From assembly GCA_013289395.1 (NCBI GenBank), contig JABCZY010000010.1, positions 1 to 36,924 on the forward strand: a DNA stretch of 36,924 nucleotides, given 5' to 3'. Positions 1-36,924 of the stretch are shown in pieces. How positions within the stretch are numbered: position 1 is the first letter of the stretch; each line of letters starts with the position of its first letter. The position numbers and the translations under genes are program-made. Below the pieces are notes generated by a model. That model made no database searches. It saw only the letters and a program-made list of their open reading frames with translations, and was not told the DNA's origin. The DNA is from Bacteroidota bacterium (lineage in GTDB: Bacteria > Bacteroidota > Bacteroidia > JABEUT01).

Positions 1-120
1 TTTGCCAACAACTACCTTTTTATCGTATTGACCAATATTAAAAAGCAGTTTCCTTTTATGCTCGGGGTCATGTGCCCTGCTTTCTGCATCCTTAAGAAAC
101 TGGTCGAGGTGACTTGCCAT
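1..120 (-). CDS. N-terminal fragment of a LutB-like iron-sulfur (lactate utilization) protein, cut by window edge
   Basis: An open frame runs leftward from the ATG at 118-120 off the window edge, so only about 40 residues are visible. They begin MASHLDQFLKDAE and continue with a charged helix ending near NIGQYDKKV. This resembles the N-terminus of Bacteroidota LutB-type proteins (LUD domain plus ferredoxin-like 4Fe-4S domains, oxidation of L-lactate), which start with a similar helix and an 'FNIGxY' segment. The iron-sulfur cysteines and the LUD domain would lie outside the window, so the family call is inference from a short stretch. It starts 14 bases after the rpiB stop and reads the same way, so the two are probably co-transcribed. 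Confidence 0.5.
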   Translation of the reverse strand, partial: MASHLDQFLKDAESRAHDPEHKRKLLFNIGQYDKKVVVGK

Positions 121-134
121 ATATTACTTCAATG

Positions 135-563
135 TTAACACTCTATTTTATGTACTCTGTCCGTATGCCTGCCACCTTCGAAAGAGGTCGAAAGAAAAGC
201 ATCTACGCACTTTTGTGCCTCTTTCTCATCCATATACCTGGCTGGTAATGCCATTACATTAGCATCGTTATGCTGGCGGGCCAGTACTGCAATTTCTGCC
301 ATCCAGCAAAGTGCTGAACGAACGCCATGATGACGATTAGCGGTCATATTCACGCCATTACCACTACCACATATAACTATACCAAAGTCTACTTGTTTGG
401 TTTCTACGGCATTTGCTACCGGATGTGCAAAATCAGGATAATCAGCTCGATCTAATGAATGGGTGCCGAAATCTTTTACTTCGACCTCTTTCTTTTGCAG
501 ATAGGCTTTTACTTTTTCCTTCAGTTCAAACCCTGCATGATCAGCACCAATAGCTATTTTCAT
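135..563 (-). CDS. rpiB: Ribose-5-phosphate isomerase B
   Basis: Interconverts ribose 5-phosphate and ribulose 5-phosphate in the non-oxidative pentose phosphate pathway, in the cytosol. The 142-residue length is normal for RpiB/LacAB-type isomerases, which are unrelated to RpiA. Visible landmarks are the start MKIAIGADHAG with D8 and H9, the ADYPDFAHPVA segment, the catalytic loop ICGSGNGVNM with C65, and RQHNDANVMALPAR with H98. The ATG at 563 lies about 20 bases after the expected start point of a TAACTTTG -7 box on this strand, which supports this start. The LutB-like gene follows at once downstream. No residue expected of the family is obviously missing. Confidence 0.95.
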   Translation of the reverse strand: MKIAIGADHAGFELKEKVKAYLQKKEVEVKDFGTHSLDRADYPDFAHPVANAVETKQVDFGIVICGSGNGVNMTANRHHGVRSALCWMAEIAVLARQHNDANVMALPARYMDEKEAQKCVDAFLSTSFEGGRHTDRVHKIEC

Positions 564-587
564 TACCTTGCCTTTTTATTATGCCTG

Positions 588-595
588 CAAAGTTA
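588..595 (-). promoter_or_regulatory. Promoter -7 box for rpiB
   Basis: On the minus strand these bases read TAACTTTG, an exact match to the Bacteroidota sigma-A -7 consensus TAnnTTTG. Transcription would start near 580, leaving a leader of under 20 bases before the rpiB ATG. No clear TTG -33 element is found at the usual 19-21 base spacing. Confidence 0.5.
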
Positions 596-643
596 CTACG
601 CAATTGCACACATACTAAAAAAAACCTTCGTTCGTTGAAACAT

Positions 644-666
644 TTATTAACCTGTTATGTTAATAA
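644..666. promoter_or_regulatory. Inverted repeat between the two divergent promoters
   Basis: TTATTAAC and GTTAATAA form perfect 8-bp arms around a 7-base spacer. The dyad sits between the rpiB -7 box (588-595) and the nadA-side -33 element (679-681). Its 23-base span and symmetry suit a dimeric repressor, but no regulator gene adjoins it, so function is inferred. Confidence 0.35.
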
Positions 667-678
667 GAGTGGTATAGA

Positions 679-708
679 TTGTTAGCATCTCTTTATTAAA
701 TAACTTTG
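679..708 (+). promoter_or_regulatory. Bacteroidota sigma-A promoter (TTG-N19-TAACTTTG) upstream of nadA
   Basis: TTG at 679-681 is followed by exactly 19 bases and then TAACTTTG at 701-708. Both the -33 and -7 elements and their spacing match the Bacteroidota consensus. This is the most complete promoter I can see in the window. Transcription would begin near 714, which leaves about 350 bases before the nadA ATG. It may therefore also drive a leader RNA or an independent small RNA. Confidence 0.6.
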
Positions 709-1068
709 TATTGGATAACAGATAGCTTCATACACTAATTTAATTCATTCAAGCATTATAGTTATACTTTTAGTTAGTTTTAAGTTAACAGTGTCTTAAC
801 ATAAAAGAGAAAAATAACATATGAACAAATTGGCTTTATTAACAATAGCTAACACAGTGTTCATTACTCAAATTAATATTGGTTATCAGTTAATTACGCT
901 CTAATAAAGTTTCAGTATATGTTAATTAACACCAAATTGTGTTAAGTCCAACGGTTGAGGTTTATTTTTACTAACCATACTAACAGGCTAATAATAATAA
1001 CAATAGATATTAAATAAAAAGATATATATTATTGTAATAGTTAATACCCTGAAAACTTAAAAATTAAA

Positions 1069-2013
1069 ATGGAAACGATCGATGTTGGTTTAGATATATT
1101 TGAAGAAATAAATAAACTGAAAAATGAAAAAAATGCTGTCATACTCGCCCACTACTACCAGGACGCCGATATTCAAGACGTTGCTGATTTTATTGGAGAC
1201 AGCCTTGCCCTTGCCCAACAGGCCGCTAAAACTAAAGCTGACATGATTGTTTTTGCCGGTGTGCATTTCATGGCCGAAACAGCTAAAATTTTAAATCCGA
1301 CCAAAAAAGTTGTAATGCCTGATCTGAGAGCTGGTTGTTCCTTAGCTGATTCCTGCCCTGCCGATAAATTTGAGGCGTTTATTAAACAACATCCCAATCA
1401 TGTTGTTATTTCTTATATCAATTGCTCTGCTGAAGTTAAGGCACTAACAGATATCATTTGTACCTCGAGTAATGCAGAGAAAATTATTAATAGTGTTCCG
1501 AAAGATAAAGGAATAATTTTTGCGCCGGATAAGAACTTAGGAGCTTATTTAGTGAAGAAAACAGGCAGAAACATGGTATTGTGGAATGGAGCTTGTATGG
1601 TGCATGAGATCTTTTCCTTAGAAAAAATAAATCACTTGCGGGAGTTAAATCCTAAGGCAAAACTTATTGCGCACCCTGAATGTGAAGAACCTATTTTACG
1701 AATAGCAGATTATATTGGTTCTACAACTGCTTTGCTTAAATTTACGCAGGAAGATAATGGTAATGAATATATTGTAGCTACTGAAACAGGTATACTTCAT
1801 CAGATGATGAAATCCTCGCCGCATAAAACGTTTATACCCGCCCCACCAAATAATTCATGTGCATGCAATGATTGCCCACATATGAAGTTAAATACTTTGG
1901 AAAAACTATATAATTGTATGAAATTTGAAAAGCCGGAATTACTTATGAAACCGGAATTAATGAAGGCAGCTGAAAAACCGTTAAGAAGAATGTTGGAATT
2001 GTCGTCTAATTAA
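1069..2013 (+). CDS. nadA: Quinolinate synthase A
   Basis: Condenses iminoaspartate with dihydroxyacetone phosphate to quinolinate, the second step of de novo NAD synthesis from aspartate, using an oxygen-sensitive [4Fe-4S] cluster. The 314-residue protein has the family signatures [20 protein letters not shown] near residues 25-44 and [15 protein letters not shown] near 61-75. It also has AGCSLADSC with C90, NGACMVHE with C176, and a cysteine group C264, C266, C269 before PHMKLN. C90, C176 and one of the last group are the expected cluster ligands. The partners nadB and nadC are not in the window. The exported MORN-repeat gene begins three bases after the stop, so the two are likely co-transcribed although no functional link is evident. 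Confidence 0.96.
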
Positions 2014-2016
2014 AAA

Positions 2017-3564
2017 ATGAAAAAAAGGTTTGACATAGTATATTTCGTTGCAGGCTTATTGCTTGCGTTCTTAGTTTTTTTTCCGGGCATTTCTTCCGCG
2101 CAAAAAACAAAGGAAGGATATAATAAGCTTTACTATGCTAATGGAAAACTTTCGAGTGAAGGTACTATACGGAACGGTAAACCTGATGGATATTGGAAAA
2201 CATATTATGAGAGTGGCAAAATAAAATCAGAGGGTAATAGAAAAGAGTATGTGCTTGATAGTATCTGGAATTTTTATACTGAAAAAGGATTGATGTATGT
2301 TTCATTCAGCTATAAAAACGGAAAGAAGAATGGATTTAAATCGAATTTTACATACGATGCGAAAGACAGTTCGAAAAGTGTGCTGGTATCAAAAGAGAAT
2401 TATGTTAATGATACATTGCAAGGGCAATCGTATTATTTTAAGAATAACAAACTGTCGAGGATCACAACTTATAAGGATGGGTTAGCAGAAGGAAAAGCAT
2501 TTGATTTTTCGCCCGACTCGTTGATAACAGTTATTACACTCTACAAAGGAGGCTTTGTAAAAAAGGTAACCAGGATCAATCAGTATAATACTGCGGGACA
2601 TAAAGATGGATTGTGGCAAACCTTTTACGCGAACGGAAACGTTAAGTGGGAAGGAACTTACAATGATGGAAAGAAAGATGGGTATTTTAAAACGTATACA
2701 GATGCCGGAAGCTTAATCACTATTGAAAAATATATTAGCGATGTGTTGCAGACCGATGCGCCTGAATTAGCAAAGCTTGAAACGCATACTGAATATTATG
2801 ATAATGGAAGAGTAAAATCAGAAGGTCCTTTGAAGAACGGAAAACCTTTTGGTGTGCACCATGAATATGATGAAACAGGTAAGCCGGTGAAAGCGGAAAT
2901 ATATGACAGTGGTAGAGTAATGGCTGAAGGTGTTTTAGATACAGCTGGACTGCAGCAAGGTGAATGGAAAGAATATTATGAGAACGGACAAATGAAATCG
3001 ATTGGGAAATACCTGAATGGAAATAAAATTGGCCAGTGGAAATATTTTTATACCAGTTCTAAAGTATTTGAAATTGGTAAGTACGATAACCAGGGCCGCC
3101 AGCAGGGAAAATGGGTATGGTATTTTGATAATGGAAAAACACGAAGAGAAAGTAATTTCTTAAACGGGCAGGAAGATGGCGACTTTATAGAGTATGCAGA
3201 TAGCGGAGGTGTAATTACAAAGGGGCAATATGTTGAAGGATTGCGTGAAGGTATCTGGACCTATGAACTTGGCAACTATCGTTCGATTGGTAAATATACC
3301 GACGACCAGCAAGACAGTTTATGGAAGGAGTATTACATAGATGATAACAAAGTACGTTTCCAGGGGAATTACAACCAGGGCAGGCCCGATGGTACGCATA
3401 CCTGGTATTACCCTGATGGAAAGAAACAAATTGAAGGGCAATTCACCATGGGTGTAATGGAAGATAAGTGGAGATATTACGATGAAGCAGGAAATCTATT
3501 CCTTACCATCACTTACAAAGACGATGTAGAAATAAAATACGATGCAGTAAAAGTCCTGCAGTAA
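2017..3564 (+). CDS. Exported MORN/YwqK-type repeat protein
   Basis: A 515-residue protein with a hydrophobic signal peptide (about residues 8-29, ending ISSAQ) followed almost wholly by 20-24 residue repeats. Each repeat follows the pattern YYxNGKxKxEGxxxxGKxDGxWKxYY, typical of MORN_2 repeats and often labelled 'YwqK family antitoxin' in automatic annotation. About a dozen copies are visible, some degenerate around residues 100-190. Such repeats form elongated beta sheets. Bacteroidota carry many exported versions of unknown function, so no toxin-antitoxin role should be assumed. It starts three bases after nadA and ends in a convergent terminator. Confidence 0.8.
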   Translation: MKKRFDIVYFVAGLLLAFLVFFPGISSAQKTKEGYNKLYYANGKLSSEGTIRNGKPDGYWKTYYESGKIKSEGNRKEYVLDSIWNFYTEKGLMYVSFSYKNGKKNGFKSNFTYDAKDSSKSVLVSKENYVNDTLQGQSYYFKNNKLSRITTYKDGLAEGKAFDFSPDSLITVITLYKGGFVKKVTRINQYNTAGHKDGLWQTFYANGNVKWEGTYNDGKKDGYFKTYTDAGSLITIEKYISDVLQTDAPELAKLETHTEYYDNGRVKSEGPLKNGKPFGVHHEYDETGKPVKAEIYDSGRVMAEGVLDTAGLQQGEWKEYYENGQMKSIGKYLNGNKIGQWKYFYTSSKVFEIGKYDNQGRQQGKWVWYFDNGKTRRESNFLNGQEDGDFIEYADSGGVITKGQYVEGLREGIWTYELGNYRSIGKYTDDQQDSLWKEYYIDDNKVRFQGNYNQGRPDGTHTWYYPDGKKQIEGQFTMGVMEDKWRYYDEAGNLFLTITYKDDVEIKYDAVKVLQ

Positions 3565-3595
3565 TTACCACAGGACTTATTCATTCATTTTATTT
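3551..3595. terminator. Bidirectional hairpin terminator between convergent genes
   Basis: AAGTCCTG at 3551-3558 pairs perfectly with CAGGACTT at 3571-3578, and the loop contains the self-complementary GTAATTAC. A T-rich tract follows on the plus strand. The left arm overlaps the last codons of the MORN-repeat gene, and the right side runs into the stop of the leftward hydrolase gene, so it could serve both. Confidence 0.65.
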
Positions 3596-4123
3596 GCACC
3601 ATTCATCAACTGTCAATACAGTTCCGCGACGTGTAAAAAATTTAGTGGTAAGTAGTTTATGCGTTTCCGGGTCAGGATCAGCACAGCAATCAGATAATAC
3701 GCTAATACGGTAATCTTTATCAGACGCTTCACATGCAGTTGAAAGCACAACTCCGCTTGTGGCAATACCGGTTAATATCATGTGTTTAATACCCGTTGCA
3801 CGCAACACAACTTCCAGATCGCTGCCGGTAAATGCGCTCACACGGCGTTTTGTTATTGTTATTTCGCCTTCTTGTGGCGCCAACTCCGGAAGTATTTTCA
3901 CCCATTCTTCCATGTTCATTTTTCCGAAGCGGTCCCTCATGGCTGCAGTTGCTTCTGGTGCTCCGGGCCTGAAACCGATTACCACATAAATGACAGGTAT
4001 TTTTTTGCTTCGGGCATGTGCAATTGCTTTTTTAACATTGGGTACAAATCCCATAATATCCGGATACATTGCCAGCATAGGCGCTTGCATATCCATTACA
4101 AAAAGAGCTGTGTTTTCTTCCAT
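3590..4123 (-). CDS. Isochorismatase-fold hydrolase lacking the nucleophilic cysteine
   Basis: A 177-residue cysteine-hydrolase/isochorismatase superfamily protein. The triad aspartate is seen as D11 in ALFVMDMQAPM and the lysine as K92 in TITKRRVSAF. The nucleophile region reads GIATSGVVLSTACEASD, where family members with a Cys would have TxxCVxxTA; here that position is G124. Isochorismatases such as PhzD also lack the cysteine and use a vinyl-ether hydrolysis mechanism, so the protein may still be active, but not as a Cys-dependent amidase. The substrate is unknown. It lies 16 bases downstream of the MFS exporter gene and reads the same way, so it probably belongs to the regulon of the divergent GbsR-type regulator. 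Confidence 0.8.
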   Translation of the reverse strand: MEENTALFVMDMQAPMLAMYPDIMGFVPNVKKAIAHARSKKIPVIYVVIGFRPGAPEATAAMRDRFGKMNMEEWVKILPELAPQEGEITITKRRVSAFTGSDLEVVLRATGIKHMILTGIATSGVVLSTACEASDKDYRISVLSDCCADPDPETHKLLTTKFFTRRGTVLTVDEWCK

Positions 4124-4139
4124 AGTGTTTGAGATTTGA

Positions 4140-5408
4140 TTATTGAATATTATCTATTTTCTCTCCTTCGGTTTCCTTAAATTCTTTTTTCTCTTTTTTA
4201 CTTAGCCGGTCGCTTCTCAAAAATTTTGCGAATAGCGCAGCAATTACAAGAGCCAAAATGCCTTGATAGAGCAAGATGGTCGGCTCTCCAAAATACTTTG
4301 AAATAAAACCCGCAAGTAAAGCACCTAGTGGCAACATTCCAAATAAAGACATAGCGACATAGCCCATCACCCTGCCACGCATCTTAGGATCAGAATGAGT
4401 ATGTATAATGGTTAGACAAATAGTGCTTTGGGTCATGGCTCCGAAACCAAACATGGTGGCAAATAACATAGCTAAAGGAAAGTAACTTATGTGAGAGAAT
4501 ACCATTAGGCCAACACCTAAAATTATGGTATTGAATAAGAGAACTATTTTAAGATCAGTGCCTGGTTTAAGGGAAGCGAGAAAAAAAGTACCTACTATTG
4601 CGCCTATACCAATAAAGCTCTTTATATATCCATACGTAGCCACATCGCCTTTAAAGACAACCTTAGCAAAAGCTAACAACAGTGGTTCGTAGGACAAAAC
4701 AAAAAAACTGACTAAACTAAACATCAGTATTATAAGACTTATTGCAGGAGTTCTTTTCAAATACGTAAACCCCTCGGAAAGCTCTGTCATAATTTTCTTC
4801 TTAACCAATGTTGGAGTATGCTTAGGTAGCTTCATTAATAACAATGAGGTTATTACGGCAACAAAACTCAGTGCATTTAGCAGGAAGCAAATACCCGGGC
4901 CATACTTTGCATATACAATGCCAGATAACGCCGGGCCTGCAATCCGGGCTAAATTGACCATGGAAGAATTGAGTGCTACAGCATTAGCGAGGTCTTCTTT
5001 ATTATCTACCATTTCATGTACCATTGGCTGCCGAGCAGGTACATCAAATGCATTTATAGTTGCAAGCAAAGCTGTAAGTGCAAATATTTCCCAGGAAATA
5101 AATTTATTTGTCAGAACTAACACAGCAAGCAAAATTGCCTGTAGCATTGAAGCTGTTTGGGTAATAAGTAATATCTTATATCTGTCGTACCTGTCAGCCA
5201 GAATACCTCCGTATAAGGAAAAGATACAGGTAGGTGCATAAGATGCAAATAAAGTCAGGCTTGCCGTCCATGTAGAGTTTGTCATCGCATACATAAGCCA
5301 TACTAGGCCTGTTCGTTGCATCCAGGTACCGATCTGCGAGATCGTTTGCCCGGTAAAAAAGAGTGCGTAATTGCGATTCTTGAACGCTCTGAATGTTTGT
5401 ATATTCAT
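4140..5408 (-). CDS. MFS transporter, MFS_3/EntS-like exporter
   Basis: A 422-residue inner-membrane protein with about twelve hydrophobic segments. The N-terminus, FRAFKNRNYALFFTGQTISQIGTWMQ, is characteristic of the MFS_3 branch that includes the enterobactin exporter EntS and many uncharacterised drug/metabolite exporters. The loop ADRYDRYKIL after helix 2 matches the MFS motif A. I chose the ATG at 5408, since the frame extends five codons upstream only through a TTG. A TATATTTG -7 box on this strand at 5421-5428 would start transcription around 5414, giving a nearly leaderless mRNA that fits this start. The 18-bp palindrome at 5435-5452 overlaps its promoter. The substrate is not predictable from sequence. 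Confidence 0.88.
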   Translation of the reverse strand: MNIQTFRAFKNRNYALFFTGQTISQIGTWMQRTGLVWLMYAMTNSTWTASLTLFASYAPTCIFSLYGGILADRYDRYKILLITQTASMLQAILLAVLVLTNKFISWEIFALTALLATINAFDVPARQPMVHEMVDNKEDLANAVALNSSMVNLARIAGPALSGIVYAKYGPGICFLLNALSFVAVITSLLLMKLPKHTPTLVKKKIMTELSEGFTYLKRTPAISLIILMFSLVSFFVLSYEPLLLAFAKVVFKGDVATYGYIKSFIGIGAIVGTFFLASLKPGTDLKIVLLFNTIILGVGLMVFSHISYFPLAMLFATMFGFGAMTQSTICLTIIHTHSDPKMRGRVMGYVAMSLFGMLPLGALLAGFISKYFGEPTILLYQGILALVIAALFAKFLRSDRLSKKEKKEFKETEGEKIDNIQ

Positions 5409-5420
5409 GGAAAGGTGGTA

Positions 5421-5428
5421 CAAATATA
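5421..5428 (-). promoter_or_regulatory. Promoter -7 box for the MFS exporter operon
   Basis: Reads TATATTTG on the minus strand, matching TAnnTTTG. It is only 12 bases from the chosen ATG at 5408, implying a leader of a few bases or none. The upstream -33 region lies in or next to the palindrome at 5435-5452, so a bound repressor would block it. Confidence 0.5.
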
Positions 5429-5434
5429 CAATTA

Positions 5435-5452
5435 GTTCTGTAATTACAGAAC
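5435..5452. promoter_or_regulatory. Perfect 18-bp palindromic operator
   Basis: GTTCTGTAATTACAGAAC is completely self-complementary with no spacer. It is centred in the 93-bp gap between the divergent MFS exporter and the GbsR/MarR-type regulator, between the two -7 boxes. It is the natural candidate binding site for that regulator, which would repress the exporter-hydrolase operon and itself. This is inferred from symmetry and position. Confidence 0.7.
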
Positions 5453-5464
5453 CAAAAAAACTAT

Positions 5465-5472
5465 TATATTTG
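5465..5472 (+). promoter_or_regulatory. Promoter -7 box for the GbsR-type regulator
   Basis: TATATTTG matches the Bacteroidota -7 consensus. Transcription would start near 5478, giving a leader of about 23 bases to the ATG at 5502. The region where a -33 element is expected falls inside the palindrome, consistent with autoregulation. Confidence 0.5.
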
Positions 5473-5501
5473 TTTTCTGATAACCTCCATTATCTGAGAA
5501 A

Positions 5502-5978
5502 ATGAAAGTAGAAAAAAAACTGTCAGCAAAAGACTATGTTGAAAAGATAGGAGTATCTTTTGAAAAGGAAGGATTTCAGCCCGCCATGGGAAGAATATTT
5601 GCCTACCTAATCATCGCTGACCCGCCTCACAAATCTTTTGAAGAAATACTTGAGTATCTGAAGATCAGCAAAAGTGCAGTGAGTACATCATTGAATTACC
5701 TGATGTCCAGAGACCTGGTGGAATACATTACATTACCCGGTGACAGGAAGCGATATTTCAAAATAAATATGTCGGGTTGGTTAACACTGATAAAAAAGAA
5801 AATGGCCAGGCGTAGTTTTTTTGGTGAAATAATGAAGGAAGCTTTAAGCGCCCGTTCGAATAAATACAAGGAATTCAATGATGCATTAGAAGAACAGGCC
5901 GAGTTTTTGGATTTTATGCATAAAGAGATGAAAGACGCCCTCGATAAATGGGAAAGAAAGAAAAAAAAGAAGGGTTAA
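5502..5978 (+). CDS. GbsR/MarR-type winged-helix transcriptional regulator
   Basis: A 158-residue protein. Residues 25-95 form a winged helix: GRIFAYLIIADPPHKSFEEI, then the recognition region LKISKSAVSTSLNYLMSRDLV, then a wing with LPGDRKRYF. This is the GbsR-like branch of MarR-type regulators, whose members often control compatible-solute or efflux genes. The C-terminal third is a charged helix that probably dimerises, ending in a lysine run (KKKKK). The gene diverges from the MFS exporter across a perfect palindrome, and the exporter and hydrolase are the likely targets. No ligand can be inferred. The downstream TonB receptor has its own -7 box and is not necessarily co-regulated. Confidence 0.82.
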   Translation: MKVEKKLSAKDYVEKIGVSFEKEGFQPAMGRIFAYLIIADPPHKSFEEILEYLKISKSAVSTSLNYLMSRDLVEYITLPGDRKRYFKINMSGWLTLIKKKMARRSFFGEIMKEALSARSNKYKEFNDALEEQAEFLDFMHKEMKDALDKWERKKKKKG

Positions 5979-5987
5979 CAATTTCCG

Positions 5988-5995
5988 TACATTTG
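5988..5995 (+). promoter_or_regulatory. Promoter -7 box for the TonB receptor
   Basis: TACATTTG matches TAnnTTTG. It would give a leader of about 60 bases before the ATG at 6062. No clear TTG -33 element is seen, so the match rests on the -7 box alone. Confidence 0.4.
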
Positions 5996-6061
5996 ATGCG
6001 TTAAATCTGAGGAAATTAAACGAGTAAGAGAAAAACAAATCTAAACGCGGACAATGCCAGT

Positions 6062-8386
6062 ATGTTTATAAAACGACTTTTTCTGTTGATCCTGTTCATA
6101 GTTTCAACCACATCTCTTTTTTCTCAAGCTAACTTTACAATAAGCGGTACTATAAAGGATTCATCATCCGGCGAAGCGCTTATTGGCGTGGTGGCCTCGG
6201 TAAAAGAATTACCTACTACAGGTGCAAATACTAATGAATATGGTTTTTATTCATTAACACTTCCTGAAGGAAATTATACACTGATTTATTTTTATTTAGG
6301 ATACAGACCAGATTCTATTAAGATCTCTTTACATCAGAACATTAAACAAAACCTGAGATTAGCCACAGCTGGTAAATCGCTGGAAGAAGTAAAAGTGCAG
6401 GGAGCAAAATCGAATGCGAATGTAACAAGCACACAGACGGGTTTAATTCAATTAGATGTAAAGCAGATCAGCACCATACCGGTAATATTTGGTGAAAAGG
6501 ACGTAATGAAAACATTGCAGTTACTTCCTGGTGTATTATCGGCAGGAGATGGAAATAGTGGTTTTTATGTTCGTGGTGGCGCTGCTGATCAGAACTTAAT
6601 ATTGCTTGATGATGCGCCTGTTTACAATGCATCTCACCTGTTAGGCTTTTTCTCTGTATTTAATTCCGATGCTATAAAAGATGTTACCTTGTACAAAAGT
6701 GGAATGCCTGCTCAGTTTGGTGGTCGCCTGGCTTCGGTTGAAGATATTAAGATGAATGACGGCAACGACCAGACCTATCATTTAAGCGGTGGTATTGGGC
6801 TGATAGCATCAAGATTGAATTTTGAAGGGCCTATAAAAAAAGGGAAGGGCTCATTTTTAATTGCAGGCAGAAGGACCTATGCTGATGTGTTTTTGAAGCT
6901 CTCAACCAATGCTTCGCTTCGCAATAGCAGCCTTTATTTTTATGATTTTAATGCCAAAGGAAATTACACACTGGGAGACAAAGACCGGATTTATTTATCA
7001 GGGTATTTCGGTAAAGATGTGTTAGGCGCTGATAATCTTTTTGGAATCAATTGGGGTAATGCTACAGGTACATTCCGCTGGAATCACATATATGGGCCGA
7101 AATTGTTTTCCAATACTTCTGTCATTTTCAGTGACTATAATTATAATATTGATATTACAGCTGCAGGAATTAATCTGGGTATTCAATCAACCATTCGTGA
7201 TTGGAGTTTAAAGGAAGAGTTTCAATATTTCCCTAACAACAAGAACAAAATATTGTTTGGATTTAATTCGATATACCACACTGTTATACCCGGTAATCTT
7301 GTATCAAATGATTCGAATATTGTCGGTACACATATACAAACTCGCTATGCTCTGGAAAATTCAATTTATGCATCCGATCAGGTTAAGCTAAGCGAACGGT
7401 TAAGCTTTATGGCAGGCGTTAGACTAACAACATTTAGTTTGCTTGGTGCCGGAACATTTTACAATTATGATGCCAACGGAAATGAAACCGACTCTGCAAA
7501 ATATTCCAGCGGGCAGTTTGTGAAAACATACATCAATCCAGAACCACGCGCTAACTTTAATTATCTGTTGAACGAAACATCATCCATAAAAGCATCGTAC
7601 GACAGAAATGTTCAGAATATGCATTTGCTCTCTAACTCCACCACCTCTACCCCTACCGATCTATGGATACCAAGCAGCAACAATGTTCTGCCAGAAATAT
7701 CTGACCAGGTTTCCTTGGGTTATTACAGAAACTTTGATGATAACAATTATGAATTTTCTATTGAAACATATTACAAACAAATGCAGAACGAGATCGATTA
7801 TAAGAACGGTGCTCAACTTATTCTGAACCAGAGTGTGGAGAGTGAATTACTCTTTGGCAAAGGGAAATCGTACGGTGTCGAATTGTTCTTTAAAAAGAAA
7901 TTTGGGAAATTGACAGGCTGGCTTGGGTATACATATTCAAGAACTTTCTTTCAGATACAAGGCATTAATAATGGTGGTTGGTACCCTGCAAGGCAAGATA
8001 TTCCTAATGATGTGGACATTGTGTTGATTTATAAACTGAATGATAAATGGACTTTCTCTGCAACATGGGTATATAATACCGGTTACCCTGTTACATTTCC
8101 TAGTGGCAAATATGAAGTAGATGGTAATATTTATTATTACTACACATCGCGCAACGGATATCGTATGCCTGATTATGATAGGATGGATATTGGCGCTACA
8201 CTTGAATGTAAGAAACATGGCCGCTTCCAGGGTGAATGGGCTTTCTCGGTTTACAATGTATACGACAGATGGAATGCGTATACCATTACCTTTCAGCAAA
8301 ACCCGAGCAACCCTCAGGAAACACAGGCTTTGCTGACTTCGTTGTTTGGTATTATTCCTTCAGTCTCTTATAATTTTAAGTTCTGA
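6062..8386 (+). CDS. TonB-dependent outer-membrane receptor with carboxypeptidase-like N-terminal domain
   Basis: A 774-residue outer-membrane transporter. A signal peptide (about 1-22, ending LFSQ) precedes a carboxypeptidase D regulatory-like beta-sandwich at about 26-112 (FTISGTIKDSSSGEALIGV). The plug domain at about 130-235 contains LPGVLSAGDGNSGFYVRGG and DQNLILLDDAPVYN. The rest is the beta barrel, ending in an aromatic residue (SYNFKF), as barrel-assembly signals do. At under 800 residues it is shorter than SusC-type glycan importers and fits the class paired with DUF4249 lipoproteins. The substrate (a metal chelate, cofactor or peptide) is unknown. The DUF4249 gene starts four bases after its stop. 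Confidence 0.92.
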   Translation: MFIKRLFLLILFIVSTTSLFSQANFTISGTIKDSSSGEALIGVVASVKELPTTGANTNEYGFYSLTLPEGNYTLIYFYLGYRPDSIKISLHQNIKQNLRLATAGKSLEEVKVQGAKSNANVTSTQTGLIQLDVKQISTIPVIFGEKDVMKTLQLLPGVLSAGDGNSGFYVRGGAADQNLILLDDAPVYNASHLLGFFSVFNSDAIKDVTLYKSGMPAQFGGRLASVEDIKMNDGNDQTYHLSGGIGLIASRLNFEGPIKKGKGSFLIAGRRTYADVFLKLSTNASLRNSSLYFYDFNAKGNYTLGDKDRIYLSGYFGKDVLGADNLFGINWGNATGTFRWNHIYGPKLFSNTSVIFSDYNYNIDITAAGINLGIQSTIRDWSLKEEFQYFPNNKNKILFGFNSIYHTVIPGNLVSNDSNIVGTHIQTRYALENSIYASDQVKLSERLSFMAGVRLTTFSLLGAGTFYNYDANGNETDSAKYSSGQFVKTYINPEPRANFNYLLNETSSIKASYDRNVQNMHLLSNSTTSTPTDLWIPSSNNVLPEISDQVSLGYYRNFDDNNYEFSIETYYKQMQNEIDYKNGAQLILNQSVESELLFGKGKSYGVELFFKKKFGKLTGWLGYTYSRTFFQIQGINNGGWYPARQDIPNDVDIVLIYKLNDKWTFSATWVYNTGYPVTFPSGKYEVDGNIYYYYTSRNGYRMPDYDRMDIGATLECKKHGRFQGEWAFSVYNVYDRWNAYTITFQQNPSNPQETQALLTSLFGIIPSVSYNFKF

Positions 8387-8390
8387 TACT

Positions 8391-9194
8391 ATGAGAAAAT
8401 ATAGATTATACATTGTGTTAGGGGTGATTGCAATTATTTCTTCTTGCCAAAAAGTTATTAATATTGATCTGAACTCAGTAAACCCAGCAATAATAATTGT
8501 AGGTAATATTAATGATCAGCCAGGACCTTATTCAGTTATATTAAGCCAAACGGTTAATTTCAGTGACCCTAATACCTTCCCTCCTATTGACGGCGCTTTT
8601 GTTACCATTGCGGATAATGCAGGTACAACCGATACATTGGTAGAAACAACAAAGGCGGGAACCTATAATACAACAAAATTAATTGGTGTGCCTGGCAGAA
8701 CGTATACACTTACTGTGAATGCAAATGGCAAGACCTATCAATCTGTTAGCACCATGCCACAGCCAATTAAATTCGATACACTTTACATATACGCGCACTT
8801 AAGTTTTTTCAGCAAGGGCGGGCCGCCTGATACGGTTTATACGCCGCTCGTTGAGTTTCAGGATCCGGGAAATTCAATGAATTACTTTAGATATATTGAA
8901 ACGATGAATGATACTTTGCTTACAAACGTTATGACCTCTGATGATCAGTTTTCAAGCGGGAAAATGGTCTACTACCCTATTCGTTCGGAAGGTCATACTG
9001 TACTTGTTGGGGATAGTATAAAAGTTGAAATGCAATGCATTGACAAAGGAACGTATCAATACCTCTCTACCTTGGGTGAAGCTTCTGGCTCTACTAACGT
9101 AACACCTTCAAACCCGGTGTCGAATATTTCGAATAATGCATTGGGTTATTTCAGTGCGCATACATCACGGTATAAGGTGGCTAAGATTCAGTGA
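8391..9194 (+). CDS. DUF4249 family lipoprotein
   Basis: A 267-residue surface or periplasmic lipoprotein. The start ATG at 8391 gives MRKYRLYIVLG and a lipobox ending in C19 (IISSCQK). The frame also continues upstream from a TTG inside the TonB gene, which I rejected because the ATG lies four bases after the receptor stop. The mature part opens with IDLNSVNPAIIIVGNIND, followed by beta-rich repeats with GPYSVILSQTVNF, as in DUF4249. These proteins almost always follow a TonB receptor in Bacteroidota and are thought to be its surface partner, by analogy with SusD. No biochemical role is established. Confidence 0.85.
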   Translation: MRKYRLYIVLGVIAIISSCQKVINIDLNSVNPAIIIVGNINDQPGPYSVILSQTVNFSDPNTFPPIDGAFVTIADNAGTTDTLVETTKAGTYNTTKLIGVPGRTYTLTVNANGKTYQSVSTMPQPIKFDTLYIYAHLSFFSKGGPPDTVYTPLVEFQDPGNSMNYFRYIETMNDTLLTNVMTSDDQFSSGKMVYYPIRSEGHTVLVGDSIKVEMQCIDKGTYQYLSTLGEASGSTNVTPSNPVSNISNNALGYFSAHTSRYKVAKIQ

Positions 9195-9265
9195 TAGCCT
9201 AGATGTGAGATGACTCATATTCATGAAGGGTAAAAATTGCTAATTTTACCGCAAAACTTTTCGTA

Positions 9266-9868
9266 TTGATCTTCGATATTAAGCAGATAGCCAGCGCAAG
9301 CATGATATTGTTTGCAGTAATTGATATACTTGGTGCAATACCGGTTGTTATCGATCTGGGTAATCGCATGGGTGAAATAAATGCCAGTAAAGCAACGCTC
9401 GTATCCGGCGCGATTATGTTGGTTTTTCTTTTTATGGGTGAATCAATTCTAAGCCTTATCGGCCTGGATATCCATTCTTTTGCGTTAGCAGGTGCCTTGG
9501 TTATTTTCTTTATAGGTATTGAAATGGTGCTTGGTATAAAACTATCCAAAGAAGAAACTACATCGGCGGTATCGGTTGTTCCTATTGCTTTTCCGCTTAT
9601 TGCAGGAACAGGCACCCTAACTACCCTACTCTCAATAAAAGCCGAATTTGCTACGGAAAGTATTATTGCAGCAATTCTTATAAACCTTGTTTTTATTTAC
9701 ATTGTTTTACGTAATACAAAGTATCTCGAAAAAATATTGGGCCCGGGAGGAATTATTATTTTGCGGAAAGTATTTGGCATAGTATTACTTGCAATAGGCA
9801 TTAAACTATTTTTAACGAATATGGGCGCAGTTATAAACTTAACACATGCATCAGGAAAAGCACTTTAG
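9266..9868 (+). CDS. MarC family integral membrane protein
   Basis: A 200-residue polytopic membrane protein of the MarC/UPF0056 family, with about six hydrophobic segments. Family-typical stretches are ILFAVIDILGAIPVVIDL near residues 14-31 and FPLIAGTGTLTTLLSI near 110-125. Members were once tied to multidrug resistance, but the transport substrate is not established. The frame opens with TTG at 9266; no ATG lies upstream in frame, and the next Met (residue 13) would cut into the first membrane segment, so TTG is preferred with some doubt. A dyad GGTAAAA-N8-TTTTACC at 9229-9250 lies just upstream. The 3' end overlaps the next gene by 23 bases. Confidence 0.85.
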   Translation: MIFDIKQIASASMILFAVIDILGAIPVVIDLGNRMGEINASKATLVSGAIMLVFLFMGESILSLIGLDIHSFALAGALVIFFIGIEMVLGIKLSKEETTSAVSVVPIAFPLIAGTGTLTTLLSIKAEFATESIIAAILINLVFIYIVLRNTKYLEKILGPGGIIILRKVFGIVLLAIGIKLFLTNMGAVINLTHASGKAL

Positions 9869-10535
9869 ACAACCGGCATTTGTACGCGATGTTATCATTG
9901 GCCTCTCCGATGGTATTACGGTACCATTTGCTCTCACTGCAGGTATTAGTGGTGCAGTCGCTACCAATGGAATAATCATTACTGCAGGTATTGCCGAAAT
10001 ATGTGCCGGATCGATTGCAATGGGCCTGGGTGGTTTTCTGGCAGCTAAAACCGAGGAGGAACACTATTACGCTGAACTTATTCGCGAAAAAAGGGAGATA
10101 AAAGAGCTGTATGAGCATGAAAAACAGGAGGTTAGGGATGTTTTTGCGGCGTATGGCCTATCAAAGCAGACACAGGATATGGTTGCTGATGAGATAGCGA
10201 AGGACGAAACTAAGTGGGTTGACTTCATGATGAGATTCGAATTAGGCCTTGAACAGCCCGATACGCTTAGGGCTCGAAGAAGTGCCATGAATATCGCTTT
10301 TTCTTACATCATTGGAGGCTTGATACCACTTATGGGATATGTAACGACAGCGACCCCTCAAAATGGCTTACGTGACTCGTCCATTTTCACAATCCTCTGT
10401 TTAATCGTATTTGGGTACTTGAAAAGTAAATTTACGGGTCAAAACCCTGTTTCGGGTGCTTTGAAAACTACGGCCATTGGAATTTTAGCAGCAGGAGCCG
10501 CTTTTGGTATTGCCTATGCATTTAATCACCGATAA
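9846..10535 (+). CDS. VIT1/CCC1 family transporter (putative iron/manganese)
   Basis: A 229-residue membrane protein. The N-terminal pair of helices carries VRDVIIGLSDGITVPFAL and IAMGLGGFLAAKTEEEHY, the hallmark of the vacuolar iron transporter (VIT1/CCC1) family. A cytosolic helical segment with repeated acidic residues (about 70-135, EEEHYYAELIREKREIKELYEHE) corresponds to the metal-binding domain of this family, and two or three helices follow. In eukaryotes the family exports Fe2+ or Mn2+ from the cytosol; bacterial members probably do likewise. The gene overlaps marC by 23 bases and lies 11 bases before the dioxygenase gene, so the three form an operon. Confidence 0.88.
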   Translation: MHQEKHFRQPAFVRDVIIGLSDGITVPFALTAGISGAVATNGIIITAGIAEICAGSIAMGLGGFLAAKTEEEHYYAELIREKREIKELYEHEKQEVRDVFAAYGLSKQTQDMVADEIAKDETKWVDFMMRFELGLEQPDTLRARRSAMNIAFSYIIGGLIPLMGYVTTATPQNGLRDSSIFTILCLIVFGYLKSKFTGQNPVSGALKTTAIGILAAGAAFGIAYAFNHR

Positions 10536-10546
10536 TAGAAATACTT

Positions 10547-11512
10547 ATGGAAATTACTCCGGAAATAGTTAATCGTATAAAGCAACTGGATGAAAAATAC
10601 CAGGCTATGGGTCAGGATATGAACTCGTACCTTGATGGTTTGCTTTACATGGATTATTTGAAGTACTGGGATTATGTTCATACTGATACCCTACTCTCGC
10701 TTCAGAACCCCAGAACTAATTTTCCGGATGAGAAGATCTTCATCATGTACCATCAGATCACAGAATTGTTCTTTAAGCTCTGTATACATGAATTTGAACA
10801 GATAGCTAATCACCCTACCCTTACAGCTAAGTTTTTATTGGAAAGAACCAGGCGTATTGTTCGGTATTTTGATGGTCTTGTTACCACCTATGACATCATG
10901 GTAGATGGCATGGATAAGGAGCAGTTTTTGAAGTTCCGTATGGCCCTATTACCTGCCAGTGGATTCCAATCTGCACAGTATAGAATGATAGAGCTGTACT
11001 CAACGGATATGATCAACCTGGTGCATAGAGAATACCTTGCTAAGAACCCTAAAATTAGGGATGCTTCGGTAGCAGAGAAGCATGAACATATTTATTGGAA
11101 GACGGGGGCAACTGAACTGGCTACTGGAAGAAAAACGTTAACCTTGAAACAATTTGAGGAGAAGTACGGTGATGAGTTTGTCAGGTTAGCTGAGGCATGT
11201 GTAAAGGGAAATATTTATGCTAAATTCAAGAGCCTTCCTGAAGCAGATCAGAAGAACCCTGAGCTGATAAATACCCTTAGGGAATTAGATGCGAATGTTA
11301 ATGTAAACTGGTGCTTGATGCATTACAAATCTGCGGTTAGATACTTACAAGGCGACCCGGATATTATAGCCGCTACAGGCGGTACGAATTGGCAAAAATA
11401 CCTGCCTCCTCGCTTCCAACGGGTAACCTTTTATCCTGAACTTTGGACCGATCAGGAACTAGCTGAATGGGGTAAGACCTGGGTCAAGAAAATCGTTCCA
11501 AACGCGGTATAG
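10547..11512 (+). CDS. Tryptophan 2,3-dioxygenase family haem protein
   Basis: A 321-residue protein of the tryptophan 2,3-dioxygenase family, which opens the indole ring of tryptophan to N-formylkynurenine using haem and O2. Matches are IMYHQITELFFKL with distal H69, RMALLPASGFQSAQYRMIE with R131, MHYKSAVRYL with candidate proximal haem ligand H259, and ATGGTNW at 276-282 followed by YPELW. It is longer than typical bacterial enzymes (about 280 residues) through extra sequence around 165-235. No kynureninase or formamidase gene adjoins it, so substrate and pathway are open. It follows the VIT1-like transporter by 11 bases. Its TAG stop shares its G with the first parS-like palindrome. Confidence 0.85.
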   Translation: MEITPEIVNRIKQLDEKYQAMGQDMNSYLDGLLYMDYLKYWDYVHTDTLLSLQNPRTNFPDEKIFIMYHQITELFFKLCIHEFEQIANHPTLTAKFLLERTRRIVRYFDGLVTTYDIMVDGMDKEQFLKFRMALLPASGFQSAQYRMIELYSTDMINLVHREYLAKNPKIRDASVAEKHEHIYWKTGATELATGRKTLTLKQFEEKYGDEFVRLAEACVKGNIYAKFKSLPEADQKNPELINTLRELDANVNVNWCLMHYKSAVRYLQGDPDIIAATGGTNWQKYLPPRFQRVTFYPELWTDQELAEWGKTWVKKIVPNAV

Positions 11513-11525
11513 TTCCACGTGGAAC
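11512..11525. promoter_or_regulatory. parS-like site 1
   Basis: GTTCCACGTGGAAC, a perfect 14-bp palindrome with core CACGTG. It differs from the classical parS (TGTTTCACGTGAAACA) by one symmetric base per half site. Its first G is the last base of the dioxygenase stop codon. Confidence 0.75.
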
Positions 11526-11540
11526 GGTGGCATAGCCACC
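11526..11540 (+). terminator. Small perfect hairpin after the dioxygenase gene, possible terminator
   Basis: GGTGGC-ATA-GCCACC forms a 6-bp GC-rich stem with a 3-base loop directly after parS-like site 1 and 13 bases past the dioxygenase stop. No uninterrupted T tract follows (CCTTATCCGCTTG, then T-rich), so rho-independent termination is uncertain. Confidence 0.35.
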
Positions 11541-11552
11541 CCTTATCCGCTT

Positions 11553-11816
11553 GTTTATTTTTGCTAAGAATACTTTGTCGTTCCACGTGGAACGAACTAA
11601 ATATTTTTCGCTTGTAACCTACCATATTTTTTCTACCGAAAAACTGCTTTTTGAGTATCTTTTTTCAAACATATTTAAGCCCTCACCTATCCCTGTTGCA
11701 TATCTTACCGGGGTTTATTTTAATGAGAATACTTGTTCAAAAACGTATGCCATGGTCTACCTATTTCCATATCTAAATCGAACGATTTAATGCGTTTATT
11801 TAATAGAATATCTTAG
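11553..11816 (+). repeat. Three degenerate ~23-bp direct repeats
   Basis: Copies at 11553-11577, 11713-11734 and 11794-11816 share the pattern GTTTATTT, a short variable stretch, then AGAATA and CTT or TCTT. They are unevenly spaced and interleaved with the parS-like palindromes. The match is by eye and the region is AT-rich, so chance similarity is possible. Confidence 0.3.
11579..11594. promoter_or_regulatory. parS-like site 2
   Basis: CGTTCCACGTGGAACG, a perfect 16-bp palindrome holding the same 14-bp core as the other copies. It starts 68 bases after site 1, measured core to core. Confidence 0.75.
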
Positions 11817-11922
11817 TGACGAGCTTCTCTTGTTGGACACGAAACGGGGTTACGTACCAGGGCGAATTGCATGTCATTGTAGACCCCTTACCTGCATGCT
11901 TTTAGTAGTTAAGTGGAGCATT

Positions 11923-11936
11923 ATTCCACGTGGAAC
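11923..11936. promoter_or_regulatory. parS-like site 3 (one variant base)
   Basis: ATTCCACGTGGAAC keeps the 12-bp symmetrical core TTCCACGTGGAA but has A in place of the first G. It is the only imperfect copy, so its affinity may be lower. Confidence 0.65.
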
Positions 11937-12127
11937 ATATCTGCACTACCTTCCTTAATCCTTGCTTAATTGCAGTCTTAATACATGCCCAATAATGGCC
12001 TCATTAGAGGGGTTATTTGCGTGCCTTTTCATATGAAGAACAGAGCCGTTAATCTAGATACTCTTATGAAGTTTGGGTATAAATGATCATTTAATTCTAG
12101 CAGAAATAGGGTAGGGGATTGCACCTT

Positions 12128-12143
12128 CGTTCCACGTGGAACG
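12128..12143. promoter_or_regulatory. parS-like site 4
   Basis: CGTTCCACGTGGAACG, identical over 16 bp to site 2 including the flanking C and G. Confidence 0.75.
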
Positions 12144-12226
12144 GATCTAATATTTCACCCAAATAGGCATGAAAATTGTACCTCAAAAATAGATTTTAGG
12201 GGTAAAATTTCACGGCGCTGTGAGGC

Positions 12227-12244
12227 AGGTTCCACGTGGAACCT
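12227..12244. promoter_or_regulatory. parS-like site 5
   Basis: AGGTTCCACGTGGAACCT, the longest symmetrical copy at 18 bp. It is the nearest to mnmG, about 70 bases from its stop codon. Confidence 0.75.
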
Positions 12245-12313
12245 AGAATCGAATTTCAATAGAAAGTATTGTTTGAAGTCTCCTCTCAGGAGATTTAAAG
12301 GGGGGGGGTAGAA

Positions 12314-14179
12314 CTACCTACCAATATGCACCATCAAAACAGAAATATCTGATGGGTTAATACCACTGATCCGGGATGCCTGACCCAATGTTTTTGGCTT
12401 GAATTTGGTAAGCTTTTCCCTGGCCTCAGTAGACAAAGATTTAAGCGAATGATAGTCTAAATTATCATGCAAAATAAGGTCTTCCAGGCGCGATACTTTA
12501 TTGGCAGTTTCCTGCTCCTTTTGTATATAGCCTTCATACTTCATTTCTATCTCAGCTTTCTCTATAGTTTCCGCGTCAAATTGCTCTAAGTAATTCTCTA
12601 TTTTCTCAGAACCTTTTGCCACATCTTTAATGCCAATATTTGGCCTTGATAGAATAGAAAATGCCTTTACTTTTTGGTCAATTTCCATTGAGCCAAGGTC
12701 GGTCAAAATGGGGTTAATTTTCGATGGTTCTAAGCTCTCATTTTTAATTTGAGAAGTAATTTCCTTAGCCCCTTTTATCTTTTCATTTACTCGTTTAAAC
12801 CTGTCTTCTTTAGCTAAACCTATTTCATAACTTAATGGGGTTAACCGGGTATCTGCATTATCCTGGCGAAGCAAAATTCTGTATTCTGCCCTCGAGGTAA
12901 ACATACGATACGGTTCTTCAGTACCCTTGGTTATAAGATCGTCAATTAGGACCCCAATGTAGGCTTGGGCTCTTGAAAGTACAAAAGGTTTAGCATTTTT
13001 TACCTTCAAATGGGCGTTTATACCTGCCATAAGTCCCTGACAAGCAGCTTCTTCGTATCCAGTAGTTCCATTAATTTGACCGGCAAAAAACAGGTTTTCA
13101 ATTCGACGCGTTTGCAGCGTATTAGAGAGCTGTTCGGGAGGGAAGTAATCATATTCTATCGCATAGCCCGGTCGAAACATCTTTACCCCCTCTAAACCCT
13201 TTATTTTGCGTAGTGCCTTAATTTGTACATCCTCAGGTAACGAAGTTGAGAACCCATTGAGGTAAACTTCGACAGTTTCCCATCCTTCGGGTTCTATAAA
13301 AAGCTGGTGACGTTCCTTATCTGAAAAACGATTTATCTTGTCTTCTATTGATGGACAATATCTTGGTCCGAGGCCTTGTATCCTTCCGGCATACATTGGC
13401 GACTTATCAAAGCCCGTTTTAAGTATATCGTGAACCTCTTCACTGGTGTAAGTGAGGTAGCAACTGCGTTGTTTTTTCAATGGCTCGGTCTGGTCCGAAT
13501 ATGAGAATTTACAAGGCTCTTCATCGCCTTTTTGTTCTTCCATTTTCGAATAATCAAGCGAGCGGCCATCAATACGCGGAGGTGTACCGGTCTTCATACG
13601 GCCACTCTCAAAACCAAGCTGTAAAAGCTGTTCCGTAATGCCGGTAGCTGCTTTTTCACCGACTCTGCCGCCACCAAATTGCTTTTCACCGATGTGAATT
13701 AGTCCGTTTAAAAACGTGCCATTGGTTAACACAACCGATTTTCCTTTGATCTCAATACCCATTCCTGTAACAACTCCGCAAACCTTGCCATTGTTCACGA
13801 TAAGGCCCTTTACCATATCCTGAAAAAAATCTACATTCAATGTCTGTTCCAGCATTTTTCTCCACTCGTATGTAAATAAAGCGCGGTCGTTTTGAGTACG
13901 CGGACTCCACATGGCCGGGCCTTTTGAGCGGTTAAGCATACGGAATTGTATGGCAGTTTTATCGCTCACAATTCCTGAATACCCTCCCAATGCATCTATT
14001 TCGCGTACGATCTGTCCCTTGGCAATACCGCCCATGGCAGGGTTGCAGGACATTTGTGCGATCTTGGTCATGTCCATAGTAATAAGCATAACCGAAGAGC
14101 CCATATTGGCTGCTGCGGCTGCAGCCTCGCATCCTGCGTGGCCCGCACCTACTACTATTACATCATATTCTTTAAACAT
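12314..14179 (-). CDS. mnmG: tRNA uridine-5-carboxymethylaminomethyl(34) synthesis enzyme MnmG
   Basis: FAD-dependent subunit of the MnmEG complex, which modifies the wobble uridine (U34) of several tRNAs with methylene-tetrahydrofolate and glycine or ammonium. The 621-residue length is normal. The N-terminal Rossmann motif is [19 protein letters not shown] (residues 9-27), followed by the family signature [23 protein letters not shown]. Further on are [12 protein letters not shown], the cysteine motif near [13 protein letters not shown], and a helical C-terminus that binds MnmE. Its start overlaps the end of the upstream membrane-protein gene by 8 bases. Beyond its stop lie a nine-G run and the parS-like cluster. 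Its partner mnmE is not in the window. Confidence 0.97.
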
Positions 14180-15659
14180 TTTTTTTCAAAAGGGTTGCAA
14201 ATCTAAGCTTTCTGGCAATTTCAACGAAATTAATATTGTCGAGAAGCATTGCCAAACCCATAAAAGACAATAATTGTATCTGTGCCAGGGTCAGGAAAAA
14301 ATGGCGTTCATCTTCCATTGCATCAGCATTATACATTAAAATTATGTTTACAAAAAACATAAAGCATAGACACAATGGAATGAAAAATATTAGTTCTTTT
14401 TCCCGTATAAATAGAATCAAAACACCAACACAAATTATCAATAATCCCCAAATAGAGAATATAGGAAAAAGGGGATGCAGGTATTGTGTATAACCCCTTG
14501 GTGGATTAATATAGTTGAGATCATTTACAAATATTCTATTTAATTGTTCATGCGTTTCTTCTTGTAAAAAGAAGTAGGAGGAATGTGTGAGAAGGAATTT
14601 AATATAGGTACTTTGTCCACTTTCTTTAATCCACTTATAGAGTACATGATGCATACTGTCGCTTACATAAAACTGGTAAAGCAATGAAATTTTCTCAACG
14701 TTCTTGGAATCAAATCCGGAAAACTTTTTGCGCAACGTATCCATTTCTGGCATTCCATTATCAACAAACCATTTATAATGTTCATCATTAGGGAATACAC
14801 GGATTATAATGGAATTAGTAAGAGGTAGTTCCGTCCTTTCTCCAATACGAATAGAGACTTGTTGTATACCAAAAAACAGCATTGAACTACAAAAACAAAC
14901 TAAGGCGATCTTAGTAAATTTCTCTCGTGAAATCTTGGAAAACAGAAGCAAAAGCCCATAAAAAACAGGTAATACATAACACCAATTATCGTGTGTGAAA
15001 GAAAAGAGTAGCATAGTTAACAGATGAACTATTAAACTTATGGTACTTCTTTTCTTTAATAATATCAGTAATGTTGCTATCCATAAAAACATAAATGAAA
15101 TGGAAAGAGATTCGGAGAGCAGTAAAGTTGACCAGCCAAGTAAGTTCCACCAGGAGCCAAGCAGATAAATGCTAATAATTGATAAACACTTTACCCAGTT
15201 TTTAGAAATAAATAATGAAATTGCATATGCCAGAAAAAACAGGGATATGGTATGAATACAAAATTGCATGTTTACTATTGTGTTCCAATTACCGCCGGTA
15301 AAATGGTAAAATAGAGAGGTTGTAAATGCCCTGGGGGAGAATCCCGGCGCACTTTTGTATGGAAAATACATGTGAATATCAAATAAGGAAAATTTCGCCT
15401 GGTAAAGATAACTACCCGGATCGCCAAGCCCTGACCAATCAGATTCATGTCGTTCCGTACCGAGGTTTAATATCAGGCAGGTGATGAACAATACCAGATT
15501 CAGAATAATATCGAACTTAAGTAACCTAAGGAGCGGATTTTTTGTGAACATTATTGAATCATTCGGAAAGATCTGATTGTAAAAGTAGGGAATAAAATTA
15601 ATGGCTGAAATATGGGATTTGGTGGAATGTATTAGTAGAAGTCTTAATAATGCAAACAT
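14172..15659 (-). CDS. Polytopic membrane protein of unknown function, possibly GT-C glycosyltransferase-like
   Basis: A protein of up to 495 residues with about ten hydrophobic segments and a soluble loop around 275-365. Early in the first periplasmic loop is [17 protein letters not shown], where acidic residues follow the first membrane helix, as in GT-C (PMT/ArnT-like) glycosyltransferases; a match is suggestive only. The ATG at 15659 gives the longest frame. A start at M37 (15551) looks equally good, because the first 36 residues are atypical and little room is left for a promoter upstream of 15659. It overlaps mnmG by 8 bases (AAATGTTTAA), implying translational coupling. The gene diverges from another membrane protein at 15685. 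Confidence 0.6.
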
Positions 15660-15669
15660 TAAACTTCAT

Positions 15670-15677
15670 TAGCTTTG
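15670..15677 (+). promoter_or_regulatory. Promoter -7 box giving a probable leaderless transcript
   Basis: TAGCTTTG matches TAnnTTTG and ends only seven bases before the ATG at 15685. Transcription should therefore begin at or next to the start codon. No TTG -33 element is visible at normal spacing. Confidence 0.4.
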
Positions 15678-15684
15678 TTATTGT

Positions 15685-16926
15685 ATGCAATTCTCAAAAC
15701 AGAAAAAAAACCTTTACATACTTATTGCAGCCGCGGTTGTAGTAAAGCTAATTATTCTGCATTTCATAACCAACTTCAGGGTATGGGAAGAGAATGAAAT
15801 GGCAATGAACTACATGGCTACAGGTAAATTACAGTATATGCACGATGGTGTAATGGTTTACAATTATAGCCTTCCCGTATATCCATTTTTATTGGTATGG
15901 GTTTATAAAATATTCGGAGTAAATTATACATATGCAGCAGCAATGAACATTATTTTTTCAGCCATTACAGCCGTGCTGTTATATGATATTTTCAATGCAT
16001 TTTTCGAACGAATTAAACTTCCTGAGAGGGTTAAAGATCTCCAATCAGTCATTGTGCTTTTGTCCGTTGCAGCATATCTGTTTCACCCCCTTATAATGTT
16101 CTATGAAATAAAAAATGTGCACCCTTTTGCTATGTACCTTTTCTCATACGTATTGGGTATGTGGCTAATGTTGAAATATGTTGAAAAAAATACTTGGACA
16201 AACCTTTTATTGTTTGGCCTGATAATGGGTTTGATAGTGCTGGGAAGAATCCCATTTGTGGCTCTGTTTGTGCCATTTTTTCTATTGCTTTTGCAAAAGG
16301 AAGGTATAAAAAAGAGTTTGTTGAAAATTGGGGTTGTTCTAATATTTTCTTCAGTATTTCCGCTTTTATGGATATGGAATACGCACAGTAAAGCACAAAG
16401 TGGAAACCTGTTCCCTAATATGGGCGCAGCTATGTGGATGGGATCATTACCACAGACCGAAGGCTCTAACAATTTTGAAAACGGAAAAACATTTTACGCT
16501 GCACTATCCGACAGTGATATGCAAGTAATTTCAAAAATTCCTGCGGCAAGCAGGGACTCTTTTTATGCTGCAAAATATTCTTACAAATTGAAGCATAACC
16601 CTGGCCTTGTTGCTAAAATGTTCCTGATTAAATTTGAAAATTTCTGGCTTTTCCGTAGAGCGATTGGAGTAGATTATCCTGCAAATATTCAAAAGTTAAT
16701 ACCAATTTATAAAGCAGTTTACGTAGTGATACTTTTACTTGCGTTATTTGCAGCAATTAGGGTAGGGAAGGAAGCCTGGATATTATTGTCATTACCATTT
16801 GCAGTATCACTTATTCATGCCATGGTGTACGTAGAAACCCGACACCGGATAATGTTTGAACCATTGCTCATTTTTCTGGCAATTATTGGCGTGGCACTTT
16901 TAGTAAAAAAGAAGGAAACTATTTAA
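15685..16926 (+). CDS. GT-C fold membrane glycosyltransferase-like protein (PMT/GT39 type)
   Basis: A 413-residue polytopic membrane protein with about ten hydrophobic helices. The first helix (about 10-28) is followed by a loop with WEENEMAMNYMATGKL, an acidic motif where PMT/ArnT-type enzymes place catalytic acidic residues, and then SLPVYPFLLVWVYKIFG. The C-terminal part holds ALIHAMVYVETRHR-like sequence (VSLIHAMVYVETRHRIMFEP), common in bacterial GT39 family proteins, which transfer sugars from polyprenyl phosphates on the outer face of the inner membrane. Donor and acceptor are unknown. Its stop codon overlaps that of the convergent dehydrogenase gene by four bases. Confidence 0.7.
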   Translation: MQFSKQKKNLYILIAAAVVVKLIILHFITNFRVWEENEMAMNYMATGKLQYMHDGVMVYNYSLPVYPFLLVWVYKIFGVNYTYAAAMNIIFSAITAVLLYDIFNAFFERIKLPERVKDLQSVIVLLSVAAYLFHPLIMFYEIKNVHPFAMYLFSYVLGMWLMLKYVEKNTWTNLLLFGLIMGLIVLGRIPFVALFVPFFLLLLQKEGIKKSLLKIGVVLIFSSVFPLLWIWNTHSKAQSGNLFPNMGAAMWMGSLPQTEGSNNFENGKTFYAALSDSDMQVISKIPAASRDSFYAAKYSYKLKHNPGLVAKMFLIKFENFWLFRRAIGVDYPANIQKLIPIYKAVYVVILLLALFAAIRVGKEAWILLSLPFAVSLIHAMVYVETRHRIMFEPLLIFLAIIGVALLVKKKETI

Positions 16927-17708
16927 GCTTTGTAAACTCCTATAAGTGTATTTTCTACAAGCTTTTTAGGCAGCATACGACTAAAGAATGCTCCGGCTTT
17001 ATTAGAGCCTCCCGGAATGATTTCGAGCTTGCCCTTAAGTAAACCGTCAACCCCGATCTTTGCAACGGCCTGTGGTGTCATATTAAAGCGCTCAGCCTGT
17101 TTCATAGCTTTCTTCATGTCCTTCATTCCGGCACGATCCATAAAGTAGGTATCGGTCGGGCCAGGGCAAAGGCAAGAAACAGAAACATTTTCGCCCTTAA
17201 GTTCATGATGTAATGCGCGCGAAAAAGAAAGTACAAATGCTTTGGTTGCAGCGTAAACACCTAAATAGGGTACAGCCTGGTGAGCCGCTGTACTGGCCAC
17301 ATTCAATATATAACTTTTATGAGAACTATTTTTAAGAACAGGTATCATTAAATATGTTAGCTGAACTAAACTCTGCATATTCAACTGCATCATATTCAGT
17401 TGCTCGTCAAGCGGTAACTTTTCAAATGCCCCGCCAAGGCCATAACCTGCATTATTTATTAAAGCAGCTACCTCGTAATTTTTTGACTTGCACCAATCGG
17501 CAATCTTTTTTGCAGAATCATTTGCAGAAAGATCGGCCACAAAATAATCGGTTTTTATTCCAAACTTTTTTTCAAGCTCAGCGGCATTTTCTTTAAGCAA
17601 GTTCTCGCTACGTGCAACAAGCAGAATATCTATTTTCCGTTGCGCAATGTTTTCAGCAATTGCCTTGCCAATACCTTTGCTACCACCCGTAATAAGCGCG
17701 TATGCCAT
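16923..17708 (-). CDS. Short-chain dehydrogenase/reductase
   Basis: A 261-residue classical SDR. The cofactor motif TGGSKGIG is at residues 7-14, NNAG at 85-88, and the catalytic set S139 with Y152-x3-K156 (VYAATKAF). The segment LVARSENLL after beta strand 2, with an Arg rather than an acidic residue, favours NADP(H). Then comes CPGPTDTYF, typical of the DltE/YqjQ-like group acting on keto groups of lipids or small molecules. Its ATG overlaps the stop of the phytanoyl-CoA dioxygenase-like gene (TAATG), so the two are translationally coupled and may act in one pathway. The substrate is unknown. Confidence 0.88.
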   Translation of the reverse strand: MAYALITGGSKGIGKAIAENIAQRKIDILLVARSENLLKENAAELEKKFGIKTDYFVADLSANDSAKKIADWCKSKNYEVAALINNAGYGLGGAFEKLPLDEQLNMMQLNMQSLVQLTYLMIPVLKNSSHKSYILNVASTAAHQAVPYLGVYAATKAFVLSFSRALHHELKGENVSVSCLCPGPTDTYFMDRAGMKDMKKAMKQAERFNMTPQAVAKIGVDGLLKGKLEIIPGGSNKAGAFFSRMLPKKLVENTLIGVYKA

Positions 17709-18550
17709 TATTCAGCGAACTTAGCAAAAGCGTGTAAGTGATGGTAAATAGGTGTTTTACCGGTCTTGCCTTTTTTCGGCGGTTTCCTTGTTTGGCGTGG
17801 CCCACAAAGTACAGGTATATACATTACACGGCGGCGGCTTACTGAATCGGTATGTTCAGAATGACCTACCCTGTGCCATATATGGCCATGGTGTACTACT
17901 ACATCACCGGCTTTAGCTACAACCAGAATTTCGTTCTTATCTTCCTTGGTATTACGGTAATACATTTTTGTAAACAACATACCAAAAATACCTTGTGTAT
18001 GGGTCGATGGAAGTATGCGTAAACCTCCATTAACCGCAGAAGAATCGTCGAAGTAAACGCCAATATTTAACATTGGAAATACTTTTTTGGCGTAAAACAC
18101 TTCACGTATAGAGTCGGTATGCCAGCCCATTTGCTTAAAACGGCTGTGCTTTGAATTTACATAGTGATTGAATACAACACCATCGCGCTCATTTTCGCTA
18201 ACACGGCTCGATTTAATATCGAGCAGGCGCTTAAAGCCTTGTATACGAGGGTCAGCAACAAGTTGTTTTATCCTGTCGCTATAGTGTGATGTATATGGGA
18301 AACGTTGAACAATACGTTTTCCGTTTTCGTCGTGCCCAAAAATAACCGGTATGCCTTTTACAACTTTTTCTTTCGATTTTATGAGCTTTTCCTGGGCTGA
18401 TTCATATCCTCCAATAAGTTCTTTTACCTCTTCAGGAGATAGAACATTGCTGAAATGAACGAATCCATATTTATTAAAAAAGTCAGTTTGCTCTTTTGTA
18501 AAAGTAGGCCCAAGTTTAAACTTGGGGTAGTTCTTAAGAGATTTATCCAT
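17708..18550 (-). CDS. Phytanoyl-CoA dioxygenase (PhyH) family Fe(II)/2-oxoglutarate oxygenase
   Basis: A 280-residue non-haem iron oxygenase. The facial triad is visible: H144 and D146 in GWHTDSI, and the distal H226 in HHGHIWHRVGHSE. R240 or R241 (SRRRVMYIP) probably binds the 2-oxoglutarate carboxylate. GGLRILPSTH at 175-184 is also a family signature, as is the N-terminal FFNKYGFVHFSNVLSPEEV. Members hydroxylate varied lipids and small molecules, so phytanoyl-CoA itself should not be assumed. A TATATTTG -7 box on this strand lies 25 bases upstream. It forms a TAATG-coupled pair with the dehydrogenase: the oxygenase could install a hydroxyl that the dehydrogenase then oxidises, but that is inference. 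Confidence 0.88.
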   Translation of the reverse strand: MDKSLKNYPKFKLGPTFTKEQTDFFNKYGFVHFSNVLSPEEVKELIGGYESAQEKLIKSKEKVVKGIPVIFGHDENGKRIVQRFPYTSHYSDRIKQLVADPRIQGFKRLLDIKSSRVSENERDGVVFNHYVNSKHSRFKQMGWHTDSIREVFYAKKVFPMLNIGVYFDDSSAVNGGLRILPSTHTQGIFGMLFTKMYYRNTKEDKNEILVVAKAGDVVVHHGHIWHRVGHSEHTDSVSRRRVMYIPVLCGPRQTRKPPKKGKTGKTPIYHHLHAFAKFAE

Positions 18551-18574
18551 TTATGATAATATAAGGTCGAACTG

Positions 18575-18582
18575 CAAATATA
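18575..18582 (-). promoter_or_regulatory. Promoter -7 box for the PhyH-SDR operon
   Basis: Reads TATATTTG on the minus strand. It would produce a leader of about 18 bases before the ATG at 18550. No clear TTG -33 element is found. Confidence 0.45.
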
Positions 18583-18700
18583 AAAAAAATAGATACATAT
18601 AAAAACCATGCTTTTGCACATTTGCTTGTTAACAGTAAATTAAATATTTTAGCGGGGCGATTTGGGATTCAATTAATTTCGTAAGAATTTATTTATCAGG

Positions 18701-19357
18701 ATGATACATAGGGAAGGATATGGTCTTATTACGTGGTCTTTTGTTTTTTTGGGTTTATTAAGCGGAACTACTTATTTTTTTGGTGCTCCTTTCTGGTTGC
18801 AAGGCTTTGTTTACCTTCTGTCACTCGTAATGTGGTTGCTCATTGTTCAGTTTTTCCGTAATCCTAAACGCAGTACACCAAAAAATGAAAAAAATATTAT
18901 TGCACCTGCTGATGGCAAGGTAGTAGTAATTGAAGAGGTTGAAGAAAACGAGTATTTTAAAGATAAAAGACTACAGGTCTCTATTTTTATGTCACCATTG
19001 AACGTGCACGTCAACCGTTATCCTGTTTCGGGTAATGTAGAATATGTAAAGTACCACCCGGGCTTGTATCTGGTGGCATGGCACCCTAAATCATCAACCG
19101 ATAATGAACGGACAACTGTAGTTGTTAAAACATCAGCAGGTCAACAAATTCTTTTCAGGCAAATTGCAGGTGCGCTGGCACGTCGTATAAAATACTATTG
19201 TAAAGTGGGCGATAAAGCAGAACAAGGGGGAGAGATGGGGTTTATAAAATTCGGGTCAAGAGTAGATCTTTTTTTGCCTACAGGCACTAAGGTGAATGCA
19301 AAACTCAATGAAATTGTGAAGGGAGGAGAAACTATAATTGCTGAATTGAATATATGA
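18701..19357 (+). CDS. psd: Phosphatidylserine decarboxylase (short, single-segment type)
   Basis: Converts phosphatidylserine to phosphatidylethanolamine, the main zwitterionic lipid of Gram-negative membranes. The 218-residue form is the short class found in Bacteroidota and alphaproteobacteria. Two membrane segments lie at about 10-50, then APADGKVV with D71, NVHVNRYPVSG with H103, and the self-cleavage site near the C-terminus, FGS at 184-186 in GFIKFGSRVD. S186 becomes the pyruvoyl group and starts the small alpha subunit. The ATG lies shortly after an AGG. A weak -7-like element (TAATTTCG at 18674) is upstream. The stop overlaps the next ATG by 4 bases, linking psd to two OmpA-domain genes. 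Confidence 0.95.
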   Translation: MIHREGYGLITWSFVFLGLLSGTTYFFGAPFWLQGFVYLLSLVMWLLIVQFFRNPKRSTPKNEKNIIAPADGKVVVIEEVEENEYFKDKRLQVSIFMSPLNVHVNRYPVSGNVEYVKYHPGLYLVAWHPKSSTDNERTTVVVKTSAGQQILFRQIAGALARRIKYYCKVGDKAEQGGEMGFIKFGSRVDLFLPTGTKVNAKLNEIVKGGETIIAELNI

Positions 19358-20607
19358 AGAAATTGCTATGCTTTATAGCAATCATTTTTTTCGGATTATC
19401 TATTGCCGTGGGGCAAAAGCATGGAACTTGTTCTGCTGCTGCCGAGGTAAGTTCTGAAAGCTATGGCCCGGTTGCACCCAATGGTGTTATTGATAAGAGT
19501 GTTGCAAAACTGCATAGCCATGGCAGGTTTTTTGAAGAAGAACATAATATAACCTGGGTGGTATTTGATATCCCTAATGATACCATGCTTACGTTCGATA
19601 TTATTCCTCAAAAGTTAAATGACGATATTGACTTTTTGCTTTTTAAAGACGATGAAGATTTTAATGAGGTGTTTTGTAAAAAAATAGAAGAGCATAAACT
19701 AACACCTGTACGTACAAATCTGGCAAAGCCTGATAGCGCAACGCACAGTGGCATTACAGGCCTGTCTTTAACTGCAACGGATTCTATAGTTCCCCTTGGC
19801 TATAACCCAAATTACAGCAAGGCACTAAAGGTGAAAAAAGGAGAACGCTATTTCATGGTAATAGATAATTATACGGAGGCAAAAGGGGCATTTATTTTAA
19901 AACTCCATTTGAGGTTTGCAACCAATGCTCCGCTACAAACGGCAGAAAGAGAGACTGCACCTGCTGTTTCAGCTTCAACATTAGCCAAAATAAAACCATT
20001 TGGAAAAACAAGCTTAACCATACATGTAACCAATGCAGCAGGCAAGCCGGTTAAAGGGGAACTTGATATTACCGGTGCAAGACCCAACCAGGTGCTTAAT
20101 GCCGATACCTGCGACTATACTTTTGTTTTGAACCCCAGGGTAACCATAAACGTTAATTGTAATGCCCTTGGCTATATGTTCAGTCAAAGTTCATATACGT
20201 CGCCTGATACTGCTTCGGTTACAATTTTAAATGTAGTGCTTGAACCCGTAGAAGAACATAAGAGCTTTGTTTTGAAGGATATAAAATTTCAGGAAGGTGT
20301 AGCAATATTTTTGCCAACGTCTCAGAACGAACTGATGAACCTTATAGAATTTATGAAGAGTAACCCCGATGTAAATATTCTGATAAAGGGATTTGTAAAT
20401 GACCCCGGAAGTGATAATTCGGGTGCAGCAAAAAAATTGTCGAAACAGCGTGCCCAGGCTGTTTACAGCTTTTTGGCTTCGGCCGGTATAAATAAAAAAA
20501 GAATGGACTATAAAGGGTTTGGAAATGAAAAAATGATATATCCAAACCCGGCAAATAGTGTTCAGGCAGAGGCTAACCGACGGGTGGAAGTTGAGATAAT
20601 GAAATGA
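19354..20607 (+). CDS. OmpA-domain envelope protein, first of a tandem pair
   Basis: A 417-residue exported protein with a signal peptide at about 1-20 (ending AVGQ). Residues 22-190 form a beta-rich domain with ITWVVFDIPNDTMLTFDI and DIDFLLFKD, resembling pre-peptidase or CUB-like jelly rolls. A short beta domain (about 215-310) follows, then a C-terminal OmpA domain. In the latter, LIKGFVNDPGSD and LSKQRAQAVYSFL supply the Asp and Arg that bind diaminopimelate, and the domain ends in NRRVEVEI. There is no beta-barrel region, so it is probably a periplasmic peptidoglycan-anchored protein. It overlaps psd and the following paralogue by 4 bases (ATGA) at each end. Confidence 0.8.
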   Translation: MKKLLCFIAIIFFGLSIAVGQKHGTCSAAAEVSSESYGPVAPNGVIDKSVAKLHSHGRFFEEEHNITWVVFDIPNDTMLTFDIIPQKLNDDIDFLLFKDDEDFNEVFCKKIEEHKLTPVRTNLAKPDSATHSGITGLSLTATDSIVPLGYNPNYSKALKVKKGERYFMVIDNYTEAKGAFILKLHLRFATNAPLQTAERETAPAVSASTLAKIKPFGKTSLTIHVTNAAGKPVKGELDITGARPNQVLNADTCDYTFVLNPRVTINVNCNALGYMFSQSSYTSPDTASVTILNVVLEPVEEHKSFVLKDIKFQEGVAIFLPTSQNELMNLIEFMKSNPDVNILIKGFVNDPGSDNSGAAKKLSKQRAQAVYSFLASAGINKKRMDYKGFGNEKMIYPNPANSVQAEANRRVEVEIMK

Positions 20608-21869
20608 AAAAACTTGCCTTTATAGCCTGTTTTATAATTGCATTTACTATTTCTTTAACAGCACAAAACCACGGTAGTTGCGATAAAGCTGTTCTTGTAG
20701 ATACATCTGATTACGGTCCTGTGTATGCTGATGGAAAAGCCAATCCATTGCTGGCTATGAAACATACCGACGGCAATTATTTTGAAAAACCGCATTCTGT
20801 TGTTTGGTTTTGCATTGATATACCCTACGATACCATCCTTACCTTTGACTTGGTACCGCAAAACCATACGGATGATCTTGACTTTTTGTTGTTCAAAGAC
20901 GAATCTGCAGAAATAAAGAATTGCGGCCTATGTAGAGTGGATAAAAAGAATTTCTGTCAAAAGATAGCCATGGAAAAGATGGTACCTGTCCGCGCAAATA
21001 TTGCAAATACCTCTATGTCAGTAAAAGGAATGACGGGCCTTTCGGCTAATGCAGAAAATGAAACAGAACCACCGGGAAAACATTCAACATATAGTAAGGC
21101 ACTGGCTGTAAAAAAAGGAGAAAGGTATTATTTAGTGGCAGATAATTATACAAGTGCACAAAGGTCGTTTAGTCTTAAATTACATTTCCGTTTTGTTAAC
21201 GACACCACGGATTATATAGTAGCTGAAACTAAGACGGCAGAAATAACAACACATCCTAAAGGATTGTTCAACATAAATGTTTTGGATAGTGTTACCGGTA
21301 AGTTATTGAAAGCTAAAATTAGAATAGATTGGGTGAATCCTGAAGGGAAACAGAAGATTGAAATGTCGGGTAAACAATATGCATTTGTGTTGAAAAAGGC
21401 AGAGAAAATTAATATAGTATGCTATACAAAAGGATACCTGATAGCCCAAAAAACGTACATAGCTCAAGGCGATTCTGATAAAGGAATTGATGTTAAATTA
21501 TTCCCTATAAGGGCACACACCAAAATGATATTTAAGCACCTGGAATTTAAACCAGGGCTACCAGAATTTCTTCCTTCTGCATCAGAATCACTGAACGATC
21601 TGCTTGAATTCATGACAAACAATCCCGATGTACATATTATGATCAAAGGCTTTGTGAATGATCCGTATAAATTGTACGATGATAAGTTCGATCAAACTCT
21701 TTCCAGCGAAAGGGCTGCTGCTGTATTTAATTACTTGTTGGAGAATGGGATAGGTAAAAACAGGGTACAATGGAGAGGTTATGGTGCCAGCCAAATGGTT
21801 TATCCTGAGCCTTCAAACGAAGATGAAATGGAGGCAAACAGAAGGGTAGAGGTAGAAATAGTTAAATAG
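20604..21869 (+). CDS. OmpA-domain envelope protein, second of a tandem pair
   Basis: A 421-residue paralogue of the preceding protein with the same order: signal peptide (ending SLTAQ), jelly-roll-like domain containing SVVWFCIDIPYDTILTFDLV and DLDFLLFKD, linker beta domain, and OmpA C-terminus (IKGFVNDP, LSSERAAAVFNYL, ending NRRVEVEIVK). Unlike its neighbour it has an insertion near residues 107-125 carrying a CGLC motif and a further cysteine, which could form a disulfide or bind metal. The Asp and Arg for peptidoglycan binding are kept. It starts by a 4-bp ATGA overlap. The next gene has its own promoter, so the psd-OmpA-OmpA unit probably ends here. Confidence 0.8.
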   Translation: MKKLAFIACFIIAFTISLTAQNHGSCDKAVLVDTSDYGPVYADGKANPLLAMKHTDGNYFEKPHSVVWFCIDIPYDTILTFDLVPQNHTDDLDFLLFKDESAEIKNCGLCRVDKKNFCQKIAMEKMVPVRANIANTSMSVKGMTGLSANAENETEPPGKHSTYSKALAVKKGERYYLVADNYTSAQRSFSLKLHFRFVNDTTDYIVAETKTAEITTHPKGLFNINVLDSVTGKLLKAKIRIDWVNPEGKQKIEMSGKQYAFVLKKAEKINIVCYTKGYLIAQKTYIAQGDSDKGIDVKLFPIRAHTKMIFKHLEFKPGLPEFLPSASESLNDLLEFMTNNPDVHIMIKGFVNDPYKLYDDKFDQTLSSERAAAVFNYLLENGIGKNRVQWRGYGASQMVYPEPSNEDEMEANRRVEVEIVK

Positions 21870-21901
21870 GTTTCCGCCTGTTTATCGTCCGATACTTTCC
21901 A

Positions 21902-21909
21902 TATATTTG
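21902..21909 (+). promoter_or_regulatory. Promoter -7 box for nuoE-nuoF
   Basis: TATATTTG matches the -7 consensus. The start point would be near 21915, and the leader of about 25 bases includes AAAGGA ahead of the nuoE ATG at 21940. The position supports that ATG over the upstream TTG at 21907, which would overlap the promoter box. Confidence 0.5.
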
Positions 21910-21939
21910 CAACGGTCAATTATTAAAGGAAAAACCGTT

Positions 21940-22479
21940 ATGGCGTCCAACTTGAAATTTTCGGATGATGCGCTTACAGTGGCGCATAAAATAATAAGCC
22001 GTTACCCTGAAGGGAAACAGAAATCTGCATTACTGCCCTTACTGCATTTAGCACAGGCTGAATTTGGTGGCTGGCTTAGCCCCGAAGCAATGAATTATGT
22101 TGCGGGTATCCTTAACATTTTACCGGTTGAGGTGTATGAAGTGGCAACATTTTACAGCATGTATAACATGAAACCTGTCGGCAAATGTGTATTGGAAGTA
22201 TGCCGTACCGGACCTTGCTGGCTTATGGGTGCTGAAGATATTGTGAAGTATTTAGAGAGAAAATTGGAAATAAAAGTGGGAGAAACTACTGCAGACGGTA
22301 TGTTTACATTAAAGACGGTAGAATGCCTTGCAGCTTGCGGAACTGCGCCGGTAATGCAAGTGGGAGAAACATATCATGAAAATCTTACCTGCGATAAATT
22401 AGATACCATATTGAGCGATTATCGCAACACTGTTAAAGAACCTATTTCGCACTTTGCCAAAAAACATATTAAAAGCTAG
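21940..22479 (+). CDS. nuoE: NADH-quinone oxidoreductase subunit E (24 kDa, [2Fe-2S])
   Basis: Peripheral-arm subunit of complex I carrying the N1a [2Fe-2S] cluster, which sits off the main electron path next to FMN. From the ATG at 21940 the protein has 179 residues. The four ligands are C88 and C93 (CRTGPC) and C129 and C133 (CLAAC). The helical N-terminus contains LLPLLHLAQAEFGGWLS and VEVYEVATFYSMYN, both standard. The frame also opens at a TTG at 21907, but that lies in the promoter. nuoF follows five bases later. nuoG, the usual next gene, is absent. Confidence 0.96.
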   Translation: MASNLKFSDDALTVAHKIISRYPEGKQKSALLPLLHLAQAEFGGWLSPEAMNYVAGILNILPVEVYEVATFYSMYNMKPVGKCVLEVCRTGPCWLMGAEDIVKYLERKLEIKVGETTADGMFTLKTVECLAACGTAPVMQVGETYHENLTCDKLDTILSDYRNTVKEPISHFAKKHIKS

Positions 22480-22484
22480 TTACT

Positions 22485-23816
22485 ATGGGCAAAAAGTTAT
22501 TGCTTGAACATATAAACGTACCGGGGATTGATACTTACGCTGTATACCGCGAAAAAGGCGGATATGCCAGTGTTGAGAAAGCGTTGAAAATGAAACCCGA
22601 CGACGTGGTTGAAGAAGTTAAAAAATCGGGTTTAAGGGGTAGAGGAGGAGCTGGTTTCCCAACCGGAATGAAGTGGAGTTTTATTGATAAAAAAACACCA
22701 AATCCTCATTACCTTGTTTGCAACGCCGATGAAAGTGAACCAGGTACTTTTAAGGATAGATATTTTATGCAACACCTTCCTCACGCATTAGTGGAAGGAA
22801 TGATCGTTTCGAGTTTTGCATTAGATGCACATACGGCCTACATCTATATTCGTGGAGAGCTGTTATACGTTTATCATATTTTAGAAAAAGCAATTGCCGA
22901 AGCATATAATGCTGGCTGGCTAGGTAAAAACATTATGGGTTCTGGTTTTGACCTTGACTTGTATGTTCACCCGGGTGCAGGCGCATACATTTGCGGAGAA
23001 GAAACCGGCCTTATAGAATCGCTCGAAGGCAAAAGAGGTAACCCTCGCATGAAGCCACCATTCCCTGCTATACAGGGTTTGTGGATGTGCCCTACAGTGG
23101 TAAATAATGTTGAAACTATTGCAGCCGTTCCTCATATTTTAAATATGGGTGGAGAGGAGTATGCAAAGATCGGTATTGGAAAAAGTACAGGAACAAAACT
23201 TATTTCTGCCTGCGGACATGTTAAGAATCCAGGTGTATATGAAATTGATCTGGGCCTTCCGGTAGAAGAATTTTTGTTTTCAGATGAATATTGCGGAGGC
23301 ATTCGCAATGGTAAAAAATTCAAAGCAATAGTTGCAGGTGGTTCATCGGTTCCAATACTTCCCGCCGAACTATTCTTGAAAAATGCAAAAGGCGAACCTC
23401 GCTTAATGAGCTATGAATCATTGGCTGATGGTGGTTTTGCAAGCGGTACCATGATGGGTTCCGGAGGATTCATTGTAATGGATGAAACGGTTAGCGTAGT
23501 AAAGAATCTATATAATTTCACTCGGTTCTATCATCATGAATCATGTGGCCAATGCAGCCCATGTCGCGAAGGAACCGGATGGATGGAAAGAGTGTTGCAC
23601 CGTATAATTGATGGTCACGGAAAAATGTCCGATATTGATCTTCTTTGGGATGTACAATCTAAGATAGAAGGCCGTACTATTTGCCCGCTTGGCGATGCAG
23701 CAGCATGGCCTGTAGCAAGTGCTATACGCCACTTCCGAAAGGAGTTTGAAGAACTTATTCAAGCCCAGCAAAAGGTAAAGGATGTTAACTACCTGCAGGA
23801 ACTGGTAACGGCATAA
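22485..23816 (+). CDS. nuoF: NADH-quinone oxidoreductase subunit F (51 kDa, FMN and [4Fe-4S])
   Basis: Binds NADH and FMN and passes electrons to the N3 [4Fe-4S] cluster, the entry point of complex I. The 443-residue protein shows GRGGAGFPTGMKW (52-64), VCNADESEPGTFKDR (78-92), GAGAYICGEET (164-174) and the cluster ligands C354, C357, C360 (ESCGQCSPCREG) with C400 (GRTICPLGD). All expected residues are present. It is followed by a hairpin terminator rather than nuoG, so the electron-input module here is a two-gene operon separate from nuoABCD about 6.7 kb downstream. Confidence 0.97.
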   Translation: MGKKLLLEHINVPGIDTYAVYREKGGYASVEKALKMKPDDVVEEVKKSGLRGRGGAGFPTGMKWSFIDKKTPNPHYLVCNADESEPGTFKDRYFMQHLPHALVEGMIVSSFALDAHTAYIYIRGELLYVYHILEKAIAEAYNAGWLGKNIMGSGFDLDLYVHPGAGAYICGEETGLIESLEGKRGNPRMKPPFPAIQGLWMCPTVVNNVETIAAVPHILNMGGEEYAKIGIGKSTGTKLISACGHVKNPGVYEIDLGLPVEEFLFSDEYCGGIRNGKKFKAIVAGGSSVPILPAELFLKNAKGEPRLMSYESLADGGFASGTMMGSGGFIVMDETVSVVKNLYNFTRFYHHESCGQCSPCREGTGWMERVLHRIIDGHGKMSDIDLLWDVQSKIEGRTICPLGDAAAWPVASAIRHFRKEFEELIQAQQKVKDVNYLQELVTA

Positions 23817-23854
23817 TCTTATTCCATATTTGCTTCGTAATTTCTACAGAAGTA

Positions 23855-23895
23855 ATAAGTAAAGCATTATTGCTTCTTATCTTTTATTCTTTTTC
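23855..23895 (+). terminator. Rho-independent terminator after nuoF
   Basis: ATAAG (23855-23859) and AAGCA (23862-23866), separated by a 2-base bulge, pair with TGCTT and CTTAT (23871-23880) around a 4-base loop. A T-rich tract (CTTTTATTCTTTTTC) follows at once. It lies 40 bases past the nuoF stop. Confidence 0.6.
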
Positions 23896-24006
23896 AAGTG
23901 CTTACAGATCCGGAGCATGTGGAATTCCAATATCGTTCTAATTTATATATTTAAGCAGAGGAAATTTGTCTCAACGCAACCCAACTGAAAGTTTATGCAT
24001 CTGCAC

Positions 24007-24028
24007 TTCAAGTGCTAATGCACTTGAA
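24007..24028 (+). promoter_or_regulatory. Hairpin across the start region of the TPR-HTH gene
   Basis: TTCAAGTGC and GCACTTGAA are perfect 9-bp arms with a TAAT loop. The possible start ATG at 24018-24020 lies across loop and right arm, and the alternative ATG at 24030 follows immediately. The left arm can also pair with the preceding GCACTT (24003-24008), so two structures compete. A copy of TTCAAGTGCT also occurs at 23893-23902. A role in translation control or as an operator is inferred. Confidence 0.4.
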
Positions 24029-24029
24029 A

Positions 24030-25865
24030 ATGAAGAAATCAGTACTCAAAATAATTCTAATATGTTTTTCTGTCAGTCTCTTTGCTCAAAGCAATAAGGT
24101 CGATTCCTTACAGGGTGTTTTAAAAACCGAAAAAGAAGATACCACTAAGGTAAATACCCTGAATGATATGTGTTCCACATTATCTAATATGGGCAATTAT
24201 ACTGCGGCATATTCAGTGGAGGAAAATGCCTTGCAATTAGCTAAGCAACTCGATTATAAGAAGGGCGCATGTAGAACCTATGAAATAAGAGGGCTTGATT
24301 ATTATGCACAAAGTAAGTATACAGAGGCGTTAAAATGCTACCTGGAAGGCATAAAAGAAGCGGAAGAACTGCAGGAACGTGCACAAAAAAACGCTAATGC
24401 AACTGATCTGTTGGATAGTAAACGGGCTATAGCGGCAGCGTATAATGATATAGGCAATATTTATGATGACGAAGGGAATCATCCGGAAGCGTTGAAATAT
24501 GAATTACAAGCCTTGAAAATAGATCAGGAGATTGGCGATAAATATGGTACTGGCGCTGCATACAATAACATAGGAAGTATTTATGATATTGAAGGTAATT
24601 ACGAGGAAGCGCTGAAAAATTATAAACTGGCCTTGCAAATACATCTGGAAATAGGCGATAAATCAGGAATAGATGCGGGTTATGGAAATATAGGAATTAT
24701 ATATGCAAGGCAAGGTAATTATAAGGAAGCAATTGAAAATCAACTATTGGCCCTTAAAATTTCTGAAGAAGAAGGAGATAAATCAGGCATGGATAATCAT
24801 TACTTTAACATAGGAAATACCTATGAAAAAGAAGGTAGTTATTCGGAGGCTTTAAAGAACTATTTGAAAAGCCTGGAAATTGCTAGAACTATTGATGAAA
24901 AGTATATGGTAGCTTCTAACTATTGGCACATAGGAAGAATAAGCATCATGGAAAAAAGGAATAATGAAGCGTGGCAATACCTCGACAGTGCTTTATTTCT
25001 ATGTAAGAATATAGGTGCCAAGGATATTATCAGGAGTGTTTATAATGTTATGGAAATGCTGGATAGTGCAAAAGGGAATTATAAGTCAGCTTTCAGTAAT
25101 TATAAAATGTACATTGCTTACAGCGATAGCCTGGTAAATGAAGAGAATACGAAAAGGATACTAAGTGAACAAATGGCCTATGAGTTCGACAGGAGAACAG
25201 ATTCTATAAAAGCGGAGCATGCAAAACTTGATATTAAAAGGGTTGCTGAAATAAGGCGAAAGAGCATAATTGCATATAGTGTACTTGTAATTTTAGCACT
25301 AACTATTATTATAGCTGTTTTATTTATAAGAAGCTTGCAGATAAAACGAAAAAAGGATGAAGTAACCGTAGCACTGTCAGAAAAGGAAAAGACTTTACTG
25401 AAACTGGAGAAAGACTACCTGGGAGAGAAATTGCAAAGTGCTACTAATACACTTGAGGTTTACACCCAGAGTATGGCCGAAAAAAATGAGCTACTGGAGC
25501 AATTCAAAACAGACGTTGAAAAACTGAAGAACCTTAAATCGAGGGAATTGAATGAGGCACGGGTTGATCAGTTAGAATACCTCAGTAAAACAACCATACT
25601 TACCGAAGAAGATTGGAATAATTTCAGAAATTACTTTGAAGAGGTATATAAAGGATTTTTTATCCGGTTAAAAGAAAAATTACCTGATCTGACCCCTGCT
25701 GAAACACGTTTAATTTGTTTAACCAAACTTAAACTGGATGGTAAACAAATGGCAAATATTCTGGGTGTATCGTCAGATACAATTAGAATAACCCGTTACC
25801 GTTTGCGTAAAAAGTTAAGTTTATCAGAAAGCGAGAGCATAGACGACATCGCTGAATCTATCTGA
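24030..25865 (+). CDS. TPR sensor with membrane helix and LuxR-like HTH output (one-component regulator)
   Basis: From the ATG at 24030 the protein has 611 residues; ATG 24018 and GTG 24012 are alternatives. The order is a signal peptide (MKKSVLKIILICFSVSLFAQ), TPR repeats from about residue 40 to 330 with the rhythm AYNNIGSIYDxEGNYEEALK, and one membrane helix near 412-435. A coiled coil follows, then a C-terminal HTH at about 554-600 (LTPAETRLICLTKLKLDGKQ, then ILGVSSDTIRITRYRLRKKL). This layout puts the TPR sensor in the periplasm and the DNA-binding part in the cytosol, a type common in Bacteroidota. Its TPR and membrane-proximal parts resemble the SpoIIE protein at 28338. Signal and targets are unknown. 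Confidence 0.85.
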   Translation: MKKSVLKIILICFSVSLFAQSNKVDSLQGVLKTEKEDTTKVNTLNDMCSTLSNMGNYTAAYSVEENALQLAKQLDYKKGACRTYEIRGLDYYAQSKYTEALKCYLEGIKEAEELQERAQKNANATDLLDSKRAIAAAYNDIGNIYDDEGNHPEALKYELQALKIDQEIGDKYGTGAAYNNIGSIYDIEGNYEEALKNYKLALQIHLEIGDKSGIDAGYGNIGIIYARQGNYKEAIENQLLALKISEEEGDKSGMDNHYFNIGNTYEKEGSYSEALKNYLKSLEIARTIDEKYMVASNYWHIGRISIMEKRNNEAWQYLDSALFLCKNIGAKDIIRSVYNVMEMLDSAKGNYKSAFSNYKMYIAYSDSLVNEENTKRILSEQMAYEFDRRTDSIKAEHAKLDIKRVAEIRRKSIIAYSVLVILALTIIIAVLFIRSLQIKRKKDEVTVALSEKEKTLLKLEKDYLGEKLQSATNTLEVYTQSMAEKNELLEQFKTDVEKLKNLKSRELNEARVDQLEYLSKTTILTEEDWNNFRNYFEEVYKGFFIRLKEKLPDLTPAETRLICLTKLKLDGKQMANILGVSSDTIRITRYRLRKKLSLSESESIDDIAESI

Positions 25866-26001
25866 TTACCAGCATAATTTTATTTTGTATATGTTTTTGT
25901 AACGCCACTTTGTTACCTAAAAACTTGTTGCAGCAATAGTTTTGCTCCATGAAATTTTAATGCCTCAAAAGGTAAGATCTCAACACAAAAATTAATACAG
26001 C

Positions 26002-26577
26002 ATGAACACAGCAAAAATGCAGTTAGATGAATTTACTGCAAAGTACAAACCAACCGATGCAACTATTGCAAGTGAAACGTTGATAAAACGGTATTCTGAA
26101 AAAGTTCCTTCTGCACTCATTGAATTATGGAAGACAAAAGGATTCGGCAAATACAACGATGGAATAATTGAGATTGTAAATCCTGAGGATTTTGAAGGCG
26201 ATTTAGAAAGAACCCTAGGGAAAGAAGTGCCAAACTATGTGCCCATTGCAATTGGTGCTTTCGGCGATCTTTTTTATTACAGAAAGCTAAGTGACACTGA
26301 GGAAGATGTGTGCCTTTTCGACCCGCATTCCCGTAAAATTCATGTGTGTTGCTGGAGTTTAACAGAATTTTTTAATGCCTTTTTATGTGATGATGAGATC
26401 ATTAACAGAAATTTAAGTAAAGCCCTGTTTGAGGCCGCCACAAAGAAACTGGGAAAGCTTAAAAACGATGAAATTTTCTTTTTTGTTCCTGCACTTGCCT
26501 TAGGTGGCACCCCAACTATTGAGTATGTAGATAAAGGCAATTGCCATGTTCATTTAGAAATACTATTCCAGCTATAA
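26002..26577 (+). CDS. GAD-like/Tdi1-type (DUF1851) immunity-like protein
   Basis: A 191-residue cytosolic protein without signal peptide. Residues 10-75 resemble the GAD-like domain (YSEKVPSALIELWKTKGFGKYNDGII, then NPEDFEG). Residues 90-190 resemble the Tdi1/DUF1851 C-terminal domain (GAFGDLFYYRKL, a central CCWSLTEFFNAFLCDD, and PALALGGTPTIEYVDKGNCHVHLEIL). In Agrobacterium Tdi1 neutralises the type VI DNase Tde1, and the wider family is immunity-like. No toxin, Hcp or VgrG gene is beside it, so it may be an orphan immunity gene or have another role. It is followed by the WG-repeat gene after 28 bases. Confidence 0.72.
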   Translation: MNTAKMQLDEFTAKYKPTDATIASETLIKRYSEKVPSALIELWKTKGFGKYNDGIIEIVNPEDFEGDLERTLGKEVPNYVPIAIGAFGDLFYYRKLSDTEEDVCLFDPHSRKIHVCCWSLTEFFNAFLCDDEIINRNLSKALFEAATKKLGKLKNDEIFFFVPALALGGTPTIEYVDKGNCHVHLEILFQL

Positions 26578-26605
26578 CCAATTAACAATAATTAAACCGA
26601 AAGAG

Positions 26606-27793
26606 ATGAAAAAACTAATTACAATTTGCTTAATGAGCATTTTAATGCAATCGTTACATGCTCAAACTGGCCTCGCTCCTGTTGAGGAGAATGGTAAGTA
26701 TGGATATAAAAGTACCAATAACACGGGTGGCTCATTTGTTATTCCGCCAAGGTATGATGATGCGCATTACTTTTTTGAGGGTCTTGCGGTTGTCAGGATA
26801 GGAGACAACTGGGGTTATATCGACGTGAATGGCACTATGAAAATACAAGCTAAATATGTTGCTGCAAACGATTTTTATGAAGGCCTCGCTGATGTTGCCA
26901 TTGATGTTAAAGAGGGTGGTGCCACATATGAAAAACATGGATTTATAAATAAGGCGGGTGCAACAGTTATTCCTTTTAAATATTTTGACCTGGGTGTGTT
27001 CAATGATGCAGGATTGTGTTATGCATCTGTAAAGGACGCTCAAGGGAAATTGAAATTCGGTTTTATCAATAAAAGCGGAACTATGGTAGTACCGGCTAAA
27101 TATGACTCGCTAAGCGGCGAAGGCGCTAACGGATATACTCCTTTTGTGTTAAACGGGAAAGTCGGCTTTTTGAATTCTAAAGCGGTGGAAGTTATACACC
27201 CTACTTATGACAACAGCTTCCGTAACGGCCTTTGTTCATTTAGTAAAGATGGCCAAGCAGTAGTAATGCTAAACCATAAGATGGGACTTATTGATGCTAC
27301 AGGCAAGGTAGTGATACCATTCAAGTATGATTACATGGATGTCTTCAGAGAAGGTATGGCAATGGTTGAGGCAAACGGCAAATGGGGATTTATTAACGCG
27401 AGCGGGTCAGAAGTTATTCCATTACAATATGCAAAAGAGGGAACATTCAATAGTGGCCAGGCGCTTGTATGGTTGGATGATGGAGAAGAATGGTCAATAG
27501 ATAAAACAGGGAAACAAATAAAGCTCCTTTTTAAACCCGAAATAATGGATTCCACAATATTTTCAGGAGAATTCAATGACAAAAGGCCAACCCTGTCTTT
27601 TACATACTCATGTCAAAGTAATGCTATTTGTGTTGTTGTGTTGGCTGGTGGTGTAGCACACAAATTTCCGGGTGTTACAGGAATAATTGATCTCAGGCGC
27701 GTAGGTATAAAGAAAGGCGAAAACGTAAGAGTAACCGTAAAAAACCGTAAGGGATGTACTGTAAAAATGGCACCCGGTGGAGCTATTAAATAG
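26606..27793 (+). CDS. Exported WG-repeat protein
   Basis: A 395-residue protein with a signal peptide (about 1-20, ending LHAQ) and about seven WG-type repeats from residue 25 to 300, in the form GKWGFINxxGxxVIPxxYDxxxxFxEGxAxV. WG repeats (KWG-like, PF14903) are beta-rich and widespread in Bacteroidota, with no defined activity. The last 95 residues (from about 305) are a separate small domain with FSGEFNDKRPTLSFTYSCQ and a basic end, which I do not recognise. Its first half has few charged-cluster features, and no lipobox is seen. It may be co-transcribed with the immunity-like gene upstream. Confidence 0.78.
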   Translation: MKKLITICLMSILMQSLHAQTGLAPVEENGKYGYKSTNNTGGSFVIPPRYDDAHYFFEGLAVVRIGDNWGYIDVNGTMKIQAKYVAANDFYEGLADVAIDVKEGGATYEKHGFINKAGATVIPFKYFDLGVFNDAGLCYASVKDAQGKLKFGFINKSGTMVVPAKYDSLSGEGANGYTPFVLNGKVGFLNSKAVEVIHPTYDNSFRNGLCSFSKDGQAVVMLNHKMGLIDATGKVVIPFKYDYMDVFREGMAMVEANGKWGFINASGSEVIPLQYAKEGTFNSGQALVWLDDGEEWSIDKTGKQIKLLFKPEIMDSTIFSGEFNDKRPTLSFTYSCQSNAICVVVLAGGVAHKFPGVTGIIDLRRVGIKKGENVRVTVKNRKGCTVKMAPGGAIK

Positions 27794-27828
27794 CAAGGAT
27801 AAAAACAGATTAAAATATATGGAGTATA

Positions 27829-27848
27829 CCGAAAATCCATTTACAAAG
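27829..27848 (+). repeat. 20-bp direct repeat, left copy
   Basis: CCGAAAATCCATTTACAAAG lies 25 bases upstream of the small membrane protein gene. It matches the copy at 28261-28280 at 19 of 20 positions, and similar bases (AGTA) follow both. Confidence 0.5.
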
Positions 27849-27873
27849 AGTAGGTAAAATAAAAAAACAAATC

Positions 27874-28245
27874 ATGAAAAAATCTCAACTTACAGGGCTG
27901 GCCGGAATGGCAATTATTATCATTGGAACATTTTTACCCTACATTACAGTAGGTGAACAATCATTCACCATGTTTTCATTAGGAGGACCTGCAAAAACAG
28001 TAGCAATCTTATTTATTGTATTAGGTCTTTTATCAGGTGTCTTTGCTTTTTTCGGAAAAGGAAAAGCATGGTGGCTCTCGATCCTGAATTTAGTAGTCTC
28101 AGGCTTAGCTGCCTTATTGATACTGCTACATATTAATAAATTAGGTAAGGAAGCTGCTAACGTAATTGGTATTTCAGTATACGTAATTGCTATGGGCGCA
28201 ATAATTGGTGTTGTTTCTTCCATAATGGGAATTATGAAGAAATAA
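27874..28245 (+). CDS. Small four-helix membrane protein, unknown function
   Basis: A 123-residue hydrophobic protein with four predicted membrane helices at about 8-26, 42-62, 66-86 and 98-121. A short polar N-terminus (MKKSQLTG) and a lysine pair at the C-terminus suggest cytosolic ends. Glycine-rich helices and KGKAWWLSILNLV between helices 2 and 3 are visible, but no motif identifies a family. It sits between two copies of a 20-bp direct repeat and has no coupling to neighbours. Confidence 0.6.
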   Translation: MKKSQLTGLAGMAIIIIGTFLPYITVGEQSFTMFSLGGPAKTVAILFIVLGLLSGVFAFFGKGKAWWLSILNLVVSGLAALLILLHINKLGKEAANVIGISVYVIAMGAIIGVVSSIMGIMKK

Positions 28246-28260
28246 GGTATAAGGGAAAAG

Positions 28261-28280
28261 CCGAAAATCCATTAACAAAG
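28261..28280 (+). repeat. 20-bp direct repeat, right copy
   Basis: CCGAAAATCCATTAACAAAG begins 15 bases after the small membrane protein stop. It differs from the left copy at one base. The inner 13 bases AAAATCCATTAAC occur again at 30484-30496, overlapping the nuoA promoter. Confidence 0.5.
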
Positions 28281-28337
28281 GAGTAAGCTCCATTCTATTT
28301 CATTTATATTTACCTCACAATCTCCATACGGAAAATA

Positions 28338-30422
28338 ATGAGGAAAATATTTCTATGTCTTATCTTTCTAATTATTCAGGCTCCGTTTGGTTATACCCAG
28401 CAACGTAAAATCGACTCATTGAAGCAGGTATTAAAAGCGGCTAAAGAAGATACTAATAAGGTAAACCTACTTAATCAACTAAGCGAAGAGCAAAAAAATA
28501 TTAGTAATTACGACAGTTCAATGTTTTTTGCTTCAAGTGCAAAACTGCTGGCAGAAAAAACAGGTTTCAAAAAAGGCGAAGCAACAGCGTTACGATATAT
28601 AGGTATTGTTTATTGGCAAAAAGGGAATTATCCCGCTGCGCTTGAAAATGATAACAATGCATTAAGTATTAATAACCAAAATGGATACAAAAAGGGCATA
28701 GCGGCAGACTATAGTAGCATAGGGGCTATCTATGAAAGTGAAGGTGATTATCCTAAAGCCTTAGACAATGTTTTCAAATCATTAGCGATAAGCAAAGAGA
28801 TTAATGATAAACCGGGTCTTGCAACTAATTACAGTAACATTGCTATAGTATATTCTGACCAGGGTAACACAGAAAAGGCCTTGGAATGTGCATTAAAGGC
28901 TTTGGATATTTACAAAGAAAAAGACGTAAACGATACAGGTAATATTGCCCGCAGTCTGGGTAATATTGGCAGTATGTACCTCGATAAAGGAAACTATACC
29001 AAAGCAATGGAGTACGACTCAATGGCACTATGCTTATATAGAAAAATAAATAATGGTGGCGGAATTGCTATAAACCTTGAAAACATTGCATTGATATATG
29101 AAGATAGAAATGAATATGTTAAGTCAATAGACTATGACCTGCAAGCATTTGACATATACAAAAAAGAGGGTGATAAGGATGGAATGGCATATACCCTGAT
29201 TGACCTGGGTAGCAATTATACCAAAAGTAAAAAATACGTAGAAGCGCAAAAATATCTCGATTCAGCACTGGCAACAGCGCGAAGCATCGATAGTAAAGCT
29301 GATATAGAATATGCTTATCAGTATCTTTCAACACTTGACAGTATAAAAGGCAATTACAAAACATCATTCGAGAACTATAAAGAATATATAGCATACCGTG
29401 ATAGCTTGCTGAACGAGGTCAACACCAAAAAATCGGTGCAGGCAGAAATGAATTATGAGTTTGAGCAAAAAGAAGCAGCGCAAAAAGCCGAACAGGATAA
29501 AAAAGACGCTATTACCAGATCTGATAAGAGAAAACAGCAGATAATAACCGGCTCGGTTGGTGTTGGACTTTTATTGGTATTAGTATTTTCAGGCCTTCTC
29601 TTTTCCCGATTCAGGATTACGCAAAGACAAAAGAAAATAATTGAGCGCCAACGGGATATAGTAGAAGAAAAGAATAAAGAAATACTCGATTCAATAACCT
29701 ATGCAAAACGATTACAGGATGCTATTCTTCCTCCGCTTGGCGTAATAAAGAAATACTTACCAGAATCATTCGTGTTGTACAAACCTAAAGACATTGTGGC
29801 AGGTGATTTTTACTGGATGGAGCGAAGCGACGATATGATCTTTATTGCTGCCTGCGATTGTACTGGCCATGGTGTGCCCGGAGCTATGGTAAGTGTAGTT
29901 TGCAGCAATGCATTGAACAGAACAGTGAAAGAGTTTCATATTACTGAAACAGGCAAATTGCTTGATAAGGTAAGAGAGTTAGTAATTGAAACATTCGAAA
30001 AATCGGAAAGTGAAGTAAAAGACGGAATGGATATATCACTTTGCAGCATTGATAAGAATACCAGAAAAATATATTGGAGCGGAGCATATAACCCATTATG
30101 GTATATGCAAAACAATGAATTGAAAGAACTAACGGCAGATAAGCAACCGATTGGCAAGCAGGAAAACCAAAAACCCTTCAAAACCCATTTAATAGACTTG
30201 CAAAATGGAGATATACTTTACTTATTTACCGATGGCTATGCCGACCAGTTTGGTGGGCCTAAGGGGAAGAAATTTAAGTATAAACAATTGCAGGAAAAAC
30301 TATTAGCCATATCTTCATTTAATATGGATAAACAAAAAGAGATACTTGATGAAACTATTGAGACGTGGAAGAGTGGTATGGAACAGACTGACGATGTGTG
30401 TATTATTGGCATAAGAGTATAA
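28338..30422 (+). CDS. TPR sensor with membrane helix and SpoIIE-type protein phosphatase output
   Basis: A 694-residue protein: signal peptide (about 1-20, ending GYTQ), TPR repeats to about residue 345, and a membrane helix at about 402-424. A coiled coil (QKKIIERQRDIVEEKNKEIL) leads to a PP2C-like SpoIIE phosphatase domain from about 450 to the end. Metal-binding landmarks are AGDFYWME near 486-493, ACDCTGHGVPGAMVSVV near 505-521, LFTDGYADQFGG near 631-642, and the final TDDVCIIGI. Such proteins usually dephosphorylate anti-sigma-factor antagonists, but no such partner is nearby. The N-terminal half is clearly related to the TPR-HTH regulator at 24030, including NYKxxFxNYKxYIAYxDSL before the helix. 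Confidence 0.9.
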   Translation: MRKIFLCLIFLIIQAPFGYTQQRKIDSLKQVLKAAKEDTNKVNLLNQLSEEQKNISNYDSSMFFASSAKLLAEKTGFKKGEATALRYIGIVYWQKGNYPAALENDNNALSINNQNGYKKGIAADYSSIGAIYESEGDYPKALDNVFKSLAISKEINDKPGLATNYSNIAIVYSDQGNTEKALECALKALDIYKEKDVNDTGNIARSLGNIGSMYLDKGNYTKAMEYDSMALCLYRKINNGGGIAINLENIALIYEDRNEYVKSIDYDLQAFDIYKKEGDKDGMAYTLIDLGSNYTKSKKYVEAQKYLDSALATARSIDSKADIEYAYQYLSTLDSIKGNYKTSFENYKEYIAYRDSLLNEVNTKKSVQAEMNYEFEQKEAAQKAEQDKKDAITRSDKRKQQIITGSVGVGLLLVLVFSGLLFSRFRITQRQKKIIERQRDIVEEKNKEILDSITYAKRLQDAILPPLGVIKKYLPESFVLYKPKDIVAGDFYWMERSDDMIFIAACDCTGHGVPGAMVSVVCSNALNRTVKEFHITETGKLLDKVRELVIETFEKSESEVKDGMDISLCSIDKNTRKIYWSGAYNPLWYMQNNELKELTADKQPIGKQENQKPFKTHLIDLQNGDILYLFTDGYADQFGGPKGKKFKYKQLQEKLLAISSFNMDKQKEILDETIETWKSGMEQTDDVCIIGIRV

Positions 30423-30491
30423 TTCGGAAGTCTGGTTTATCTTAAAAAAAGGGTTTATGTCTAAAAACATATTACGCTAGGTAAAATCCAT

Positions 30492-30499
30492 TAACTTTG
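30492..30499 (+). promoter_or_regulatory. Promoter -7 box for nuoABCD
   Basis: TAACTTTG matches TAnnTTTG. The leader to the nuoA ATG at 30517 would be about 12 bases. No TTG -33 element is visible at standard spacing. The box is preceded by a copy of AAAATCCATTAAC also found in the repeats around 27.8 and 28.3 kb. Confidence 0.5.
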
Positions 30500-30516
30500 T
30501 ACTGTAATACTATTTT

Positions 30517-30894
30517 ATGAATTCGACAGGAACATTAATGCAATACTTACCGATAATAATAACGGTATTGGTAGCGGGTGGATTTGTTACCTTAACAATG
30601 TTTGCAACTCACTTTCTTGGGCCAAGGCGCCATACAAAAGTTAAGCTTGAAACATTCGAATGCGGTATTGAATCACAAGGAAATGCACGTATTCCGTTTT
30701 CTGTAAAATATTTTTTAGCAGCTATTTTGTTTGTTTTGTTCGATGTGGAAGTGATCTTTATGTACCCATGGGCAGTTGATTTCAGAAACCTTGGAAGCCT
30801 TGGTTTCATTGAAATGGTATCATACATGGCAGTATTGTTGATCGGCTTTTTATACATATTGAAAAAGGGTGCATTGAAGTGGGATACTGACTAA
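30517..30894 (+). CDS. nuoA: NADH-quinone oxidoreductase subunit A
   Basis: Small membrane-arm subunit of complex I at the junction with the peripheral arm, near the quinone channel. The 125-residue protein has three membrane helices at about 9-32, 64-84 and 92-114. The conserved loop KLETFECGIESQGNARIPFSVKY carries the cysteine of the ND3-like loop that reports the active or deactive state in mitochondria. FDVEVIFMYPWA in helix 2 is also a family signature. It is first of four tightly spaced nuo genes, with 18 bases to nuoB. Confidence 0.95.
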   Translation: MNSTGTLMQYLPIIITVLVAGGFVTLTMFATHFLGPRRHTKVKLETFECGIESQGNARIPFSVKYFLAAILFVLFDVEVIFMYPWAVDFRNLGSLGFIEMVSYMAVLLIGFLYILKKGALKWDTD

Positions 30895-30912
30895 CCCTAA
30901 ATTGAAAAGAGT

Positions 30913-31473
30913 ATGAGTATAGAGGTTGAAAAAAGTAATATTCAGGTGGTTAACTCACCTGCTGGTGTGGAAGGACCTGGTTTTTTTGCCACATCGGTAG
31001 ATAAAGTTGTGGGTATGGCGCGCAAGAATTCTATCTGGCCATTGCCTTTTGCTACATCATGTTGCGGTATTGAATTTATGGCTACCATGGCTGCCCACTA
31101 TGATATGGGTCGTTTTGGAGCTGAGCGTTTAAGTTTTTCTCCACGCCAGGCCGATTTGCTTATGGTAATGGGTACCATCGCAAAAAAAATGGCTCCTATT
31201 CTTCGCCAGGTATATATGCAAATGGCTGAACCAAGGTGGGTACTTTCAATGGGTGCATGTGCATCTAGCGGGGGTATTTTCGATACATATAGCGTGTTAC
31301 AAGGTATTGACAGGGTAATACCTGTTGACGTATATGTGCCAGGCTGCCCTCCTCGCCCTGAACAGGTGCTGGATGGTATTCTTAAAATTCAGGAACTGAT
31401 CCAGAACGAATCAATACGCAGAAGAGATACCCCTCAATATAAAGCCCTGTTGGCTGAATACGGAATAGAATAA
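30913..31473 (+). CDS. nuoB: NADH-quinone oxidoreductase subunit B (N2 cluster)
   Basis: Carries the terminal N2 [4Fe-4S] cluster that reduces quinone. The 186-residue protein holds the ligands C50 and C51 (ATSCCGIEFMA), C116 (SMGACASSGG) and C145 (VPGCPPRPE), all present. RFGAERLSFSPRQADLLMV and YVPGCPPRPEQVLDGIL are standard signatures. The gene sits 18 bases after nuoA and four bases before nuoC. Confidence 0.97.
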   Translation: MSIEVEKSNIQVVNSPAGVEGPGFFATSVDKVVGMARKNSIWPLPFATSCCGIEFMATMAAHYDMGRFGAERLSFSPRQADLLMVMGTIAKKMAPILRQVYMQMAEPRWVLSMGACASSGGIFDTYSVLQGIDRVIPVDVYVPGCPPRPEQVLDGILKIQELIQNESIRRRDTPQYKALLAEYGIE

Positions 31474-31477
31474 GTGT

Positions 31478-31981
31478 ATGGAAGATATATTGCCAGTAAT
31501 AGAAAGTAAACTTCGCGAAGCATTTGGCGATGCAATTATTTCAGCGGAAATGTCGAAAGACTTCCCGGTATTTACCATAAAAAAAGATAAGATAATAGAT
31601 GTTGTAAAGTTTCTTTATGACGAACCTGAAATGCAATTCCGTTTTTTAACCGACCTGTGCGGAATACATTTTCCTGATAACAAAGGCCAGGAGCTTGGTG
31701 TTATTTACCACCTGCATAACCTGCGCCGCAACTGGAGGATACGCCTGCGTATTTTCTTTGCCTTGAATGATTCAGTTGTTCCTACACTTACAACGGTTTT
31801 CTCTACGGCCAACTGGATGGAAAGAGAAACCTACGATTTCTTTGGCATTACATTTAAAGGGCATCCGAATATGAAACGTATTTTGAATGTAGATGATCTA
31901 GGAGGATTCCCTATGTTAAAGGAATTTCCGTTGGAAGACCCAACACGTACAGATAAGAACGATTCAATGTTCGGACGATAA
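31478..31981 (+). CDS. nuoC: NADH-quinone oxidoreductase subunit C (30 kDa)
   Basis: Structural peripheral-arm subunit without cofactors, in contact with NuoD. The 167-residue length fits an unfused NuoC (in E. coli nuoC and nuoD are fused; here they are separate). Signatures are FLTDLCGIHFPD, GVIYHLHNLRRNWRIRLRI and ETYDFFGITFKGHPNMKRIL followed by FPLEDPTR. The stop is 14 bases before nuoD. Confidence 0.95.
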   Translation: MEDILPVIESKLREAFGDAIISAEMSKDFPVFTIKKDKIIDVVKFLYDEPEMQFRFLTDLCGIHFPDNKGQELGVIYHLHNLRRNWRIRLRIFFALNDSVVPTLTTVFSTANWMERETYDFFGITFKGHPNMKRILNVDDLGGFPMLKEFPLEDPTRTDKNDSMFGR

Positions 31982-31995
31982 TAATATTCTGAAGT

Positions 31996-33243
31996 ATGGC
32001 TCAGGTAAAAGATAAAAAGGAAAAGATGGTGCAACAAACAGCACCGGAGACAGCTGAGAAGCTTGACGAAAAAGAATATTCCATTCTGAATCTTGGCCCT
32101 ACGCACCCTGCTACACACGGGGTTTTCCAGAATATTCTTAAAATGGATGGTGAAATTATTGTTGATTCAGAACCTACCATTGGCTTCATACATCGTGCAT
32201 TTGAAAAACTTTCTGAAAGAAGACCATATAACCAGATCACTCCTATAACCGACCGCCTTAATTACTGTTCATCACCAATCAATAATATTGGTTGGCATAT
32301 GACGGTGGAGAAACTTATAGACGCCAAGATTCCTAAGCGTGTGCAATACATGCGTATTATAATTATGGAACTGGCACGTATTGCTGATCATTTGGTTTGC
32401 AATAGTGTAATTGGCGTTGATGCCGGAGCACTGACCGGATTTGTATATGTATTTGAAGAACGCGAAAAGATCTATGAGATCTACGAGTCGATATGTGGTG
32501 CAAGGTTAACCACAAACATTGACCGTATCGGTGGTTTTGAACGTGACTGGTCTGACGTAACCTGGGCCAAGATCAAAAAATTCATGAAAGATTTTCCGGC
32601 AGTGTTAAAAGAATTTGAGAAGCTTCTGGTGCGTAATCGCATATTTATGGACCGTACCATTGGCGCCGGACCGATAAGTGCTGACAGGGCGTTGAATTAT
32701 GGTTTTACTGGCCCTAATTTGCGTGCAGCAGGTGTTGATTACGACGTGCGTGTAATGAACCCGTATTGCAGTTACGAAGAATTTACGTTTGATATTCCTG
32801 TTGGCACCCATGGTGATACCTACGACCGGTTTATGGTGCGTGAACATGAAATATGGGAAAGCTATAGTATCATTCAGCAAGCCTTAGATAAAATTGACAA
32901 GATGCCTGAAAAGGATTTTCATGGCAATGTCCCTGACTTCTACCTGCCTCCGAAAGAGGAAGTTTATAATAATATGGAAGCTCTTATTTATCACTTTAAA
33001 ATAGTAATGGGCGAAACCAATATTCCTAAGGGCGAAATTTATCATGCTGTGGAAGGTGCTAATGGCGAACTTGGTTTTTACCTGGTAAGCGATGGCGGAA
33101 GAACACCTTACAGGTTACACTACCGCAGACCATGCTTTATATACTACCAGGCATATCCTGAAATGGTACGTGGTAATATGTTATCGGACGCTATTGTAAC
33201 ATTAAGCAGCCTTAATGTTATTGCCGGTGAACTTGATGCATAG
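31996..33243 (+). CDS. nuoD: NADH-quinone oxidoreductase subunit D (49 kDa)
   Basis: Forms the quinone pocket of complex I together with NuoB. The 415-residue protein begins with a charged extension of about 27 residues and then LNLGPTHPATHGVFQ, where H37 and H41 lie in the quinone-site loop. TIGFIHRAFEKLSERRPYNQ, DRLNYCSSPINN and GANGELGFYLVSDGG are family signatures. The last residues (SSLNVIAGELDA) are the normal NuoD end, so it is complete. No nuoG, H or later subunit follows; the next gene is a methyltransferase with its own promoter. Confidence 0.97.
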   Translation: MAQVKDKKEKMVQQTAPETAEKLDEKEYSILNLGPTHPATHGVFQNILKMDGEIIVDSEPTIGFIHRAFEKLSERRPYNQITPITDRLNYCSSPINNIGWHMTVEKLIDAKIPKRVQYMRIIIMELARIADHLVCNSVIGVDAGALTGFVYVFEEREKIYEIYESICGARLTTNIDRIGGFERDWSDVTWAKIKKFMKDFPAVLKEFEKLLVRNRIFMDRTIGAGPISADRALNYGFTGPNLRAAGVDYDVRVMNPYCSYEEFTFDIPVGTHGDTYDRFMVREHEIWESYSIIQQALDKIDKMPEKDFHGNVPDFYLPPKEEVYNNMEALIYHFKIVMGETNIPKGEIYHAVEGANGELGFYLVSDGGRTPYRLHYRRPCFIYYQAYPEMVRGNMLSDAIVTLSSLNVIAGELDA

Positions 33244-33280
33244 TATACGCATTCAATTTTCTTCTTTGTTCCAAAACAGC

Positions 33281-33288
33281 TACCTTTG
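33281..33288 (+). promoter_or_regulatory. Promoter -7 box for the methyltransferase
   Basis: TACCTTTG matches TAnnTTTG and gives a leader of about 12 bases before the ATG at 33305. It supports separate transcription from nuoD. Confidence 0.45.
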
Positions 33289-33304
33289 ATTACCTGAACA
33301 AAGC

Positions 33305-34201
33305 ATGGAAGAAGCATATCCTCAACATACTCAATGTTTAATTAGCAGATCAAAGGATCTTAGAACATTAAAGAGATATGAGCGACATTACTTGGTAAAA
33401 AGCCATCCTGCCGGATTCGTTTTTTGTTCCCGCATTCCCAGCCAAAAAGAACTCGAGGAGCATTATGGCGCTTACCCAAGAAATGAATATTATTCTCCTA
33501 TAACAAGGCTCAGATACAGGGAATTACTCACGGAGTTTGAACCATACCGGAAGACAAATAAGATACTTGACGTAGGATGTGGAACAGGTTTCTTTTTAGA
33601 AGTAGCAAAGGAAATGGGTTGGGAGGTATACGGAACTGAATTTGCCGATAATGCTGTAGAAATTTGCCGAAACAAAGGAATTATTATGCAAACAGGCCCA
33701 TTAAAGGCTGAAAACTATAGCTCCGAAATGTTTGACATAATTACTTCGTTTGAAGTATTGGAACATATAAATAACCCTATTGAAGAGGTAACCAATATTC
33801 ACAAAATACTGAGAAAAGGCGGGCTTGTATACCTTACCACACCTAATTTCAATGCCCTTGAGAGGTATTTGCTGAAGGATAATTATAACGTAATAGAATA
33901 CCCTGAACATTTAAGTTACTATACTGCTAAAACAGTAAATTATCTTTTCACAAATAATGGATTTAAGAAGAAAAAAATTAGAACTACGGGTATTAGTTTT
34001 TCAAGGTTAAAGACCAGTTTTCGTACCATGCGCCATGTTGAAAATAAGGAGCTACTAATTTCCGCAACCAGTTCAGATGAGCTAATGCGCGAAAGAAGCC
34101 AATCAAATCCATTATTTCGTGCAGTAATACAATTAATAAATGGTTTGCTCAACACATTCAAAGTAGGGAACTCGCTTAAAGGCTGGTTTATAAAAGAATA
34201 A
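33305..34201 (+). CDS. Class I SAM-dependent methyltransferase with a degenerate N-terminal zinc ribbon
   Basis: A 298-residue methyltransferase. The SAM-binding motif ILDVGCGTGFFLEVAKEMGW is at about residues 87-106, followed by motif II VYGTEFADNAV and DIITSFEVLEHINNPIEEV, typical of Methyltransf_11/23 proteins acting on sugars or small molecules. Relatives often start with a zinc ribbon (CxxC and CxxCGFVF). Here the corresponding residues are CLIS (C11 kept, second Cys lost) and SHPAGFVFCSRIPSQKELEEHY (both Cys lost), so zinc binding is doubtful although the fold may persist. The C-terminus ends in a lipophilic helix. Substrate unknown. It has its own promoter and converges with the next leftward gene. 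Confidence 0.85.
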   Translation: MEEAYPQHTQCLISRSKDLRTLKRYERHYLVKSHPAGFVFCSRIPSQKELEEHYGAYPRNEYYSPITRLRYRELLTEFEPYRKTNKILDVGCGTGFFLEVAKEMGWEVYGTEFADNAVEICRNKGIIMQTGPLKAENYSSEMFDIITSFEVLEHINNPIEEVTNIHKILRKGGLVYLTTPNFNALERYLLKDNYNVIEYPEHLSYYTAKTVNYLFTNNGFKKKKIRTTGISFSRLKTSFRTMRHVENKELLISATSSDELMRERSQSNPLFRAVIQLINGLLNTFKVGNSLKGWFIKE

Positions 34202-34209
34202 AAGCAGAA

Positions 34210-34617
34210 TTATTTTGCCCGCATTCTGTTATTCTTAGGGTTATGTTCTACTTCAGCAAGGCCCAACGCTTCCATTAATGGCGGAACGTACATTCCAAAA
34301 CGCCCACGCAAGCCTTTTTTAAGTCCATACCAACCACCTACAGGATTTTTAGGAGAACGTCCCCAGGCTTCAACAGTTCCTTCTTTAGCAGGCTTCTGTT
34401 CATCGGCACTGCCCAGTTCCATCCAATCGCCATGCTTTTTAAGCATTGCGTGCAAGTCATCAACGCAACGAAGGTCATAATGTAAAACAGTTTTTCCTAC
34501 CGTGCATACCAATAATTCTTTACCATCTTTTACTTCAGTATGCATGGTATAATCTGAAGTTAAGGGAGGTGTTTTTAACTTCATTGGTTTTTCTTTTGTT
34601 CCAATTTCTTTTTTCAT
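34210..34617 (-). CDS. Conserved protein of unknown function, last gene of the sigma-factor cluster
   Basis: A 135-residue cytosolic protein with no signal peptide or membrane helix. Residues 20-75 hold a small beta domain (LLVCTVGKTVLHYDLRCVDDLHAM). A tryptophan/glycine-rich stretch follows, WMELGSADEQKPAKEGTVEA and SPKNPVGGWYGLKKGLRGR, and the tail is basic (NNRMRAK). I do not recognise a named domain with confidence. It lies 11 bases downstream of the ABM-like gene in a run of leftward genes with the SRPBCC protein and the sigma factor, which suggests a shared regulatory unit. Confidence 0.6.
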   Translation of the reverse strand: MKKEIGTKEKPMKLKTPPLTSDYTMHTEVKDGKELLVCTVGKTVLHYDLRCVDDLHAMLKKHGDWMELGSADEQKPAKEGTVEAWGRSPKNPVGGWYGLKKGLRGRFGMYVPPLMEALGLAEVEHNPKNNRMRAK

Positions 34618-34628
34618 GATAATATGTT

Positions 34629-34943
34629 TTAGTTAAGAAATGAAGGGCTTGAAACACCAACCAGGCTTGGAAAATCTTGTTTAGGAGGTGCTTCCGGTCC
34701 GCTTGCTCTAAGTTGTTGCTGAAAGCTTATAAAGGAATGCAGTTCAAGCAATTGTTTTTCATCTTTTTCTGTTTTAAAGAATGCCAGATGGGTGAATGTT
34801 TTTTCATCGGGGCTGAGACATACATTGTAAAGCATGCCTGAATTATTAATGGCTTGCAAATCGCTCATTACCTTTTCTATGTTAGCCTTATTTTGTGCAG
34901 TGTATTCTGCTTTTGTAGTATAAACTACTCTTACAATTTTCAT
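34629..34943 (-). CDS. Small dimeric alpha/beta-barrel (ABM-like) protein
   Basis: A 104-residue protein. A short beta strand (KIVRVVYTTK), a helix (YTAQNKANIEKVMSDLQAI) and paired strands (MLYNVCLSPDEKTFTHLAFF) make a ferredoxin-like fold of the antibiotic-biosynthesis-monooxygenase or dimeric-barrel type. No catalytic residues can be named, and the monooxygenase label would be fold-level only. It sits one base from the SRPBCC gene's stop and 11 from the next gene, so it is almost certainly co-transcribed with both. Confidence 0.55.
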   Translation of the reverse strand: MKIVRVVYTTKAEYTAQNKANIEKVMSDLQAINNSGMLYNVCLSPDEKTFTHLAFFKTEKDEKQLLELHSFISFQQQLRASGPEAPPKQDFPSLVGVSSPSFLN

Positions 34944-34944
34944 A

Positions 34945-35394
34945 TTATTTGGTGTTAGTTAGGGTTTCGGCTTCTTTTTTCAGGTCGTTCGCAAATTGGT
35001 CAAATGATTCATCGAATGGTGGAATATATTTTGCAAATAGCGGAAACATAAGTCCTCCGATCTTCTCCGTCATGGAGAAATTAACTGAGCCATTACCACC
35101 ATTTGATAACGTATAGGTTCTATTACCCATAGCATCTCCCCAAACTAATTTCTTACCCGTTTCAAATTCTTTCACCTTTAATTTAAAGGTGCGCTTAGGG
35201 TCAAGTTTCGATTTAAGCTTAATAGTTTCTCCGGGTTTAATATTTCCTTCAATACCTATTACCGTAGTGTTCCATTTAGGATAATTCGCTGAATCGGTCA
35301 GTAAGCCCCATATCGTTTTGCTATCGGCCTTTATTTCAGTACTTACTGAAGTTTCGCGACTGAATGTGGTTTTTATTGTTGATGCTTTTGCCAT
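34945..35394 (-). CDS. SRPBCC/START-like ligand-binding protein
   Basis: A 149-residue protein of the polyketide cyclase/START superfamily. The N-terminal strand is followed by SKTIWGLLTDSANYPKWNTTVIGIEG, the normal helix-grip opening, and later GNRTYTLSNGGNGSVNFSMTEK. It closes with a long C-terminal helix (FDQFANDLKKEAE) over the cavity. Ligand unknown. It is the first gene after the ECF-type sigma factor, across a 66-bp gap that contains an 11-bp inverted repeat, and leads a three-gene run with one-base and 11-base gaps. Confidence 0.8.
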   Translation of the reverse strand: MAKASTIKTTFSRETSVSTEIKADSKTIWGLLTDSANYPKWNTTVIGIEGNIKPGETIKLKSKLDPKRTFKLKVKEFETGKKLVWGDAMGNRTYTLSNGGNGSVNFSMTEKIGGLMFPLFAKYIPPFDESFDQFANDLKKEAETLTNTK

Positions 35395-35404
35395 GATAAA
35401 TAAG

Positions 35405-35450
35405 GTTTTTTTGGTTCTATATTAGTTTAGACGTATGAGACCAAAAAAAC
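35405..35450. promoter_or_regulatory. 11-bp inverted repeat between sigma-factor and SRPBCC genes
   Basis: GTTTTTTTGGT (35405-35415) and ACCAAAAAAAC (35440-35450) are perfect complementary arms around a 24-base spacer. The T run is in the arm itself, not after the stem, so it is not a classical terminator. It fits an operator pair for a dimer, or an mRNA structure ahead of the SRPBCC start codon. Confidence 0.4.
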
Positions 35451-35460
35451 GATCAGATAC

Positions 35461-36261
35461 CTAATTTTTCACCAGGTATTCTTCCATTACATTTCGATTA
35501 TGTTCTAAATGATGCAGCTCAAGTTCTGAAGCAGCGGAATCAAACGGGTCAATAGATTTCACTATTTGAGTTCTCAGGTCAAAAAGCTCTTCTTTATTTT
35601 TTGTGCCGGCATCTCTTGCCATTTCAATTTTCATCAACTCCTTTTGCAGCTCATGCTTTGGGTTGAATATTCCATTTAACTCACTACACTGATGGCAAAT
35701 GCCTGTTTTATTGATCAGTGAACAACGCCTGTCGAATATTTCGATCATTTTCTGGCGGCTATTATGCAAAGCGTGTTTTACAACGCCTTCCGTAATATTC
35801 ATTATTTCAGCAATCTCCTGCACTTTGAATTCGTAAACTTCTTTCAAAAGAAGCACCACCTGTTGTTCAATAGGCAATGACTTTTCAATGCAGGTAAAAC
35901 AAAATGCAATATGTTCTCTTATTTCGAAATTGCCATGAGGAGAGGTTTGCCTGATGTTCATCATTTGCTTCAGAAACTCAGGTGAGCCCAAGGCCTTTTC
36001 TCTGCATATATCAGTAACTGTTTCGGGCCACAGTTTTTTTGAACGTAAAAAATCCTTGCTCAAGTTAGTTGCAATAGAAAATAGCCAGGTTTTTAATGTA
36101 GAATCAGAACGAAAAGACTGGATATTTTTAAATGCCTTTATATATGTTTCCTGAACAATGTCTTTTGAATCTTCAATACTGGCAGTCATTCTAAGTATGA
36201 ACGATCGCAGTTGAGGCCGATACTTCTCAAATTCTTCGGTCAATACCTGTTCATTGATCAT
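35461..36261 (-). CDS. ECF-type RNA polymerase sigma factor with cysteine motifs and C-terminal extension
   Basis: A 266-residue sigma-70 family protein. Region 2 lies at about 10-80 (DSKDIVQETYIKAFKNIQSF, then TWLFSIATNLSKDFLRSKK). Region 4 lies at about 120-178 (PIEQQVVLLLKEVYEFKVQE, then MNITEGVVKHALHNSRQKM). An extension of about 85 residues, unlike the short end of standard ECF factors, begins with GICHQCSELNGIFNPKHELQ. Two CxxC pairs are visible, C121/C124 within region 4 and C189/C192, with C180 near the second. They could bind zinc or sense redox state. No anti-sigma gene adjoins. The downstream SRPBCC operon is the likely target. It starts 19 bases after the pyruvate kinase stop. Confidence 0.85.
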   Translation of the reverse strand: MINEQVLTEEFEKYRPQLRSFILRMTASIEDSKDIVQETYIKAFKNIQSFRSDSTLKTWLFSIATNLSKDFLRSKKLWPETVTDICREKALGSPEFLKQMMNIRQTSPHGNFEIREHIAFCFTCIEKSLPIEQQVVLLLKEVYEFKVQEIAEIMNITEGVVKHALHNSRQKMIEIFDRRCSLINKTGICHQCSELNGIFNPKHELQKELMKIEMARDAGTKNKEELFDLRTQIVKSIDPFDSAASELELHHLEHNRNVMEEYLVKN

Positions 36262-36280
36262 GCTCAGAAAAAATCTTTGA

Positions 36281-36924
36281 TTAAATTATCTGGCTCAACT
36301 TCAACATATTGGTGCGGCCACGTTCTTTAATTGGTGTGCTGGCAATATTTATTACAAAATCACCCGGGCCCAATAGTTTCTGTTTATGCAGAAATGATTT
36401 TATTTCAGAGATGGTGTGGTCGGTGCTTAAATACTTATCGTAGTAGAAGCCGTGTACACCCCAGAGCAAGCTTAATGTAGTTAGCAGTGTGGAGTTATCG
36501 GTAAAAATAAATATGTTGGCTTTGGGCCTGTGACTTGAAAGCTTGAATGCAGTATATCCCGAATTGGTCATAGATGCAATTGCTTTAACACCCGCATGCC
36601 TGGCCATTACACAGGCGTTGTAGCAAATAGAGTCAGATATAAATGTTTGTGTTTGCAATATCGGATGGTGTTCACGATAATAAACACTGTTCTCATTATC
36701 TTCAATATGCTTTGCAATTTTATGCATATACTGTACAGCCCTTACAGGGTACTGGCCTACCGAAGTTTCTTCACTTAACATAACTGCATCAGCACCATCA
36801 AGCACTGCGTTTGCAACATCGTTAACCTCGGCGCGGGTGGGAGAGAAGTTGGTTAACATGCTCTCCATCATTTGCGTAGCAATAATTACCGGCTTTGATG
36901 CCTCAATGCATTTACGTACCAGCA
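36281..36924 (-). CDS. pyk: Pyruvate kinase, C-terminal part (cut by window edge)
   Basis: The frame is open to the right edge, so this is the last 214 residues or so of a longer gene. Before the first ATG in the window (36871) the frame still codes for [16 protein letters not shown], and that Met is internal. ATQMMESML and [20 protein letters not shown] with [13 protein letters not shown] are the strongly conserved end of the pyruvate kinase barrel. The rest is the C-terminal allosteric domain ([22 protein letters not shown]). It makes ATP and pyruvate from phosphoenolpyruvate and ADP in glycolysis. The typical GE[TS]A has Glu-Glu (SEETS) here, a variant seen in Bacteroidota. Confidence 0.95.

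Follow-up and report, generated by a model that had tools for sequence, protein, structure and literature searches.

A GbsR-type regulator and its conserved predicted operator between an MFS-isochorismatase gene pair and TonB receptor genes in a Bacteroidota bacterium

A repressor-operator type that appears to recur across the Bacteroidota, mostly near RND genes, seems in the window (the whole 36,924-nucleotide stretch of DNA analyzed) to be joined to an MFS-isochorismatase module that is often paired with another MarR regulator. The parts are ordinary; what is unusual is the wiring of an exporter-enzyme pair together with outer-membrane receptor genes (Table 1). Sequence comparison gives the predicted operator and shows that it is conserved along with the regulator family; it also gives the promoter geometry and the gene contents, and from these we infer how the locus may work. 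We consider it likely that the regulator is a ligand-released autorepressor with one shared operator between two face-to-face promoters, reading MFS-isochorismatase one way and the regulator (perhaps with the receptor-DUF4249 genes) the other way. A dimer of the GbsR-type MarR protein on the operator would lie against both −7-like boxes and repress both promoters: the first would serve the MFS exporter together with the isochorismatase-fold protein, and the second the regulator, with the TonB receptor and DUF4249 genes expressed by read-through or from a promoter of their own. A small molecule would bind the repressor and free the operator, so that both units rise together.

Table 1. Features of the regulator locus (positions in the window; a dot marks features given no strand)
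Feature	Position	Strand	Remarks
Inverted repeat, possible terminator	3551..3578	.	Where the isochorismatase and MORN-repeat genes converge
Isochorismatase-fold protein, 177 aa	3590..4123	−	Pfam PF00857, 132.5 bits; Asp11 and Lys92 present; Val125
MFS_3 exporter-like protein, 422 aa from ATG	4140..5408	−	Pfam MFS_3, 174.9 bits (gathering score 27)
TATATTTG, candidate −7 box, MFS promoter	5421..5428	−	3 bp from operator, MFS side
Predicted operator TTAGTTCTGTAATTACAGAACCAA	5432..5455	.	14/14 match to TTRGTTC-N10-GAACYAA; core 5435-5452 perfect
TATATTTG, candidate −7 box, regulator promoter	5465..5472	+	9 bp past operator
GbsR/Mj223-type MarR regulator, 158 aa	5502..5978	+	Pfam MarR_2, 37.6 bits; matches to 4nb5 and 1ku9
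TACATTTG, possible second promoter box before receptor gene	5988..5995	+	Sequence
TonB-dependent receptor, 774 aa	6062..8386	+	83 bp past regulator; Pfam barrel, plug, and CarbopepD_reg_2
DUF4249 protein, receptor partner, 267 aa from ATG	8391..9194	+	Pfam PF14054, 91.9 bits

The first-pass annotation had noted a perfect 18-bp palindrome between the divergent genes and had taken it for an operator. The palindrome, GTTCTGTAATTACAGAAC, is indeed there (5435-5452), and near-symmetry extends beyond it to 22 of the 24 bases of TTAGTTCTGTAATTACAGAACCAA. It was also called central, which is only approximate, since its distances to the MFS and regulator starts are 26 and 49 bp, respectively. The window holds four perfect 18-bp palindromes (0.4 in shuffles), so that one anywhere within it is unremarkable; one arose within the 93-bp intergenic gap in 5 of 5,000 shuffles. 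At ≤3 mismatches, the only match to GTTCTGTAATTACAGAAC in the window is the palindrome itself (0.01 expected). A TATATTTG box stands on either side of it, at 5428-5421 (−) and 5465-5472 (+); TAnnTTTG is the −7 box of Bacteroidota.

Elsewhere in the same assembly (52% complete), three further matches to GTTCTGTAATTACAGAAC were found, each with 3 mismatches; two (L003 and L004) are inside ORFs, and the third (L005) is outside any ORF of at least 80 aa. The consensus operator occurs once exactly in this genome and not at all with 1 mismatch, and the 24 matches at ≤2 mismatches are no excess over the 21 in the reversed control. A wider regulon in this genome, about half of which is assembled, was therefore set aside: the 3-mismatch palindromes yielded no clear promoter candidate and the 2-mismatch operators were about as frequent as in the reversed control.

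The operator assignment is supported by conservation. Of 39 related regulator genes, 33 have TTRGTTC-N10-GAACYAA upstream with at least 12 of its 14 positions matched (0.19 expected from shuffles), and at 21 loci the match is exact; these counts are not independent, because six pairs of loci have regulators at least 80% identical. The 39 loci, nearly all from Bacteroidota, comprise 33 (27 with the operator) and 6 further ones (6/6). After the pattern had been fixed, it was recovered at 13 of 14 hold-out loci, 10 of them exact, and none of the regulators at these 13 loci exceeds 53% identity to any from which the pattern was derived. A box like TAnnTTTG follows the operator by 9 to 13 bp at 25 of 34 sites, the window counted. 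A second copy of the operator lies ≤200 bp past the regulator stop at 15 of 38 loci (0.09 expected), in 14 cases 12 to 17 bp after it. Six loci lack the operator: L034 (11/14), L047, L048, L049, L052, and L094; the last is a real miss, because L040, a locus with the operator, has a regulator that shares 70% identity with the one at L094. L094 is titled Oligoflexia. A contig scan with the single regulator gave no match and one with a two-row alignment gave nine loci, one of them the G079 contig again; no further regulator was found in three genomes from the order of G079. Overall, the operator appears to track the regulator across the phylum, not the exporter-isochorismatase pair, and the GbsR-type regulator is the presumed binder of this predicted operator.

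That regulator was assigned to the GbsR type in the first-pass annotation, and both sequence and fold searches agree, 4nb5 and Mj223 (1ku9) ranking first by E value in each. For 1ku9, the fold search with the AlphaFold2 model (mean pLDDT, 90.3) gave an E value of 9.0e-09 and a TM-score of 0.60, and the sequence search an E value of 7.3e-07; by TM-score, 5jbr (0.74) stands above the Mj223 group. The protein has the MarR winged helix and long C-terminal helices that define the GbsR/Mj223 type. It scores 28.1 bits against CudC, a GbsR-like equivalog with a cutoff of 218, and its best NCBIfam match, MsvR, reaches 29.6 bits (cutoff, 220); these subcutoff scores make it a relative of the named GbsR-like members rather than one of them. 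Its closest relative is the regulator of L031 (55% identity); the two are mutual nearest rows in the regulator tree, at a fork that is not among the supported ones. At L031, the identical operator type stands at the same 9-bp spacing from TATATTTG as in the window.

Across the gap, the divergent MFS gene and, 16 bases beyond its stop (4140), the isochorismatase-fold gene are arranged as first described. We took the ATG at 5408 as the MFS start, although a longer ORF from a TTG at 5423 is also listed; the TTG would fall inside the −7-like box. No substrate class can be named for the exporter from NCBIfam, all 11 matches (EntS, Tet, and Mef types) being below cutoff. Cysteine hydrolases of the isochorismatase superfamily use an Asp-Lys-Cys triad. 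The second protein has the isochorismatase domain. Its Val125 aligns to the Cys of the related amidase 6azo, and none of 13 aligned proteins, the window's included, has Cys at that position; judged from these alignments, the earlier label of hydrolase is doubtful. A weak terminator-like match (3560-3543) overlaps the inverted repeat beyond this gene; the region holds four such matches (2.3 in shuffles).

We looked for the exporter-enzyme pair elsewhere. The first-pass annotation had proposed a search of relatives for the same four-part layout, and had named lack of the palindrome upstream of orthologous pairs as a refuting result. The TTRGTTC-N10-GAACYAA operator was present at none of 12 related isochorismatase loci, so the pair fails that check. 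In the flanks fetched for the 39 regulator loci, regulator, operator, MFS, and isochorismatase genes never came together; in our sample the window alone links the pair to a GbsR-type regulator. Six of the 12 isochorismatase loci have a different MarR gene upstream, four of the six with a conserved sequence of their own. Five are Bacteroidota MarR-MFS-isochorismatase operons (L075, L077, L078, L079, and L083), with MFS proteins 53 to 65% identical to that of the window and homologous isochorismatase proteins; unlike the window, they have upstream a MarR protein of 141 to 142 aa (46 to 72% identical to that of L079), and four of these operons carry TTGTAAGGTAAACTAACAAGTT, or a form differing from it by one base, 24 bp before the MarR ATG. 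The window contains no TTGTAAGGTAAACTAACAAGTT at ≤3 mismatches, no counterpart of this second MarR protein was found in its half-complete assembly, and an isochorismatase search across the phylum sample added no locus. These five operons suggested that one regulator had replaced another at a single locus, but we rejected this as a firm claim on the basis of the MFS tree, in which two same-genus proteins (G009 and G010) group with the second MFS protein of G266, with support of 100/99 and without that of the window; separate arrival of the pair is just as probable as regulator replacement. The isochorismatase tree gives no resolved place for the window row. Among the matches listed, papers on MarR, MFS, and isochorismatase together were unrelated, and none joined MarR and isochorismatase with TonB-dependent proteins in Bacteroidetes.

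On the other side, the TonB receptor and DUF4249 genes lie on the same strand as the regulator and do not figure in the first-pass description. The locus had been seen as self-contained, with one regulator and two effectors; this is not supported, since a TBDT-DUF4249 pair follows the regulator both here and in L031, where a receptor homolog comes directly after the regulator with a 4-bp gap. The regulator could thus be functionally part of a nutrient- or metallophore-responsive receptor-DUF4249 operon, also tuning an exporter of a used or toxic ligand. In favor of this are the gene order in L031, the closest relative; the joint function of a TonB transporter and a DUF4249 protein in Bacteroides thetaiotaomicron, as given in the excerpted text of PMC11003636; and a subcutoff likeness of the MFS protein to the enterobactin exporter EntS (147 bits; cutoff, 324). 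However, RND or FtsX-type permease genes are near 34 of the 39 relatives (RND pump genes near 28, FtsX-type near 6), and the receptor pair is beside 1. Neighbors were named by similarity to a few proteins, with the RND, HlyD, OEP, and FtsX queries checked against Pfam and the rest by eye, and absences apply within the fetched flanks, which contig ends clip at L031 (383 bp ahead of its regulator), L039, L047, L054, L094, and L105. Furthermore, all 10 same-genus genomes (mostly incomplete) have a receptor relative and none a regulator match. We examined 10 of the 16 same-genus receptor matches (L128, L114, and L131 with little upstream sequence; a paralog at C61 in the window's own genome is outside the set): a DUF4249 match follows the receptor in all 10, and the operator is present at none, which argues that the receptor is independent of this repressor there. 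In the window itself, the gap between regulator and receptor contains no operator (best, 9/14); together with the possible promoter box in that gap, this suggests that the receptor may lie outside the regulon. On balance, we regard the assignment of the regulator to a receptor-DUF4249 operon as possible but rather unlikely. Efflux genes adjoin the receptor pair at 2 of the 10 same-genus loci, a hint only: HlyD, ABC, and ABC-2 genes at L132, and at L134 a TetR gene before and an outer-membrane efflux gene after the pair, with an HlyD-like fragment that has no Pfam match.

More improbable is that the palindrome serves autoregulation of the regulator (and downstream genes) alone, the MFS-isochorismatase genes being uncontrolled chance neighbors. 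The operator does go with the regulator across the phylum, the isochorismatase loci lack it, and no MFS start lies opposite the L031 operator within the 383 bp before that regulator. In the window, however, the MFS-side TATATTTG is so close to the operator, with the MFS ATG just beyond, that a dimer sitting on it should block the MFS promoter, and the MarR genes upstream of half of the other isochorismatase loci suggest that the pair is normally regulated. It is hardly credible that the palindrome works at the RNA level, as a terminator or hairpin, and not as an operator: a terminator scan picks 5455-5432 (−), with 10 pairs, 3 of them G-C, but the palindrome is upstream of both starts, is in relatives mostly 9 to 13 bp from a −7-like box, and has its second copies past the regulator gene.

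The shared operator of an autorepressor thus remains our preferred reading. A broader one, which we advance as speculation and doubt more than we believe, is that one GbsR-type family with TTRGTTC-N10-GAACYAA forms a phylum-wide envelope-transport switch, mainly of RND genes, and that it may here be rewired into a take-in, convert, and expel circuit that raises the receptor pair, the exporter, and a noncanonical enzyme together.

MepR is the MarR-type repressor of the multidrug exporter MepA. It is among the fold matches of the regulator (TM-score, 0.42 to 0.44), weaker than the Mj223 group, and unlike at MepR-MepA, genes for an isochorismatase-fold protein and for a TonB receptor pair are attached in the window. 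Not all Bacteroidota efflux operons of this kind pair with a GbsR-type regulator: in the excerpts of PMC10197871 and PMC5727081, TetR regulators adjoin those of Flavobacterium and Riemerella. BT2172-BT2173 is, as in the window, a TonB transporter gene with an adjoining DUF4249 gene; unlike for the window, the excerpt of PMC11003636 names neither a regulator nor an exporter alongside it. No description of TTRGTTC-N10-GAACYAA appeared among the matches listed, in titles and abstracts, for the GbsR/MarR and Bacteroidetes efflux literature. The GbsR family (GbsR, OpuAR, OpcR, and CydE; template, Mj223) resembles the window's regulator in winged helix, similar size, long C-terminal helices, and nearby transport genes. 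According to the excerpted part of PMC6207618, its named classes adjoin osmoprotectant, glycine betaine, or cytochrome bd genes, and its Bacteroidetes group shows no consistent neighborhood picture; unlike those named classes, as they are described there, that group is in our sample mainly near RND genes and has an operator in common. A promoter operator, often with a second copy past the gene, and RND neighbors would give these regulators a consistent neighborhood, and would turn an unexplained group into one whose regulons are predictable from sequence and can be tested; the window would be an instance of the same repressor-operator switch placed on other transport genes.

The GbsR/Mj223-type regulator is encoded divergently from an MFS exporter gene that is followed by an isochorismatase-fold gene, and its coordinates and theirs bear out the layout described in the first-pass annotation. 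Perfect 18-bp palindromes number four in the window versus 0.4 in shuffles, so that finding one somewhere is not rare; one fell inside the 93-bp regulator-MFS gap in 5 of 5,000 shuffles. TATATTTG boxes flank the wider 24-mer, 3 bp away toward the MFS gene and 9 bp away toward the regulator.

Positions of genes and sequence elements in the window
Feature	Position	Strand	Remark
Isochorismatase-fold gene	4123-3590	minus	16-base gap after MFS gene
MFS gene	5408-4140	minus	
Palindrome GTTCTGTAATTACAGAAC	5435-5452		sole copy in window
24-mer operator	5432-5455		wider symmetry of GTTCTGTAATTACAGAAC, 22 of 24 bases
Regulator gene	5502-5978	plus	
TonB-dependent receptor gene	6062-8386	plus	
DUF4249 gene	8391-9194	plus	
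GTTCCACGTGGAAC cluster	11512-12242		exact at 11512, 11580, 12129, 12229; one mismatch at 11923
Palindrome CCCAAGTTTAAACTTGGG	18509-18526		another perfect 18-bp palindrome; close to start of ORF 18550-17708

A class-wide sample of 396 genomes yielded 25 other genomes with the regulator (E of 1e-12 or better); the operator pattern TTRGTTC-N10-GAACYAA was derived from the sequence, common in content and geometry, upstream of those 25 loci and then fixed, after which 8 further loci and 6 from a phylum sample brought the total to 39. At least 12 of 14 operator positions are present within 220 bp upstream of the regulator in 33 of 39 loci (0.19 expected from shuffles), not all of them independent (regulators are ≥80% identical in six pairs), and the match is exact in 21. 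Among the 14 loci collected once the pattern had been set, the corresponding counts are 13 and 10; no regulator of the 13 exceeds 53% identity to any of the 25 from whose loci the pattern came. Of 34 sites, counting that of the window, 25 have a TAnnTTTG-like box 9 to 13 bp after the operator, and 6 have none in reach. The upstream match falls below 12/14 in six loci: L034 (11/14), L047, L048, L049, L052, and L094. Because the regulator of L047, L048, and L049 closely follows another gene on the same strand, its promoter may lie further upstream; the sequence seen for L094 offers no such explanation. L094 is an Oligoflexia-titled record with a regulator fragment at its end, 70% identical to the regulator of L040 (from the window's class), representing either transfer or a mixed assembly. 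With the cut L094 left out, 15 of 38 loci carry a second operator (≥12/14) by the regulator stop codon (0.09 expected from shuffles), 12 to 17 bp past it in 14 of the 15; no other observation speaks as strongly for the sequence being the regulator's target and for the regulator also controlling the genes behind it. The predicted operator is thus well supported by comparison.

Within the fetched neighborhoods of the 39 regulator loci, named with RND and FtsX query proteins verified with Pfam, 28 have RND genes, 6 have FtsX-type permease genes, 1 (L031) has the receptor-DUF4249 pair, and 4 have none of these. The RND loci do not share one uniform arrangement, because the RND gene lies nearly 4 kb from the regulator in L047 and L049 and precedes it in L048. 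In five loci (L053, L054, L105, L106, and L107), the genes behind the regulator are one of about 250 to 270 codons and two of permease type, assigned to FtsX with Pfam in L053 and by similarity in the others; the operator site in all five is TTCA-N8-TGAAC.

The four-part layout proposed in the first-pass annotation was not found elsewhere in the sample: neither the MFS nor the isochorismatase gene lies beside the regulator within the fetched flanks of the 39 loci, and no GbsR-type operator (≥13/14) occurs at 12 related isochorismatase loci, the operator following the regulator rather than the pair. The window therefore joins modules that are otherwise apart in this sample, either by replacement or by new arrival. 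The exporter pair is an independent module: an MFS gene homologous to the window's adjoins the isochorismatase gene in 6 of the 12 loci, with a MarR gene upstream in 5 of these; L086 has a MarR gene and a different MFS, and no MFS was seen in 5 loci, including L081 and L084, which run into contig ends. Four MarR genes (L075, L077, L078, and L079) have TTGTAAGGTAAACTAACAAGTT, with one variant base in two of them, 24 bp before the ATG; it is likely the operator of MarR in MarR-MFS-isochorismatase operons. TTGTAAGGTAAACTAACAAGTT is absent from the window, and MarR of this kind has no match in the window's own, half-complete assembly.

Among the proteins, the regulator matches Pfam MarR_2 (37.6 bits), has its top E-values among solved structures with 4nb5 and Mj223, and gives a structure model of mean pLDDT 90.3. 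The exporter matches MFS_3 (174.9 bits) and scores under the cutoff of every NCBIfam model matched. The isochorismatase-fold protein retains Asp11 and Lys92, and its Val125 aligns with a Cys of 6azo that we take to be catalytic; an ATSGVVLST motif or near variant is common to 13 aligned proteins, this one included. It should not be labeled a cysteine hydrolase from sequence alone.

On the other side, the regulator is followed by the TonB-dependent receptor and DUF4249 genes. The closest regulator (L031, 55% identity) has the same pair 4 bp downstream, with the same operator and spacing. A receptor relative is present in each of the 10 same-genus genomes (as a contig-end fragment in G004). The ten receptor loci that we read, from nine of these genomes, all have a DUF4249 match behind the receptor; none, including three with little upstream sequence, has a regulator match or an operator, nor was the regulator found at E 1e-8 in the same-genus genomes, three of which are ≥90% complete. 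Thus, either the regulator moved in beside the receptor pair or the sisters have lost it. In the window, the 83-bp regulator-receptor gap has a possible promoter box and no operator, so that control of the receptor by the regulator is an inference. In Bacteroides thetaiotaomicron, a TonB transporter and the neighboring DUF4249 protein are described as acting together (PMC11003636). Two sister loci hint at an association of such receptors with export systems: the pair lies beside HlyD, ABC, and ABC-2 genes in L132, and in L134 it is flanked by a TetR gene on one side and an outer-membrane efflux gene on the other.

The GTTCCACGTGGAAC cluster (0.01 copies expected) is flanked by a tryptophan 2,3-dioxygenase gene and gidA/mnmG (both by Pfam). 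Since these sites resemble the parS consensus, the window may come from the vicinity of the chromosome origin.

Comparison points to a predicted repressor-operator pair that is spread across the phylum, in most cases close to efflux genes, and that here sits between the MFS-isochorismatase and receptor-DUF4249 pairs: the parts are of ordinary class, and the arrangement is unusual.
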